Positions 1 to 64,000 of a stretch of 64,000 nucleotides of DNA are shown here, in pieces. The DNA is from Microbacterium sp. Se63.02b. GTDB lineage: Bacteria; Actinomycetota; Actinomycetes; Actinomycetales; Microbacteriaceae. Made by a program: the position numbers and the translations under genes. The notes beneath the pieces were generated by a model. The model was not told where the DNA came from and made no database searches. It was given only the letters and a program-made list of their open reading frames with translations. Location: assembly GCF_014171575.1 (NCBI RefSeq), contig NZ_CP050453.1:496001-560000 (forward strand). The letters run 5' to 3'. The first letter of the stretch is position 1. The number at the start of each line of letters is the position of its first letter.

Positions 1-288
1 GGCATCTACAACACCACACGCACGATCGGTTCGGTCATCGGCTCCGCATCCATCGCCGCCTTCATGCAGTCCCGGCTCGAGGCGAACCTTCCCGGTCTCT
101 CCGACGCCCCGGCCGGCATCGGCGGAGGTGCGCTGCCCCCGCAGGTCGCGGAGGGTTTCGCCGCTGGCATGTCGCAGTCGATCCTGCTGCCCGCGTCCGT
201 GATCGTGGTGGCCCTGATCGCATCCCTCTTCCTCGGGCGCTACGACAAGGCGGATGCGGCTGCCTCCGAGCCCGCGCGTCCGGAGTAG
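1..288 (+). CDS. MFS drug exporter (DHA2/EmrB-like), C-terminal end only
   Basis: The window opens inside this gene; 95 C-terminal residues are visible in frame 1. They begin GIYNTTRTIGSVIG, the conserved start of a late transmembrane helix in 14-helix DHA2 antiporters. A periplasmic loop follows, then a final helix (ILLPASVIVVALIASLFLG) and a short charged tail ending in EPARPE. Members of this family are inner-membrane proton-coupled exporters of drugs or other lipophilic compounds. The substrate cannot be told from this fragment, and regulator and start lie outside the window. Confidence 0.8.
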   Translation, partial: GIYNTTRTIGSVIGSASIAAFMQSRLEANLPGLSDAPAGIGGGALPPQVAEGFAAGMSQSILLPASVIVVALIASLFLGRYDKADAAASEPARPE

Positions 289-341
289 CGTCCGGCGACC
301 GGCGGTTTGCGCACGGGGACCGGATCTGGTCTGCTGAGGTG

Positions 342-882
342 ATGACGATCGCCCTCACCCGACCGACCATCGACCTCTTCGACTCCTGGGCCGCCGCCGT
401 GGCCGAGTTCGACGGAGGACACATCGACGGTGCGGGCCTGGAGCAGGGGGTCGTGCCCGATCGGGCCGCGTGCGAGGCCTTCATCGCGATGGCGGAGCTG
501 TACGCGACCCCGGGTGCCGCGCTGCCGGACGACCGCGTCCCGTGCGATCACTTCTGGATCACGGAGGGAGACCAGGTCGTCGGCTTCATCGCCTTCCGGC
601 GCGAGCTCAACGACTACCTGCGGAGGTTCGGCGGGCACATCGGCTACTCGGTCATCCCGACGCGTCGCCGTGAAGGCATCGTCCGTGAGGCTCTGCGCCT
701 GCTGCTCCGGGCGCGCCAGGGCCGAAGGCTACGACCGGGTGATGCTCACCTGCGACGACGACAACTCCGGCTCGATCCGCACGATCGAAGGCGCCGGGGG
801 CGAGCTCGAAGGCGTGATCGACCCCTCGCAGGCCGGGGCTCCCCGCGTGCGGCAGTACTGGATCGCGATCCCGCAGGACTGA
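342..882 (+). pseudogene. GNAT-family N-acetyltransferase, one frameshift
   Basis: About 180 residues reading as a GCN5-related acetyltransferase, which moves an acetyl group from acetyl-CoA to an amine. The first 120 residues (MTIALTRPTIDLFDSW to GGHIGYSVIPTRRREG) lie in one frame and carry the strand-4/acetyl-CoA-binding region (GYSVIPTRRREGI). The C-terminal part (RARAEGYDRVMLTCDDDN to YWIAIPQD) continues in the next frame, so the gene is broken near 700-715. The length is one base over a multiple of three, so here a base is extra or two are missing. Both halves align as one ordinary domain, which argues for a sequence error rather than decay. ATG at 342 was chosen; GTG at 339 is possible. 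Substrate unknown. Confidence 0.7.
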
Positions 883-900
883 CGCGGTCGGCGCCGCAGG

Positions 901-2117
901 TCACGCCTGCGTGCTGAAGACCGACGAGAGCACGAGCCCGGCCCCGCCCAGGAGAGTGATCTGGTCGGGGTCGTCGGCGAACATGACCGTCGGGGGGCGG
1001 CCGCGCTCCGGAGCGAGTCGGGTGACCCAGTTCCGGAGCGCGACCCGCATCGCCTCGCCGCCCGTGCAGGCGTCGCCGTGCATGATGTAGTGGCCGGGAG
1101 CCAGGATCTGCTCGTTGTTCGCGATGCCGATCGCCAGGTTCCTGGCGTAGAGGTCGAGCAGGGAGGACGCGCCCTCCGACCCGTCCTCCGCCAACGCGGC
1201 GAGGGCGCGGGAGTCGAGGGTCTCCGCACCGCGGAGTCCGGCTGCCGCTGCCCGATCGCGGAGCCAACCGAGGGTCGCGACCGTCTCCCAGCATCCGCGG
1301 CGGCCGCATCGGCACAGGGCGCCGTCCAGCTGCACGATCGTGTGGCCGGACTCTCCGCCGGCGCCGTTCTCCCCGCGCAGCACCTCGCCGCCGTGCACGA
1401 TGCCGAAGCCCAGCGCCTCCCCGGTGTACACGGAGGCGAAGTCCTGCACCTCGCGGCCGAGTCCGAACCAGCGGTCGCCGAGCGCCTGCACGCGCGGGTG
1501 ATGGTCCACGAGCGTGGTCGCGCCGAAGCGCTTCTGGAGGAGCGCGACGACGGGGAGCCCGTTGAGGCCCGGGGTCAGATGCATCGAGATGACGCTCCCC
1601 GTGCTGGTGTCGACCATGCCGGCCGCGGCGACGCCGATGCCGACCAGCTGCACTCCCGCGAAGCAGGCGTCGGTCACGTCGTGCAGCCGCTCGATGATCT
1701 CTTCGGCGGAGGCGTCACGGCTGTACTCGGCGCGGTTCATCTCGTGGATCGTGCCGTCGAAGGCGATCCGCGCAGCCACGACGAAGTCGGGGAGAGATGC
1801 ACGGCTCCGAGCCATGGTCCGTCGTCGCGGAACCAGAGCGGACGGGCGGGCTTGCCTCCGGCCTCGGACGGCGCGACGGGGTCGCCCTCGACGAGGGTGG
1901 ACGAGTCGAGAAGCGGCTGCAGGATCGTCGCGATCGTGGCCCGGTTCACGCCCAGCGACCTCGCCAGCTGAGCGCGGCTGGACGGGCCGAGGCGGTGCAG
2001 GGTCTCGAGGACCCGACGGCGGTTGGCTGCTCCGATCGCACTCGTGGTGATCAGGGGCCGACGCGCGGACTGGTCGGAGAACACCAGGTCGGGCTGAGAT
2101 TTGCGGGACGGTGCCAT
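901..2117 (-). pseudogene. ROK-family transcriptional regulator, one frameshift
   Basis: About 405 residues. The N-terminus (MAPSRKSQPDLVFSDQ) leads into a winged helix (RRVLETLHRLGPSSRAQLAR, then LGVNRATIATIL). A ROK sugar-kinase-like domain follows, with the family zinc motif CRCGRRGCWE and a late glycine-rich LGGAGLVL. The frame changes at the C run matching 1789-1792: restoring one C gives HLSPDFVVAAR without a break. ROK repressors sense sugars or sugar phosphates. This one is divergent from the Gfo/Idh-ABC operon, with a palindrome between them, so it is the likely regulator of that operon. It is probably intact in the cell. Confidence 0.85.
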
Positions 2118-2185
2118 GGCACCTGCCTTTCCGGTCGCGACGGGTGGCGGCGATGCTCCGTCTACGGATCAGTTTACAAGGAAGA

Positions 2186-2208
2186 ATGTATGGTTTAGTG
2201 TCATACAT
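2186..2208. promoter_or_regulatory. Candidate ROK operator (7-bp inverted repeat)
   Basis: ATGTATG (2186-2192) and CATACAT (2202-2208) form a perfect inverted repeat with a 9-bp spacer. It lies in the 135-bp region between the divergent ROK gene and the Gfo/Idh gene, in a locally AT-rich stretch. This is where an autoregulated repressor site would be expected. Its assignment to the ROK protein rests on position only. Confidence 0.5.
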
Positions 2209-2252
2209 ACCTCGCGGCGCGCGGGACGATCCATGACGAAGTGGGGTAGGCA

Positions 2253-3281
2253 GTGAATCTGAGCAGGTCAGCACGAGTCGGAGTCATCGGCGGAGGGATC
2301 CGAGGCGGGATGTTCGCCCGCGCGCTCCAGGAGAACCCCGATGCGGAACTCGTCGCGATCTGCGACCGCAGCCCCGCCGTGCTCGCGGCGATGGTCGACC
2401 AGCTCGGAGTTCCGGGTCATGCGAGCACCGAGGACCTGCTGTCGGCCCACCCCGAGCTCGACGCCGTGGTGATCGCCACCCCCGACTTCGCGCATCGCGA
2501 GGCCGCCGTGCTCAGTGCCCGCGCCGGACTCCACCTCATGATCGAGAAGCCGCTGGCGACCGAGGTCGACGACGCTCGGGCCATCCTCGACGAGGCCGCG
2601 GCGGCGGGCGTCCGTGTCATGGTGGGCTTCGAGAACCGGTGGAACGTGCGGTACTCCGCCGTGCGCGACCGGCTCGGCGTCGACGGCGACCCCCGCATCA
2701 GCGCCCAGATCATCCACCTCAACGACACCGTGTTCGTGCCGACCGAGATGCTCTCCTGGTCGGCGAAGAGCTCGCCGGCATGGTTCCTCATGCCGCACTC
2801 CCTCGACCTGGCGTGCTGGATCGGCCGCACCACTCCCGTGTCCGTGTATGCCGTCGGCGCACGCGACCGGCTCTCGGACTCCGGCATCGACACCTGGGAC
2901 CGCGTCAACGCCATCTTCACCATGGCGGACGGCTCGCACGTGGCGCTCAACTCCTCGTGGGTGCTGCCCGAGTCCATGCCCTCGGTCTTCGACTTCCGCT
3001 ACGAGATCCAGTCCGCCGCGCACGTCGTGCACATCGACGGCGCCGACGATGGAGTGATCGACTACGGTGCCGACCGCGGACAGCTCGTGCAGTCGGCGGT
3101 GTACGAGCGTGCCGGCCGCATCCACGGCGTGCCGATCGACATGGTCTCCGACTTCGTCCGCCTCGTGCGCGGCGAAGAGGTCGAGGTGCCGGACGCGCAC
3201 GACGGGCTGCTCATCACGGCGGCGATCGTGGCCGTGCACACCGCACTCGAGTCCGGACAAGTCGTCGACATCTCGGTCTGA
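2253..3281 (+). CDS. Gfo/Idh/MocA-family oxidoreductase
   Basis: A 342-residue NAD(P)-dependent sugar or inositol dehydrogenase type enzyme. The N-terminal Rossmann fold has VGVIGGGIRGGMFARAL (residues about 8-24). The family EKPLA motif (MIEKPLATEVDDA) is near residue 98, and the C-terminal alpha/beta domain has the conserved MPHSLDLACWIG region. It starts with GTG, shortly after the divergent operator. It heads an operon with the ABC importer just downstream, so it probably oxidises the imported sugar or polyol. myo-Inositol-type or keto-sugar substrates are typical of the family, but the exact substrate cannot be read from sequence. Confidence 0.85.
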   Translation: MNLSRSARVGVIGGGIRGGMFARALQENPDAELVAICDRSPAVLAAMVDQLGVPGHASTEDLLSAHPELDAVVIATPDFAHREAAVLSARAGLHLMIEKPLATEVDDARAILDEAAAAGVRVMVGFENRWNVRYSAVRDRLGVDGDPRISAQIIHLNDTVFVPTEMLSWSAKSSPAWFLMPHSLDLACWIGRTTPVSVYAVGARDRLSDSGIDTWDRVNAIFTMADGSHVALNSSWVLPESMPSVFDFRYEIQSAAHVVHIDGADDGVIDYGADRGQLVQSAVYERAGRIHGVPIDMVSDFVRLVRGEEVEVPDAHDGLLITAAIVAVHTALESGQVVDISV

Positions 3282-3298
3282 CCCCCCGCATCACCCCG

Positions 3299-3379
3299 CA
3301 CCACCGCATGAACCTGCACCACCGCATGAACCTGCACCACCGCATGAACCTGCACCACCGCATGAACCTGCACCACCGC
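3299..3379. repeat. 18-bp tandem repeat, 4.5 copies
   Basis: The unit CACCACCGCATGAACCTG repeats head to tail from 3299 to 3370, with a half copy to 3379. The four full copies are identical. It fills the gap between the oxidoreductase stop and the binding-protein gene. The period is a multiple of three and one frame reads MNLHHR repeats, but no start, ribosome site or family supports translation. Copy number may vary between strains. Confidence 0.9.
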
Positions 3380-3435
3380 GTCACCCGATCCACGCGTCAC
3401 CCCCATCGTCACGAACTTCACGAAGGAGCAAGGAA

Positions 3436-4755
3436 ATGAATGCATCATCGTCGATGAGCCGGGGATTCTCCCGGCGTCAGGTCTTCCAGCTCGGCGGACT
3501 GGCCGTTGGCGCGATCGCCCTCGCCGGGTGCGCGCCAGGAGAGCAGCAGAGCGGTGCACCGCTCTCCGGCGGCGGCACGCCGTCCGGACAGATCAGCATC
3601 CTCGACGACAACACCAACAGCGTCTTCAAGGATCAGGCCATCGCCGCGTTCGAGAAGAAGACCGGTATCAAGGTGGTCACCTACCAGCAGGGCAACTTCA
3701 ACGACCTGCACGACAAGATGGCGACGATGTTCGCCGCGCAGGACTCGTCGTTCGACGTCGTGATGACCTGGGCGGGATGGTCGGCCGAGTTCGGGCAGGC
3801 GGGTTGGCTCGAAGAGCTCGACTCCTCGGCGATCCCCAAGGACCTCATCCAGCCGGCCCTCGACGCCGTCTCCTGGCGCGGCAAGGTCTACGGCCTGCCG
3901 AAGTTCGTCAGTGCACAGACCATGTTCTGGAACAAGGACCTGTACGGCTCGGCGGGCCTCGACCCCGAAGTCGGCCCCGCGAACTGGGACGAGTTCGTCG
4001 CCGCCGCGAAGGCCCTGACCACCGGCGACCGCTACGGCTACGCCTGCGACATGGGCAACCCGGCCGGGGCGTACCAGAACTTCCTGCGCATGCTCCTGCT
4101 GAACGGGGGCGAGTTCTACGACGCCGACTACCGGCCGACCTTCGCGGGAGAAGAAGGCGTCGAAGCCCTCACCAAGCTCGTCGAGCTGCTGCAGGTGCAC
4201 AAGGTCATGGACCCGTCGTCGCTGCAGATCACCAACGCCTCCGACCTCGCCGACCTCTTCGCCCGCGGCAACACCGGCATGGTGTTCAACTGGCCGTTCC
4301 AGTACGCGGTGGCCACGGCCGACGGCGCCGCGACCGCGGCCTCGGTCGGCAACGGCCTGCTCCCCGGCATCTCCGTGCGCTCGGCATCGATCGACGGCTC
4401 CGAGGGCTTCGCGATCAGCAAGTTCTCGAAGAACAAGGAGGCGGCGCTGGCGTGGCTGCAGTTCGTCACGACCGGCGACGTGCAGACCGACATCGTCGAG
4501 AAGGAGGGCTGGTTCCCCGTGTCGCAGACCGTGCTCGCCGACCCGGCCGCACGCGAGGCGCTGCCCATCCTCTCGACCTATGAGGAGTCGACGGACTACG
4601 TCACCAAGCGCTACGGGACCCCATGGTCCAACGAGCTCGACCAGGCGCTCTCCGTGCAGCTCATCAACGCGATGAACGGCAAGACGTCGCCGAAGGAGGC
4701 CCTCGCCTCGGCGCAGAAGACCGCGGAGGACCTCGTGAAGAAGTACCTGAAGTAG
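3436..4755 (+). CDS. Sugar ABC transporter substrate-binding lipoprotein
   Basis: 439 residues. The N-terminus carries a twin-arginine-like stretch (SRGFSRRQVFQLGG) and a lipobox (LAGC at about residue 34), so it is probably exported and lipid-anchored on the outer face of the membrane. The rest is a family 1 extracellular solute-binding protein (QISILDDNTNSVFKDQAIAA; later GFAISKFSKNKEAALAWLQF, typical of MalE/UgpB proteins). ATG at 3436 follows AAGGA. It feeds the two permeases and the ATPase directly downstream. The substrate is probably a sugar or polyol. Confidence 0.88.
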   Translation: MNASSSMSRGFSRRQVFQLGGLAVGAIALAGCAPGEQQSGAPLSGGGTPSGQISILDDNTNSVFKDQAIAAFEKKTGIKVVTYQQGNFNDLHDKMATMFAAQDSSFDVVMTWAGWSAEFGQAGWLEELDSSAIPKDLIQPALDAVSWRGKVYGLPKFVSAQTMFWNKDLYGSAGLDPEVGPANWDEFVAAAKALTTGDRYGYACDMGNPAGAYQNFLRMLLLNGGEFYDADYRPTFAGEEGVEALTKLVELLQVHKVMDPSSLQITNASDLADLFARGNTGMVFNWPFQYAVATADGAATAASVGNGLLPGISVRSASIDGSEGFAISKFSKNKEAALAWLQFVTTGDVQTDIVEKEGWFPVSQTVLADPAAREALPILSTYEESTDYVTKRYGTPWSNELDQALSVQLINAMNGKTSPKEALASAQKTAEDLVKKYLK

Positions 4756-4765
4756 GGGCGGGCAC

Positions 4766-5692
4766 ATGGGCGTGAACCTCGCGGAGAGGAGTCGTCGGCG
4801 CGATCTGCGCTTCGGTATGATGCTGATCGCCCCGGCGGTGCTCATCATCGTGATGCTGCTGGGGTACCCGATGGGGTACGCCGTGTTCATGTCGCTCCAC
4901 GAATGGAACGACAAGCTCGGGATGGAGCATCCGTTCATCGGTCTGCAGAACTACGGGCAGCTGATGACGGACCCGGCTGTGCACCGGGCGATGGAGCGCA
5001 CGGCGTACTTCTCGGTGATCACCGTGATCGGGGGTGTCGCGCTGGCGGTCGCGATCGCGGTGCTGTTGAACCGGGAGTTCCGCGGGCGCACGCTCGCCCG
5101 CGTCCTGCTGCTCGTGCCGTGGGCGGTGCCGCCGGTGGTGAACGGCATCATGTGGAAGCTGATCTTCGACGGCAGCACCGGCATCGCCAACACGGTCCTG
5201 CGCAGCCTCGGTCTCATCGACGAGAACGTGCAGTGGCTCAGCGACCCCGCCTTGGCGATGAACATCCTGGTGTTCGCCGAGATGTGGAAGCTGCTGCCGT
5301 TCCTGTGCCTGCTGATGCTCGCGGCGCTGCAGGGCATCCCGTCGAACCTCTATCGTGCGGCGGCGATCGACGGGGCGGGCCCCTGGCGGGCGTTCTGGCG
5401 CATCACCCTGCCCAACATGCGCGGTGCGCTGATGTTCGCGCTCATCGTGCAGTCGATGTGGTCGCTCAAGGTGTTCGACACCATCTATGTGCTCACCGGC
5501 GGTTCCGGTGGGCCGGCCGAGGGGACGACGACCATCAACTTCCTCGCGTATCTGGTCAACTTCAGCAATCTCGACCGCGGCTACGGTTCCGCGATGGCCG
5601 TGGGGATCATGATCCTCGTGCTCGTGGTCGCCGTGTTCTGGATCCTGCTGTTCGGCGGTTTCCGCAGGAAGAGGAGGGAATCGCATGCCTGA
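4766..5692 (+). CDS. Sugar ABC transporter permease, MalF type
   Basis: 308 residues with six predicted membrane helices, starting with VLIIVMLLGYPMGYAVFMSL. The EAA loop reads YRAAAIDGAGPWRAFWRITLPNM (broken as YRAAAIDGAG, then WRITLPNM) and docks onto the ATPase. A short cytoplasmic N-terminus (MGVNLAERSRRRDLRFG) precedes helix 1. It lies 10 bases after the binding-protein gene and overlaps the next permease by 8 bases, so the two permeases are translationally coupled halves of one importer. Confidence 0.9.
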   Translation: MGVNLAERSRRRDLRFGMMLIAPAVLIIVMLLGYPMGYAVFMSLHEWNDKLGMEHPFIGLQNYGQLMTDPAVHRAMERTAYFSVITVIGGVALAVAIAVLLNREFRGRTLARVLLLVPWAVPPVVNGIMWKLIFDGSTGIANTVLRSLGLIDENVQWLSDPALAMNILVFAEMWKLLPFLCLLMLAALQGIPSNLYRAAAIDGAGPWRAFWRITLPNMRGALMFALIVQSMWSLKVFDTIYVLTGGSGGPAEGTTTINFLAYLVNFSNLDRGYGSAMAVGIMILVLVVAVFWILLFGGFRRKRRESHA

Positions 5693-6578
5693 CCTGACCA
5701 CCACCGCGCTGGTGACGGCGCAGCGCCCCCGCGCCAGGAGGGTGTCCCGACGCGGGCGCAGACGGCTCACGGCCGTCGTGTGCGGCATCCTGCTGATCGG
5801 GGTGATGGCGTTCTTCCTCGCCCCGTTCCTGTGGATGTTCGTCTTCAGCGTCTATCCGTCGAGCGCCCTGCAGGGACGCACACCGGATCTGTCGCCGTCG
5901 AACCTGACGGTGCAGTCGTACATCCAGCTGCTGTCAGACGGCACGTTCCTCATCCCCATGGCGAACTCGGCGATCGTGGGGCTGTCCACCACGATCATCT
6001 GCATGACCGTCGGCGCGGCCTGCGCCTACGCGATCGCGCGCTTCCGGTTCCGCGGGCGCCAGCCGCTGCTGCTCAGCATGATGACGGTGCAGGCGATCCC
6101 GGTGATCGTGCTGGCCGTTCCGCTGTTCATCCTGCTGCGCTCGGTGGGCCTGTACGACCAGATCCTCGGCTTGATCGCGACGTACACGGCGTTCATCCTC
6201 CCGCTCGTGATCTGGATGCTCGTCGGATTCTTCGAGGACATCCCGCCGAGCCTGGAGCGCGCGGCGCGGATCGACGGCTGCAACCGGCTTCAGATCATGT
6301 ACCGGATCGCCTTCCCGTTGGCGGCGCCCGGCATGGCGGCGACCGCGATCCTGGCGTTCATCACCAGTTGGAGCGACTTCTTCCTCGCGAAGGTCCTGAC
6401 GTCGAACAACGCGGTGACGCTGCCGGTGAAGACGGCGGCATTCCAAGGGCTGTTCGCGATGGACTACACGTCCGCCGCGACAGCAGGCGTGATCACGGCC
6501 ATCCCGGTCCTGATCCTGACGCTCGTGGCACAGAAGTGGATCATCCGCGGCATGACCGAGGGTGCGGTGAAAGGCTGA
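5685..6578 (+). CDS. Sugar ABC transporter permease, MalG type
   Basis: 297 residues, six predicted helices, with the MalG-type EAA loop [20 protein letters not shown] and the family ending TEGAVKG. It overlaps the upstream permease by 8 bases and stops 2 bases before the ATPase start, so it is co-translated with both. It is the second half of the heterodimeric membrane channel of this importer. Confidence 0.9.
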
Positions 6579-6580
6579 TC

Positions 6581-7668
6581 ATGGCTCAGATCGAATTGGT
6601 GGACGTCGAGAAGACCTACGGACGTCCGAAGCGGGGACACGAGGCGCGCAAAGCGGTCTCCGACCTCAGTTACGTGATCGAGGACGGGCACTTCGTCTCG
6701 CTGCTCGGCCCGTCGGGGTGCGGCAAGACGACCACGCTCAACATGATCGCGGGGCTCGAGGACATCTCCGGCGGCGAGATCCTCATCGACGGGCGCCGGG
6801 TCGACGACCTCGACCCCGACAAGCGCGACCTCGCCTTCGTCTTCCAGGACTATGCGCTGTATCCGCACATGAGCGTGTACGAGAACATCGCGTTCGGCCT
6901 GCGCATGCGCAAGGTGCCCAAGAACGAGATCGATCGGCGGGTCGTGGATGCGGCGCGCAGGCTCGACATCGACCACGTGCTCGACGTCAAGCCCAAGAGC
7001 CTCTCCGGAGGGCAGCGTCAGCGCGTGGCTCTGGCCAGGGCCATCGCGCGGCGTCCGGCGGTGTTCCTGTTCGACGAGCCGCTGTCGAACCTGGACGCCC
7101 TGCTGCGCGATCAGACGCGCAGCGAGTTGAAGGTACTGCACCGCGAGCTCAACGCGACGAGCGTGTACGTCACGCACGACCAGGAGGAGGCGATGACGCT
7201 CTCCGACCGGATCGCCGTGATGAGCAGGGGGCGGCTCGAGCAGTACGGCAGCCCCTACGAGGTCTACCACGAGCCCGCGACCGAGTTCGTCGCCTCGTTC
7301 GTCGGCAAGCCGCGCATGAACCTGTTCACGGTGCAGAGGCAGGAGGAAGGGCGCTACGTCCTTCCCGGCACCGCGTTCGCGCTCGACATCGGCGCCGTCG
7401 GGCAGGACGAGATCCGCGCGGGTCTGCGCCCGGAGGAGTGCGACGTGCGTGCGCCTCTCCCCGGAGAGGATCCGCACGGCCACGTCGTCGCCGTGGAGCC
7501 GCTGGGCAACGTGTCGGATGTGCACGTCGCGGTCGGCGATCTCGAGTTCCTGGTGCGCGTGCCGGGCTTCGGATCGTACGACGTCGGCGACGCCGTGATG
7601 ATCGACCACCGCGGCGCGCGGCTGCACTGCTTCGATCGGACGACGGGGTGCGGCTTCCCGTCGGCTGA
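6581..7668 (+). pseudogene. Sugar ABC transporter ATPase (UgpC/MsmK type), frameshift at its end
   Basis: About 362 residues. Walker A is GPSGCGKTT near residue 45, the signature is LSGGQRQR, and Walker B is [11 protein letters not shown], with the H-loop [15 protein letters not shown]-terminal OB-like regulatory domain follows ([11 protein letters not shown]). Read literally, the frame stays open to 9982 and would fuse with the downstream amino-acid transporter. Adding one G to the GGGG at 7645-7648 instead gives FDRTTGVRLPVG and a stop at 7668, the normal end for this family. All catalytic motifs precede the shift. It powers the importer above. Confidence 0.85.
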
Positions 7669-7772
7669 GCCCCGCGGCGGCCGCACCGGAATTCTGGTGG
7701 TCCGCCCGGGCAGGGTTAGGTGGATTCCCGGCGGTCGTCCGGTCGCTGCTGTCGACTCGAGGAGCACACGTC

Positions 7773-9257
7773 GTGATCCGAAATCCATCCGCCGTGCCCG
7801 GCCGCCTGCGTGGGGCCGCACGCACCGTGGGCGCCGCCGCCCTCGTCGCGTTCGTCGCCGTCGGGGCGCTCCTCGCCGGAGCCGCCCCCGCCACCGCCGC
7901 GAACGACGGCGAGAAGTACGTCATCGGCACCGACACCACGTTCGCGCCGTTCGAGTTCACGAACGCCGACGGCGAGCTGGTCGGCATCGACATGGACCTG
8001 CTCCGCGCGATCGCGAAGGACCAGGGGTTCGAGGTCGAGATCCGCCAGCTCGGGTTCGACGCCGCCGTGCAGGCCCTGCAGTCGAACCAGGTCGACGCGG
8101 TCATGGCCGGCATGTCGATCACGGAGGAGCGGCAGAAGACCTTCGACTTCAGCGAGCCGTACTTCACGAGCGGCATCCAGCTCGGTGTGCTCGAGGCGAG
8201 CGACATCCAGTCCCTCGACGACCTCGACGGCAAGACCGTCGCCGTCAAGACGGGCACCCAGGGACAGACCTTCGCCGACGAGAACAAAGACGAGTTCGGC
8301 TTCCGGGTCACGCCGTATCAGGACACCACCGACATGGTCGATGCCGTCAAGGCGGGCCAGGCGGTCGGCTACTTCGAAGACTTCCCGGTGCTGGCGTACG
8401 GCATCCAGCAGGGGTCCGGCTTCCGTCTTGTGGGCGAACCGGAGCTGGGCGGCGAATACGGGTTCGCGGTCAACAAGGGGCAGAACACCGAGCTCCTGGA
8501 GATGTTCAACACCGGACTCGCCAACCTCCAGGACTCGGGCGAATACGACGAGATCGTCGACACGTACCTCGCGTCCGGCGACGAAGCGCAGGCGGCGCAG
8601 CCCACCGACATCATCTCGGTCGCGGTGAAGTACTGGCCCGCTCTCATGCAGGGCCTCTGGCTCACCATCCTCGCCACGATCGTCGCGGTGGTCGCCGCCT
8701 TCATCCTCGGCATCGTCTTCGGGTTCGGGCGCATCTCGAAGTTCGCGCCGTTCCGCTGGATCGCGACGGCCTACGTCTACGTCTTCCGCGGGACGCCGAT
8801 CCTGATCCAGGCGTTCTTCGTGTTCTTCGCGATCCCGCAGCTGATCCCCGATCTCAAGTTCGATCCGTTCGTCGCCGGAGCGATCACGCTGTCGCTGAAC
8901 ACCGGTGCGTACATGACCGAGATCATCCGCGGCGGCATCCAGGCAGTCGACCCCGGTCAGGCCGAGGCATCGCGCTCGCTGGGACTCTCACGCTGGAAGA
9001 CCATGCAGAAGGTCGTGCTGCCGCAGGCGTTCCGCATCATGATCCCGTCGTTCGTGAACCAGGGGATCATCACCCTCAAGGACACCTCGCTCATCAGCGT
9101 CATCGGCCTCGCCGAGCTCACCTTCGTTTCCCGTCAGATCATCGCGTCGACGTACCTGTCGGCCCAGGTCCTGACGATCGTCGCCATCATCTACTTCGTC
9201 GTGATCACGCTGCTGACGCTGCTCGCGAACCGCCTGGAGAGGACGTTCAACGCATGA
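7773..9257 (+). CDS. Amino-acid ABC transporter, fused binding protein and permease
   Basis: 494 residues in two parts. Residues 1-45 are a signal sequence ([20 protein letters not shown]). Residues about 48-275 are a family 3 solute-binding domain ([19 protein letters not shown], later [18 protein letters not shown]). Residues about 290-494 are a HisM/GlnP-type permease with the EAA-like loop [20 protein letters not shown]. Fused arrangements occur in GlnP-type uptake systems, where the binding domain is tethered outside the membrane. GTG start at 7773. The 4-base overlap with the ATPase gene (ATGA) confirms coupling. A polar amino acid such as glutamine, glutamate or cystine is the likely substrate. 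Confidence 0.9.
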
Positions 9258-9982
9258 GCAAGATCGAGGTCAAGGATCTGCACAAGTCCTTCGGGGACAA
9301 CCAGGTGCTCAAGGGCATCGACCTCGCGGTGGAGGACGGCGAGGTCGTCGCGGTGATCGGCCCGTCCGGTTCGGGCAAGTCGACTCTGCTGCGATGCCTC
9401 AACAAGCTCGAGGAGCCCACATCCGGGCACGTCATCATCGACGGTGTCGACCTCACCGACAAGAGCGTCAAGCTCGACGAGGTGCGCCAGCGCATCGGCA
9501 TGGTGTTCCAGCACTTCAACCTGTTCCCGCACATGACCGTGCTGGAGAACATCACGCTGGCGCCGGTCGAGTGCGGGAAGCTCTCGAAGGCCGAGGCGCG
9601 CGAGCGGGCCCTGTCGCTCCTCGAGCGGGTCGGGCTGTCCGAGAAGGCCGATGCCAAGCCGGCATCCCTCTCCGGAGGGCAGAAGCAGCGCGTCGCGATC
9701 GCCCGTGCCCTTGCGATGGACCCCGAGATCATGCTCTTCGACGAGGCCACGAGCGCCCTCGACCCCGAGATGGTCGGCGAGGTGCTGCAGGTCATCCGTG
9801 ATCTGGCCGATGGCGGTATGACCATGGTCCTGGTGACGCACGAGATGGGCTTCGCCCGTGAGGTGTCCGACCGCACGGTCTTCATGGACGGCGGCGTCGT
9901 CGTCGAAGAGGCCGCGCCCGCCGAGCTCTTCGGATCCCCCAAGAACGAACGTCTGCAGGACTTCCTCTCGAAGGTGCTGTAG
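9254..9982 (+). CDS. Polar amino-acid ABC transporter ATP-binding protein
   Basis: 242 residues, the standard length for GlnQ/HisP ATPases. Walker A is GPSGSGKST (36-44), the Q-loop region is [15 protein letters not shown], the signature is SLSGGQKQR, Walker B with switch is [19 protein letters not shown], and the H-loop is LVTHEMGFA. It overlaps the fused binding-protein/permease gene by 4 bases and completes that importer. A palindromic repeat element follows its stop. Confidence 0.92.
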
Positions 9983-9992
9983 CGCGGCGCGC

Positions 9993-10089
9993 CGAGTGCG
10001 CGGGTGTTCCCGAGTGCACGGGTTCTCGTCGAGCGCACGGGATGTTCGCGTCGCGAAGCCGTGCACTCGACAGGTTCCCGTGCACTCGG
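9993..10089. repeat. Intergenic palindromic repeat element, copy A
   Basis: Three direct copies of a roughly 18-20 bp unit headed CGAGTGCACGGG (one with GCGCGGG, one CGAGCGCACGGG) are followed by two inverted copies ending CCGTGCACTCG. The whole can fold into a long stem. It fills the gap between the ends of two convergent genes. Similar elements are at 48382-48470 and 57236-57314. Confidence 0.8.
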
Positions 10090-10105
10090 CCGCGGCGGGG
10101 CGGTG

Positions 10106-11429
10106 CTAACGGCGCGCCGGGGCGGGGTGGCGACGGATCGTCGCGCTGACGAGAGCGGCGACGGCGCAGAGGCCCGCGGCGGCGAACCACGCGAACGTAT
10201 AGTGCCCGGTATGGTCGCGGACGAGTCCGGCGAGCACCGAGGCGATCCCGGCGCCGACCTGGTGCGCCGCGAACACCCAGCCGAAGACGAGCGGACCCCT
10301 GTCGCCGAACACCTCGCGGCACAGGGCGATCGTCGGGGGCACGGTAGCCACCCAGTCGAGCCCGTAGATCACGATGAAGACGATGATGCTGGGCTGCACC
10401 TCGGCCGAGAGCAGGCTGGGCAGGAACAGCAGGCTCACTCCGCGCAGCGCGTAGTACGCGGCGAGCAGGATGCGCGGATTCACGCGGTCGGTGAGCCAGC
10501 CAGAGAACACGGTCCCCACGATGTCGAAGACGCCGACCACCGCGAGCAGCCCGCGGCGGTCGTGGTCGCCATCCCGTGGTCGTGCGCGCTGGGGATGAAG
10601 TGCGTGCCGATGAGGCCGTTGGTCGTCGCGCCGCAGATCGCGAAACCGATCGCCAAGGCCCAGAAGGTCTTCGTCCTGGCGGCATCCCGCAGTGTGGTCA
10701 GTGCCAGTCGAGCTGCGCCCCACGCCGAGCCTCGGGAGTGTCCACGGGAGCCGCGACGGGTGCGGTATCGCCGTAGCGCGCGACGCCGAGGTCGCTCGGA
10801 CGATTGCGCAGGAAGATCCACACGAGCGGCATCACCGCGAGGGCGCCGCCCGCGATGATGAGGGAGGCGCCGCGCCATCCGATGTCTTCGGCGGCGGTCG
10901 CGATCACGGGGAGGAAGATGAGCTGCCCGGTGGCGCTGCCCGCGGTGAGCACCCCGGAGACCAGCCCTCGCCGAGTGGCGAACCACGTGTCGGTGATGGT
11001 GGCAGCGAACACGAGGGCCATGGATCCGGTGCCGAGGCCGATCAGCACGCCCCAGGTGAGGATGAGTTGCCCAGGAGTGGCGACGAAGACGCTGAGGGCC
11101 GAGCCTGCGCCGATCACGAACAGCGCGACGACCGTCACCGCACGGATGCCGAAGCGCTGCATGAGCGCCGCCGCGAACGGGGCCGTGAGCCCGAACAGCA
11201 GCAGGTTGACGGTCACGGCGAGCGAGAGCTCGGCGGTGGTCCAGCCGAACTCGTCCTGCAGCGGCACCATCAGGACTCCGGGTGCGGCGCGGAAACCGGC
11301 CGCGCCGATCAGGGCGATCAACGCGACGAGCGCGACGGTCCAGGCGGGGTGGACGCGGCGGGTGCGGGGCGCGGCGTGGTCGGTCGGACCCGCGGCGTCG
11401 GACGGGTCCTCGACGGACTCGGCGGTCAT
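10106..11429 (-). pseudogene. MFS transporter, two frameshifts
   Basis: About 441 residues of a 12-helix major facilitator, similar to the oxalate/formate and monocarboxylate antiporter group. The N-terminal helices (HPAWTVALVALIALIGAAGF, then TTAELSLAVTVNLLLFGL) are in one frame, TKTFWALAIGFAICGATTNG in a second, and GVFDIVGTVFSGWLTDRVNP to the end in a third. Restoring one G at each of the C runs 10718-10721 and 10550-10552 joins them into RRGAARLALTTLRD and TTAAGLLAVVGVFD. The ATG overlaps the stop of the HxlR gene, so the regulator and transporter form one unit. Substrate unknown; it may export or import an organic acid. Confidence 0.8.
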
Positions 11430-11904
11430 GCTGTGCGTCCGGTGAAGAGGGCGAAGGCTCCGCGCCCATGCTGCGCCGGCTCCAGCGGGTGCTGTCGGCA
11501 TCGAGCGGGGCGGCGCAGACCGCACACCAGTCGGCCGACTCGGCGGGGGTGCCGCAACGTCCGCAGCCGACTGTGAGTCCCCAAGGACCCTCCGGATCGG
11601 TGCGGCGGGTGAAACGCGCATAGGCGTGCAGGATCGGAAGGGTCTCGCGTCCGGCATCGGTCAGTCGATAGCCGCTGCGCGTGTCGCCGGGGTGCTCTCG
11701 GGCCAGGAGCCCGGCTTCCGTCATGGCGTTCAGGCGACGGGAGAGCACGGAGTCTGCGGCGCCCGTCGTGTCACGCAGCTGGTCGAAACGCGTGCGGCCG
11801 GAGAACAGCTCGCGGAGGATCAGAAGCACCCAGGGATCGGCGAGCACGTCGGCGGAGCGGGCGATCGGGCAGGTCGCGGACGACCAGTCGGAGCGGAGCG
11901 GCAT
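11426..11904 (-). pseudogene. HxlR-family regulator with C-terminal zinc-ribbon-like tail, frameshift near its end
   Basis: About 159 residues. The winged helix is typical of HxlR proteins (RSADVLADPWVLLILREL, then RFDQLRDTTGAADSVLSRRL). A Cys-rich tail, CGRCGTPAESADWCAVC, could bind metal. The frame is lost near 11495; with one C restored the end reads QHPLEPAQHGRGAFALFTG and its TGA overlaps the ATG of the MFS gene. HxlR proteins sense reactive electrophiles or redox change. This one probably controls the co-transcribed MFS gene and itself. Confidence 0.75.
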
Positions 11905-11911
11905 CCGCCCA

Positions 11912-11926
11912 CTTTCTTGAAGAAAG
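11912..11926. promoter_or_regulatory. Candidate HxlR operator, 15-bp palindrome
   Basis: CTTTCTTGAAGAAAG is a palindrome with 7-bp arms around one central base. It starts 8 bases upstream of the HxlR start codon and is AT-rich in a GC-rich surround. Autoregulation by the HxlR protein is the simplest reading. Confidence 0.5.
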
Positions 11927-12031
11927 CTCGAGATGTCAACCGCAGCGCTTCACGTTGGCAGGATTCCTGTCGGCATTCGGCCGAAATCCGCGGACGCACC
12001 CGAGGGGTGGGTGCGGGTGCGGACCCGGGGG

Positions 12032-13308
12032 CTACTCGGCGACGCGGGCGGCGATGTCGGTGCGGTACTGCGATCCCTCGAGGCGGATGTGGGAGATCGC
12101 CTCGTAGGCGCGGTCACGCGCGGTGCGGAAGTCCGCGGCCACCGCCACCACGTTCAGCACGCGGCCGCCCGTCGCGATGAGGTTGCCGCCGGGGGCATCG
12201 GGGCTCGCGGTCGCGGCATGCACGAGGCGGACGCCCTCGACGGCGGCGGCATCCGCGAGGCCCTCGATCGGTCGACCGGTCTGCGGCGCCTCGGGGTAGC
12301 CCTCGCTGGCGAGCACGACCGTGATCGCCACATCGTCACTGAAAACGGGCTCGGGCTGGTCTTCGAGGGTGCCGGATGCCGCGGCGAACAGCAGCTCCGA
12401 CAGCGGGGTCACCAGGCGGGGCAGCACGATCTGCGTCTCGGGGTCGCCGAAGCGGGCGTTGAACTCGATCACGCGCACACCCGCGGGGGTGAGGATGAGC
12501 CCGGCGTAGAGCAGTCCGATGAACGGCGTGCCCTCGGCGTCGAGCTGCCACACCACCGGAGTGCCACGTCACGGGTGACCTCTTCGACGAACGCCTTCTC
12601 GCTGCCGAACTGCTCGGCCAGCCAGGGCAGCGGAGAGTAGGCGCCCATGCCGCCGGTGTTGGGTCCGGCGTCGCCGTCGAGCGCGCGCTTGAAGTCCTGC
12701 GCGGGGCTGAGGGCGCGCACCGTGTCGCCGTCGCTCAGGAAGAACAGCGAGACCTCGGGCCCGGAGAGGAACTCCTCGATCAGGACCGGGCCGGCGGGGA
12801 GGTACTGCTCGGCGTGGGCCAGCGCCTCGACGCGGTCGGAGGTGACGATGACGCCCTTGCCCGCGGCGAGACCGTCGGCTTTGACGACATAGGGTGCGCC
12901 CAGGTCGTCGAACGCGGCCTCGACCTCTGCCGTGCTGGCGGCGCGGAGCGCGCGACCGGTCGGCACACCCGCCGCGTCCATGACCCGCTTCGCGAACGAC
13001 TTCGAGCCTTCGAGCTGCGCGGCCGCCTTGCCGGGGCCGAAGACGGGGATGCCGCGCACGCGCAGAGCGTCGGCGACTCCGGCGACGAGCGGGGCCTCGG
13101 GGCCCACGACGACGAGGTCGATGGCGTGCTCGTGGGAGAACGCGGTGACCGCCGCGCCGTCGAGAGGATCGAGCGCGACGGGGGTCGCGTCCTGCGCGAT
13201 TCCCGCGTTGCCGGGAGCGACGAAGATCTCGTGCTCCGTCTGCTCTGCCCGCAGGGCGAGGATGATCGCGTGCTCACGGGCACCGGAACCGAGGACGAGG
13301 ATCTTCAC
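12032..13308 (-). pseudogene. purD: Phosphoribosylamine-glycine ligase (PurD), one frameshift, probably functional
   Basis: About 425 residues, the normal PurD length. PurD joins glycine to 5-phosphoribosylamine with ATP, the second step of purine synthesis. The N-terminal domain starts MKILVLGSGAREHAI. The ATP-grasp part holds APYVVKADGLAAGKGV and GPEVSLFFLSDG, then NTGGMGAYSPLP. After the shift the conserved ARFGDPETQIVLPRL is seen. Adding one G at the GG of 12558-12559 gives VALPVVWQLDAEGTPF without a gap. Since this is a housekeeping gene, the break is very likely an error in the sequence. The Nudix gene is upstream on the same strand. Confidence 0.93.
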
Positions 13309-13364
13309 CCGTCCAGACTACCGAGGGTCGCGGTCCGGGTTTCGGCCCGAGCCGGAGGGGCGGG

Positions 13365-14039
13365 TCAGAGCTCGATCGGACGCTCCACCGCCGCGTCCCA
13401 CGGCACCGTCCACCCGGCCGCGTCGAAGAGGGCGTCGAGGACCATCGCGGTGAAGCCCCAGACGATCGTGCCGTCGACGTCGAATGCCGGTCCGCGGAAG
13501 GTGTGGCCCATCCGGGACAGGGTCGACGTGAATCGGGTCGCGGGGTCGAGCAGCTGTGCGACGGGGACCCGGAAGACCTCGACCGTCTCGGCGTGGTCGA
13601 CCGCGACGACCCGCGACGGCGACTGCCACCACGCCAGCACCGGGGTGACCAGGTGGTTGCTCGCGGCGAGCGGGATGGCGGGCAGCGTCGCGAGGATCTC
13701 GACACCGCGGGGATCGAGTCCGGTCTCCTCCTCGGCCTCGCGCAGCGCCGTGGCGACGACATCCGCGTCGTCCGTCTCCACGCGTCCGCCGGGGAACGAG
13801 ACCTGGCCGGGGTGCGACGACAGAGTGGGCGCGCGACGCTGCAGCAGGACGTCGAGGTCGCGGGCGACCGCAGCGTCGGCGGTGGGTGCGGGGATGCGAT
13901 CGAGCACGCCGAACAGGATGAGGACGGCGGCATCGTTGGCGCTGTGCGGATCGGCGAGCTGAGGGACGCGAACGCCCCACGAGTGATCGGCCACCGCGGC
14001 GAGCAGCTCGGCGCGGGCGCCCTGGGGATGCATGCTCAT
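13365..14039 (-). CDS. Nudix hydrolase, CoA pyrophosphatase-like
   Basis: 224 residues. The Nudix box is complete: GGRVETDDADVV followed by ATALREAEEETGL, preceded by SSHPGQVSFPGG, which is characteristic of the CoA/acyl-CoA diphosphatase (NudL, YeaB-type) group. The Nudix box residues bind magnesium and cleave a diphosphate bond. ATG at 14039 (MSMHPQGARAELL) is preferred over an upstream GTG-type start at 14063. It lies upstream of purD on the same strand and divergent from the sterol-carrier-like gene. CoA turnover is the best guess. Confidence 0.8.
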   Translation of the reverse strand: MSMHPQGARAELLAAVADHSWGVRVPQLADPHSANDAAVLILFGVLDRIPAPTADAAVARDLDVLLQRRAPTLSSHPGQVSFPGGRVETDDADVVATALREAEEETGLDPRGVEILATLPAIPLAASNHLVTPVLAWWQSPSRVVAVDHAETVEVFRVPVAQLLDPATRFTSTLSRMGHTFRGPAFDVDGTIVWGFTAMVLDALFDAAGWTVPWDAAVERPIEL

Positions 14040-14088
14040 GCGTCCGAGCTTATGACTCGGCACGGACTCCCGGTCCTAGGCTGGAGGA

Positions 14089-14457
14089 ATGGCCAGGAAG
14101 ATCGACGTCGCCGATGGGCGTGCCGCGCTCGACGCCGTGCGGACAGCGGCCGCCGGAGGCGTGAAGCCGCAGCGCACCGACCTCGCCACCGCCGTGCGGT
14201 ACCTGCTCCAGCTGCTCGACGAGAAGGCACCGGGCAACAGCGTCGAGGTGCGCGTGCCCCCGTTCGGTGCGGTGCAGGTCATCCAGGGCCCTCGTCACAC
14301 GCGGGGCACTCCACCGAACGTGGTCGAGATGGACGCGGTGACGTGGATCGGCGTCGCCACCGGCGCGGAGCGCTGGGCGGATGCCGCCGAGTCCGGACGC
14401 ATCCACGCCTCGGGCACCCGCGCCGACCTCGAGGACGTGCTTCCGGTGCGTCCCTGA
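14089..14457 (+). CDS. Sterol carrier family protein (bacterial SCP orthologue)
   Basis: 122 residues without a signal peptide. The sequence (MARKIDVADGRAALDAV; VEVRVPPFGAVQVIQGP; MDAVTWIGVATGAERW) matches the short actinobacterial SCP-2-like family that bears the name sterol carrier family protein. The function is unknown; a lipid-binding cavity is suggested by the fold only. As far as I recall, this gene usually sits beside purF/purM in actinobacteria. Here purF is 36 kb away. Confidence 0.7.
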   Translation: MARKIDVADGRAALDAVRTAAAGGVKPQRTDLATAVRYLLQLLDEKAPGNSVEVRVPPFGAVQVIQGPRHTRGTPPNVVEMDAVTWIGVATGAERWADAAESGRIHASGTRADLEDVLPVRP

Positions 14458-14499
14458 CGCCTCGCACGGGGTGGTAAGTCGCTTTCACGATTCTGATCA

Positions 14500-14522
14500 C
14501 AGGTGGATGAAGCGTTCACCTG
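14500..14522. promoter_or_regulatory. Inverted repeat upstream of phosphoesterase gene
   Basis: CAGGTG (14500-14505) and CACCTG (14517-14522) form an inverted repeat 80 bases before the phosphoesterase ATG, and the similarity extends outward into ATCA/TGAT. A second hairpin (GACGCCGCC, loop TAGCCT, GGCGGCGTC; 14543-14566) follows. The first looks like an operator. The second could be a terminator of the preceding gene or part of the leader. Confidence 0.35.
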
Positions 14523-14602
14523 ATGTTGGAGCTGCCGTCACCGACGCCGCCTAGCCTGGCGGCGTCGCACCCGCGGCATCCCTCACAGATGCGGAGCAGG
14601 CC

Positions 14603-15442
14603 ATGAAGCTCGTCCAGATCACCGATACCCACATCAGCCACCTGGGCGGCAGCCCGTCGTCGAACGCCGAGCGCTTCGTGGCATTCATCAACGACATGGA
14701 GCCCGACCTCGTCGTCCACACCGGCGACGTGACGATCCTCGACCCGGACGAGGACCGCGACCGCGTCGCCGCGAAGGAGATCCTGGCCGGGATCAGTGCG
14801 CCGCTGCTGGTCCTGCCGGGCAACCACGACGTGGGGGAGCCGGGTGACGACCCCTTCGGCGACCGTCCGGTGACGAGCGACCGGATCGCCGCATTCCGCG
14901 CGCACTTCGGCATCGACCGGTTCGTCGAGGTCGTCGACGGCTGGGCGGTGGTCGGCTTCAACAGCGAGCTCTTCGACTCCGGCCTGCCGGAGGAGGCGGA
15001 GCAGTGGACGTGGCTCGAGTCGCTTCCGGGGCAGGTCGGCCCGCGCCCTGTCGTGGTCTTCACCCACAAGCCCGTGTGGGCGTATGCGCCCGAGTACCAG
15101 AACACGCACCTCACGGTCGGTCCTGACTCGCTCCCGCGCCTCGAGGCGGTGCTCGCCCAGCTCGACGTGCGCGCATTCGGCAGTGGACACCTGCACCACT
15201 ACGCCCTCACCGAGCGGGAGGGCGCCGCGGTCGTATCGGCGCCCTCGACTGCGTTCGTGCACCGAGGGGCTGTGTCGGCCGACATCGTGGGCCCCGGTCT
15301 CGCGCAGCTCGGCGTGGTCGAGTACGAGCTGGGGGAGCGGGTGCTGCCCTCGTTCCGTGCCCCGCTCGACATCGTCGAGCCCGAGTTCCTCGAGGTCGAG
15401 CCGGCGCGCATCGCTCTCGACGCGATGGGCGTGACGCTCTGA
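14603..15442 (+). CDS. Calcineurin-like metallophosphoesterase (CpdA/Icc type)
   Basis: 279 residues with all five metal-binding motifs in order: DTHISH (8-13), GDVT near 44, GNHDV near 74, the histidine in FTHKPVW, and GHLHH near 194. This order is that of class III cyclic-nucleotide phosphodiesterases and related phosphodiesterases. Cytoplasmic, no signal. It immediately precedes the RpiR gene and the ABC operon that contains a second phosphoesterase, so a role in hydrolysing an imported phosphodiester is possible. A general cAMP phosphodiesterase is the alternative. Confidence 0.8.
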   Translation: MKLVQITDTHISHLGGSPSSNAERFVAFINDMEPDLVVHTGDVTILDPDEDRDRVAAKEILAGISAPLLVLPGNHDVGEPGDDPFGDRPVTSDRIAAFRAHFGIDRFVEVVDGWAVVGFNSELFDSGLPEEAEQWTWLESLPGQVGPRPVVVFTHKPVWAYAPEYQNTHLTVGPDSLPRLEAVLAQLDVRAFGSGHLHHYALTEREGAAVVSAPSTAFVHRGAVSADIVGPGLAQLGVVEYELGERVLPSFRAPLDIVEPEFLEVEPARIALDAMGVTL

Positions 15443-15527
15443 CCCCTCCGCCATCCGCCGCCCGCATCGTGCCGTCGTTCACCTCGGCGTCGCGATGCGG
15501 GCACCGACACGTGATAGACCGAAACCC

Positions 15528-16446
15528 ATGAACGTTCGCATCGCCGAGCCGCCGATCGGCGGGACCATCGATCACATCCTCTCCGTGCTGCCCTCGCTCA
15601 TCCCCAGTGCGCAGCGGGTGGCGCGCATCTGCGCCGAGCGTCCGGAAGACGTCGTGGAGATGTCGGGCGCCGACCTCGCCGCTGCGGCGGAGACCTCGCC
15701 GCCGACCGTGAGTCGCACCTGTCAGGCGCTCGGGTTCCAGGGCTTCCAGCACCTGCGGATGCTCCTGGTGCGCGACCTCGGGGCGGCGGCCAGGGCGTCA
15801 CGCTCCCGCGAGGCGGGGACGGCGGGGTGGCTGCAGGGGATCGCCGACGGCGCGGGCGAGATCCTGCGCACGTCTCTGGCGTCGGTCGATACGGCGGCTT
15901 TCGAATCGGCGGCCGACGCGATCGTCGCCGCTCCCCGGGTGCTACTGGTCGGCACCGGGGCGTCCGGCCCCGCGGCGCAGGGCATCGCGCTGAAGCTCAC
16001 GATCAACGGCAGGCCCTGCGAGGCGCCGGCCGACGGCGTCTCCCAGCAGCTGACCGCCAGGGTCCTCCGGCCCGGCGACGTCTGCGTCGTGGTCAGCTCG
16101 AGCGGCGCGAACATGGTCACCCTGGCTGCTGCTGCGGCTGCGCGGGAGGCGGGAGCCACGGTGGTCGGTGTGACGAGCTTCTCCCTCCGAGCTGGCCAAG
16201 TACGCCGACATCCTCCTGGTCGCCGGAGCACGGTTCCAGAGCTGGGATCAGGGCGCCGTGGGTGCGGGGCTCGTGCAGTACCTCCTGCTCTCGGTGCTCC
16301 AGCTCGCCGTGACGGACCGCATGGACGGCGACGACGACACCGAGCGCGTCCACTGGGCGATCCGCGACGAGCTCGGGGCGCTGGTCGCCGAGTCGACCGA
16401 CGGCGCCGACGTCGATGAGGCCGAAGCGGGCGGGGACGTGTCATAA
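15528..16446 (+). pseudogene. MurR/RpiR-family regulator, one frameshift
   Basis: About 306 residues. The N-terminal HTH_6 domain covers residues 10-85 (IPSAQRVARICAERPEDVVE; AAAAETSPPTVSRTCQALGF), and the SIS sugar-phosphate-binding domain begins near 130 (PRVLLVGTGASGPAAQGIAL, then CVVVSSSGANMVTLAAAAAA). The reading frame moves at 16183-16185, where two C appear missing from a run; SPSELAKYADILLVAG then follows. ATG at 15528 was chosen. RpiR proteins bind phosphorylated sugars. The gene stands just before the ABC operon in the same direction, with 129 bases between them holding the likely promoter. Confidence 0.85.
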
Positions 16447-16465
16447 CGTTCCCCGTCGCACCGTA

Positions 16466-16530
16466 CGGCGTTGACCTCTCGTTATCCGACAATTCACTTT
16501 CACTGCTCAGACTCTCTATGTAAGCGAATT
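16466..16530 (+). promoter_or_regulatory. Probable promoter region of the RpiR-linked ABC operon
   Basis: The 129-base gap between the RpiR stop and the ATPase start is locally AT-rich. It contains GTTGACC followed by TTATCCGACAATTCACTTTC and later CTCTATGTAAGC. TTGACC can serve as a -35 element. The -10 element is not certain, and no clean palindrome for RpiR could be picked out. Confidence 0.35.
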
Positions 16531-16575
16531 CCACGGGAGGGTCCCGCGCGTTAGGTCGCTTGCAGGAGGCGACCC

Positions 16576-17721
<1,146 letters not shown>

Positions 17722-17745
17722 CCCTCCACGCACCCCAGAGAGAAA

Positions 17746-19098
17746 ATGATGAACACTCGCATCCGCCGCGCCGCCTTCGCGGGCTTCGCCGCCCTCACGG
17801 TCGCCGCCCTCGCCGGCTGTGCCACGTCGGCCGCCTCCACGGAGAACGCCGCAGGGAGCATGGCGACCCTGTCCGCCGACGACGAGGTGACCATCACCTT
17901 CGAGTCGTACAACCTGTCCAACGCCGGCATCTGGTCGGACACGATCACGAACCTGATCGACGAATTCATGGCCGAGCACCCGAACATCACGGTCGAGGCG
18001 CAGCCCTCGAGCTCGGCATCCACCGCGGGCAGCGTGCAGCAGCAGGTCCTCGCCGGCGGAGCGCCCGACGTGGCCCAGCTCACGTTCAACGAACTGGACT
18101 TCGCCGCGACCACGCTCGGCGCGCAGAACCTCAGCGCCGTCGTCGGCGAGGAGGGACTCGACGAGGAATTCGGCGGAGACCACCCGTACCACGAGCGGGC
18201 ACGCGCGCTGGCGGACTGGGACGGCGCGACCTACGGGATCCCGTACGTGTTCTCGACCCCGGTGCTCTGGATCAACGAGGACCTCTTCGCGCAGGCCGGA
18301 CTCGACCCCGAGACGGCGGATCTGTCGACGTGGGATGCCGTCCAGGCCGCGGGCGAGAAGATCACCGCGGCGACCGGTCAGCCATCCGTCAGCGTCACCT
18401 GCACCGTCACGGGCGGCAGCTGGTGCATGCAGGGCCTGTTCCTGTCGGACGGCGCCCAGGTGCTCAGCGACGACCGCTCGACGATCGAGTTCGGCTCCGA
18501 TGCCGCGGTCGACACCGTGCAGACCTTCCGTGACATGTTCGACGCCGGGGTCCTCGCCAACCAGGACTCGGTGTCGATGTACGAGGCCTTCGCCCAGGGC
18601 AAGACCGCGATCCACGTGAACACGTCTGCGCTGCAGGCCGCGTTCATGGGCGGCGCCGCATCCGGCGGCTGGACGCTCGACGCCCGCACGCTGCCCGCGT
18701 TCGGCGACTCCGCCGTCGTGCCGACCAACTCCGGATCGTTCCTGGCGATGTTCTCGACCGACCCGAAGAAGCAGGCGGCCGCGTGGGAGCTCATCCAGTG
18801 GATGACGAGTGAGCACGCCTACGAGATCATCTCCACCGAGATCGGCTACCTGCCGCTGCGCAACACCATGACCGAAGAGGGCGGCCCGCTCTACGAGTGG
18901 GTCGAGGCGAACCCCCTCGTCAAGCCCAACCTCGAGCAGCTCGACGCTCTCGAGCCCTGGGTCTCCTACCCGGGCGACAGCTACGCACAGGTCGACACCG
19001 TGCTCGCCACGGCGATCGAGGAGTCGATCTTCTACGGCGCCGACGTCGACACCTCGATGCAGGACGCCGCGAAGCGCGCCCAGGGACTGATCGAATGA
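17746..19098 (+). CDS. ABC transporter substrate-binding lipoprotein
   Basis: 450 residues. Signal peptide with lipobox: TRIRRAAFAGFAALTVAALA then GC at about residues 23-25. Mature region of the UgpB/MalE family 1 type (VTITFESYNLSNAGIWSDTI; GGAPDVAQLTFNELDF; later AAWELIQWMTSEHAYEIIS). ATG at 17746 with a second ATG at 17749. Its TGA overlaps the ATG of the phosphatase gene by 4 bases. The ligand is unknown; phosphodiester or phosphosugar compounds are suggested by the neighbours. Confidence 0.88.
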   Translation: MMNTRIRRAAFAGFAALTVAALAGCATSAASTENAAGSMATLSADDEVTITFESYNLSNAGIWSDTITNLIDEFMAEHPNITVEAQPSSSASTAGSVQQQVLAGGAPDVAQLTFNELDFAATTLGAQNLSAVVGEEGLDEEFGGDHPYHERARALADWDGATYGIPYVFSTPVLWINEDLFAQAGLDPETADLSTWDAVQAAGEKITAATGQPSVSVTCTVTGGSWCMQGLFLSDGAQVLSDDRSTIEFGSDAAVDTVQTFRDMFDAGVLANQDSVSMYEAFAQGKTAIHVNTSALQAAFMGGAASGGWTLDARTLPAFGDSAVVPTNSGSFLAMFSTDPKKQAAAWELIQWMTSEHAYEIISTEIGYLPLRNTMTEEGGPLYEWVEANPLVKPNLEQLDALEPWVSYPGDSYAQVDTVLATAIEESIFYGADVDTSMQDAAKRAQGLIE

Positions 19099-19847
19099 GC
19101 ATCGCCGAAGGAACCCCCGTCCGTCGCCACTCGACACCCGGCGTCTACAACCTGCGCGACACCGGCGGGTACCGCGCCGCGGGAGGCACCTCCCGGTGGG
19201 GCAAGCTCTTCCGCTCCGACGCGCTGCACCTGCTGGACGCGTCCGGGAGGTCGCTGATCGCCGAGCTGGGGATCGCGCACGTGATCGACCTGCGCGGTGC
19301 CGACGAGCTGCGCACCGCGCCCAGCGCTCTGGACGGGGTCGCGGTGCAGGTCCATCACCTGCCGGTGTTCGACGATGCCGCGCCTGCCTCCCAGGCCGAC
19401 ATGCGCCTGGGCCTCGCGCCGATCTACGACCACATGGTCGACCGGCGCGGCGCCCAGCTGGCGGATGCGGTGCGGGTGATCGCCGCGGCCGACGACGACG
19501 AGGCCGTGCTCGTGCACTGCACCGCCGGGAAGGATCGGACCGGGCTCGTGATCGCCTTCGCGCTCAGCGCGGCCGGCGTCGATCGCGACGAGGTCGTGGC
19601 CGACTATGCCCAGACCGCCGACAACCTGCGTGGCGAATGGGCGGAGCGGATGCTCGCGGGATTCCGCGCGAGCGGCGGCGAGCTCACGCCGGAGATCGTC
19701 GAACTCGTCACGGCGAGTCCGGCCGAGGTGCTCGACGTGCTGCTCGCCCGCATCGAGAAGGAACACGGCTCCGTACGCAGCTACCTCGGGGCGAACGGCC
19801 TGTCCGCCCCGGATCTCGACCGCCTCGCCGCGGTCCTGGTCCATTGA
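19095..19847 (+). CDS. Tyrosine-phosphatase-fold hydrolase (Y_phosphatase3 type)
   Basis: 250 residues. The P-loop HCTAGKDRTG (near residue 139) has the catalytic cysteine and arginine of cysteine-based phosphatases. The N-terminal NLRDTGGY and FRSDALHLLD motifs are those of the Y_phosphatase3 family (PtpB/LipA-like). No signal peptide, so cytoplasmic. It is coupled to the binding-protein gene by an ATGA overlap, which is unusual for such enzymes and suggests it dephosphorylates the imported compound rather than a protein. Protein- or lipid-phosphatase activity is the alternative. Confidence 0.85.
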   Translation: MSIAEGTPVRRHSTPGVYNLRDTGGYRAAGGTSRWGKLFRSDALHLLDASGRSLIAELGIAHVIDLRGADELRTAPSALDGVAVQVHHLPVFDDAAPASQADMRLGLAPIYDHMVDRRGAQLADAVRVIAAADDDEAVLVHCTAGKDRTGLVIAFALSAAGVDRDEVVADYAQTADNLRGEWAERMLAGFRASGGELTPEIVELVTASPAEVLDVLLARIEKEHGSVRSYLGANGLSAPDLDRLAAVLVH

Positions 19848-19872
19848 GACGAAACCCCTGAAAGGACCACAC

Positions 19873-20778
19873 ATGAACGACTTCGACGGGCAGTTCCCCG
19901 CCCCCGAGCACTTCATCCTGCACGTCTCCGACACGCACTTCGTCGGCGACGGCGACCTGCTGCACGACCGCATCGACTCCGACAAGAACCTGGCGGAGCT
20001 GTTCGACGGCTTCGCCAAGTCGAACACCCGCCCCGAGGCGATCGTGTTCACGGGCGACCTCGCCGACACGGGTCGCCCCGACGCCTATCGCCGGCTGCGT
20101 GAGTTGGTCGAGCCCGCCGCCGAGCGCCTGGGCGCGCAGGTGATCTGGGTGATGGGCAACCACGACGAGCGTGTCGCGTTCCGGCAGGGTCTCCTCGACG
20201 AGACCGCAGACGAGAGCGAGCCGGTCGACCGGGTGTTCGACATCAACGGCCTGCGCATCATCGCGCTGGACTCCACCGTCCCGGGACACCACCACGGGGA
20301 GATCACCGAGGAGCAGCTGGCGTGGCTGTCCGATGTCCTCGCCGTGCCGGCGCCGGATGGGACGCTGATCGCGCTGCACCACCCGCCGGTGCCGAGCCCG
20401 CTCGGACTCATCGCCCTCGTCGAGCTCAAGAACCAGGAGCGTCTCGCCGAGGTGATCCGCGGAACGGATGTGCGCGGCGTGCTGGGCGGCCACCTGCACT
20501 ACTCGACCCACAGCACCTTCGCCGGCGTCCCGGTGTCGGTGGCATCGGCCACCTGCTACACGCAGGACCTCAACGTGGTGTACCCGGCGGCGCGCGGACA
20601 GGACGGCGCGCAGTCGTACAACCTCGTGCACGTCTACGGCGACCGGGTGCTGCACTCCACCGTCCCGATCGGGCAGTACCCGACCGTGTACGAGATGACG
20701 ACGGAGATGCTCGAGGGGTTCATGAAGATGAGCGCCGAAGAGCGTCTCGAAGCGGCATCCGCGTCGATGCAGAGCTGA
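19873..20778 (+). CDS. Calcineurin-like phosphodiesterase
   Basis: 301 residues. Metal ligands appear in order: SDTHFVG, FTGDLADTG, MGNHDER, LHHPPVP and GGHLHYS. This is the class III cyclic-nucleotide or glycerophosphodiester phosphodiesterase pattern. Cytoplasmic. It lies between the phosphatase and the two permeases, 25 bases after the former and 2 bases before the latter, so it is certainly in the same operon. With the phosphatase it could split an imported phosphodiester and remove its phosphate in two steps. Confidence 0.85.
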   Translation: MNDFDGQFPAPEHFILHVSDTHFVGDGDLLHDRIDSDKNLAELFDGFAKSNTRPEAIVFTGDLADTGRPDAYRRLRELVEPAAERLGAQVIWVMGNHDERVAFRQGLLDETADESEPVDRVFDINGLRIIALDSTVPGHHHGEITEEQLAWLSDVLAVPAPDGTLIALHHPPVPSPLGLIALVELKNQERLAEVIRGTDVRGVLGGHLHYSTHSTFAGVPVSVASATCYTQDLNVVYPAARGQDGAQSYNLVHVYGDRVLHSTVPIGQYPTVYEMTTEMLEGFMKMSAEERLEAASASMQS

Positions 20779-20780
20779 CC

Positions 20781-21730
20781 GTGTTCGTCGCCGTCAGCGT
20801 TCCCGAGACCCCGACAGCGGAGGTGGATGCGGCCCCGCGCACGCGGCGCCGCATCCGCCCAGGGGCCCTCGTGCCGTACCTGTACATCCTGCCGGGCGTG
20901 TTCTTCCTGGTGATGTGGACCTACAGCCCTCTGGTGCAGACGTTCTCGCTGTCGTTCTACGACTGGAACCTGCTGCCGACGAGCCCGAAGACCTTCGTCG
21001 GGATCGACAACTACGCCGAGGTCGTCCAGCTCCCGGAGTTGCAGACCGCGATCGTCAACACGGTCGTCTACATCGCCGCGTTCCTGGTGTTCTCGCTGGT
21101 GCTGCCGATCGTCATCGCGCTGGTGTCGCGGCAGGTGCAGGGCAGGGCGCGCACGATCTACCAGGCGCTGATCTTCGTGCCGTTCCTCATCACGCCGGTC
21201 GCGACCAGCGCGGTGTGGCGCTGGCTGTTCGCCGAGCAGGGGCCATCCCCACGGTCCTCGCGCACCTCGGCATCGACATGCCGAACGTGTTCCGTGATCC
21301 GTCGATCGCCATCTGGGCGGTCATCGTGATCGTGGGCTGGCAGATGCTCGGCTTCGGCGTTCTCGTGGTGGCGGCGGGCTTCGCGGGGATCAGCCCCGAC
21401 TACGCCCAGGCCGCATCGCTCGACGGCGCCGGGTTCGCGCGGATCACCCGCAAGATCACGATGCCGCTGCTGAGCCCGACGATCGTCTTCCTGGCGCTCA
21501 TGACGATCCTGCTGGCCGCGCAGTGGACCTACCCCATCATCGATCTGCTCACGCAGGGCGGGCCGTCGAACTCGACGACCAACATCTACTACCTGCTGTA
21601 CCAGTTCGGGTTCCAGAACTTCGACGCCGGCATCTCGTCGGCAGCCGGAGTGATCTTCTTCCTCGGCTTCGGCCTGATCGCGCTGCTCTTCCTCGAGCTG
21701 CAGGATCGCCTGAGCTTCTACGACAACTGA
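20781..21730 (+). pseudogene. Sugar ABC transporter permease, MalF/UgpA type, one frameshift
   Basis: About 316 residues, six predicted helices. It begins with a GTG directly after the phosphodiesterase stop. Helix 1 is LVPYLYILPGVFFLVMWTYS; the EAA loop is AQAASLDGAGFARITRKITM; the end is ELQDRLSFYDN. The frame changes at GGGG 21239-21242. With one G added the sequence reads LFAEQGAIPTVLAHLG, a normal family sequence. It partners the next permease. Very likely intact in the cell. Confidence 0.88.
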
Positions 21731-21740
21731 GAGGTCTGAC

Positions 21741-22637
21741 ATGGCATTCGTCACCGTCGCACCACCGGCATCCCTCGCGGGCGGCGCCAATCGTGTGCAG
21801 TCCACGACCGAGGATCTCGCCGTCGGGTCCCGTCGCCGCGGCGGCGTGATCGTCGGCCACGTCATCCTGGTGCTGCTCGCGCTCTTCAGCATCTTCCCGG
21901 TGTACTGGATGTTCGCGACCGCGCTGCGTGCCCCGGAGAACGCGCTCGACCAGACGCTCCTGCCGTGGCCGTTGAGCTTCGAGAACTTCGCCTACGTGTG
22001 GGACACGATCCCGATCGGCGGGATGCTGCTGAACACGTTCGGGATGTCGCTCGTGCTCGCGGTCGCGCAGCTGCTCATCGCGGTGCTCGCGGCCTACGGC
22101 TTCGCCGTGTGGGACTTCGCGGGCAAGAAGGTGCTGATGTTCCTCTTCATCGGCTCGTGGCTCGTGCCCTTCCAGGTGACGATGATCCCGAACTACGTGC
22201 TGGTCTCGCAGCTCGGGCTCCTCGGCACGATCGGCGGTGTCGTGGTGCCGCAGCTGGCCGGCGCCTTCGCCGTGCTCCTGATGGTGCAGCACATGCGGGC
22301 CTTCCCCCGGGAACTGCTCGAGGCGTCGCAGTTGGACGGTCGTTCGAGCTGGGCGACGCTGTGGGCGGTCGTCATCCCCAACATGAAGCCGGCGCTCGCG
22401 GCGCTCGGCATCATGGCGTTCATCTCGGCCTGGAACGAGTACCTCTGGCCATCGCTCATCATGCGGCAGGGCGACGCCCTGATCCAGGTGGGCGTGCGCA
22501 GCTTCCTGACGGCCGAGGGCGACAACTGGGGTGCGACGATGGCCGCGGCGGGACTCGCCTGCATCCCGGTGCTGCTGATCTACATCTTCCTGCAGCGGTA
22601 CGTGGTCGACGCGTTCGTGCGCTCGGGCCTGAAGTAG
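21741..22637 (+). CDS. Sugar ABC transporter permease, MalG/UgpE type
   Basis: 298 residues with six predicted helices (VILVLLALFSIFPVYWMFAT first). EAA loop: LEASQLDGRSSWATLWAVVI. The end FLQRYVVDAFVRSGLK is typical of the family. It follows the first permease by 10 bases and closes the operon; the next gene is convergent. Confidence 0.9.
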   Translation: MAFVTVAPPASLAGGANRVQSTTEDLAVGSRRRGGVIVGHVILVLLALFSIFPVYWMFATALRAPENALDQTLLPWPLSFENFAYVWDTIPIGGMLLNTFGMSLVLAVAQLLIAVLAAYGFAVWDFAGKKVLMFLFIGSWLVPFQVTMIPNYVLVSQLGLLGTIGGVVVPQLAGAFAVLLMVQHMRAFPRELLEASQLDGRSSWATLWAVVIPNMKPALAALGIMAFISAWNEYLWPSLIMRQGDALIQVGVRSFLTAEGDNWGATMAAAGLACIPVLLIYIFLQRYVVDAFVRSGLK

Positions 22638-22661
22638 GAGGTCCCCGTCGGTCGCCCGTCG

Positions 22662-23440
22662 TCAGCGGCGGGCGACCACCAGCGGTACTCCGGTTGCCGG
22701 GTGGGGAACACGTCGACCGCCTGGCCGTAGACCTGCTCGATCCGCGCGGCCGTGAGCACCTCGGCTGCGGTGCCCGTGGCAGCCACGCGGCCGTCGGCGA
22801 GCAGCGTGACCCGGTCGGCGTGGGCGAGCGCGGCGTTGAGGTCGTGCAGCACGATGGCCACTGCGACCCCGGCGTCCGCCCGCCCGCGGATCAGCCGCAT
22901 GACGTCTTCGTGGTGCTTGAGGTCGAGTGCCGCTGTGGGTTCGTCCAGCAGCAGGATGCCGGTGCTCTGGGCGATCACGCGGGCAAGGGTGACACGGGCG
23001 CGCTCTCCGCCGGACAGGGAGGGGACGGCGCGAGCCTCGAGCGGCGTGACCTCGGTCTGCGCCATCGCGGACGCCACCCGCACGTCGTCGTAGTCCGCGG
23101 CCGGAGTGCGTGCCCAGGGCGTGCGCCCCATGCGCACGACCTGCTCGGCCGTGAACGGGAACGTGACGGTGTTCTCCTGCAGGAGCACAGCGCGCTCGCG
23201 GGCGAGCAGACGGGGCCGGATGCTGTCGATCGGCCGCTCGTCGAGGACGACCGTCCCGGCGTGCGAATTGACGTCGCCGGCGAGCACCCCGAACAGGGTC
23301 GACTTGCCTGCGCCGTTCGGACCCACCAGCGCGTGGACCTCTCCCGCATGGATCTCGATCGACGCGTCGTCGAGGATCGTCCGCCCTTCCCCGACCCGCA
23401 CGGTGAGCCCCGTCCCCCGGAGCCGGACGGTCACGCCCAT
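22662..23440 (-). pseudogene. hmuV: Haemin ABC transporter ATPase HmuV, frameshift at its end
   Basis: About 259 residues. Walker A is GPNGAGKST near residue 39, the signature is LSGGERARV, Walker B is LLLDEPTAALDLKHH and the H-loop is VLHDLNAALA. The order and the QENTVTFPFTAEQVVRMGR stretch are those of HmuV. Near the end the frame changes at GGGG 22703-22706; with one base added the protein ends FPHPATGVPLVVARR at 22662. The start overlaps hmuU by 10 bases. It energises uptake of haem iron. Confidence 0.85.
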
Positions 23441-24504
23441 CCTCCCGAGCGGCGGCGGGTGCGCACCAGCAGCCAGAGGAAGAACGGGCCACCGACGAGC
23501 GAGGTGATCATCCCGATCGGCAGATCGGCCAGCGGCACGGCCGTGCGGGCGACGAGGTCGGCCACGGCGATGAGCAGTGCACCGCCGAGCGCGGAGGAGA
23601 TCACGAGCGGCAGATGCGCCGGCCCGATCATCATGCGCATCAGGTGCGGCACCACGAGACCCGCGAAGCCGATGATCCCGGCGAACGCGACCGCCGCGCA
23701 CACCAGCAGCGCGACCGTCACGATGACCACCATCCGCAACAGCTCGACGTTGAGCCCGAGATGACGGGCGGTGCGCTCGCCGAGTGCGAAGAGGTCGAGG
23801 CCGGGGGCGACGATCAGGGCGACCACGACACCGATCAGGACGAGAGGCGCGACCAGCTGGATGTTCGACCACAGGGCGCCGTTGAGCGATCCGAGCTGCC
23901 AGAACACGATCTGCTCGCGGGTCGACGTGGTGCCGAGGAACGTGAAGAACGCCATGCCTGCGCCGGCGATCGCATTGATCGCGATGCCGGTGAGCAGCAG
24001 GGTCACGACCTCGGTGCGGCCGCCCGAGCGGCTGATGAAGTACACCGAGAACACCGCCACCAGCCCACCGAGGAACGCGAAGGCCGGTGTGGTCCACATG
24101 CCGAAGGTCGCGAGTCCGAACGTGATGCTCGCCGCCGCGCCGAGGGCCGCGCCGGAAGAGACCCCGACGACGCCCGCATCCGCGAGCGGGTTGCCGAAGA
24201 TCGCCTGCATGAGCACGCCCGAGACGGCGAGAGCGGCGCCGACGAGGAGTCCGAGCACGATCCGCGGCATCCGCAGGCTGAAGATCACGCCGTAATCGGT
24301 GGATGCCGCCGGGGCCCACGCCGTGTCGATCCCGATGCCGCGCAGCAGCACGCCGATCAGCGAGGTGGGCGACAGGTCGTACTGCCCGCTGGTGATCGAG
24401 ACGACGCACGTGAGCACGAGCGCGACGACCAGGCCGCCCGTCACGACGGCGAACCGTGCGCCGCGGTGTTTCGTCGGCGTCGGAGTGATGACCTCCCCGG
24501 TCAC
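23431..24504 (-). CDS. hmuU: Haemin ABC transporter permease HmuU (FecCD family)
   Basis: 357 residues with about ten membrane helices typical of BtuC/FecCD permeases. Motifs: SLRMPRIVLGLLVGAALAVS, GNPLADAGVVGVSSGAALGA and FAGIIGFAGLVVPHLMRMM. GTG start, overlapping the hmuT stop by 3 bases; its own stop overlaps the hmuV start. It carries haem across the membrane with HmuV. Confidence 0.9.
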   Translation of the reverse strand: MTGEVITPTPTKHRGARFAVVTGGLVVALVLTCVVSITSGQYDLSPTSLIGVLLRGIGIDTAWAPAASTDYGVIFSLRMPRIVLGLLVGAALAVSGVLMQAIFGNPLADAGVVGVSSGAALGAAASITFGLATFGMWTTPAFAFLGGLVAVFSVYFISRSGGRTEVVTLLLTGIAINAIAGAGMAFFTFLGTTSTREQIVFWQLGSLNGALWSNIQLVAPLVLIGVVVALIVAPGLDLFALGERTARHLGLNVELLRMVVIVTVALLVCAAVAFAGIIGFAGLVVPHLMRMMIGPAHLPLVISSALGGALLIAVADLVARTAVPLADLPIGMITSLVGGPFFLWLLVRTRRRSGGWA

Positions 24505-25609
24505 GTCGCGGGCTCGGGGGCGTAGAGGGCGCGGGGGCCAGGGCGCCGATCACGTCGGCGGTGCGCGGCCCGAAGCTGAGGATCTCGCTGTCGGCCATGT
24601 CGATCACGCGACGGTTCGCGCCGGCCGGCGTCTGGGCGACCGCGGGGATCCGCTCGATGAGGCCCTCGATGCCGCCGACGGATTCGAGCCCATCGGTCAT
24701 CATCACGAGCACGTCCGGCTGCGCGGCGACCAGTGCTTCCGCGGTCATCGGCTTCATGCCCTCCCAGCCGATCTCGGCGGCGACGTCGACCCCGCCGACC
24801 GCGTCGATCAGGGAGTCCGCCCCGGAGTCCTCTCCGAAGATGTAGTACACGTTGGCGCTGCCGCGCACGTAGAGGAGGAGCATCCGTGCACGGTCGTCGG
24901 TGTCTGCGGGCACGACCTCGGCGATCTCGGCGAGGGTCTCCTCGACCGCGGTGTCGAGCCGTGCGATGAGTGCTTCTCCGCGGCTGGGCACGCCGAGGGC
25001 GGCCGCGATCTCGGTCACCAGCTCGTCCGTGGTGTCGAGGCGGCGGTCGCTGGAGATCACGACGACCGCGATGCCGGCGTCGCGGAGCTGCTGGCGCACC
25101 TCTTTGGGGCCGATCGTGGTGTCGGTCAGGATCACGCTGGGCGCCAGCTCGAGGATCGCCTCGGCGTTGAGCGTGTGCCCGGTCTTGGTGACGACGGGAA
25201 GGTCCTCGGTGCCGGGGAAGCTCGTCGAGGAGTCGCGGCCGACGACCCGGTCACCGAGGCCGAGGGCGAACACGGTCGACGCGATCGTGCCGGAGATGTC
25301 GATGGGGAGGATGCGGTCGACGGCGGTGATCTCGATGTCGCGGCCCTCGCTGTCGGTCACCGAGACGGGCAGGGCGGGAGGGGTGTCATCGTCGACCGCG
25401 ACGATCGCGGGGCTTGGGAGGCACGCGGTCGAGGGGCCCTCGTGTCCCCGGATGTCGTCGATCAGATCGAGCGAGGCGAGGGGCGTGGTCGCCTGCGGGC
25501 AGGTGTCCTCCGCGACGGCGAGAGGCGCGGCGGTCGGTCCCGGCCCCGCGCACGCGGTGAGTCCGACGGCGACAGCGGCAGCGAGGAAGACGGCAAGAAC
25601 GCGGCGCAT
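24501..25609 (-). pseudogene. hmuT: Haemin-binding lipoprotein HmuT, frameshift at its end
   Basis: About 369 residues. Lipoprotein signal with lipobox (AVFLAAAVAVGLTAC). A cobalamin/haem-type periplasmic binding fold follows, with TVFALGLGDRVVGRDSSTSF and GHTLNAEAILELAPSVILTD, characteristic of corynebacterial HmuT, and later EIGWEGMKPMTAEALVAAQP. The last residues need one more C in the run at 24533-24537; the end then reads RALYAPEPAT and the TGA overlaps hmuU. A DtxR-like box overlaps the start codon, so iron repression is likely. Confidence 0.87.
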
Positions 25610-25627
25610 TAGGCAAGGCTATCCTAA
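25609..25627. promoter_or_regulatory. DtxR/IdeR-type iron box at hmuT
   Basis: TTAGGCAAGGCTATCCTAA matches 16 of 19 positions of the DtxR consensus (TTAGGTTAG-S-CTAACCTAA). It touches the hmuT start codon, so iron-loaded repressor would block transcription and initiation of the haem operon. Confidence 0.75.
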
Positions 25628-25676
25628 AACTTGACTCGCGCCGATCCACCCCCCTACGCTCAGGATGGCGGCTTGC

Positions 25677-25695
25677 TTAGCCAAGCCTAACCAAC
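25677..25695. promoter_or_regulatory. Second, weaker DtxR-like box facing the HtaA gene
   Basis: TTAGCCAAGCCTAACCAAC matches about 14 of 19 consensus positions. It lies 75 bases before the GTG of the HtaA-type gene. With the first box it would allow coordinated iron control of both divergent units. Confidence 0.5.
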
Positions 25696-25770
25696 ATTCC
25701 CTTGTCGCCCGACCGCAGTGCGGCACCGTCGGCACGCGTCTCTTCTGCGTGCCCGGAGCCGTGGAGAATC

Positions 25771-28700
25771 GTGAACGCCACAGCCACAGCATCCTCAGGG
25801 AGCACCCGCATACGCGTGCTGCTCGCTGCCTTCGTCTCGTTCCTTCTGGTCGCCGCCGGTGCGGTGATCGTGCCGCCCGCACACGCTGCCGCCGCTTCCG
25901 TCACGGCTGCGATCGCGTCGGCCGGCTCCTCCGGCATCAGTGTGCAGGTGCAGGCCGACGGTCTTCCCGAGGTCGAGGGCGCATATGCGGCGCTGATCGT
26001 GAAGGGGACCGAGAGCGGTCTCAGCGGGAGCGGGGATACGCCGCATTCGTGATGCCGACGGTCGCCGGCGGAGCGAGCACGTTCACGCTCGACGCTCCGG
26101 CCGGGTCGCTGGATCGCACGAAGTCGTACGAGGTGCTCGTGTGGCAGAAGCACTCCAACCCGACCGAGACCACGATCTACGGCCGTGGGGACGTCGCCGT
26201 CTCGGCTGCGCAGTGGGACGCCGTGTTCGGACCCGTGCCCACGGACCCCGGCACCGACCCGGGTACGGATCCCGGAACGGACCCGGGTACGGACCCCGGC
26301 ACCGACCCGGGTACGGATCCCGGAACGGACCCGGGTACGGATCCCGGTACCGACCCGGGAACAGACCCCGGCGAGACGCCGTACTCCCCGGCGATCGAGG
26401 TCTTCCTGGCCGACGGCACGACCCCCGCGAAGGGCAAGGCGCTCGTCGCCGGCGACGAGATCGTCGTGAAGGGCTCCGGCTATGACCCCGCGGCCAACGT
26501 CGGAGGCCGTGGCGTCCCGATCCCGAAGGATCTGCCCCAGGGTACGTACGTGGTGTTCGGCAACTTCGCCTCGACGTGGCAGCCGTCCGCCGGTGCGGCC
26601 TCGTCGACCCGGTCGGTCGGAGCGCAGGTCTGGGCACTGTCCGAGGGAGTGTTGGACCAGGTGCCCGCGCAGTACCAGGGTGCGATCCGCGCGCAGTGGG
26701 TCGACATCGCCGCTGACGGCACCTTCCGGGCGACCCTGACGGTGAAGGACACGGCGGCGACCCCCGGTTCCTACGGCGTCTACACCTACGGGGCAGGCGG
26801 AGTATCCAACGCCGCCCAGGAGAAGAGCGTCGCCCTCGATTACACGGCCGCACCGAAGATCACTGTCGCCTCGGCGCTTTCGGCCGCCCCCGCGGGCATC
26901 ACTGCGACCGTGACGGGTGCGAACTTCGGCTCGGCGACCGGCGTCTACGCCGCACTCATCGAGGCCGGAACCGAGGCGGAGGTCACCGCCGGCGGCGGAT
27001 TCCTCGCGATGCAGTACGTGCGCGGGATCGAGGATGGCGCGTTCACGGTCGACCTCACCGCCGCGGCCGACAAGCTCGACCGCACGAAGTCGTACGAGGT
27101 GATCGTGTGGAAGCAGCACACGATGCCGAACGCCGACACCATCCATGCCCGCGGGGCCGTCGCGATCAGCGACGCCGACTGGGCGGCGCTGACGCCCCCG
27201 TCGTTCTCGCCGGCGATCGAGGTGTTCCTGGCCGACGGTGTGACTCCTGCGGGGACGACGGCCCTCAGAGCGGGCGACAATGTCGTCGTGAAGGGGTCGG
27301 GATATGACCCGGCGGCGAATGTCGGAGGTCGCGGGGTGCCGATCCCGAAGGACCTTCCGCAGGGCACGTATGTGGTGTTCGGCAACTTCGCGTCGGTGTG
27401 GCAGCCCTCGGCAGGGGCGGCATCGTCGGCTCGTTCGGTCGGTGCACAGGCATGGGCGCTCGCGGAGGGCGTGCTGGATCAGGTGCCCGCGCAGTATCAG
27501 GGCGCGATCCGTGCGCAGTGGGTCGACATCGCCGAGGACGGCACGTTCGAGGCGACTCTGACACTGAAGGACACCGCGGCCACGCCCGGCTCCTACGGTG
27601 TGTACACGTACGGCGCCGGTGGCGTGACCAACGCGGACCAGGAGCAGAGCGTCACCCTGAATTACGGCGTCGGCGCTGCGCTCACCACGACCGTGAAGAC
27701 GGCCACGGCGAAGGACGGTCTGACCGTGACCGCGGCGGCGACCGACCTCGGCGCGATCACGGGCGCGTACGTCGCGCTGATCGAGGCCGGCACCGAGGCG
27801 GACGTGACCGCGGGAGGCGGCTTCCTCGACATGAAGTACGCCACCGGCATCACGTTCGGCACCCTCGCGGTCGACCTCACGACCGCGGCGAAGAACCTCG
27901 ACCGCACGACGTCTTACGAGGTGATCGTGTGGAAGCAGCACACCATGCCCACCGCCGACACGATCTACGCGCGCTCGACCGTGACGATCACGCCGGCGCA
28001 GTGGGATGCTCTGCTCGACGTGAAGGAGCCGGAGAAGCCCACGACGCCCACAAAGCCGACGACCCCGCCGGCGAGCGTTCCGGGCGGTTCTCTCCGCTGG
28101 GCGATCTCCTCGGATTTCACCAGCTACGTCACGGGCGGCATCGCCCAGGGGTCCATCGCGGTCTCGGACGGCGCGACGCGCTCGGGTGGGCAGTTCCAGT
28201 TCGGCCAGACCGTGGGCGGCGACTTCGATCGGAAGAGCGGACTTGGCAGCGTCAACTACCGCGGATCGGTGCGCTTCACCGGGCACCACGGAGTGCTCGA
28301 CGTCACCGTGTCGAACCCGCAGGTCCGCATCACCTCGTCCACCGCGGCGACGCTGTATGTGACGAGCGGCGGCACGCAGGTGGCCTTCGCGACGCTCGAC
28401 CTCTCGCGGGCGGCGCGCATCGCGGCAGGCGGCGCCGTGACCTACACGGCGGCCCCCGCGGCGCTGACGGCTGCCGGACGGGATCGGATCCTCTCCGGGT
28501 ACTCGACCGACCTCAACCCGGTCACGTTCACGATCGGCTCCGTCGCGGCTGCACCCTCCGGGACGACGGGCACCGTGGCTGCGGCCGCCGTGAAGGCGAA
28601 GACGACCCTGCCCGCCACGCCGCCGACGTCGGACGGGATCCTCGTCGACGAGGAGAACCTCGCAGCTCTCGAGTCGGGGAAGCCGGCGACCATCACGGCG

Positions 28701-29624
28701 TCCGGATTCCAGCCGAACGAAGAGGGCATCAAGGTGGTCGTCTACTCGACGCCCGTGCTCCTCGACACCGTGAGCGCGGATGCCGCAGGCGTCGCCACCT
28801 GGTCGGGCACCCTGCCCGCCAGCCTCGAGGACGGCGCGCACACGCTCACCCTGCAGGGCTCGGTCGACCGGGGGCTGGCGTTCACACTCGCTCGTGCGAA
28901 GAGCGTGATCGGGGCGTGCACGGTCGAGGGCGCCACCCTCAAGTGGGGGTACAAGGAGTCGTTCCGCACGTACATCGAGGGCATCGCGAAGGGCGGCTGG
29001 ACGCTGACCGATGTCGAGTACCAGTACCCCGACTACGTGTGGGCGAGCGGCACCGGGGCGTTCGACGACGAGACCATGACCGGCGCAGTCACCTATGGCG
29101 GCAGCATCACATTCACAGGCCATGACGGCGCACTGAACACGACGCTCGCGAACGCACGGCTCGAGCTCGCCGGAGACACGGGGTACCTCGTCTTCGACGT
29201 GACCGGCACCACGCAGGGTGGCGAGAGCGTCGACCAGAAGGGCGTCCGTCTCGCGGAGTTCGCCCTCGGGGACGCCGCGGTCGTCGACGGGGTGCTGTCG
29301 CTCGACGCGATCCCTTCGACGTTGACCGAGGCGGGGGCAGCCGCGTTCGGCACCTACGCCGCGGGAGAGTCGCTCGACCCGGTCACGGCTGTGATCCCGG
29401 TGGACACCGAGTGCGGTGTCGCGGTGGAGGAGGAGCCGGAAGCCGATTCCGACGCCACGGCGGCGGTGACCACGGCGACCGAGCCTGCCGCGACCGAGGA
29501 GGCGCCGGTGTGGCCGTGGATCGTGGGTGGCCTCGTGGTCGTGGCGCTGGCGGCGACCGGAGGGATCCTGATCGCCCGCCGCAACCGCAGCGCCGAGACG
29601 GCCGAGACGACGACCGAGGTCTGA
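25771..29624 (+). pseudogene. HtaA-domain surface haem-binding protein with repeats, one frameshift
   Basis: About 1284 residues. The parts in order are: signal peptide (IRVLLAAFVSFLLVAAGAVI); a short module with SYEVLVWQKHSNPTET; a DPGT repeat linker; two near-identical roughly 150-residue modules (26380-26850 and 27210-27665), each holding GSGYDPAANVGGRGVPIPKD and followed by a SYEVIVWKQHTMP module; two HtaA domains (28078-28560 and 28915-29420), which bind haem in Corynebacterium; and a C-terminal membrane anchor (PWIVGGLVVVALAATGGILI) with RRNRS tail. GTG at 25771 follows GGAG. One G is missing at 26032-26035. Divergent from hmuTUV, it likely hands haem to HmuT. Confidence 0.87.
26244..26375 (+). 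repeat. DPGT-encoding 12-bp tandem repeat (11 units)
   Basis: Eleven 12-bp units encode Asp-Pro-Gly-Thr (the last ends in Glu). At DNA level they are arranged in a 48-bp higher-order unit, present twice (26244-26291 and 26292-26339), then three more 12-bp units. It forms an extended, acidic wall- or periplasm-spanning linker in the HtaA protein. Slippage may change its length. Confidence 0.9.
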
Positions 29625-29639
29625 GTCCCGCGAATGACC

Positions 29640-29677
29640 GAACCGCCCTCTCCCTCGCGAACAGGGGGAGGGCGGTC
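29640..29677. terminator. Bidirectional terminator hairpin
   Basis: ACCGCCCTCTCCC and GGGGAGGGCGGT pair around a short loop (TCGCGAACA) between the convergent ends of the HtaA and beta-helix genes. A weak T-rich stretch (TCCTTCGTT) follows on the plus strand. Confidence 0.75.
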
Positions 29678-29700
29678 CTTCGTTCCGGGCGTCGCGGGGG

Positions 29701-31578
29701 TCAGGCGCCGGGCACGTGCAGGACGGTCGTGTTCTGCAGGTTCGGTCCGCGCCATACGGCAGCGCGAGGCGGCGACTGGTGATCCGCGATCGTGGCGCGT
29801 ATGACGAGGCCGTTCTTGAGGTTTTCGAGTCCGAAGTGGGCGCTCGGCTGATCCGAGCGCGGGTTGGCGGCGGTGACGGTGATCGCGGTCTTCGCTGCCG
29901 TCGCGTTGGTGGCGGCACCGAGGTACACACCGAACCGCGGTGCGTCTTCGATGGTGTTGTCGCTGATGGCGATGTTGCGGTGCACTCGCGAGACTCCCGG
30001 CGTGTACGAGGCGGTGAAGTGCTGGAGCATGATGGCGGCCGACGAAGAAGGCCATGGGACGAGGGTCTGGTCGAGGCAGATCCGGCGGATCACGTTCCCC
30101 GTCACGACGAGGTTCTCCGAACCGATCGGACCTTCTCCGTAGGCCGTGTCATTCGCGATCCAGATGCCCCAGTTCGTCAGGTCGCTGAGCCGGTTGCCCG
30201 AGATCACGCCGTTGCTGGCCTTCATGCGCACGCCGAGGCCGCGCGTCTCCTCGATCGTGTTGTCGGTGATGGTGAAGCCGGATGCGGAGTAGGAGCGGTT
30301 GAAGACGTGATCGCCGACGGCGGCGCCGGGCACGACGCTCGCCACGGTGACCACCAGCGGCGTCGCCGCACGCGGGTCGCCCTGCACGGCCGTGACGGTC
30401 GCGGTGCCGCGTACGGTGCCGTCCGACGACCGCACGATCTGCAGCGTATCGCCGACGGCGACCTCCGCTGAGCCCCCGGCCAGGTGCAGTGCGGTGCCCC
30501 CTGCGCTCAGCGCATCGAGTGCGCGCAGCTGCGAGTACACGTTCATGCCGTCGTCGTGAAGCCGGGCGAAGCGGTTGCCCGTCACGGTAGGACCGCGGCG
30601 TCCGCCGTGGTGGTGGTATCCGTCCGCGTTCGTGCTGATCCACCGGTCGGACCCGGCACGCACGTCCACCGTCGAGCGGCGCAGTACGGTCGCTTCGGAG
30701 TTGTTCGAGATCACGGCGGCACCGGGCGCCGCGTGGATCACGAGGTCCTCGAGGGTCGTGTCGACCGACTGGTGCAGGGCGATGCCGTTGCGGTCGCCGC
30801 GGTAACCGGTGGCGAAGCCGTCTCCGACCGCGATGTCGGCGAGGCGGCCACGGTGGGCCGGGTCTACCGTGAACGTCCACCGGCCGTCCGCATCCGGCGC
30901 GGCGGGGTACGAGACGGCGAAGGTGGACTGCACGCCGCGTTTGAACAGCCCGGTCGCCGCATCGTGGAGCGTGCCGTAGCCCGCGCCGCCGAACAGGGCG
31001 CGATCGGCGAGCGAGGGGAAGCCGGGGAGGAGCTCGAGCTGGAAGGTGGCCGTGTCGGGGTCGACCGCACGGATGACACCCTGTGTGAACGGCGGCGTCT
31101 CGTAGTCGAGGGTGATGCCGCTGACGGAGACCCTCGTGGAACGAGTGATCGCGATGCCGCCCTTGTGCGGGTCGAGCAGAAGGATCTCGGTGCGGTCCCC
31201 GACGAGGGCGATGCGCGCGGTCTCGGTGAGCTCGATGGCGTACCAGGACGGCGTGCCGTCGTCACCGACCCGATAGGTCCCTGGAGCGAACAGCACGCGC
31301 GCGGTGTTCTTGGCTGCAGCGGCCGTCCATGCCGCGGCATCGGCGATCGTCTGCCGGATCGCCGGACCGCTGTCCGGCTGGCCGGGAACGGCGCCGCGGC
31401 TTGACACGGGGAAGTCCTTGCGGAACGGTGCGCCGCCGGCGGCGGCGACGGGACCGACGGCTCCGGCTGATCCTGCCACGGCTGCCGTGGCCGGTGCGGC
31501 GAGGGCGGCGCCTCCGGCTCCGACGGCGGTGCCGACGAGCAGGGTGCGACGCGTGATCGTGGGGTGCGGATCGGACAT
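29701..31578 (-). CDS. Secreted right-handed beta-helix protein, GH110-like (paralogue 1)
   Basis: 625 residues. Twin-arginine signal (TITRRTLLVGTAVGAGG), then a long parallel beta-helix. The conserved core reads DRWISTNADGYHHHGGRRG, then HDDGMNVYSQ. An inserted small domain follows (VGDTLQIVRSSDGTVRGTAT), then RGLGVRMKASNGVISGN and WGIWIANDTAYGEGP. From memory, this layout and the paired aspartates resemble glycoside hydrolase family 110 alpha-1,3-galactosidases; the substrate is not proven. ATG at 31578 has a strong AAGGAGG. Two paralogues are at 36625 and 42838. It is divergent from the SGNH operon. Exported, so it acts outside the cell. Confidence 0.75.
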   Translation of the reverse strand: MSDPHPTITRRTLLVGTAVGAGGAALAAPATAAVAGSAGAVGPVAAAGGAPFRKDFPVSSRGAVPGQPDSGPAIRQTIADAAAWTAAAAKNTARVLFAPGTYRVGDDGTPSWYAIELTETARIALVGDRTEILLLDPHKGGIAITRSTRVSVSGITLDYETPPFTQGVIRAVDPDTATFQLELLPGFPSLADRALFGGAGYGTLHDAATGLFKRGVQSTFAVSYPAAPDADGRWTFTVDPAHRGRLADIAVGDGFATGYRGDRNGIALHQSVDTTLEDLVIHAAPGAAVISNNSEATVLRRSTVDVRAGSDRWISTNADGYHHHGGRRGPTVTGNRFARLHDDGMNVYSQLRALDALSAGGTALHLAGGSAEVAVGDTLQIVRSSDGTVRGTATVTAVQGDPRAATPLVVTVASVVPGAAVGDHVFNRSYSASGFTITDNTIEETRGLGVRMKASNGVISGNRLSDLTNWGIWIANDTAYGEGPIGSENLVVTGNVIRRICLDQTLVPWPSSSAAIMLQHFTASYTPGVSRVHRNIAISDNTIEDAPRFGVYLGAATNATAAKTAITVTAANPRSDQPSAHFGLENLKNGLVIRATIADHQSPPRAAVWRGPNLQNTTVLHVPGA

Positions 31579-31660
31579 GAATTGCCTCCTTGCAAATTCA
31601 AATAACCGGAACGTAGCACCAATAATTCGAATATGCGAGACTGAACGTGGAAAGGATCCC

Positions 31661-32839
31661 ATGACCACACTGCCTTCCGCCCTCCCTGCACCCGATCCGG
31701 CCGAGGTGAGGTTCGTCGTGGGCGAGCCCGCCGAGCTGCCTCCCCTTATCCGCCGACGTGTGGTCGGGGCGATACGTCCCGCGCGGAATCCTGGTGCCGT
31801 TCCGGGGGCAGGTCGGCACGCCGGCGCCGTATGCGCTCGACACGGCCTCGCTGGTCGTGCGTCGCGGCGGCGCGCTGTTGCGCGAGGGGACGGATTACGT
31901 GGTCGACGCCGTCTACGGCACACTCTGCCTGCTGGAGGGTGAGGCGTCGCCACTGCGGGTGACCCTCGACTACCGCTACACACTGCTGCGCCTGGACAGC
32001 GTCGTGGTCGATGCCGTCACGGGCGAGCGGCACCTGCGACGCGGCGTCTCGCACCTGACGAACCCGCACCCGCCGCTGGCAGCTGCCGGTGAGGTGGTCG
32101 AGGCGCACGTCCTGGTCGACGACCGCGCGGAGGAGCCGGCGATCTACCCGCGGAGGGGTGACGCGACCACCGACGACGCGGTCTTCCGCGGGCGGCTTCC
32201 GGAGGCCGCGCGACGCCTCGCCAGCGGCGAACACCTGCGCGTGCTGTTCCTCGGCGACTCGATCACCGAGGGCGGGGACGCCTCTACCGACGAGGACGCG
32301 TTCCGCGCGGTCGCCGCACGCCTCCTGCGCACACGTCACCCTGGCATCGAGGTGCACGTGGCGGCGACCGGGGATCGCGCTCGGTGCAGTGGCTCGGCGC
32401 CGACGACCCGACCTGCGATTGGAGGAGGGTGGAAGCGGCGGCCCCGCACGTGACGGTGGTGGAGTTCTTCAACGACGCCTACCTCGATCCCGCGGACTGG
32501 GCGCCCGCCTACGACGAGTTGGTGTCGCGGCTGACGTCGCTGGGCAGCGAGGTCGTGCTCCTCACGCCCACCTTCGCGATGCGCGCCGCCATGAACGGTT
32601 CGGCGGAGCGGGACGACGGACGGCCGTACGTCCACTTCCTCCGCGACCACGCCCAGCGCGCCGGTCTCCCGCTGATCGATGTGTCGGCGCGCTGGGAGCG
32701 GCTGCGCGACGAGGGTCTGCCGTATTGGACGCTGCTCGCCAACGGCATCAACCACCCGGACGACCGTGGTCACCGGTTGACGGGCGGGGTAGTCGCCCGC
32801 GCGCTGGAGGGCATGCTCGAGGCCCGGGCGGACGCATGA
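31661..32839 (+). pseudogene. SGNH/GDSL-family hydrolase with N-terminal beta domain, two frameshifts
   Basis: About 392 residues. Residues 1-170 look like a beta-sandwich domain (VGTPAPYALDTASLVVRRGG; LRVTLDYRYTLLRLDSVVVD). The hydrolase block has the catalytic serine in FLGDSITEGGD and the late Asp/His block NGINHPDDRGH. No signal peptide. Frame changes fall at CCCC 31742-31745 (one base too many) and GGGG 32370-32373 (one too few); corrected, they read ELPPLSADVWSGRYVP and ATGGSRSVQWLGAD. SGNH enzymes remove acetyl or other acyl groups from sugars. It is first in an operon with a second SGNH gene. Confidence 0.78.
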
Positions 32840-33644
32840 GCGCGGACGGGACGATTCTCGTCGCGATCGGCGACTCGCTGACGGAGAACGGCACGTGGCC
32901 GGAGGCACTGTGCGCACAGGCGGGATGGTCGCTGCACAACGCCGGGCGGTCGGGCCAGACCTCCACCGAGGTCGCGTTGCGTGTGGGCGCCAGGGCGATG
33001 GACCTCGTCGAGGGGAGACCTCGGCGAGTGGGACGATCTCGGTCCGGCCCGATCCGCTGCCCGGGCCGGTGCGCGAGCACGTCCAGGCGGACATGGACGA
33101 CATCCGGATGCGGGGCGCGCTCGACGGACGGGCCGGCCTGCTCGTGCACCCGGTGAGCGCCGCAGCGGCGGACGGGTGGACCTTCCGGCCGGACTCCCCC
33201 GCCGACCCCGCGCCAGGCGTCCGCCGACGCTTCCGCGCCGATCCGCTGCCGATCCCGCCCGGCGCCGTCGCGGTCGTGTGGTGCGGTCGCAACAACCCTG
33301 GGCCGGAGGTCGCGGAGGACATCGATGCGATCGTCGCCGGTGCCGCGTCCGCCTCGTGCGTCCTGGTGCTCGGCGTGACGGCTGCCGCCGACGAGCCGAC
33401 CGGATCCCCGGCGAGCGAGGTGATCACGGCACTGAACGCGGAGCTCGCCCGTCGCCACCGCGAACGCTTCGTCGACGTGCAGGCCACCCTCCTCGCGGCT
33501 GCGCCGTCCGCGGACGGCGTTCCCGTTGCACGACTGCGGTCGGACGATGTGCATCTGAGTCCCGAGGGCGATGCGGTGGTGGCGGACGCGATCCGTGCGC
33601 GGCTGGTCGCGCTGGACCGGTGGCCGCGGTCGAGCGGGTCGTGA
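32836..33644 (+). pseudogene. Second SGNH/GDSL hydrolase, one frameshift
   Basis: About 269 residues. Block I is AIGDSLTENGTWPEAL with the nucleophile serine, the glycine block is VVWCGRNNPG, and the final block SDDVHLSPEGDAVVADAI holds the Asp-x-x-His pair. The frame is lost at GGGG 33012-33015; with one more G it reads LVEGETSASGTISVRP. It overlaps the first SGNH gene by 4 bases, so two different esterases are made from one message, perhaps for differently placed acyl groups on one glycan. Cytoplasmic by sequence. Confidence 0.78.
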
Positions 33645-34509
33645 GACGCGAGGAGATCGCCTGGCGAGGGCTGCGCGCGCTGCGGTATGCGGCCGGCGGT
33701 GCCGAGGTCGTCGTCGTCCCGGAGCGCGGCGGCAAGATCGCGTCGATCCGTGACGACTCCGGTCGGGAGTGGTTGACGCAGGGGGACGGACGGCCGCCGG
33801 AGGACCCCGACACCCCTTCGACAGTGCGGAGATGTGCGGGTGGGACGAGTGCGTGCCGACGATCGACGCGTCGACGACGTCGCGCGGAGGGTGGCCGCTG
33901 ATCACGGCGACGTGTGGAATCGGCCGTGGCGGGAGGCTGCGCCCGATCGCCTTGTGGTCGACGTGCCATCGGTGGACGTCGTGTTCGAGCGCGCGGTGGC
34001 GGTCTCGGACGGGGGTGTGGTCACTCTGACGTACCGGGTCACGGCCGGGCCCGACGGTGCGGCGGTGCTGTGGGCTGCGCACCCGCTGCTGCGCATCGGT
34101 CCGCAGGATCGCCTCGTGGTCGATGCGACGACGCCGTTATGGGCCGTGTCCGCGGAGGGCGCGGGCGGGAGCAGTGCGACGCAGACGTCTCACTCCACGC
34201 GGATCGGGGAACGGGGGAGTCGGCCAAGTACTACACGGATCCGGCCGAGCGCCCGCGCTGGGCGCGGCTCGAGCGACCGGACGGCGGTGGTCTGCACGTG
34301 TCGTGGGAGGGGCGGCGATCCGGACCCTGGGGATCTGGATCGACCGGGCCGGTTATGCGACGGAGGACGTCGTCGCCTTCGAACCGGCGACCGGTTGGTA
34401 CGACTCCCTGGAACGCGCCGAGCGGAATGGACAGGTGCTGCGTCTGGCCGCGCGCGAGCGCGCGGAGTGGTCCGTCTCCCTCGCGCCGCTGCTGCCGACA
34501 CGCCGCTGA
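33641..34509 (+). pseudogene. Aldose-epimerase (mutarotase)-like protein, four frameshifts
   Basis: About 290 residues of a galactose-mutarotase-like beta-sandwich (PERGGKIASIRDDSGREWL; PFDSAEMCGWDECVPTID; AAHPLLRIGPQDRLVVD; LGIWIDRAGYATEDVVAFEP). It reads through four frame changes at 33813-33816, 33889-33891, 34206-34209 and 34309-34312, each at a C or G run one base short. Correcting all four gives a continuous protein with the start (GTG, overlapping the SGNH stop) and stop fixed. Four breaks could mean a decayed gene, but the uniform pattern favours sequence error. It may interconvert anomers of a released sugar. Confidence 0.68.
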
Positions 34510-34517
34510 GTCATCGT

Positions 34518-34569
34518 TTGCTCATGATCCTTGGAGCGCTCGCGTTTTGTTTGCTACGGTGATGAGCAA
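34518..34569. promoter_or_regulatory. Inverted repeat before the epimerase-dehydratase unit
   Basis: TTGCTCAT (34518-34525) and ATGAGCAA (34562-34569) form an 8-bp inverted repeat flanking an AT-rich stretch (TTTTGTTTGCTAC) that could hold a promoter. The second arm continues into CAACCGGT, also seen in the LacI-type palindrome at 42662. A repressor of this locus may bind here. Confidence 0.35.
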
Positions 34570-34602
34570 CCGGTGAACCATACCGGAGGACAGAGGTCGA
34601 AG

Positions 34603-35480
34603 ATGACGAACACCCCCGGAGCGTGCTGGTCACGGGCGCGGACGGACGGATCGGCCGCGCCACCGTGGCGCGGTTGCGCGAGGAGGGCTGGCGCGTGGTC
34701 GCGCTGGCTCCGCGTTTCCGCACCCTGACCGCCGCCGATGCGGAGCTGCGCGTGGGCGACGCCACGAGCGAGGCAGACGTCGCCGCGGCTCTCGAGGGCG
34801 TGGATGCGGTCGTTCACCTCGCCGCCGTTCCGCACTGGGATCACGGCACACCGCGTGAGGTGTACACCACCAACGTGGTGTCGACGTTCACGGTCCTCGT
34901 GCAGGCCGCGCAGCAGGGCATCCGCCGCGCGGTGATCGCCAGCAGCATCCAGGCATCGGGGGTGCCGGGCAACCACCACGATGTGCTGCCCGCCTACTAC
35001 CCGATCGACGAATCGCTCCCGACCGTGCACGACGAGTGGTACTCGCTGTCGAAGTACTCCGACGAGCTGACCGCGCGCATGGTCGCCAGCCACTGGGGCA
35101 TGTCGATCGTGGCGCTGCGCTTCCCCTGGACGGACGAGGCGGACGCCCTGCGCGTCGTCGGGGAGGAGTGGACGCGCGATCCGGTTCAGGGCGTCAAGCT
35201 CGGCTGGTCCTACCTCGACGTGCGGGATGCCGCCGTCGCCGTCTCGCGCAGCCTGGAGGCCGACGTCGACGGCGCTCTCGTCGTGCAGTTGGCCGCGCCT
35301 CGGACGCTCGTTCCCTTCGACACCGAGGAGCTGCTCGACCGGTTCGCACCCGGCGTTCCGCGGGAACGCCGCTTCCCCGGGCGCACGGTGCCGGTGAGCA
35401 CCGAACGCGCCGAGCACCTGCTGGGCTTCGTGGCGGCGCACGAGATCGATCCGGTTCCCGTCTCCGAGACGGCGGGCTGA
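34603..35480 (+). pseudogene. NAD-dependent epimerase/dehydratase family protein, frameshift at codon 6
   Basis: About 292 residues, extended SDR. The nucleotide-binding loop VTGADGRIGRATVARL lies at the N-terminus, then VVHLAAVPHWD and catalytic YSLSKYSDE (Tyr-x-x-x-Lys). ATG at 34603 has a good AGGACAGAGG upstream, but its frame joins the body only if one base is added near 34618 (TPGSVLVTGADG). Otherwise translation would have to begin at GTG 34623, inside the first strand. Uronate/aldose dehydrogenases and UDP-sugar epimerases share this fold. Its operon partner is a sugar-acid dehydratase, so oxidation of an aldose or uronate to a lactone is plausible. Confidence 0.78.
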
Positions 35481-35483
35481 GCG

Positions 35484-36631
35484 GTGCGGATCACGTCGGT
35501 CGAGACCTTCGTGCTCGGCGATCGGCGTCTGTTGGTGCGCATCGGCACCGATTCAGACCTCGTCGGCTGGGGCGAGGCGACCCTCGAGACCTGGGTCGGA
35601 CCGGTCGCCGCGGTCGTGCGCCAGATGGCGGACTACCTCGTCGGGGAGGACCCGCGCCGCATCACCGCGCACTGGCAGGTGCTGTCCCGCGGCGGCTTCT
35701 ATCGCGGCGGTCCCGTTATGGCGTCGGCCGTCTCCGGCATCGACCAGGCCCTGTGGGATCTGGCCGGCAAGCGGTTCGGCGTCCCCGTGCACGAGCTCGT
35801 CGGCGGCGCTGTGCGCACGCACGTACGGCTCTATCGGCATGCGAACGTGGACGGGCGCATCGGCGACCCGTCGCCGCCCGCGCACTCGCCGATGACGGAT
35901 ACACGATGGTGAAGGTGGCGCCGACGGAACCGGTGCGCTTCATCGACAGCGAGCAGACCATGCGGCGCCTCGTCGCCGAGCTCGAGGAACTACGCGCGGC
36001 GGTCGGCGACGCCGTGGACATCGCCGTCGACCTGCACGGCCGGTTCTCGGTGCCGCAGTCGCGACGATTCCTCGATAGGACGGAGCATCTCGGACTCGCC
36101 TTCGTCGAAGAGCCTCTCCGTCCGGAGCACTCCGCCCTGATCGGCGACCTCGTTCGCAGCACTTCGACCCCCATCGCCACCGGGGAGCGCCTGTACTCGC
36201 GCGCGGAGTTCGAGCCCGTGTTCCGCGCCGGCATCGCCATCGCGCAACCCGACGTCTCGCACGCCGGCGGCATCTCCGAGGTGCTGCGCATCGGTGCGAC
36301 GGCGGAGGTGCACGACGTGCAGCTCGCACCGCACTGCCCGCTCGGGCTCGTCGCCTTCGCCGCCTGCGTGCAGGTGGACGCCGCACTGCCCAACACCGCC
36401 GTGCAGGAGTCGATGATCGACTTCGCCGGGCTCCTCGACGACGACGAGCACGCCTACGTCTTCAACCGCGGCGACTGGATGCCGGTGGACGGTTATCTCC
36501 GCGTGCCGACAGGACCGGGACTCGGGCTCGAGATCGACGAGGAGCTGGTGCGGGCGCGAGCGACGGAGGTCGCACCGTCCGTCGGACTGTGGTGGAGTGA
36601 TCCGCGGGACGGGAGCTACGTCGAATGGTGA
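35484..36631 (+). pseudogene. Enolase-superfamily sugar-acid dehydratase (galactonate dehydratase-like), one frameshift
   Basis: About 382 residues of the mandelate racemase/muconate lactonising group. N-terminal cap MRITSVETFVLGDRRLLVRI, then MASAVSGIDQALWDLAGKRF. The barrel has VDLHGRFS (metal ligand Asp and His), FVEEPLRPE (Glu), TGERLYSR (Glu) and the catalytic His in LAPHCPLGLVAF, the pattern of D-galactonate/fuconate-type dehydratases. It removes water from an aldonate to give a 2-keto-3-deoxy acid. One base is missing near 35867-35869. GTG start 3 bases after the epimerase stop. Confidence 0.83.
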
Positions 36632-38244
36632 GCAGCATCGAGGAGCAGGCGGCGCGGGAGCTGACGGTACCGGTATCGGACGACGGCGGTGCCGCGCTGC
36701 GGTCCGCGATCGACGAGGCGATCGCGTGGACCGCGGCAGGCGCGGAACGGTCGGCCCGCGTCGTGCTCGCGCCGGGGTGCACCGCATCGCCCCCGCCGAT
36801 CCCACCGCGGAGGACGCGACCCTGGTCATCGCCGACGCCGAACGCGTGAGCATCGACGGACGCGGGTCCGAGCTGCTGTTCCTCGACCCGCATCGCGGCG
36901 GCTTCGACGTGCGACGCTCCCGCGCGGTCACGTTGCGGGGATTCACGGTCGACTACGCGGAGCCGTCCTTCACGCAGGGCTCGATCCGCGCCGTGGACTA
37001 CCACGCCGGCTCCTTCCGCTTCATGCCCGAGCACGGTTACCCCGACTTCACCGACCGCGTGCTGTTCACCGGCTCCGGCTACGGCACGCTGCGTGACGCC
37101 CGCGACGGAGCGCTCAAGACCGGTGTCCGACAGACGTTCATGATCTCCTACGAGACCAGTCCTGGCGCCGACGGCTCCTTCCTCATCACGGTCGAGCCGA
37201 GCGACCGGGCGTGGATGACCGACATCGAGGAGGGGGGACGGTTTCGTCGTCGGCCACCGCGGCGACCGGCACGGCATCCGCATCGACGAGTGCGACGGCG
37301 TCACCCTCCGCGAGGTGACCGTGCACGCCGCTCCCTGCGCCGCCGTGTTGGCGCACGAGTCGTCCGCCCTGCTCCTCGAGCGCCTGACGGTCGCACGGCG
37401 GCCGGGGTCGTCGCGCTGGATCAGCACCAACGCCGACGCCGTGCACTGTCAGGGCGGGCGGCGCGGCCCGCAGATCGTCGGCTGCCGGTTCGAGGGCATG
37501 CACGACGACGGCATCAACCTCTACGTCCACGCGATGCGGGTCGTCGAGCCCCGCGACTCCCGGACGATCGTGGTGGACGGCGCAGCCCCGATCGAGACCG
37601 GCGACGTGCTGCAGTTCGTCGATGCGGACTCCGGCGCCGTGCTCGCCGAGACGAAAGTCGAAGCGGTCGGCGAAGGCGCCCAGCGCGCGGTGCAGGTGGC
37701 CGAGGAGCTCCCAGATGCCGTCACGGCCGGCACAGCCGTCTACAACCGCTCCAACGCCCTGCCCGGCTTCCGCATCGACTCCTGCCGGTTCCACGACTTC
37801 CGCGGCATCGGCGTGCGCCTCAAGGCCAGCGCGGGCATCATCGCGGACAGCCGCTTCGAAGGGCTCTCCGGCTGCGGACTCTGGATCGCCAACGACCCCG
37901 GCTGGTCGGAGGGCCCGCTTGGATCGCGCGACGTCGAGGTCGTCGGCAACCGCTTCGTCGGGACCCCCGGCGACACGTCGCTGCAGGCCTGGCCGCACTC
38001 CGCTGCCACCGTCATGATCGAGCTGTTCTCGGGTGACGACGGACCCGCCGCGGCGCGGGCTCACGAGCGCATCGTGCTCCGCGACAATGACATCCAGCAG
38101 ACGGCGCGGTCGGCCGTCTTCGTGGGAGGGGCGTCCGACGTCGTGATCGACGACCTGCGCGTTCAGGAGCGGGCGGGGGTGTCGTGGCTCGCGACGCGCG
38201 GCGCCGACCTGCGCGTCACCGGGATCAGTGGCGACATCCGCTGA
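36625..38244 (+). pseudogene. Beta-helix protein, GH110-like (paralogue 2), two frameshifts
   Basis: About 539 residues and, unlike the other two, without a signal peptide (starts MVSSIEEQAARELTVPV). The shared core is clear: SSRWISTNADAVHCQGGRRG, MHDDGINLYVHA, GDVLQFVDADSGAVLAETKV, RGIGVRLKASAGIIADS and GLWIANDPGWSEGP. Frame changes at GGGG 36774-36777 (one G short: LAPGVHRIAPADP) and G6 at 37232-37237 (one G too many: EEGDGFVVGHRG). It overlaps the dehydratase stop by 7 bases (ATGGTGA). As an intracellular form it may act on imported oligosaccharides. Confidence 0.72.
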
Positions 38245-38248
38245 GGGA

Positions 38249-39293
38249 CTAGACGAAGGGGAGCTGCTGACCGTCCGGAGCATTGCGTGCCCCGGACGAG
38301 TACCCCAGGACGAGTTCGCACGGCACGTGACGCACATTCTCCTCTGTCGGCTGCTCGTTGATCATGCGCACCAGCAGGTCGCTCGCCGCGACGCCCACGT
38401 CGACGAGGCGCGGGTCGACGGTGGTGAGGTAGCGCGCCTCCGAGTCGGAGTACTTCACCCAGTTGTCGTGCCCGACGAGGGCCACGTCCTCGGGCACGCG
38501 CACCCCTGCGCGACGAAGTACCGTGCGGCACCGAGGGCGATGAGGTCGTTGCCGCACACGATGCCGTCGATGGACGGATCGGCGCGATGCAGCCGCTCTG
38601 CGGCTCGGTACCCCCACGCTCCGGACCAGTCGCCGAACTCCCGCAGCGCGTCGGTCACGGGGACACCCGCCTCGGAGAGCACGGCGTCGGCACCGGCCAT
38701 ACGGTTCGCCACCGCATCCGAGGCGCGGTGCGCGGTGATGTACCCGATCCGGCGGCGCCCCTGCGCGAGCAGGTGCTCGGCGGCGAGGCGTCCGGCCATC
38801 CGATCGTCCGGGACGACGACCTCGTCGGTCTCGGTGTCGGTGATCCCGTGCGCGTAGACGACGGGGACGTCGAAATCGGCTGTGACCGATCGCAGCGGCA
38901 CCTCGTTCCCGTCGCCGACGACGATGACGCCGTCGACGTGGCGCGCGGGAGCTTGCGGATGTTCTCCGCTCTGGCCGCGCCCTCGCGCCCGTCGTCGTAT
39001 GTCATGGCGGCCACGTCGTGCCGGCTCAGCTCGCTGGCGATGCCGGCGATCACGGGCATGGAGAAGATGCCGGTGGAGTTCTCGGTCAGCAGTCCGACAG
39101 TGAAGCTGCGTCCGAGGGCGAAGTACTGGGCGAGCGCGTTCGGTCGGAAGTCCAGCCGCTGTGCCGCCTCGAGGATCGCCTCCCTCGTCGACGGTGAGAC
39201 GCGGCCTCCGCCGTTCAGCACTCGGGAGACGATCGACGTCGACACCCCGGCCACGGCGGCCACGTCTTTGAGGGTCACGCCCTTCTTACCCAT
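38249..39293 (-). pseudogene. LacI-family repressor, two frameshifts
   Basis: About 348 residues. Helix-turn-helix at 6-27 (TLKDVAAVAGVSTSIVSRVL) and hinge with LNGGGRVSPSTREAI. Sugar-binding core: RSFTVGLLTENSTGIFSMPV, then VVPDDRMAGRLAAEHL and ALVGHDNWVKY. Frames change near 38940 and at CCCC 38503-38506; the second repairs to FVAQGVRVPEDVAL. It lies 18 bases upstream of, and co-oriented with, the permease pair, and convergent with the beta-helix gene. LacI-like palindromes at 42662 and 42756 are the probable operators. Confidence 0.85.
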
Positions 39294-39311
39294 GTCGGCC
39301 TTCCGTCGTCG

Positions 39312-40247
39312 TCATCCCTTGATTCCACCAGACATGCTGACACCTTTCAGGATCTGCCGCTGGAAGACGAGGAACACGGCGATCGGGATGAGCAGGCCGA
39401 GCAGCATCGCGGACATCTGCAGACTGAGGTCCGTCTTGCCGGCGATCCGGGCGAGGGCGACGGAGATCGGCTGCAGCTCGCTGCTGGGCAGCACGAGCAT
39501 CGGCCAGAGGAAGTCCTTCCACGAGTTGAGGATCGTGAGCACGGCGATCACGCCGAGGATCGACTTCGAGAACGGCAGCACGATGACGAAGAACATGCGG
39601 AACGGGCCGACGCCGTCGACGCGCGCGGCCTCGATGATCTCGCGAGGGATCTCGTCGAAGAAGCGCGTGACCACCAGCACGGCGAACGCGTTCGCTGCGG
39701 CCGGCAGCCACACCGCCCAGTAGGTGTCGACGATGGACCCGCCGACGATCGGAAGGTCGACGACGGTGAGGTACAACGGCACCAGCGAGATCACGCCGGG
39801 CACGAACAGCGTCACGAGGATCGCGCCGGAGAGGATCGGTGCCCACCGCGGACGCAGGATGCTGATGACGTAGGCGAGGGACGCGGTGACCAGCACGGTC
39901 GCCACGGTGGAGCCGAGCGCCATGACGGCGGTGTTGGTCAGGTAGCGGCCGACCTGGATCTGCTCCCACGCGGCGGCGAGGTTGCCCCACTGCACGCCGC
40001 TCGGGAACCAGGCGAACGGTTGGCTGATCGTGTCCTGCGTCGTCGACAGTGCTGCTTTGGCGAGCCAGAGGATCGGGCCGACGCCCGCGATGGCCAAGAA
40101 CGCGAAGAATGCGATCTGGAGGGTCGTCATCGTGGCGCGGACGCTGGGCCTGCGACGGTCCGCGTCGGAGATCGCTGAGCGCTCCGCGGCCTCCTGGTCG
40201 CGGCGCCGTCGCGGGGGAGTGACGGTGACGAGTCGGGTGTCGGTCAT
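39312..40247 (-). CDS. Sugar ABC transporter permease, MalG type
   Basis: 311 residues. A charged cytoplasmic N-terminus (TPPRRRRDQEAAERS) precedes helix 1 (FAFLAIAGVGPILWLAKAAL). EAA loop: IIEAARVDGVGPFRMFFVIV. Ends with ILKGVSMSGGIKG, the usual family end. It overlaps the partner permease by 4 bases. Together with 40244-41221 and the binding protein at 41281 it forms an importer with no ATPase gene nearby, so a shared MsmK-type ATPase such as that at 16576 or 6581 may serve it. Confidence 0.9.
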   Translation of the reverse strand: MTDTRLVTVTPPRRRRDQEAAERSAISDADRRRPSVRATMTTLQIAFFAFLAIAGVGPILWLAKAALSTTQDTISQPFAWFPSGVQWGNLAAAWEQIQVGRYLTNTAVMALGSTVATVLVTASLAYVISILRPRWAPILSGAILVTLFVPGVISLVPLYLTVVDLPIVGGSIVDTYWAVWLPAAANAFAVLVVTRFFDEIPREIIEAARVDGVGPFRMFFVIVLPFSKSILGVIAVLTILNSWKDFLWPMLVLPSSELQPISVALARIAGKTDLSLQMSAMLLGLLIPIAVFLVFQRQILKGVSMSGGIKG

Positions 40248-41221
40248 GACTTGCTCCACTTCCGGGTCGCGAGCAGGTAGCAGACGGAGACGACCGCGAG
40301 TGCGAGGGCGAGGAGGAACGACAGGGCGGTGGCCGCGCCGTAGTCGCCGTATTGGAAGGCGTAGCTGTAGATCAGCATCAGCACGGTCACGGTGGCGTTG
40401 TCCGGTCCGCCGCCGGTGAAGACGTACGGCTCGGTGAACACCTGCAGTGTGCCGATCAACTGGAGCAGGACGAGGGCCAGGATCACGCCGCGCAGCTGCG
40501 GGAGGGTGACGTGCCAGATCCGTCGCCAGATGCCGCCGCCGTCGATCTCGACGGCCTCGTAGAGCTCCGGCTTCACGGACGTGATCGCGGCGAGATAGAT
40601 GATGGCCGTGCCCCCGGCGGTGGCCCAGATCACTTCGAGCACGATCGACGGCATGGCCGTCGCGCTGGAGTTGAGCCAGGGGAAGGGGCCGAGGCCCACC
40701 GCGCCGAGGATCTCGTTGAACAGGCCGGACGGTGAGGGGTCGTAGAAGTACTTCCAGAGCAGGATCGCCACGATCGGCGGTATGACGACGGGGAGGTAGG
40801 CGAGTGTGTTGAACAGTGCCCTGCTGCGGCGGAGCTCGGCCATGTACACCGCGAGGACGAGCGGTGCGGGGAAGCCGAACACCATTCCCAGCACGGCGAA
40901 GTAGACGGTGTTGGCCACGGCCTGCGGCAGCACCGGATCGCTGAGCACGTAGGTGAAGTTGGTCAGCCCCACCCAGGTGGCGTCGTCGATGAGGTTCGTG
41001 CGCTGGAACCCCATGATCGCGCCGGAGACGATCGGTCCCCACGAGAAGTAGGCGAAGGCGAGGATGCCGGGCACGGCGAACAGCACGGGCACGAGCCCGC
41101 CGCGGCGATACCAGCGCACCACCGATGGGCGTCGGCGTGGAAGAGCGCCTCGCGGTGCGGGTGCCGGGGCGCTCGAGGCCGGGGCGTCCGGTGCGAGGGT
41201 GGAACTCGACGTGGGGGACAT
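40244..41221 (-). CDS. Sugar ABC transporter permease, MalF type
   Basis: 325 residues with a 45-residue Ala/Pro-rich N-terminal extension (TSSSTLAPDAPASSAPAPAP). First helix: LVPVLFAVPGILAFAYFSWG. EAA loop: LYEAVEIDGGGIWRRIWHVT. Ends SVCYLLATRKWSKS. Situated 59 bases downstream of the binding-protein gene. Membrane half of the LacI-linked importer. Confidence 0.9.
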   Translation of the reverse strand: MSPTSSSTLAPDAPASSAPAPAPRGALPRRRPSVVRWYRRGGLVPVLFAVPGILAFAYFSWGPIVSGAIMGFQRTNLIDDATWVGLTNFTYVLSDPVLPQAVANTVYFAVLGMVFGFPAPLVLAVYMAELRRSRALFNTLAYLPVVIPPIVAILLWKYFYDPSPSGLFNEILGAVGLGPFPWLNSSATAMPSIVLEVIWATAGGTAIIYLAAITSVKPELYEAVEIDGGGIWRRIWHVTLPQLRGVILALVLLQLIGTLQVFTEPYVFTGGGPDNATVTVLMLIYSYAFQYGDYGAATALSFLLALALAVVSVCYLLATRKWSKS

Positions 41222-41280
41222 GACTGCTTCTTCCGTAGAGGTGGGTGGCGCGGGGGTTGGGCGCCGCCGACCGGGACCGC

Positions 41281-42639
41281 TTATCGGGCGAGCTTGGCGT
41301 TGACCGCGTCCTGGGCCGCGACGAGCAGCGCAGGGATGTCCTGGTCCGGCTCGTTCAGCACCTTCTGCAGCACCGTGTCGAGCTCGCCGTACACCTGCTG
41401 GGGCTGGCTGGTCGGCTCCGGTACAAGCTCCTGGTCGTCCATGACCTCGCTGTATCCGCGGAACTGCTCGACGGGGACGTTGTAGTACTCGCTCACCCAG
41501 GCGTCGTACTCCGCGCGGATCGCCGGGTCGAGCGGCGAGAGGCCGGGTACGCCGATCAGACTGCCGGCCTCGACGTTCTTCTTGACGGTCTCCACGGCCA
41601 CCTCCTCGTCGGTGTAGGCGCGGAAGTTGTTGAATTCGATCCAGCGCAGACCCGCCTCGATCTCGGCTGTGGTGGCGCGCGGGTTGAAGACCTCGACCGC
41701 ACCGCCCAGCAGCGTGCGCTGGGTGCCGTCGTGCTCTGGGATGGCCGTGAAGCCGTAGTCGTCGGGGTTCATGCCGAACTGCTGCACGGCGGCGGGGAAG
41801 TGCTGCGAGACACTGAGGAACATGCCGACCTTGCCCGCCGCGAAGTCCTGGATGAGGTCGTTGAAGCCGTAGAGGAACTTGCTTCCCATCGACTGGTCTT
41901 CCCAGCGCATGTCGTTCACGAGGTCGAGGTAGTCCACCATGCCGGGGTCGTCCAGGGTCGCCTCGGTGCCGTCGTCGTTCGCGAGGGTCGCGCCGAAGCT
42001 GTAGGCGCCGGCGGTCGTCATCCATCCGCCGACGTGCTCGATCGAGTAGGTCGAGTATCCGGCGACCCCCGAGGCGTCGGAGATCTTCTTCGCGTACTCA
42101 CGGACCTCGTCCCAGGTGGTGGGGCCCTGGTCGGGATCGAGACCCGCCGCCTCGAAGAGGGCGCGGTTGTAGGCGAGTCCCACCGAGTAGACGTCCAGCG
42201 GCACGCCGTAGAGACGATCATCGCCGTCGGTCACGACCTCCATCACCGTCGGGTTGAGGGTGTCCGCGAAACCGACGGAGTCGAGCGCGTCGGTGATGTC
42301 GGCGATCTGGCCGTTGCGCATCAGGGTGGCGGGTTCCGTGAAGGGGACGCCGAGGAGGGTCGGCATCGTGCCGCCGGCCACCATCGCCTGGAAACCCGTC
42401 GCATCCCACTTGCTCTCGCTGAGCTCGATGGTGATGTCGGGGTTCTCCTTCTCGAAGGCGGCGACCTGGTCCTCGACGAGGGCGCGCAGTTCGGGCTGGT
42501 CTGCTCCGGGGACGTCGCCGATGCTGATCGTGACGGGGCCGGACTGCTCGGGCTCGGCGGCGGTCCCACATCCGGCGAGGGCGAGTCCGAGGACGGTGGT
42601 GCCGGCGAGGGCGGACACCAGAAGTCGTCTGGATTTCAT
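41281..42639 (-). CDS. Sugar ABC transporter substrate-binding lipoprotein
   Basis: 452 residues starting at MKSRRLLVSALAGTTVLG; lipobox LAGC at about 20-23. A family 1 solute-binding fold follows (VPFTEPATLMRNGQIADITD; LYGVPLDVYSVGLAYNRALF; YYNVPVEQFRGYSEVM). The start at 42639 is preferred to 42696 because it places the signal at the N-terminus and has AGGAGC upstream. Two LacI-type palindromes lie just before it. It probably captures the sugars released by the beta-helix enzymes. Confidence 0.88.
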   Translation of the reverse strand: MKSRRLLVSALAGTTVLGLALAGCGTAAEPEQSGPVTISIGDVPGADQPELRALVEDQVAAFEKENPDITIELSESKWDATGFQAMVAGGTMPTLLGVPFTEPATLMRNGQIADITDALDSVGFADTLNPTVMEVVTDGDDRLYGVPLDVYSVGLAYNRALFEAAGLDPDQGPTTWDEVREYAKKISDASGVAGYSTYSIEHVGGWMTTAGAYSFGATLANDDGTEATLDDPGMVDYLDLVNDMRWEDQSMGSKFLYGFNDLIQDFAAGKVGMFLSVSQHFPAAVQQFGMNPDDYGFTAIPEHDGTQRTLLGGAVEVFNPRATTAEIEAGLRWIEFNNFRAYTDEEVAVETVKKNVEAGSLIGVPGLSPLDPAIRAEYDAWVSEYYNVPVEQFRGYSEVMDDQELVPEPTSQPQQVYGELDTVLQKVLNEPDQDIPALLVAAQDAVNAKLAR

Positions 42640-42661
42640 CGTTGAAGCTCCTGTCGGGTTC

Positions 42662-42679
42662 ACCGGTTGATCAACCGGT
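42662..42679. promoter_or_regulatory. LacI-type operator, 18-bp perfect palindrome
   Basis: ACCGGTTGATCAACCGGT is a perfect palindrome 23 bases upstream of the binding-protein gene. Its TTG-AT-CAA core is typical of LacI-family sites. Placed between divergent genes, it can control both the importer and the secreted beta-helix enzyme. Confidence 0.7.
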
Positions 42680-42755
42680 TGTTCACTTACCTTCAACCAC
42701 GCGACATCCCCGTGTCAAGTGCGGAGGGGGACGCGTGGCCATCTTGTTCTCTTCT

Positions 42756-42765
42756 GTTGCGCAAC
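42756..42765. promoter_or_regulatory. Second LacI-type half palindrome
   Basis: GTTGCGCAAC, followed by CGTTG, has the central CG typical of LacI-family operators and lies 72 bases upstream of the beta-helix gene at 42838. With the site at 42662 it could allow looping or dual control of the divergent units. Confidence 0.5.
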
Positions 42766-42837
42766 CGTTGACCCATGTGATGCACTGTCCGTGGTCGTGG
42801 CGGAGTGCCAAGACCACCTCAGCGTGGAGGAGCGGAC

Positions 42838-44658
42838 ATGTCCGAGATCAATCGTCGTGCATTCCTGGTCGGCACGGCCGGAGTGCTGGCCGGAGCGGCG
42901 GCGGGGGGCCTTGCCGACGGTGGCGAACGCCGCCGTCCCCCGCCGTCGACCACCCATCACATCTTCGCGGTCGACGACTACGGTGCCGCTCCGGGAGGCG
43001 CGGCGGACAGCGCCCCGGCCATCCGACTCGCGATCGCGGCGGCAGCGGCATGGAGCGCCTCCGCGTCGACGCGCACCGCCTCGGTCGTGTTCTCCTCGGC
43101 CACCTACCGCATCGATCGTGCGTCCACTGCGTCCTGGTACGCGCTGGAACTCGACGGGATCGTTCGCGTCGCGCTGTACGGCGCATCGACGACCCTGCTC
43201 GTTACGACGCCGTATGCCGGCGCGCTGAGCATCTCGCGCTCCAGCGCCGTGCGCGTCGACGGGCTCACGATCGACTACGCCACGGTGCCGTTCGCGCAGG
43301 GGACGATCACGGCCGTGAACTCGACCGCCGGGACGATCGACGTGCAGCTGCTCGGCGGCTACCCAAGCCTGGGCGACACGGCGCTTTTCCCCGGATCCGG
43401 CTACGGCACGATCCGCAACGCCACGACGGGACTGATGAAGCGCGGTGGCCAGATCACGTTCCTGTTCACGGGCATCGCCGCCACCGCCGGCGCATCGACA
43501 TGGCGGCTCGCCATCGCGGCCGAGCACCGCGGGCGCATGGGCGACCTCGCCATCGGCGACGGGTTCGTCACGGGGTTCCGCGGCAACTGGCACGGTGTCG
43601 CGATATACCGTTGCACGGACGTGACCCTCGCGTCGCTCACCCTGTATGCCTCGCCGGGCGCGGCCTTCATCCCGAGCGACTCGGACGGCACGGTCATCCG
43701 GGACTGCGTGGTGACCCGCAAGCCGGGGTCGAATCGCTGGATCAGCGCCAACGCCGACGGAGTGCACAACCACGGCGGCCGTGTCGGTCCGCGCATCTTC
43801 GGCAACGTGTTCGAGGCCCTGCACGACGACGGCATCAACATCTACAGCTCGTCGCGCACGGCGACGGCGGTGTCCGCAGCGACGGTCGCGCTGGGCGGCG
43901 GAGCCATGCAGCTTGCGCCGGGCGACGTGGTGCAGCTGGTCGACACCGCGACGGGGACCGTGCGCGGGGAGACGACCGTGGCGTCGGTGAGCGGCGACAG
44001 CCTGTCCGGCGCCCCCGTCAGCGCGACCCTCGTCGCGCTGCCCGCGGGTACGGTCGCCGGGGATCAGATGTTCAACAGGTCGTTCAGTGCGCCGGGCGCC
44101 GACGTGCAGTACAACACCTTCCGCGAGCTCCGCGGCCTCGGTGTGCGGCTGCGCACGAGCGGTGCATACGTGCATGCCAACGAGATGTTCGACCTCGCGA
44201 ACTGGGGCATCTGGGTCGGCAACGACCCTGGCTACCACGAGGGTCCGGTCGGCAGCGTCGGCTCGACGATCGAACGGAACTCGGTCGTGCGCCCGTGCCT
44301 CGATCGCACGCTGCTCGGGTGGCCGTCCGCCGCCGCCGGGATCATGATCGAGAACCTGCGCGACGACTACGAGGGCGGCGCGAGCAAGCCGCACAACGGT
44401 CACGTGGTGAAGGACAACTACATCGAGGAGCCGCCGCGCTTCGGAGTCTTCGTCGGTGGCGCGCAGAACATCACGGTTAGCGGCAACATCATCGCCTCCA
44501 CGGCGACCAATCCCCGCACCGGTGCACCCACGGCCATGTTCGGCACCCGCAACTCGCAGTCGGTCACGCTGAGCGCGCTGACGGTGCACGAGTACTCCGC
44601 GACGCCCCGCGACATCGTGTGGACGGGGCCGGGCGTCACCGGGTTTGTCCACACCTGA
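42838..44658 (+). CDS. Secreted beta-helix protein, GH110-like (paralogue 3)
   Basis: 606 residues. Twin-arginine-like signal (INRRAFLVGTAGVLAGAAAG), then DDYGAAPGGAADSAPAIRLA, a typical start of pectate-lyase-like helices. Core motifs match paralogues 1 and 2: SNRWISANADGVHNHGGRVG, LHDDGINIYSS, GDVVQLVDTATGTVRGETTV, RGLGVRLRTSGAYVHAN and WGIWVGNDPGYHEGP. This copy has no frameshift and is the best reference for the family. It is divergent from the importer across two LacI-like operators, and a strong terminator follows. The GH110-like assignment is from motif resemblance. Confidence 0.75.
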   Translation: MSEINRRAFLVGTAGVLAGAAAGGLADGGERRRPPPSTTHHIFAVDDYGAAPGGAADSAPAIRLAIAAAAAWSASASTRTASVVFSSATYRIDRASTASWYALELDGIVRVALYGASTTLLVTTPYAGALSISRSSAVRVDGLTIDYATVPFAQGTITAVNSTAGTIDVQLLGGYPSLGDTALFPGSGYGTIRNATTGLMKRGGQITFLFTGIAATAGASTWRLAIAAEHRGRMGDLAIGDGFVTGFRGNWHGVAIYRCTDVTLASLTLYASPGAAFIPSDSDGTVIRDCVVTRKPGSNRWISANADGVHNHGGRVGPRIFGNVFEALHDDGINIYSSSRTATAVSAATVALGGGAMQLAPGDVVQLVDTATGTVRGETTVASVSGDSLSGAPVSATLVALPAGTVAGDQMFNRSFSAPGADVQYNTFRELRGLGVRLRTSGAYVHANEMFDLANWGIWVGNDPGYHEGPVGSVGSTIERNSVVRPCLDRTLLGWPSAAAGIMIENLRDDYEGGASKPHNGHVVKDNYIEEPPRFGVFVGGAQNITVSGNIIASTATNPRTGAPTAMFGTRNSQSVTLSALTVHEYSATPRDIVWTGPGVTGFVHT

Positions 44659-44671
44659 GTCGCGCATCATG

Positions 44672-44700
44672 GAGGAGGTCGCGACCCGCGCGACCTCCTC
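44672..44700. terminator. Bidirectional terminator hairpin
   Basis: GAGGAGGTCGCG (44672-44683) pairs perfectly with CGCGACCTCCTC (44689-44700) around a 5-base loop, between the convergent beta-helix and FAH-family genes. No long T tract follows. Confidence 0.75.
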
Positions 44701-44709
44701 TGCGACGGA

Positions 44710-45564
44710 TCAGGCCAGGACGTGCTGACGCTGTTCCCCGAGACGGGTGATCCCCAGGCGGATCTCCTCGCCGCCGCGCAGGTACTGCGGCGGGGTGAAG
44801 CCCATGCCCACCCCGGGCGGGGTGCCGGTGTTGATCAGATCCCCCGGCTCGAGGGCGAGGAACTGGCTCAGGTACCGCACGATGAACGCGGGGCTGAAGA
44901 CCATCTGCGCGGTCGAGCTGTCCTGCTTGCGCTCGCCGTCGACGTCGAGCCACAGGCCGAGGTCGAGCACGTCGCCGACCTCGTCCGGGGTGACCAGGAA
45001 GGGCCCGGCGGGGTTGAACGTGGGGCAGGACTTCCCCTTCGACCACTGACCGCCGCGCTCGATCTGGAAGGCGCGTTCGCTCACGTCGTTGACGGTGACG
45101 TAGCCGGCGATGCAGGCCTCGGCCTCCTCGTCGCTCTCCAGGTAGCTCGCCCGCTGACCGATGACGACGCCGAGCTCGACCTCCCAGTCGGTCTTCGTCG
45201 AGGTGCGCGGGATCTGCACGTCGTCGTTCGGACCGATCAGGGTGTTCGGCGCCTTCGTGAAGAGGATCGGCTCGGCCGGGACGGCCTGCCCTGTCTCCTC
45301 GGCGTGGTCGCGGTAGTTGAGGCCGATGCAGAGGATCTGATGCGGACGTGCGAAGGGCGCTCCGAGCCTGCGGTCGCCCAGGAGCTCGACGGATCCGGCC
45401 GCGACCCGATCCGCGACGACCGCACGGACCTCGTCGATCCGTCCGGAGGAGAGGAAGTCGCCGTCGATGTCGGTGACGATGTCGGAGATGTCGACGAAAC
45501 GTCCGTCGCCGACGTCGACGCCCGGACGTTCGCTTCCTGCTTCTCCCACTCTGATGAATCGCAT
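44710..45564 (-). CDS. Fumarylacetoacetate hydrolase family protein
   Basis: 284 residues. Metal-binding FAH core: ILCIGLNYRDHAEETG, the Glu-x-Glu pair in DWEVELGVVIG, then YVTVNDVSERAFQ, KSCPTFNPAGPF and INTGTPPGVGMGF. This subgroup includes 2,4-diketo-3-deoxy-L-fuconate hydrolase and ureidoglycolate lyase. Here a sugar-acid dehydratase, an SDR and a lactonase are nearby, so C-C cleavage of a diketo deoxyhexonate to pyruvate and a 3-carbon acid is the favoured role. It lies 34 bases downstream of the IclR gene on the same strand. Confidence 0.85.
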   Translation of the reverse strand: MRFIRVGEAGSERPGVDVGDGRFVDISDIVTDIDGDFLSSGRIDEVRAVVADRVAAGSVELLGDRRLGAPFARPHQILCIGLNYRDHAEETGQAVPAEPILFTKAPNTLIGPNDDVQIPRTSTKTDWEVELGVVIGQRASYLESDEEAEACIAGYVTVNDVSERAFQIERGGQWSKGKSCPTFNPAGPFLVTPDEVGDVLDLGLWLDVDGERKQDSSTAQMVFSPAFIVRYLSQFLALEPGDLINTGTPPGVGMGFTPPQYLRGGEEIRLGITRLGEQRQHVLA

Positions 45565-45598
45565 GCTGGTTCGTCTCTCTCCTGGCTGTATCGGACCC

Positions 45599-46387
45599 CT
45601 ATGGTCCGACGGGTTGCGGTCGCGTCGGCACGTCGTGCGCCGCGGCGATGGCGTGGATGCGCTCGACGGCCGAGGTGAGCTCGGCGAGCGGGGTGCGGAA
45701 CGACAGGGCGCTGATCGACAGTGCTCCGGATGGCATCGAGGCCGACTCGAGGAAGACCGGGACGGCGATGCAGTTCACGCCCGGTTCGTTCTCCTGGTCG
45801 TCCACCGCATACCCGTCGGCCCGGATGCGTTCCAGGGCGCGGGCGAACGCTGCAGGATCGGTGATCGTGGTCGGCGTGCGAGCCGGCAGCTCCCGGTTCT
45901 GCGCCCACTCCAGCGCGGCGGCGGACGTGCCGAGGCTCCAGGCGAGCAGGAGCTTTCCGACTCCGGTGCGATAGGCGGGATTGCGCCCGCCGACCGTGGA
46001 GGTCAGCCGCACGGCGCCTTCCAGCGGGTCGCGCTTGGCGCGGTAGACGACGTCGTCGCCGTCGAGCACGGCGTAGTGCGTCGTCTCGCCGAACTCGGCG
46101 GTGAGGGCATCGAGCAACGGTTCGAGTCGAGCGCTGTCCGTTCGGCGGTCCTGGTGTTGGAAGGCGAGGCGGAGGAACTCGTCCCCGAGGACGTATCGAC
46201 CGCGTTCGACCCGCTTCGCCAGCCCCACGCGCGCGAGGGAGGCGAGCGCGCGGTGCACGGTGGGCTTGCTCGCGTGCATGCGTCGAGTGGTCTCGTCGAG
46301 CGTGAGTCCCTCGGGTTCCTTCGCCAGCTCCATGAGCACCTTGAGCACCCGCTCGGCCCCGACCGGTCCCTGTTCTGTCTCCGTCAT
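45599..46387 (-). CDS. IclR-family transcriptional regulator
   Basis: 262 residues. Winged helix (GLTLDETTRRMHASKPTVHR; ALASLARVGLAKRVERGRYV) and IclR effector domain (GRNPAYRTGVGKLLLAW; EPGVNCIAVPVFLESASMP). ATG at 46387 is preferred to GTG at 46390. Divergent from the SDR-lactonase unit and followed by the FAH gene; an inverted repeat lies between. Its effector is probably an intermediate of this pathway. Confidence 0.9.
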   Translation of the reverse strand: MTETEQGPVGAERVLKVLMELAKEPEGLTLDETTRRMHASKPTVHRALASLARVGLAKRVERGRYVLGDEFLRLAFQHQDRRTDSARLEPLLDALTAEFGETTHYAVLDGDDVVYRAKRDPLEGAVRLTSTVGGRNPAYRTGVGKLLLAWSLGTSAAALEWAQNRELPARTPTTITDPAAFARALERIRADGYAVDDQENEPGVNCIAVPVFLESASMPSGALSISALSFRTPLAELTSAVERIHAIAAAHDVPTRPQPVGP

Positions 46388-46404
46388 CACTCTCCCTGGT
46401 AGTG

Positions 46405-46439
46405 TTCAGATTATCAGACAGCAATTCCATTTATCTGAA
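46405..46439. promoter_or_regulatory. Candidate IclR operator
   Basis: TTCAGAT (46405-46411) and ATCTGAA (46433-46439) form an inverted repeat with a 21-bp spacer that also holds TTATCAGA. It is AT-rich and lies 18 bases before the IclR start, between the divergent units. Confidence 0.55.
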
Positions 46440-46506
46440 TGTTGCTTTCCGCGATCATGCCCATCCTCCCCCGTGGGGGCCGGTATCGCGGGGAAGGAGG
46501 AATGAC

Positions 46507-47181
46507 ATGCGCAGAGCGCTGGTGACCGGCGGAGCAAGCGGACTCGGCCAGGCGTGCGCTGCCCGGTTGCGTGACGATGGCTTCACCGTGACGACCGTCG
46601 ATCGCGCGGGCGGCGCCGACGCGGTCGTCGATGTGACCGAGCGGGGCGAGATCGATGCCTTCGTCAGGGAACACGGTCCGTTCGACGTCCTGATCAACAG
46701 TGCGGGGATCGTCGGCCCCAACGCCGACTTCGCCGACGTCGATGCTGCCGATTGGGAGCGCACGCTCGCCGTGAACCTCACCGGGACCTTCCATATGAGT
46801 CAAGCGGTCGTCCCCGGCATGATCGCGAACGGCTGGGGCAGGATCGTCAACATCGCGAGCATCGCCGGAATGGAGGGGAATCCTCGCCTCACGGCGTACT
46901 CGGCCTCGAAGGCCGCGGTGATCGGACTCACCAAGGCGCTCGGCAAGGAGCTCGCCCTCTCGGGAGTGCTCGTGAACGCCATTGCTCCCGCCGTGATCGA
47001 GACGCCCATGAACGCCACGACGCGGCCCGACGTGCTCGCCACGCTGATCGAGAAGATCCCCATGCGTCGCCTCGGTCGCGCGGAGGAGGTCGCCGAACTG
47101 GTCGCCTGGCTGGCCTCGGACAAGTGCAGCTTCTCGACCGGCGCCGTGTACGACATCAGCGGCGGACGGGCAAGCTATTGA
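46507..47181 (+). CDS. Short-chain dehydrogenase/reductase
   Basis: 224 residues. TGGASGLGQACAARL at 8-22 binds NAD(P); NSAG is near 65; catalytic Ser in NIASIAG and Tyr-x-x-x-Lys in YSASKAAVIGL. The short, acidic Rossmann start with VDRAGG suggests NAD preference. Start at 46507 follows AAGGAGGAATGAC. Its stop overlaps the lactonase start. In the non-phosphorylative L-fucose/L-rhamnose pathways an SDR oxidises 2-keto-3-deoxy-fuconate, which fits the FAH partner. Confidence 0.88.
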   Translation: MRRALVTGGASGLGQACAARLRDDGFTVTTVDRAGGADAVVDVTERGEIDAFVREHGPFDVLINSAGIVGPNADFADVDAADWERTLAVNLTGTFHMSQAVVPGMIANGWGRIVNIASIAGMEGNPRLTAYSASKAAVIGLTKALGKELALSGVLVNAIAPAVIETPMNATTRPDVLATLIEKIPMRRLGRAEEVAELVAWLASDKCSFSTGAVYDISGGRASY

Positions 47182-48020
47182 TACCGGTCGAGCGTCTCGG
47201 GGCGCCGGTCGCGGCGCACGGTGAAGGCCCGATCTGGGATGCGCGGAGCGGGCTCGTCCACTGGGTCGACATGGTCGCAGGCGAGGTGCATCACCTCGAC
47301 CCGGAGTCGCCGGGCTCGCACGGTGTGACCCGCATCGGTGCGTGGGCTGCGGCACTCCGGCCGCGCTCGAGCGGTGGATGGGTCGTCGCCACCGACGCCG
47401 AGTTCGTCCTCACCGACGATGCGTTCGTCGTGGAACGGCGCATACCGGTCGTCCACGAAGCGGGGTTGCGCATGAACGACGGCGGCTGCGCCCCAGACGG
47501 CGCTTTCCTGTGCGGGACGGCCGGTGCGAATGGTGCGGCATCGTTGTATCGGCTCGATCCCGACCTGCACGTCTCGGTCGTGGCGGACGGCATCACGATC
47601 TCGAACGGCCTAGCCGCTGACCCGCGCGGAGACGGGATGTTCTACGTCGACTCCGCCACTCGGCGCATCGACCGCCTGCGCCTGGTCGACGGCATCCTCA
47701 GAGAGCGCGTCCCCTTCGCCGACCTCGGTGCCGAGCCCGGGCTGCCCGACGGAATCGCGGCGGACGCCGATGGTGGCGTCTGGGTCGCCCTGTGGGGTTC
47801 CGGCGAGGTCATCCGGATCGATCCGGACGGAGAAGTGAGCACACGCATCGCGTTGCCGACGCCACACGTGAGCGCTTGCGCGTTCGGTGGGCGCTCGCTG
47901 AGCGAGCTGTACATCACCACTTCGCAGCAGGATCTCGCGGAGCCGGACCAGGACGCAGGTGCGCTGTTCGTTGCGAGACCGGGCGTCGCGGGCGTGCCCC
48001 TCCTGCCTTTCCGCGGCTGA
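47178..48020 (+). CDS. SMP-30/gluconolactonase family lactonase
   Basis: 280 residues, six-bladed beta-propeller. GEGPIWDARSGLVHWVDM gives the first metal ligand (Glu), GLRMNDGGCAPDGAFLCG the Asn/Asp pair, ISNGLAADPRGDGMFYVDS and LPDGIAADADGGVWVALW the rest. TTG start at 47178 overlaps the SDR stop (TTGA), so the two are coupled. It opens a sugar lactone to the aldonate acid that the dehydratase uses. Confidence 0.87.
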   Translation: MIPVERLGAPVAAHGEGPIWDARSGLVHWVDMVAGEVHHLDPESPGSHGVTRIGAWAAALRPRSSGGWVVATDAEFVLTDDAFVVERRIPVVHEAGLRMNDGGCAPDGAFLCGTAGANGAASLYRLDPDLHVSVVADGITISNGLAADPRGDGMFYVDSATRRIDRLRLVDGILRERVPFADLGAEPGLPDGIAADADGGVWVALWGSGEVIRIDPDGEVSTRIALPTPHVSACAFGGRSLSELYITTSQQDLAEPDQDAGALFVARPGVAGVPLLPFRG

Positions 48021-48060
48021 GTCGGTGCACGGCATCCCTCGACGGTGGGACAATGGAGGC

Positions 48061-48369
48061 ATGGCCCCCACCGATTCCCACCAGACCGTCGAAGCGACCG
48101 TGCGCCGTGTGCCGCGGTACGGCGTGCTCATGGGCATCGGTGTGGTGCTCGGCATCATCGCCGCGGGCATCCTCACCTGGACCGGCAGCTTCGACGAGTC
48201 GCAGGCCCTCGACGTCGTCTACCCTCCCGGTCAGGTCTTCGGGTTCCTCCTGCTGTGGACCGTGCCGATCGGCATCGCCCTCGGTGGTGTGGCCGGCCTC
48301 GTGATGGAGCGCATCGCCCGCCGTCACGACCGCGTGGTGCAGGTCGACCGCGAGACCGTCACCGACTGA
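48061..48369 (+). CDS. Small membrane protein, function unknown
   Basis: 102 residues with two predicted membrane helices (GVLMGIGVVLGIIAAGILTW and GFLLLWTVPIGIALGGVAGL), a short cytoplasmic N-terminus and a charged tail. The motif SQALDVVYPPGQVFG lies between the helices. It is like the short uncharacterised proteins encoded near purM in Microbacteriaceae. No catalytic motif is visible. Confidence 0.7.
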   Translation: MAPTDSHQTVEATVRRVPRYGVLMGIGVVLGIIAAGILTWTGSFDESQALDVVYPPGQVFGFLLLWTVPIGIALGGVAGLVMERIARRHDRVVQVDRETVTD

Positions 48370-48381
48370 CCCCCGCCCCGC

Positions 48382-48470
48382 CGAGTGCACGGCTTCGTGT
48401 CGAGTGCACGGCTTCGTCGCGCGAACTTCCCGTGCACTCGTGAACTTCCCGTGCGCTCGCGAACTTCCCG
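48382..48470. repeat. Intergenic palindromic repeat element, copy B
   Basis: Two direct units (CGAGTGCACGGCTTCGTGT and CGAGTGCACGGCTTCGTCGC) are followed by inverted units (GAACTTCCCGTGCACTCG, GAACTTCCCGTGCGCTCG) and a partial GAACTTCCCG. It lies between two convergent genes and has the same design as the elements at 9993 and 57236. Confidence 0.8.
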
Positions 48471-48485
48471 CCCGGGCGCGGGAAG

Positions 48486-49090
48486 CTATGCCAGCTCGGC
48501 GATCACCGGGCGGATCGCGGCGTCGAAGGCCACCACGTCGCGCCGGAGACCGTCGGTCACCGCCACCGTGAGGGAGCCGATCCACCAGATCCCGCGCTGA
48601 GTGAACGGCAGCACCTGCACGTTCAACTCGAACGAATGGGCGCGTCGTCCGACCTCGCGCTCGAACTCGGCGATCGCACTCGCGTACGCACGATAGGCGT
48701 CGCCGCCGGTGTGACTCTTCATCGAGCTCACGTATCGGTCATGGGCGGCGCGCGCATACAGAAGAGCCGATCCCGCGTGAGGGGCGATCGCGGCGGTGAG
48801 CTCTTCCGCTCCCATGGCGGGAAGCGCGACCAGGGTGTCGAACCCGTCGACGAGCTCGAGCGGCACCTCGGACGGGTGTGCTCGGGGCTCGACCGTCATG
48901 TCCCAGTACTCGCGCCACTGGGCCTCGACCGCGGCGGAGGCGTCTTCGGCATCCGGCGCACGCACGGCGAGGTCGCGGAGGGCGGAAGGTCCTCGGGCAC
49001 GCGGATCCCCAGCCGCTGCCGCAGTGCGAGCGCGAGGAGCACGGGTACGCTCGCGTCTTCGCGGATGAGCCACTGCGGCTTGTCGGCCAT
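48486..49090 (-). pseudogene. Conserved hypothetical protein, one frameshift
   Basis: About 201 residues. The N-terminus (MADKPQWLIREDASVPVLLA) and the body (EYWDMTVEPRAHPSEVPLEL; LALARAAHDR-type helices; ELNVQVLPFTQRGIWWIGSL) are in different frames. One base added at GGG 48980-48982 joins them (VPEDLPPLRDLAVRAPDAED). No domain recognised and no signal or membrane segment. It is divergent from purM, with 86 bases between them. Confidence 0.6.
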
Positions 49091-49176
49091 GGCCCCATCG
49101 TAGGCGGGGATGAGCCCCGGATCGGAGGTCCGTCTTCGCGGAGAGTCGAGCCGTCCACGGGCGGTAGGCTGGGAGC

Positions 49177-50291
49177 GTGGCTGCCTCCCCCACCAACCCC
49201 TATTCCGAAGCCGGCGTCGACACCGCTGCAGGTGATCTCGCCGTCGAGCTGATGAAGTCGTCCGTGCGCGCGACGCACGGCCCCGAAGTGCTCGGCGGTG
49301 TCGGCGGATTCGCCGGACTGTTCGATGCCAGCGCGCTGCGCGACTTCCGTCGCCCGCTGCTCGCGACCAGCACCGACGGCGTCGGCACGAAGGTCGCGAT
49401 CGCGCAGGCGATCGACAAGCACGACACGATCGGCCAGGATCTGGTCGGCATGGTCGTCGACGACATCGTCGTGGTGGGTGCGAAGCCGCTCTTCATGACC
49501 GACTACATCGCCTGCGGGAAGGTCTTCCCGCAGCGCATCGCCGACATCGTCCGCGGCATCGCCCAGGCATGCGCGGCCACCGGCACGGCGCTCGTCGGGG
49601 GCGAGACTGCTGAACACCCCGGCCTTCTCGGTCCGCGTGACTACGACGTGGCAGGAGCGGCGACCGGAGTGGTCGAAGCGGATGCCATCCTCGGCGCGGA
49701 GCGCGTGAACGACGGCGACGCCGTGATCGCCGTGGCATCCAGCGGCCTGCACTCCAACGGCTACTCCCTCGTGCGTCACATCGTGACCCGCGCGGGTATC
49801 GGCTACGGCGACAACGCCGCCGATTTCGGCACCACCTGGGGTGAGGCCCTGCTCGAGCCGACGCGTCTGTACACGCTCCCGCTGCTCCGTCTGATCGAGG
49901 AGCTGTCAGGCGGTGTGCACGCACTCAGCCACGTCACGGGCGGAGGTATCGCGGCGAACCTCGCGCGCGTGCTCCCCAGGGCAGCTGGGCGGAGGTCGAC
50001 CGCAGCAGCTGGTCGCCGAGCCCCGTGTTCCGCGTGCTGAGCGACATCGCCGGCTCCACGTTGGAATCGGCCGAGGGTACCTGGAACCTGGGGATCGGCT
50101 TCCTCGCCGTGGTCGCGGCGGAGAAGAAGGATGCCGCGATCGCGGCGCTGAACGCGGAGGGCATGCCCTCGTGGCAGGTCGGGACCGTCGGCTTCGGCCC
50201 GCGCCCGACCGGCGAATTCGAACAGGGCGCCAAGGGCGTCGACGGTGGAGCGGTGCGCCTGGTCGGCGCCTACGCGGACGGAGCAAAGTAA
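49177..50291 (+). pseudogene. purM: Phosphoribosylformylglycinamidine cyclo-ligase (PurM), one frameshift, probably functional
   Basis: About 371 residues; makes AIR from FGAM with ATP. Conserved segments: STDGVGTKVAIAQAIDKHDT, DIVVVGAKPLFMTDYIACGK, GTALVGGETAEHPGLLG and SSGLHSNGYSLVR; then after the shift GIGFLAVVAAEKKDAAI. One C added to CCCC 49974-49977 gives ARVLPQGSWAEVDRSSW. A housekeeping gene, so the break is almost surely an error. GTG start. purF follows after 6 bases. Confidence 0.95.
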
Positions 50292-50297
50292 GAGCCC

Positions 50298-51770
50298 ATG
50301 TGCGGCATCGTCGGAATGGTGGGCTCTGCCCCGGTCAATCAGGACATCTACGACGCACTCCTGCTGCTGCAGCACCGCGGCCAGGATGCGACGGGCATCG
50401 CCACCGCCGAGGTGAACGGTGTGATGCACAACGCCAAGGCGCAGGGCATGGTCCGCGAGGCGTTCCGCACGCGGGACATGCGGGCCCTGCTCGGCAACGT
50501 CGGCCTCGGTCACGTGCGTTACGCGACCAAGGGCACGGCGTCGAACGAAGAGGAGATGCAGCCGTTCTACGTGAACGCGCCCTACGGCATCATCCTCATC
50601 CACAACGGCAACCTCACCAACACGCGTGAGCTCACGGCCGACATGGCCAAGCGCGACCGCCGTCACCTCAACTCTTCGAGCGACACCGAGCTGCTGCTGA
50701 ACGTGCTCGCCGGTGAGCTGCAGAACACGACCTCGACCGTCGACCTCGACCCCGAGCGCATCTTCGAAGCAGTGGCCCGAACGCACGAGCGCATCGAGGG
50801 CGCATACGCCGTCATCGCGGTGATCGCCGGGTACGGTCTGCTCGCGTTCCGTGACCCGTTCGGCATCCGGCCCCTGATCCTCGGTCGCCGTCCTTCGACG
50901 GTCCCCGGTGCGGAAGGCCGCGACGAGTGGGTCGTCGCGAGCGAGTCGCTCGTGCTCGAGAACGGCGACTACGAGGTCGTCCGCGAGGTCGAGCCCGGCG
51001 AGGCCGTCTTCATCACGAACGACGGCGAGCTGTTCACCAAGCAGTGCGCGGCCGAGACCTACCTGGCTCCGTGCGCATTCGAGTACGTCTACCTCGCCCG
51101 CCCCGACTCCGTGATGAACGGCATCTCGGTGTATGAGTCGCGTCTGCGCATGGGGGACAAGCTCGCCGACACGATCGCGAAGCATGTGCCGATGGACAAG
51201 ATCGATGTGGTCATGCCCATTCCCGACTCGTCGCGCCCCGCGGCGATGGAGGTCGCCCGCAAGCTCGGCATCGAGTACCGCGAGGGCTTCTACAAGAACC
51301 GCTACGTCGGTCGGACCTTCATCATGCCGGGGCAGGCGGTGCGCAAGAAGAGCGTGCGCCAGAAGCTCAACGCGATGTCGACCGAGTTCCAGGGCAAGAA
51401 CGTGCTCCTGATCGACGACTCCATCGTGCGGGGGACGACCTCCAAGGAGATCATCCAGATGGCCAGGGATGCCGGAGCCGCCTCGGTGACCTTCGCCTCC
51501 GCTGCTCCGCCCGTGCGGCATCCGCATGTCTACGGGATCAACATGCCGTCGCGCCACGAGCTCATCGCCCACGGACGGACGATCCCCGAGATCGCAGAGG
51601 AGCTGGGCTGCGACCACCTCGTGTATCAGGAGGTCGACGATCTCAAGGCCGCGATCACCGAGGGGTCCGTCCTGGAAGACCTCGACATGAGCTGCTTCGA
51701 CGGCCGCTACGTCACCGGCACCGTCACCGATGAGTACCTGGCCTGGGTGGAGGGGTCACAGACCTCATGA
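50298..51770 (+). CDS. purF: Amidophosphoribosyltransferase (PurF)
   Basis: 490 residues. Starts MCGIVGMVG with the N-terminal nucleophile Cys2 exposed after Met removal. Glutaminase part: LLQHRGQDATGIA and GHVRYATKGTA; synthase part: PIPDSSRPAAMEVARKLGI, then VLLIDDSIVRGTTSKEI, the PRPP-binding loop. It makes phosphoribosylamine, the first committed step in purine synthesis. Its TGA overlaps the ATG of the MFS gene, so purM, purF and that gene are coupled. Confidence 0.97.
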   Translation: MCGIVGMVGSAPVNQDIYDALLLLQHRGQDATGIATAEVNGVMHNAKAQGMVREAFRTRDMRALLGNVGLGHVRYATKGTASNEEEMQPFYVNAPYGIILIHNGNLTNTRELTADMAKRDRRHLNSSSDTELLLNVLAGELQNTTSTVDLDPERIFEAVARTHERIEGAYAVIAVIAGYGLLAFRDPFGIRPLILGRRPSTVPGAEGRDEWVVASESLVLENGDYEVVREVEPGEAVFITNDGELFTKQCAAETYLAPCAFEYVYLARPDSVMNGISVYESRLRMGDKLADTIAKHVPMDKIDVVMPIPDSSRPAAMEVARKLGIEYREGFYKNRYVGRTFIMPGQAVRKKSVRQKLNAMSTEFQGKNVLLIDDSIVRGTTSKEIIQMARDAGAASVTFASAAPPVRHPHVYGINMPSRHELIAHGRTIPEIAEELGCDHLVYQEVDDLKAAITEGSVLEDLDMSCFDGRYVTGTVTDEYLAWVEGSQTS

Positions 51771-53082
51771 CGATGCCGAGCGCGCGACCGCTGTGGCAGG
51801 GTCGGGCTCTCGCACTCGTGGGGATCGTCCTGGTGGCGTTCTCGCTGCGATCGGCGGTCGCCTCGCTCTCACCCGTGATCGACCACGTCGCGGCCGAATT
51901 CCCGGTCTCTCCGGTCGCTGTCGGTCTGATCGGCGCTGCTCCGCCCGTGTGCTTCGCGATCTTCGGTCTGCTCACCCCGCTGTTCGAGCGCCGCTTCGGT
52001 CTGGAGCGGATGGCCGTGGCCGCGATCGTCCTGATGACGGCTGGCATGCTCCTGCGTGCATGTGCGCCGGAATCCTGGACGCTCCTCGGCGCGACCGCCC
52101 TGGTGTTCGCGGGCGTCGGGTCGGGCAACGTGCTCCTGCCGCCTCTGGTGAAGAAGTACTTCGCCGACCGCCTCGGCGTCATGATGACCGTCTACTCGTC
52201 GACGCTCGCCTTCTCCACCTTCCTGCCGCCTCTGGTCGCCGTGCCCGTCGCGGACTCGCTCGGGTGGCGGGTGTCGCTGGGGATGTGGGGCGTCGTCGCT
52301 GCGCTCGCGCTCGTGCCGTGGATGACGCTGCTGGTGCGCTCGCGCACCGCGCCTGCCGCGCAGCCCATGACAACCGAGCTGCTGATGCCGGATCCGACCG
52401 ACGGTGTGGACGACCTGCGCGACGCGGTCGCCGCCGCGACGGGACCCATCACGACGCAGCCGGCCAGCGCCCGGGTGTTCGGCCGGCTGCGGCGCCTTCC
52501 GCTGGCCTGGTCGCTCGCATTCGTCTTCGGCACCTCTTCGACCATGGCGTACGTCGCGTTCGCCTGGCTGCCGACGATGCTCATCGACATCGGCGGCGTC
52601 ACGCCGGCGACGGCGGGCTTCCTTTGTCGCTGTTCGCGCTCGTCGGTCTGCCGTGCTCGATGCTGGTCCCTGTGCTCGTCGTGCGTTTCCAGGCCACGCG
52701 GCCGCTGTTCTTCGTCGCCGTGGGCGCTGGACTCGTCGGCCTGCTCGGCCTGCTGCTGGTGCCGACCGTGGCGCTGCCGTTGTGGGTCGCGGTGTTCGGG
52801 CTCACCGCCATCATGTTCCCGCTGAGCCTCGTGCTGCTCAGCATCCGTGCCCGCACCCCCGAGAGCGCTGTCGCGTTGAGTGGATTCGTCCAGAGCATCG
52901 GGTACGGGATCGCCGCGATCTTCCCGCTGCTGGTGGGGCTCCTCCACGAGACGACCGACGGCTGGCAGGTGCCGCTGCTCGTGGTGATCGGGGTGCTCGT
53001 CGCGTCGATCCCCGCGGGCATCGTGGCCGGTCGCCGACGCACCGTCGAAGACGAGTGGGAGCGCCGCCACGGCCGCTGGTGA
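51767..53082 (+). pseudogene. MFS transporter, CynX/NimT-like, one frameshift
   Basis: About 438 residues, 12 predicted helices. Starts with LWQGRALALVGIVLVAFSLR and SAVASLSPVIDHVAAEFPVS, the opening of the cyanate/nitroimidazole-type transporter group. After the shift: MLVPVLVVRFQATRPLFFVA and SGFVQSIGYGIAAIFPLLVG. One T is missing at TTT 52623-52625 (ATAGFLLSLFALVGLP when corrected). Coupled to purF by an ATGA overlap. Substrate unknown; purine or small-anion export are possibilities. Confidence 0.82.
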
Positions 53083-53142
53083 ACGCGATCCAGCAGTCGT
53101 CATCGTCGCCGCCACCGCGCTCTGAGTTCTCGGAGCATGCGC

Positions 53143-53278
53143 CCGCATCCGGACACGACGAAACACCCGCACGTCGTGCGGGTGTTCCGGTCGAACAGAG
53201 AGGCGGTCAGGCCTTCTCTAGCTCGTCCTCGTCTTCGTCTTCATACTCATCGGCCCACTTGTCGACATATGCGTCTTC
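53143..53278. repeat. 136-bp direct repeat, left copy (displaced end of DUF3073 gene)
   Basis: Identical over 136 bases to 54491-54626. It contains the last 21 codons and stop of the DUF3073 gene plus its downstream hairpin, but no start, so it is a remnant. The repeat ends exactly where the stop codon of the neighbouring 148-residue gene begins. It marks the distal boundary of the inserted islet. Confidence 0.93.
53162..53186 (-). terminator. Terminator hairpin, left copy
   Basis: AACACCCGCAC, loop GTC, GTGCGGGTGTT, an 11-bp perfect stem. It is the duplicate of the DUF3073 terminator and now ends transcription of the islet genes. Confidence 0.75.
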
Positions 53279-53723
53279 AGCGAGCGCGGACGAGGTTCGT
53301 CGTGGCGATCAGGTACGAACACCTGATCGCCATTGCGTACTTCTCCTCGATCGAGACCGATCGGTCGTCGTTCAAGACTCTCTTCAGGTCTTCCATGCGA
53401 AGGCCGGTCAGCTGCGAGATGTTCTGAGGGCTGAGGTGCAGTTCCGCGGTGAGTGACTCGACGATGGTCCTTAGACGGTCGTCGTCCCCGATCGTCAGTC
53501 CACTTGTGAGATGCACTGCGAGCGTGGAAAGACGCGCAGTCTCCCCTGCAGTGAGGGCCGGATGCGCTGCTCTCACGGTACTTACCTCGCCGTGCGCCGC
53601 CAAGAGCGACTGGAGTCTTGATTGCTCGATACCTGTGATCGTCTCGATCGCCAGGGCCGTGATAGCGCCTTCCGCGATGAGACGACGAAACTCGCCGAGG
53701 ATGTTGATGCTGTTCGAGGACAT
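53277..53723 (-). CDS. Islet gene 2: 148-residue cytoplasmic protein with two helix-rich HTH-like halves
   Basis: Not recognised as a named family. The N-terminal half has INILGEFRRLIAEGAITALA and IETITGIEQSRLQSLLAA, the second half LTAELHLSPQNISQLTGLR and MEDLKRVLNDDRSVSIEEKY. Both look like helix-turn-helix units (helix, IxxLTG turn, helix), with LTAGETARLSTLAVHLTSGL between. No signal peptide. ATG lies 12 bases after the stop of the secreted islet protein, so they are co-transcribed. The stop codon TGA is made at the junction with the 136-bp repeat. GC is visibly lower than in the neighbours. A regulator of the secreted partner is the simplest guess. Confidence 0.7.
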   Translation of the reverse strand: MSSNSINILGEFRRLIAEGAITALAIETITGIEQSRLQSLLAAHGEVSTVRAAHPALTAGETARLSTLAVHLTSGLTIGDDDRLRTIVESLTAELHLSPQNISQLTGLRMEDLKRVLNDDRSVSIEEKYAMAIRCSYLIATTNLVRAR

Positions 53724-53735
53724 GCGGGATCCGAG

Positions 53736-54272
53736 TCAGGGGTAGGTGTAAAGCGTGGCATTCGGTACGACGTGCGCCACGATCACGCCGGCCAGGTCCG
53801 CTGTTCCGGTCAGCGTCCCTGAGTATCGATGGTTATGGAGTTTGCTCGTGGGAGCCGTACCAGAGAACGCAAATACGGGGGTAAAGCCGCCGCCGAGTCC
53901 GCTGGACAGGTCGGTGATGTGGAACTGGCCGATGAAGCCTGTGGCAGGGCAGGTCATGTTGATGCCCCAGCTGTAGGTGCCGGCCGAGGCCGTGACGGTC
54001 AGGGTGCCGCAATTCGACGAATAGGTCACTCTAGGTGCAACTGTTCCCGCTTCAGGAATCGGCCCCTCGAGCATGGGGAACGTTGCTGATTCCCCGTCGC
54101 TGAGAGCCACCTGCTGTCCGCCGACATCCAGCAGGTAGTCGTTCTCAGCAGGCGCGTTCTCTCTCGCGTGTGTTCCACCGTCTGTTGCACGGGCGAGGGC
54201 AGGGGACCCTGCGCCTACCACGCTCAAAGACACCAATACCGCGGCGAGCCATACCTTGGCCTTGATCTTCAC
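53736..54272 (-). CDS. Islet gene 1: small secreted protein, unknown function
   Basis: 178 residues from GTG 54272, which follows CCGGAGGTTATT. Signal peptide KIKAKVWLAAVLVSLSVVGA with cleavage near SPALARA. The mature part is Gly/Ser/Thr-rich, beta-strand-like, with a pair of cysteines (SSNCGTLTVTASAG and GINMTCPATGF) and an end FSGTAPTSKLHNHRYSGTLT then VVPNATLYTYP. No enzyme motif. Clearly less GC-rich than the flanking genes, suggesting acquisition. It is first in the two-gene islet. A longer start at 54389 is rejected because it would bury the signal. Confidence 0.72.
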   Translation of the reverse strand: MKIKAKVWLAAVLVSLSVVGAGSPALARATDGGTHARENAPAENDYLLDVGGQQVALSDGESATFPMLEGPIPEAGTVAPRVTYSSNCGTLTVTASAGTYSWGINMTCPATGFIGQFHITDLSSGLGGGFTPVFAFSGTAPTSKLHNHRYSGTLTGTADLAGVIVAHVVPNATLYTYP

Positions 54273-54490
54273 AATAACCTCCGGCTTATGAGTCCCGCCT
54301 CCACAAGCCTTGCTGGGTTCGCGCCCCAAGTCTGTCCCCTCTTCGGAGGACAAGCGCGTGCAGATGGTCGGAGGACTGGGCTGGGGCACGGTTGTGAGCG
54401 CGCAGGAGCCGAGGGCGCGATGTCGTCGACGCGTACGACGGATAAGTCATCGCACGCACTGCATGCATCCGTGCAAGGCGCAGAGCAGGA

Positions 54491-54626
54491 CCGCATCCGG
54501 ACACGACGAAACACCCGCACGTCGTGCGGGTGTTCCGGTCGAACAGAGAGGCGGTCAGGCCTTCTCTAGCTCGTCCTCGTCTTCGTCTTCATACTCATCG
54601 GCCCACTTGTCGACATATGCGTCTTC
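54491..54626. repeat. 136-bp direct repeat, right copy (in the intact DUF3073 gene)
   Basis: Perfect copy of 53143-53278. It covers the terminator hairpin and the 3' part of the intact DUF3073 gene and stops inside that gene at the codons for DEDAYVD. The distance between repeat starts is 1348 bases. Confidence 0.93.
54510..54534 (-). terminator. Terminator hairpin of the DUF3073 gene
   Basis: Perfect 11-bp stem AACACCCGCAC/GTGCGGGTGTT with a GTC loop and TTTCG beyond it on the minus strand, 20 bases after the DUF3073 stop. Confidence 0.75.
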
Positions 54627-54740
54627 GTCGGTCGGGTGAGCCAGCTCGCGCTCGAGCGCGGAGTAGTTCACCGACGGACTGTACGCCTTGAGTTCGCGGG
54701 CGATCTTGGTGTGTTTCGCCTTCTGACGGCCACGGCCCAT
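54555..54740 (-). CDS. DUF3073 domain protein
   Basis: 61 residues, MGRGRQKAKHTKIARELKAY at the start, then YSPSVNYSALERELAHP and a very acidic end (DEYEDEDEDELEKA). This matches the small actinobacterial DUF3073 family in full. Basic N-terminus and acidic C-terminus; the function is unknown. The 3' end serves as the target and boundary of the islet described at 53279-54490. Divergent from the universal stress protein gene. Confidence 0.92.
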   Translation of the reverse strand: MGRGRQKAKHTKIARELKAYSPSVNYSALERELAHPTDEDAYVDKWADEYEDEDEDELEKA

Positions 54741-54888
54741 GCGCGAGACCCCCTCACGAGTTAAGCTGCGGGCTGTAAGGCCCGAGGCATTTCACGACAC
54801 CGGCGCGAAGCCGGTAAGAGTAGCATTCAGAATAGCACGCGGGGAAGACGCTCTGGCTGAGGCCAGGCTGGTGAAGGGAACGATCTTC
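54741..54888. promoter_or_regulatory. Divergent promoter region, DUF3073 and stress protein
   Basis: 148 bases, less GC-rich than the surround, with a small hairpin (ACCGGC, loop GCGAA, GCCGGT) and TAGCATTCAGAATAGCACG, which may contain a -10 element for the stress-protein gene. No known riboswitch could be recognised. Confidence 0.3.
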
Positions 54889-55430
54889 ATGACCGACAGC
54901 ACCTCCACTCCGTCCGATGAAGCCGCACAGAACGCGGCACTGCAGAAGGCCGTCATCGTCGGCATGCAGCTGGATCAGGACCCGCACGTCCTCGCCGAAG
55001 CCGTCCGCTACGCGCGGCTGCTCGGCGCGCCGCTCGTGGTCGCCCACGTCGACGTGACGCGTTTCGTGACCTACGAGGATCCGGATGGCTACGTCCACTC
55101 GGCTCCGATCGACATCAACTTCGACGCCGGTGCTGCGGAGTTCGAGGCCGTCGAGGCGGCCGCGGCGAAGCAGCTCCAGGGCACGGATGTCACCTGGACC
55201 GCGCGTCAGCTCGTCGGCGACCCGGCCCTGGCGATCAAGCAGCTCGCCCACCGGCTCGACGCTCAGCTGATCGTCGTCGGCACGCGCAAGCGTGGCATCG
55301 GCGAGTCGATCAGGAGTTCTTCACGGGCTCTGTCGCGGCGCGGCTCGCGCATCGGCAGCATCGTTCGATCCTCGTGGTGCCGCTCGGCGAGTCGGTGCCG
55401 GACGAGCAGAAGGAGATCTGGCCGGACTAA
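54889..55430 (+). pseudogene. Universal stress protein (UspA family), one frameshift
   Basis: About 180 residues. AVIVGMQLDQDPHVLAEAVR and LVVAHVDVTRF form the first strands; AHRLDAQLIVVGTRKRGIGE is the nucleotide-binding loop; after the shift SIQEFFTGSVAARLAHRQHR and SILVVPLGE follow. One C is missing near 55311. ATP/AMP binding is likely from the G-x-R-x-G loop. A strong terminator follows 23 bases later. Confidence 0.85.
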
Positions 55431-55452
55431 GGGTGGCGCTCCGTACAGACGA

Positions 55453-55485
55453 GAGGCCCCGCCGACGAATCGTCGGCGGGGCCTC
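55453..55485. terminator. Strong terminator hairpin
   Basis: GAGGCCCCGCCGACG pairs with CGTCGGCGGGGCCTC around the loop AAT, a 15-bp perfect stem, then GTCTG. It can serve both the stress-protein gene and the PadR gene from the other side. Apart from this, the stretch 55431-55639 shows no gene. Confidence 0.85.
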
Positions 55486-55639
55486 GTCTGCGCCGTCACC
55501 CCCATCGGATGATGATGCCGTGGCGCGCGGTGGACGCGACCTGCGGGAGCGATGGCGCCTCGCTCCTGCCGCGAGACCGCATCGTGGCGGATCTCCTCCT
55601 GAGGTCGCGGATGCGAGTCGGCGCCACCCGCCGGACCGG

Positions 55640-56266
55640 TCACGACCCGGTGGTGCTCAGAGCGACCGTCACGCCGCGCGCCGCGGTGTCGAGTGCCGAC
55701 TCCAGGTCGGTCACGACGGACGACGGCAGCGTGCCGCCCTTGGCGATGTGCGTGCGCAGATCGGTGCGCACCCGCGCGCGGAACGCGTTGATGATCGCGT
55801 CGGCCCGATGCATCTCCTCGCGGCTGACGAGTCGGGAGTCGTCGGTGGCCGACCGCGGACGGCTCTTCGCGGCTGACCGATCGCCCTTCTCCGCCGCGGC
55901 CAGATCGGCGCGGAGGCTCTTCATCGCATCCTGCACGCTCTGGCGCACCTCGCTCGCGATCAGTCGTACCGAGTCGGTGATTCCGGCCTCGATGCCCGCG
56001 AGGTCGCCCTCGCGTGAGGCGAGCTCGGTGCGTCCGGCGTCGGTGATCGCGTAGATCGTGGTGCGGCCGTCGACGGTCTTGGTGACCAGGCCCTCCTCCT
56101 CGAGCTTCGCGAGTCGGGGATAGATCGTCCCGGCGCTCGGCGTGTACGTGCCGCCGGTGCGGTCGGTGAGCGACTGGATGATGCCGTACCCGTGCTGTGG
56201 CGCCTCGGCGAGGAGCGACAGCAGGTACAGGCGCAGGTCGCCGTGGGAGAAGACGGCGGGGCTCAT
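55640..56266 (-). CDS. PadR-family transcriptional regulator
   Basis: 208 residues. Winged helix: LRLYLLSLLAEAPQHGYGII and TYTPSAGTIYPRLAKLEEEG; then ITDAGRTELASREGDLAGIE and a long C-terminal helical part. The longer C-terminus is typical of the s1-type PadR proteins that pair with DUF4097 genes. ATG overlaps the stop of the DUF4097 gene. Palindromes ahead of the operon are the likely target, giving autoregulation. Confidence 0.88.
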   Translation of the reverse strand: MSPAVFSHGDLRLYLLSLLAEAPQHGYGIIQSLTDRTGGTYTPSAGTIYPRLAKLEEEGLVTKTVDGRTTIYAITDAGRTELASREGDLAGIEAGITDSVRLIASEVRQSVQDAMKSLRADLAAAEKGDRSAAKSRPRSATDDSRLVSREEMHRADAIINAFRARVRTDLRTHIAKGGTLPSSVVTDLESALDTAARGVTVALSTTGS

Positions 56267-57102
56267 GCTTCCCACTCCGCGTCTTCGGTGATCGACGCCG
56301 GGGTCCGGCGCAGCACGGTGACGCCGCCGGAGACCGAGTTCGCGCGCAGATCGACGAAGCGTCCTGCGAGCTCACCGGTCGTCCCCGTGTAGTTGCTGGG
56401 GCCGGAGGAGCTGCGCTCGACGCCGTCGATCAGCAGGCGTCCGCTGAGCGACCGGATGACGTAGTTCGCGGCGAGCGACTCGTCCAGTCGCACCGTGGTG
56501 CCGCCGGAGACCGAGTTGATGTTGATGGTGTTCACGTCGCCGGCAGCATCCACGAGGGTCGAGCCCGAGACGATGTCGACCGTGGCGCGACGCACGGCAC
56601 CGGTGACCGCCACGTCTCCGGACACGCTGTTCGCGCTGATCGAGCCGGTGAGACCACGCACCTGCACGTCACCCGAGACCGAGTTGACCGTGAGGTCGCC
56701 GATCAGGGTGTCGACGATGATGTCACCCGACACGGTGTTGAGGCGGGCGTCGTTGCGCAGGCCCGACACCAGGGCGCCGGCGCTGACGACGCCGAGGTTC
56801 AGGGCGATCGCGCGGGGGACGGCGACGCTCACCTCGGCGCGGGGGCCACCGGAGCCGAAGTTGCGGAACACTTCGAGGAAGTTGTCCCAGCCCAGCTGCG
56901 GGTGGTCGATCTCGACCTCGCCGTCATGGGACTCGATGCGCAGGTCTTTGGTGGTGACGCCGTGCACCTCGATGCGGATGCCCGGTTCGTCGTGGGCGAT
57001 GATGTCGACCTGCCCTCCGACCAGGCCCACCTTGAGCCGCGTGACGGATTCGATGTCGATGACGCGTTCCTCGCCCGGGGCGATGAGCCACTTCTCGGTC
57101 AT
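56263..57102 (-). CDS. DUF4097 beta-strand repeat protein
   Basis: 279 residues. Starts MTEKWLIAPGEERVIDIESV; then regular beta repeats with the recurring phrase NSVSGDVQV/ISANSVSGDV/INSVSGGTTV at about 20-residue spacing, forming a beta-helix-like sheet. No signal peptide or membrane helix. Similar proteins are found together with PadR regulators and respond to cell-envelope stress in other Gram-positives. The precise role is unknown. Confidence 0.85.
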   Translation of the reverse strand: MTEKWLIAPGEERVIDIESVTRLKVGLVGGQVDIIAHDEPGIRIEVHGVTTKDLRIESHDGEVEIDHPQLGWDNFLEVFRNFGSGGPRAEVSVAVPRAIALNLGVVSAGALVSGLRNDARLNTVSGDIIVDTLIGDLTVNSVSGDVQVRGLTGSISANSVSGDVAVTGAVRRATVDIVSGSTLVDAAGDVNTININSVSGGTTVRLDESLAANYVIRSLSGRLLIDGVERSSSGPSNYTGTTGELAGRFVDLRANSVSGGVTVLRRTPASITEDAEWEA

Positions 57103-57125
57103 GTGTGCTTCTCCTGTGTTGGGAT

Positions 57126-57167
57126 CACGATATATCGTGTCTGGCCACCATAACACGATATATCTCG
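57126..57167. promoter_or_regulatory. Tandem PadR operators
   Basis: CACGATATATCGTG (57126-57139) is a perfect 14-bp palindrome, and CACGATATATCTCG (57154-57167) is an imperfect copy 28 bases away. AT-rich ATATAT cores of this type are common in PadR sites. They lie directly before the DUF4097-padR operon. Confidence 0.7.
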
Positions 57168-57235
57168 ATGGTGTCAAGGGGCATCCACGAAACTCCCAGC
57201 CCCCGCCCCGCCCGCCCCACCCTCCGCGATGGTCG

Positions 57236-57314
57236 CGAGTGCACGGGGAAGCGCCGAGCGCACGGCTTGTCGTCGTGAACAGCCCGTGCGCTCGACAACA
57301 AGCCGTGCACTCGG
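57236..57314. repeat. Intergenic palindromic repeat element, copy C
   Basis: CGAGTGCACGGGGAAGCGC and CGAGCGCACGGCTTGTCGT, then the inverted units GAACAGCCCGTGCGCTCG and CAACAAGCCGTGCACTCGG. Same design as 9993 and 48382, but here between divergent genes, so it cannot be only a terminator. Confidence 0.78.
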
Positions 57315-57339
57315 AGGCTCGAAAGGGGGAGAAGAGGTG

Positions 57340-57370
57340 TTGACATTGACGTTGCGTCAACTTCTAGAGT
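57340..57370 (+). promoter_or_regulatory. MerR-type promoter with 19-bp spacer and operator
   Basis: TTGACA (57340-57345) and TAGAGT (57365-57370) are 19 bases apart, the long spacing found at MerR-family promoters. Within the spacer TTGACG, TTG, CGTCAA forms an inverted repeat. The TipA-like gene starts at 57400. Confidence 0.75.
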
Positions 57371-57399
57371 CGGGGTGACAACGGAGAGGGGGAAGGGAC

Positions 57400-58197
57400 A
57401 TGGAGAGAGACGACTGGTCGATCCAGGAGATCGCGCGGTTGGCGGGCACCACGAGCCGCACGCTGCGCCATTACGACGACATCGGGCTACTGCCGCCGAC
57501 ACGCGTGGCCGCCAACGGCTACCGGCACTACGACAGCCAGGCGCTCGTGCGCCTGCAGCGCATCCTGCTGCTGCGAGACCTCGGCCTCGGGCTGCCCCAG
57601 ATCGCCGAGGTGCTCGGCGCCGCAGCCGGTCACGGCTCCGCCCGGACCGAGGCATCCGCTCTCGAGACCCACCTCGCGCTGCTGCGCGAGGAGCAGGCAC
57701 GGCTGGCGCGGCAGATCGCGTCGGTCGAATCCACCATCACGGCATTGAGAGGAGGTGAGAACCTCATGGCAGAGAACATGTTCGACGGCTTCGACCACAC
57801 CCGGCACAAGGAGGAGGTCGAGGATCGTTGGGGCAAGAAGGCCTACGCCGACAGCGACCGCTGGTGGCGCGGGATGACCGACGCCGAGCGTGCCGACTGG
57901 CAGCAGCGCGTGTCCGACCTCGGGCGCGACTGGATCGCCGCCGCGGAGAGCGGCATCGACCCCGCATCCGCCGAGGCTCAGGATGTCGCGCGACGTCACG
58001 TCGAGTGGCTCACGGGCATTCCCGGCACGCCCGCGGCCGCGCCAGGCGGCGACGTCAAGGCGTACGTGATCGGTCTCGGCGAGATGTACGTCGCGGATCC
58101 GCGCTTCGGCGCGAACTATGCGACGTCGTCCGGCGGGACGGAGGGTGCGGAGTTCGTCCGCGACGCCCTCCGCATCTACGCGGAGCGCACGCTCTAG
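57400..58197 (+). CDS. TipA-like MerR-family regulator
   Basis: 265 residues. MerR winged helix (SIQEIARLAGTTSRTLRHYD; GLLPPTRVAANGYRHYDSQA), linker coiled coil (ALLREEQARLARQIASVEST), then a TipAS ligand domain (FDGFDHTRHKEEVEDRWGKK; FGANYATSSGGTEGAEFVRD). TipA proteins bind thiopeptides and related antibiotics and activate their own promoter; the 19-bp spacer promoter upstream fits. An internal start (ATG near 57766) could give the free ligand domain, as in Streptomyces TipAS. Confidence 0.9.
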   Translation: MERDDWSIQEIARLAGTTSRTLRHYDDIGLLPPTRVAANGYRHYDSQALVRLQRILLLRDLGLGLPQIAEVLGAAAGHGSARTEASALETHLALLREEQARLARQIASVESTITALRGGENLMAENMFDGFDHTRHKEEVEDRWGKKAYADSDRWWRGMTDAERADWQQRVSDLGRDWIAAAESGIDPASAEAQDVARRHVEWLTGIPGTPAAAPGGDVKAYVIGLGEMYVADPRFGANYATSSGGTEGAEFVRDALRIYAERTL

Positions 58198-58210
58198 CGT
58201 CGAAGGCCCT

Positions 58211-58247
58211 CGTGCACACGACCCCCTCGGGCGCGGTCGTGTGCACG
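58211..58247. terminator. Hairpin after the TipA-like gene
   Basis: CGTGCACACGACC (58211-58223) pairs with GGTCGTGTGCACG (58235-58247), 13 bp, loop of 11 bases. No T tract. It contains GTGCAC but lacks the multi-unit structure of the repeat family. Confidence 0.6.
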
Positions 58248-58357
58248 GGGCCCTCGTGCATCCCGGCCATTCCTGCGCCCGGCCGCTCGTACACAAAGGC
58301 GCCGCTCGTGCGCAAGGGGTGCGTCGCGGGGAGGGATGCGGCGTAGGGTCGGGGACC

Positions 58358-58734
58358 ATGACGGGGAGCACGAGAGACAGCGCTGTCGCGTCATCGCTGT
58401 TCACGGCGGCGGCAGTGGCCTACGGCGCCAACTGCACGCTCGGGGCATCGGTCGCCGCGCGCCTGATCGACACCAGCCGCTTCCGCTGGCTGCACCACGC
58501 GCTCTACATCGTCACGTGCACGGCCGTCGCCGCGGCCGTCGCGGTGGGCTGGTCGGCAGGACCCCGTTCCTCTGGTCGACGAGCCGCGGTCGCCCTGCTT
58601 CCCGCGGCGGCCCCCTCGCCGCGATCCCCTCTCTCGGAAGCCACGGCCGCCGGCATCCTCTCACCGCGCTCGCCGCGGCCCCTTTCCTCGTCGCGGGGCT
58701 GATCCTCGCGCATCGTCCCGCCGACCGGAAGTGA
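58358..58734 (+). pseudogene. Small membrane protein, one frameshift
   Basis: About 125 residues. Predicted helices: VASSLFTAAAVAYGANCTLG, HHALYIVTCTAVAAAVAVGW, then RRAAVALLPAAAPLAAIPSL (junction) and [18 protein letters not shown]. One C is missing at 58611-58615. No known domain. It lies just before the nitroreductase gene (4 bases), so it may be co-transcribed with it. Confidence 0.6.
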
Positions 58735-58738
58735 CCGC

Positions 58739-59539
58739 ATGGAACTGCTCGACGCCATCCGCCGCCGTAAGACCACGAACGGGCCGTTCCTCCCCGACCC
58801 GGTCTCCGAGGAGCATCAGCGCATCCTCCTGGAGGCGGCCGGCCGCGCGCCGTCGCAGTTGAACAGTCAGCCGTGGCGGTTCGTGGTGATCGAGAACCGC
58901 GACACGATCGAGCAGATCGCCCGCATCTCCGGCGAGAGCATGACCGAGGCGATGTCGAACGGCACGTTCTTCGAGCGCTACAAGCCGTACTTCCGGTTCA
59001 GCGAGGCCGAGATGGAGCAGAAGCGCAGCGGGATGCTGTTCGACAAGCTCCCCGCGGCGCTGCGGCCGTTCACGAACCAGGTGTTCACCAAGCGGGGGCA
59101 GACGCTGATGAACACGTTCGGGGTGCCCAAGACGCTCGGTGCCGAGAACCGGAGACTCGTCGCTGGGTCCCCACTGCTGCTCGGGGTCATGCTCGATCGG
59201 AGCGAGTACCGCCCCGGACAGCTGTCGTCGTTCTACTCCGTGTTCAGCATGGGAGCTGCGATGGAGAACGTCTGGCTCACCACGGGCGCGCTGGGCATGG
59301 GCATCCAGTTCATCTCGTTCCCCATGGAGGTGCCCGGTCGCTGGGACGAGATCGTGCGACTGCTCCACGTGCCGGACGACCTCGAGCTCATGGCCGTCTA
59401 CCGCCTCGGATACCTGCCTCCGGAGCAGCGTCGTCCCGCGATCGACTGGTCGAGCAGTCAGCGCAAGCTGGTCTCGCAGTACGTGTTCCGCGAGGACTGC
59501 GACACCCCTCAGCAGGGGTGGGACGAGCCGCTGCGCTGA
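58739..59539 (+). CDS. Nitroreductase-family FMN oxidoreductase
   Basis: 266 residues. FMN-binding region: [20 protein letters not shown] and [20 protein letters not shown], with the SQPW motif typical of the family; later [20 protein letters not shown] and [19 protein letters not shown] bind the cofactor. An extended middle part (residues 60-120) is more than the usual minimal fold. It reduces nitro compounds or acts as an enoate or iodotyrosine-type reductase; the substrate is unknown. Confidence 0.87.
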
Positions 59540-59557
59540 GGCGCCGCCTTCGTCGCG

Positions 59558-61083
59558 TCAGCGGTCGGACGTCTGGGGCACCTCCGGCAGGTCGCGCAGA
59601 GCCGGGCCCTCGATCCTCGTACCGTCCGCGGCGAAGCGCGACGCGTGCAGGGGACAGTCCCACGTGCATTCGGCGTCGTTCCAGTCGAGCACCCCGCCGA
59701 GGTGCGTGCACACGGCGCTCACGGCGCGCGTCACGCCGTCGACCGTGGAGATGCCGACCGGACGACCGCCGCGATTCGCCACGACACCCTCGCCTTCGCC
59801 AGGGCGGGGCACCGGAACACGGCGTCCCTCGGCCTCGACCCAGCCCGTGGTCGCCGCCGCCGCGACCTTCCCGCCCTCGACGGCACCGCGTGCGAGGTCG
59901 GCGGGGACGGTCAGCCGCGTGCCGAGGCGGATCATCCACGACGGGCGATCGCTTCGTCGCGTGCCGATGATCTCCTCGGTGAGGCGCAGCGCGGCGGCCG
60001 GGGCGTTCGACAGCCCCCACTTTGGCGTATCCCGTCGCGAAGCGGATGCGCCCGAGGCCGCGAGGCAGAGCGCCGACGAACGGGATCAGGTTGTGCGACT
60101 GGTAGTCCTGCGCAGACCAGCGGTGGGTCTCCTCAGCGTCGGGGAAGTGCAGGCGCGTCCACGAGACGAGGTCTTCGATCGCCGCCGCCTCACCGTCCGA
60201 GCGGCCGACGGATGGCCGTTCCCGCCCACGACGAGCTGGGCCGTCTCCCCGGGGCCATCGGCAGGGAGAGACCGGCCGGATCGACCGCGTCGGGCCGTCG
60301 GCGGAGATGAACGTGCCATCGGGGACCCCACCCGGGACACGGAAGGAGACGCACGAGGAGCGCAGCCCCTGCACCTTGGAGAAGTAGAGTCCGCGGTCGA
60401 GGATCGGCGTTCCGGTGGCGAGCACGATGTGCTCACCGAACAGGGGCCCGGCCGCCGTCTCGATCCGACCGTCGGGAGGGCGTGCGCGCCGGTCACGCGG
60501 ACGCCCGTGTGCAGCGTCCTCCGCCCGCCAGGAACTCCGTCGCCAGCGCATGCGCCACCGCCACGGGGTCGATCGCCACCTGAGCGTCGAGTGCCACGGC
60601 ACCTGCAGCCGGGAAGGTGGTCGAGAGTTCATGCTGTCGGAGCAGACGGGCATCCAGGCCGGCCTCGCGGGCAGCGGCGTGCTGATCGCTCACGGCGCGC
60701 ATGCCCTGGGCGCTCTGCGCATACGTGTGGTCGGTCCTGCGGGTGTAGGTGATGCCCGCGGTGTCGGCGAATCCGAGGAGCCAGTCCATGCCCGCACGGT
60801 TGGCGTCGACGTATGCCCGCACGAGCGACGCGGGGTGATGGCGACGGATCGTGGCGAGCTGTGTGCCCTGCAGGAGCGAGAGCTTGCCCGTGTTGCCGCC
60901 CGAGGCGAGCTCCGCGACCTGCCCGGCCTCGACCACCGCGACGTCCAGGCCGGCCCTGGCGAGCATCACGGCTGTCGAGAGACCGGTGAGTCCGGCGCCG
61001 ACGATGACGACGTCGTGACGTGCGCCCGCGTCGAACGGGGATCCGGCTGGCAGGGTCTGGTCGAGCTTCCACAGGGGCCTCAT
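59558..61083 (-). pseudogene. FAD-dependent oxidoreductase with C-terminal Rieske domain, several frameshifts
   Basis: About 508 residues. N-terminus MRPLWKLDQTLPAGSPFDAG, FAD loop VVIVGAGLTGLSTAVMLARA; DAO-type body; C-terminal Rieske [2Fe-2S] with CTHLGGVLDW and CPLHASRFAADG. The intervening parts lie in at least three frames, with changes near 60525, 60473, 60280, 60215 and 60020. The ends and motifs (ETAAGPLFGEHIVLATGTPI; TRLHFPDAEETHRWSAQDYQ; GLGRIRFATGYAK) keep the normal order. The number of breaks is the highest in the window, so real decay cannot be ruled out. Oxidises a small amine or similar substrate. Confidence 0.75.
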
Positions 61084-61160
61084 GGCAGCAGTCAACGTCG
61101 GAGAGGGGACGGACTCCACGCCCTTGACATCGCGCCGGCCCGCTGACAGGCGCTACTACA

Positions 61161-61541
61161 GTGGCGAACGTGAACCTCCGTCGCCTCTTCCTCGTCGCCA
61201 TCGGCGGCACGGTCGGAACGGCGGCGCGGCTCGGTCTCGGACTCGTGCTCCCCGACGGCGGCTTCCCGGCCGCGGTGCTCGTCGCCAACGTGGTCGGGTC
61301 CTTCCTGATCGGGGTGCTGGCGGCACGGCTGCCGGCGACGGCAGACCTGCGGCTGCTGCTGGGCACCGGGGTGCTCGGCGGTTTCACGACGTACAGCGCC
61401 TTCACGACGGGCACCCTGTCGCTGTGGGTGCACGAGCCCCTGCTCGCCTTCGCCTACGCCGTGGGCAGCCTCGTGCTCGGACTCGGCGCTGCGACGCTCG
61501 GGCTCCGCGTCGGCAGGCCGCGGACGGGGGCTGCGACGTGA
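61161..61541 (+). CDS. crcB: Fluoride exporter CrcB (first subunit)
   Basis: 126 residues, four helices. Motifs: FLVAIGGTVGTAARLGLGLV; VLVANVVGSFLIGVLAARL; GTGVLGGFTTYSAFTTGTL. The GGxxGAxxR start and the GFTTYSAF block are the Fluc signature. GTG start. Stop overlaps the second crcB gene (GTGA). No fluoride riboswitch could be recognised upstream. Confidence 0.9.
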   Translation: MANVNLRRLFLVAIGGTVGTAARLGLGLVLPDGGFPAAVLVANVVGSFLIGVLAARLPATADLRLLLGTGVLGGFTTYSAFTTGTLSLWVHEPLLAFAYAVGSLVLGLGAATLGLRVGRPRTGAAT

Positions 61542-61897
61542 GCCCGCTTCTGTTCCTCGGCGCCGCGCTCGCCGGAGGCATCGGTGCGGCGCTGCGGTAC
61601 GTCGTCGACCGCGGCATGGCTCGGCTCGCCGGACGCCGCTTCCCGTGGGGCACCCTCGTGGTCAACGTCTCCGGCTCGTTCGTCCTCGGCCTCGTCACCA
61701 CGGCGCTGCCCGATGCGGTGGTCCTGCTGGGAGCGGGCCTCCTCGGCGGATACACGACCTTCAGCACGGCCATGCTCGACACGGTGGCCCTGTGGCGTGA
61801 CGGGGAGCGGCCGGCATCGGCGTTCAACGCCCTCGGCATGCTGCTGTCCGGCCTGGTGGCCGCGGGCCTCGGCCTGGCTCTCGGCGCCGTCCTGTAG
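61538..61897 (+). CDS. crcB: Fluoride exporter CrcB (second subunit)
   Basis: 119 residues, four helices. FLGAALAGGIGAALRYVVDR; WGTLVVNVSGSFVLGLVTTA; GAGLLGGYTTFSTAMLDTVA. Tandem, dissimilar crcB pairs make heterodimeric Fluc channels in many Gram-positives. GTG start overlapping the first gene. Confidence 0.9.
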   Translation: MSPLLFLGAALAGGIGAALRYVVDRGMARLAGRRFPWGTLVVNVSGSFVLGLVTTALPDAVVLLGAGLLGGYTTFSTAMLDTVALWRDGERPASAFNALGMLLSGLVAAGLGLALGAVL

Positions 61898-61937
61898 TCG
61901 AGGAGCCCGACGCTCCCAGCATCCTCACAAACCGGAA

Positions 61938-61958
61938 ATGTACAAACGTACATGTACG
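61938..61958. promoter_or_regulatory. TetR-type operator
   Basis: CGTACATGTACG (61947-61958) is a perfect 12-bp palindrome, and ATGTAC/GTACAT (61938-61943, 61948-61953) overlaps it. It lies 19 bases before the TetR start, suggesting autoregulation and control of the downstream exporter. Confidence 0.7.
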
Positions 61959-61976
61959 GATGTTCGAGGGGGCGGG

Positions 61977-62564
61977 ATGAAGCAGGCCACACGCCGCAGA
62001 CGGAACCCCGAGGCGCGACGTCGGGAGATCGTCGCCGCCGCATCCGAGCTCATCGTCGAGGTGGGCGCCGAGGCGGTCACGCACCGCAAGGTCGCCGCGC
62101 GCGCAGGCGTGCCGCTCGGCGCGACGACCCAGTACTTCGACACCCTCGACGACCTCCGTGGCGCGGCCTTCCGCGCGCTCGCCGATGAGGTCGATGCGCG
62201 CCTCGACGGGGTCAGGCAGACGCTCGCCGAACGGGGCGACAGTCCCGAGGTGATCGCCGCCCTCGTGTTCGAGAGCCTCGATGACCACCATGCGCTCCAG
62301 GCCGATCGTGCCGTGGTCACCGCCGCCGTGCACGACCCCCGGCTGCGCGAACTCGCGCGCCACCTCTCGGACCGCCTCGTCGAACTGCTCGAGCCCTCCT
62401 ATGGCGAAGATCGTGCCAGAGCGGCGATGATCTTCATCGACGGCGTGATGTGGAGCATGCAGATCCGCGACACCCCTCTCGAACAGTCCTTCATCGAGAC
62501 CGCACTGGCGCGGATCCTCGGAGATTCCGTCTCCACCCCCTCCGCCGCGACAGCCACACCCTGA
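61977..62564 (+). CDS. TetR-family repressor
   Basis: 195 residues. N-terminal HTH: RRREIVAAASELIVEVGAEA, VTHRKVAARAGVPLGATTQY; helical ligand domain after residue 60. Followed 16 bases later by the RND exporter, which it probably represses. Confidence 0.9.
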   Translation: MKQATRRRRNPEARRREIVAAASELIVEVGAEAVTHRKVAARAGVPLGATTQYFDTLDDLRGAAFRALADEVDARLDGVRQTLAERGDSPEVIAALVFESLDDHHALQADRAVVTAAVHDPRLRELARHLSDRLVELLEPSYGEDRARAAMIFIDGVMWSMQIRDTPLEQSFIETALARILGDSVSTPSAATATP

Positions 62565-62580
62565 CACCGAGGACACCGCC

Positions 62581-64000
62581 TTGTCGAAACTCGCCATCCT
62601 GAGCCTGAAGAACCGCGCGCTCATCGCCCTCATCACCATCGTTGCGGCGGTGTTCGGCGGACTCGCGCTCACGAACCTCAAGCAGGAGCTCATCCCCTCG
62701 CTCGAGCTCCCGGCGCTCGTCGTCATGACGACCTACCCCGGGGCATCACCCGAGGTCGTCGAGAACGATGTGTCGACGCCGGTCGAGTCGGCCATCCAGG
62801 GGGTGCCGGGGCTCGAGTCGACCACCGCGACCAGCACGACCAACGCCTCGATCGTGCAGGCGATGTTCGCCTACGGCACGAACCTCGCGACGGCGGAGCA
62901 GAAGATCCAGCAGGCGATCAACCGGATCTCGTCGCAGCTGCCCGAAGACGTGACCCCGCAGGTGCTCTCGGTGTCCATCGACGACTTCCCGGTGATCCAG
63001 GTCGCCGTCACCGGATTCGAGGACGCCGACAACGCGCAGGCCGAACTGGAGTCCGTCGCGATCCCCGACCTCGAAGACGTCGACGGGGTCAATGCCGCCG
63101 AGATCGTGGGCGGCGTCGGTCAGCGCATCAGCATCACTCCGGATGTCGCGAAGCTCGCGGCGGAAGGGCAGAGCACACAGGCGATCAGCAACGCGCTGCA
63201 GCAGAACGGCACGCTCTTCCCCGGTGGCGACATCACCGAGAGCGGCCAGACGCTCACGGTCCAGACCGGGGCGAAGATCACCTCCGTCGACGAGATCGCC
63301 GCCCTCCCGCTCGTCGGGACGGCTCTGACCATCGGCGATGTGGCGACCGTCGTGCAGGAGTCCGATCCCGTCACATCGATCTCGCGCGTCGACGGTGAGG
63401 ACGCCCTGTCGATCTCGATCACGAAGCTGCCGGCCGCCAACACGGTCGAGGTGTCGAACGGCGTGATCGCCGCCCTCGACGAGATCGGCGAGGCCTTCCC
63501 CGACGCCGAGTTCACGATCATCTTCGACCAGGCCCCGTTCATCGTGCAGTCGATCGAGACGCTGGCGACCGAAGGCCTGCTCGGCCTGGTGTTCGCGGTG
63601 ATCGTGATCCTGGTGTTCCTGCTCTCGATCCGCTCGACGCTCGTCACCGCGATCTCGATCCCGACCAGCGTGCTCATCACGTTCATCGGGCTGCAGGCGT
63701 TCGGCTACTCGCTCAACGTGCTGACCCTCGGCGCCCTCACGATCGCGATCGGTCGTGTGGTCGACGACTCGATCGTGGTGATCGAGAACATCAAACGCCA
63801 CTATGTGGGCGACGCCGACAAGGGCGATGCGATCCGCCTCGCCGTGCGCGAGGTCGCGATGGCGATCACGGCATCGACCATCACGACGGTCGCGGTGTTC
63901 CTGCCGATCGTGTTCGTCGGCGACATGGTGGGCGAGCTGTTCCGTCCCTTCGCCATGACCGTGACCATCGCCATGGTCGCCTCGCTCCTGGTCGCCTTGA
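62581..64000 (+). CDS. RND efflux transporter (AcrB/MMPL type), 5' part, runs off the window
   Basis: 473 residues visible from a TTG start 16 bases after the TetR stop. MSKLAILSLKNRALIALITI is the first helix; then a large porter domain (YPGASPEVVENDVSTPVESA; IQGVPGLESTTATSTTNASI); helices 2-4 with IETLATEGLLGLVFAVIVIL and GRVVDDSIVVIENIKRHYVG, the proton-relay helix with paired aspartates. Hydrophobe/amphiphile exporter of the AcrB class rather than the two-loop MmpL class. The C-terminal half lies beyond the window. Confidence 0.9.
   Translation, partial: MSKLAILSLKNRALIALITIVAAVFGGLALTNLKQELIPSLELPALVVMTTYPGASPEVVENDVSTPVESAIQGVPGLESTTATSTTNASIVQAMFAYGTNLATAEQKIQQAINRISSQLPEDVTPQVLSVSIDDFPVIQVAVTGFEDADNAQAELESVAIPDLEDVDGVNAAEIVGGVGQRISITPDVAKLAAEGQSTQAISNALQQNGTLFPGGDITESGQTLTVQTGAKITSVDEIAALPLVGTALTIGDVATVVQESDPVTSISRVDGEDALSISITKLPAANTVEVSNGVIAALDEIGEAFPDAEFTIIFDQAPFIVQSIETLATEGLLGLVFAVIVILVFLLSIRSTLVTAISIPTSVLITFIGLQAFGYSLNVLTLGALTIAIGRVVDDSIVVIENIKRHYVGDADKGDAIRLAVREVAMAITASTITTVAVFLPIVFVGDMVGELFRPFAMTVTIAMVASLLVAL

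Follow-up and report, generated by a model that had tools for sequence, protein, structure and literature searches.

The 64,000-nucleotide stretch of Microbacterium sp. Se63.02b analysed here (the window) contains, behind the gene for a DUF3073 protein, an islet of two genes bracketed by long direct repeats, and judged from the sequence at this site in relatives the islet is an insertion. The feature is real, and it follows a known pattern, long target duplication, with new cargo and with several cases per genome. Our preferred account of its origin, to which we give a probability of about 0.55, is that this low-GC two-gene segment entered as captured DNA in the course of host repair or replication, with a long piece of the target being duplicated. 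Other genomes are cited below by our own handles, beginning with G, and their loci by handles beginning with L.

The repeat and its host gene

Positions 53143 to 53278 and 54491 to 54626 (window coordinates) are identical in 136 of 136 nucleotides at a spacing of 1348, as a preliminary description of this DNA had claimed. The repeat is maximal, in that the immediately flanking bases differ. It has only two copies in the whole 4.08-Mb genome and is the sole long, perfect, non-tandem repeat seen in the window; tandem repeats with periods of 12 and 18 bp are seen elsewhere in it, at 26229-26396 and 3260-3385. Its content is the last 72 coding nucleotides of the DUF3073 gene (23 codons and the stop) followed by 64 nt downstream. 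The proximal copy, 54491 to 54626, forms the end of an intact DUF3073 gene (PF11273 by Pfam, 61 aa, 54555 to 54740 on the minus strand), which is the host gene whose end is duplicated. The distal copy, 53143 to 53278, is the displaced one and holds only the DUF3073 tail with a terminator-like hairpin. The hairpin inside the repeat folds at −37.4 kcal/mol over a 73-nt stretch (z = −3.4). In the proximal copy (54507 to 54537, minus strand) it would end DUF3073; in the distal copy (53159 to 53189, minus strand) it would end the islet operon and, from the opposite side, the gene of an MFS-type transporter (named by eye). That gene, at 51767 to 53082 on the plus strand, is the convergent neighbor, with 60 bp between its stop and the distal repeat copy. 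No RNA family reached its gathering threshold in the window.

The MFS-type gene has an apparent frameshift near 52620 in the assembly used. Apparent frameshifts at 49177-50291, 52580-52640, and 55290-55330 of the window interrupt genes that by eye are purM-like, MFS-type, and UspA-like; these are probably assembly indels. Genome completeness is given as 92%. Such frameshifts in neighboring genes indicate an assembly that is not fully polished, and an exact repeat could mislead an assembler, so duplication by the assembly has to be considered as the origin of the second copy. We find this hardly credible: a unique segment of 1212 bp separates the copies, both islet proteins are also found in a second contig (4,083,922 vs 4,082,358 bp) that is probably an assembly of the same strain, and the same arrangement is seen in other genomes, among them G355, which is a single contig.

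The islet and its two genes

Between the repeat copies, the islet occupies positions 53279 to 54490, 1212 bp with a GC content of 0.616 against 0.692 for the window, and one of 314 equal-length windows is as low. The DNA is probably foreign. Its two genes are co-oriented on the minus strand, so the lower-GC interval with two co-oriented genes stands as first described. One gene, 53736 to 54272 with a GTG start at 54272, encodes a protein of 178 aa that is predicted to be secreted, a Sec-type signal peptide having been recognized by eye. A Pfam scan assigns this protein to no family. Residues 51-178 were modelled as a beta-rich domain (mean pLDDT 74; 73-97 by blocks), and since the domain has no PDB structure match at E = 0.001 or better, no function follows for the protein. 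Its partner, 53277 to 53723, is an HTH_60 protein (PF20317, E = 1.6 × 10−24) of 148 aa. The HTH_60 gene ends at the junction and does take its stop codon from there, as had been noticed: the T of its TGA belongs to the islet and the GA to the repeat.

No recombinase or integrase was found among the islet ORFs, in agreement with the preliminary description, and the islet ends carry no terminal inverted repeats, the best match having a score of 6 with 179 of 300 random pairs being as good. The latter observation bears on the idea that the islet was carried in by a transposase whose target duplications are long and variable, such as those of IS1549 and IS1634. The likeness is in the long, variable direct repeats, which for these elements span 8-514 bp in the available text of PMC2266710, and this is the range seen here. 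As described there the elements carry a transposase, whereas here neither such a transposase nor terminal inverted repeats were found. The genome has no match to the IS1634 family (NF033559), in a search that did match 5 of 14 control genomes, 1 of them over the cut-off, and the ends differ among islets. A transposase passenger is in our judgment very unlikely.

Empty sites and the gap behind DUF3073

In G219, G154, G022, and G021, a single DUF3073 tail has the MFS-type gene directly behind it, and the window flanks joined at the repeat match this arrangement. The segment is thus absent at the orthologous site of these relatives, as in insertion with long target duplication, and the earlier claim of an insertion is upheld. 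At E = 0.001, 356 of 366 Microbacterium genomes match DUF3073, and our genome alone has a second match, to the tail only; the other 365 comprise 355 genomes with one match, 10 with none, and none with a second, in a search that would miss a tail much shorter than that of the 136-nt repeat. Two repeat copies in relatives that lack the islet, which the preliminary description had named as the observation that would speak against it, are not what is seen, each of the 355 having one match. The repeat is, in the same way, a duplicate of a target that is single-copy in relatives, namely in the 355 genomes for DUF3073 and in 8 of 8 loci for the OpuAC case described below.

The preliminary description had also proposed looking at this locus for empty sites and for other cargo, and both are present. 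Among 27 DUF3073 loci of relatives, with one genome per species, 4 have less than 0.2 kb in the gap and count as empty, 11 carry other cargo of about 0.9-13.9 kb between DUF3073 and the MFS-type gene, and in the remaining 12 the MFS-type gene is outside the fetched stretch. Gene content turns over in the gap behind DUF3073. Comparison of the DUF3073 region (450 nt) with the sequence behind it gave no exact direct repeats of at least 14 nt in 23 loci, of which two are empty and some stop short of the MFS-type gene. The gaps in L120-L146 measure 0.08-13.9 kb and hold, by eye, MOSC-like, HNH-like, two-component, and sugar-transport genes. In G223, the gap has a cutinase-like gene split in two and, by eye, a gene for a small membrane protein, contents that read as a decayed cutinase islet.

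Tyrosine-recombinase islands at gene 3' ends rebuild the gene end beside the insert and displace the old end, and in some actinomycete elements the att sites are identical over about 100 bp. The islet could have been integrated site-specifically at the DUF3073 end by such a recombinase, or one of the serine type, acting in trans, with the 136 bp as attL and attR; a repeat at a gene 3' end and the 8 PF00589 matches of the genome would agree with this. The preliminary description had likened the islet to integrative elements of this kind, and the geometry of rebuilt and displaced ends holds good; the att-type element is not supported, no recombinase, terminal repeat, or shared core having been found. 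A recombinase supplied from elsewhere had been suggested. In the genome-wide search, which was for the tyrosine type (PF00589), the 8 matches fall in 7 regions that are all at least 200 kb from both repeat copies, and no recombinase sits beside another copy of the 136 bp, the genome having only the two. No integrase of this type was found inside or beside the islet, and, in further departure from tyrosine-recombinase islands, the repeats described below are variable, with one 5'-end case and no common att core.

Other points oppose an att-type element. The gap often holds cargo, yet a second DUF3073 match is seen only here, in 1 of 366 genomes, which counts against it; the islets use five different targets without a shared core; and the same cargo family is found elsewhere without long repeats. 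We hold this form of integration to be improbable. When a duplication starts within a gene and reaches past its terminator, with the insert between the copies, the gene always stays whole, so that selection alone gives the look of a rebuilt gene, and this restoration geometry is what is expected of any viable insertion with such a duplication.

Further repeat-bracketed stretches in the same genome

Direct repeats of at least 45 bp at 80% or better within 8 kb were surveyed in 1.66 of the 4.08 Mb (41%) of the genome, covering 1-860 kb, 2.4-2.8 Mb, and 3.68-4.08 Mb. There were 25 hits; by judgment, we excluded those due to gene families or tandem arrays, one repeat with three copies, and pairs that were short or weak. 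The pair at 432291-432916 (86%) was examined and not counted as an islet, nor was 636491-641494, with its three copies; these are about 400 bp each at 99% identity within 5 kb. Five of the hits bracket low-GC segments (0.601-0.645 vs 0.68-0.69). Besides the window islet at the DUF3073 gene end (53143 and 54491 in window coordinates, 136 bp, 100%), these have repeats at an OpuAC gene end (143757 and 145106, 304 bp, 99.3%), a DUF981 gene end (148622 and 155688, 328 bp, 91.5%), an ABC-2 permease gene end (164531 and 166084, 194 bp, 98.5%), and a CorA gene end together with its convergent neighbor (183808 and 186568, 74 bp, 100%). Host genes were assigned by Pfam, except the permease, which was assigned by its G155 orthologue, with our own permease frame being whole. 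In all five, the host gene remains complete with one repeat copy as its end, and the second copy is an end that has been displaced.

For OpuAC, one tail copy is present in 8 of 8 loci of relatives, with 1.5 kb downstream seen, and for the permease one tail copy is present in three islet-free RidA/permease loci (G237, G134, and G187). The DUF981 and CorA stretches are, we infer, insertions as well. The OpuAC islet has a 258-codon frame that continues into the repeat; it looks cut by the junction, although starts in the same frame lie 10 and 19 codons further in, so that truncation is not proven. The DUF981 islet is 6.7 kb with several genes. The permease islet encodes a cutinase-like protein (PF01083) and a 120-aa protein that is of membrane type by eye; a second cutinase-like gene of our genome, 4002964-4003710, is in a locus without such a repeat. 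All five cases are within 1-860 kb and none was seen in the other 0.8 Mb surveyed. Four of the five lie within about 45 kb (G000:C1 143-187 kb, L167-L169), and this zone differs among relatives; in G222 and G223, OpuAC and the permease islet are about 2 kb apart.

Repeat-bracketed islets in other species

The genus was searched with the cutinase-like and 120-aa proteins of the permease islet, and loci of 3-4 kb were scanned for repeats. The same permease is the site in G355 (190 bp, 98.4%), in G155 (161 bp, 98.1%), and, in decayed form, in G154 (106 bp, 88.7%). Five sites in other species are at other genes, one of them weak: in G068 (62 bp, 96.8%), in G219 (159 bp, 96.2%, L282 1008-1166 and 2950-3108), in G251 (65 bp, 89.2%, a candidate case), and two in G174, which we call G174a (247 bp, 99.2%) and G174b (135 bp, 99.3%), the latter from the partner-protein search and outside the cutinase count. 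By the criterion of 50 bp or more at 88% or better, 7 of 27 cutinase-like loci are bracketed by repeats and 20 are not, vs 1 of 75 control loci; the 27 are the distinct ones among 28 from genomes other than ours, and the single positive control locus is the G154 islet, already among the cutinase cases. The difference has P = 3 × 10−4, or 7 × 10−4 with the shared permease site taken once and the G154 control dropped. In 803 kb of other loci, not randomly chosen, no repeat of at least 74 bp at 90% or better was seen. Repeat length is long and variable among insertions, 74-328 bp in our genome and 62-247 bp in others.

The ends of 13 islets have no exact shared 10-nt word, save for the permease-site islets and one 10-mer, which is to say no common core of the kind that tyrosine-recombinase elements have. 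In G174a, the repeat takes in the final codons of one gene, the spacer, and the 5' part of another gene, so 3' ends are not required, and this speaks against a 3'-end att rule. In G219 (L282), the 3' end of the membrane-protein gene that the islet itself carries is part of the repeat, which suggests that insertions there were nested or repeated. A Cro/C1-type HTH gene is beside the cutinase gene in G068, G219, and G251, the last being below cut-off.

The permease site bears on a single-crossover, Campbell-type origin, in which a non-replicating circle with a DUF3073 tail and the two genes would enter by homologous recombination and so duplicate the tail. That yields exactly the observed structure, tails of 74-328 bp could support homologous recombination, and any existing islet could release such a circle. 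In a tree, the copies at the permease site group by genome, with support of 0.74 for ours and 0.98 for G155, while those of G355 group with the copies of its sister G354. Grouping by genome favors the single crossover, and fits gene conversion or separate events; repeat identity at this site may therefore reflect gene conversion and not recency. A similar circle model has been proposed for repeat-flanked transposed genes of Arabidopsis in the available text of PMC2869330. The difficulty is that the circle must bear the same species' tail beforehand, which explains spread within a species but not first formation at five genes, and the breakpoints at the permease site differ among our genome, G355, and G155. 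As the source of the islet, it seems to us fairly unlikely.

How the islet may have entered

In the preferred reading, insertion with long target duplication, loose DNA would be captured at a break during host repair or replication, with the target segment copied on both sides. This might happen by a staggered break whose offset ends are filled in and joined to a loose fragment, or by a polymerase that switches to foreign DNA and then returns upstream of its departure point. Ku-type end joining could be involved; the genome encodes Ku, which shows that end joining is possible and nothing more. A dedicated recombinase would not be needed. Selection for intact neighbors would explain why the duplicated segment spans from the gene interior to past the gene end. 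RecA-type recombination between the repeats would release a circle of 1348 bp and leave an empty site, and such a circle, bearing the tail, could later spread the islet within the species.

Several observations sit less easily with this account. Neither a donor nor an intermediate was seen. The clustering of our own cases in 1-860 kb counts against it, not being strongly predicted by a random process, and the enrichment of repeats at cutinase islets could instead mean a dedicated mechanism. The OpuAC frame that runs into the repeat also counts against it, with the inner starts leaving the truncation reading open. The inclusion of the end of an islet gene in the G219 repeat hints at nested events beyond a single-step model. 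One wider proposal is that Microbacterium has enzyme-free mobile islets, typically a secreted effector and a small partner, that bring or make a long copy of the target tail and then move by homology alone, a circle being released and the tail directing entry at the same site in a related cell. We offer this tentatively and think it fairly unlikely.

Comparison with known systems

Insertion with long target duplication is known for restriction-modification genes of Helicobacter pylori (Nobusato et al. 2000, Gene 259:99; Furuta et al. 2010, as cited in PMC1643837, PMC3031569, PMC4978471, and PMC3154945). As reported in the available text of those papers, the two share an insertion that is missing in a relative and a long direct target duplication of variable length. 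They differ in the host, here an actinobacterium with five cases in 1.66 Mb of one genome, and in the cargo, which here pairs a secreted protein with a small HTH_60 or membrane protein or consists of other genes. Restriction-modification cargo is typical and not required. It was not found in the islets scanned: the window islet has HTH_60 and a protein without a Pfam family, and the others have cutinase or no Pfam family, in a scan that for our genome covered the window and permease islets. Searches of an open-access library turned up no account of long target duplication in Microbacterium.

PMC2884548 describes small segments that come and go between core genes, a number of them flanked by direct repeats that permit deletion. 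In the available text, 66-94% of those repeats are under 30 bp, compared with 62-328 bp here, mostly at gene ends. The transposed genes of Arabidopsis (PMC2869330, in the available text) have similar flanking direct repeats, often matching the empty target, for which duplication or circle insertion was proposed, but they belong to a plant genome and ours to a bacterial one.

The cargo and its distribution

Of 366 genomes, 16 contain a match to the secreted protein, ours included and 5 of them weak, and 20 contain a match to the HTH_60 protein. In 9 of the 10 other genomes of the genus with a secreted-protein match below E = 10−11, the HTH gene is adjacent, and the same gene order is found in one Glaciihabitans and another Microbacteriaceae genome (L147 and L148). 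Among the loci listed, the neighbors of the pair mostly differ from one to the next. Shared neighborhoods are those of G354 and G355, which have the same context; of G328, with two neighbors in common with one G119 locus; and of G225, which shares neighbors with one G130 locus. A sigma-factor-like neighbor (by eye) is common to the pair loci of G230 and G309. Flanking repeats of at least 50 bp at 88% were found at 0 of 37 secreted/HTH loci elsewhere, some of them overlapping or weak, and one search gave only three repeat pairs, of 26-27 nt at 85-88%. The long duplication is therefore no rule for this cargo. The pair, being adjacent in most genomes and without long repeats elsewhere, is thus a co-inherited unit that does not always bring repeats; an element linked to the cargo was considered and rejected, the pair being conserved at other loci that are free of long repeats. 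A plasmid collection has no match to either protein and a phage collection has none to the HTH protein. Viral contigs hold no relative of the secreted-protein or HTH-protein alignments, and a contig search with the HTH protein alone found nothing.

Going by gene content, the recurrent pairing of a secreted protein with a small HTH or membrane protein suggests that the former is an effector and that the latter has a protecting or regulating role; the DUF981 islet departs from this plan. Small islets without integrases or transposases make up a large share of bacterial gene turnover, and their entry is rarely visible. Several insertion junctions are still readable in one genome, which opens the entry step to study and to testing. 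The frequent cargo of a secreted protein and a small partner suggests that genes of competition or surface interaction may spread in this way, beyond restriction-modification. The repeats predict spontaneous loss of the islet and its re-entry, with excision of the window islet expected to restore the arrangement of the empty sites.

At the loci of the pair in G354 and G355 (L044 and L045), the HTH_60 gene is whole, and the secreted protein is matched in its last 41 residues only, at 73-83% identity within a 90-aa frame, so that the secreted partner there appears decayed or chimeric.
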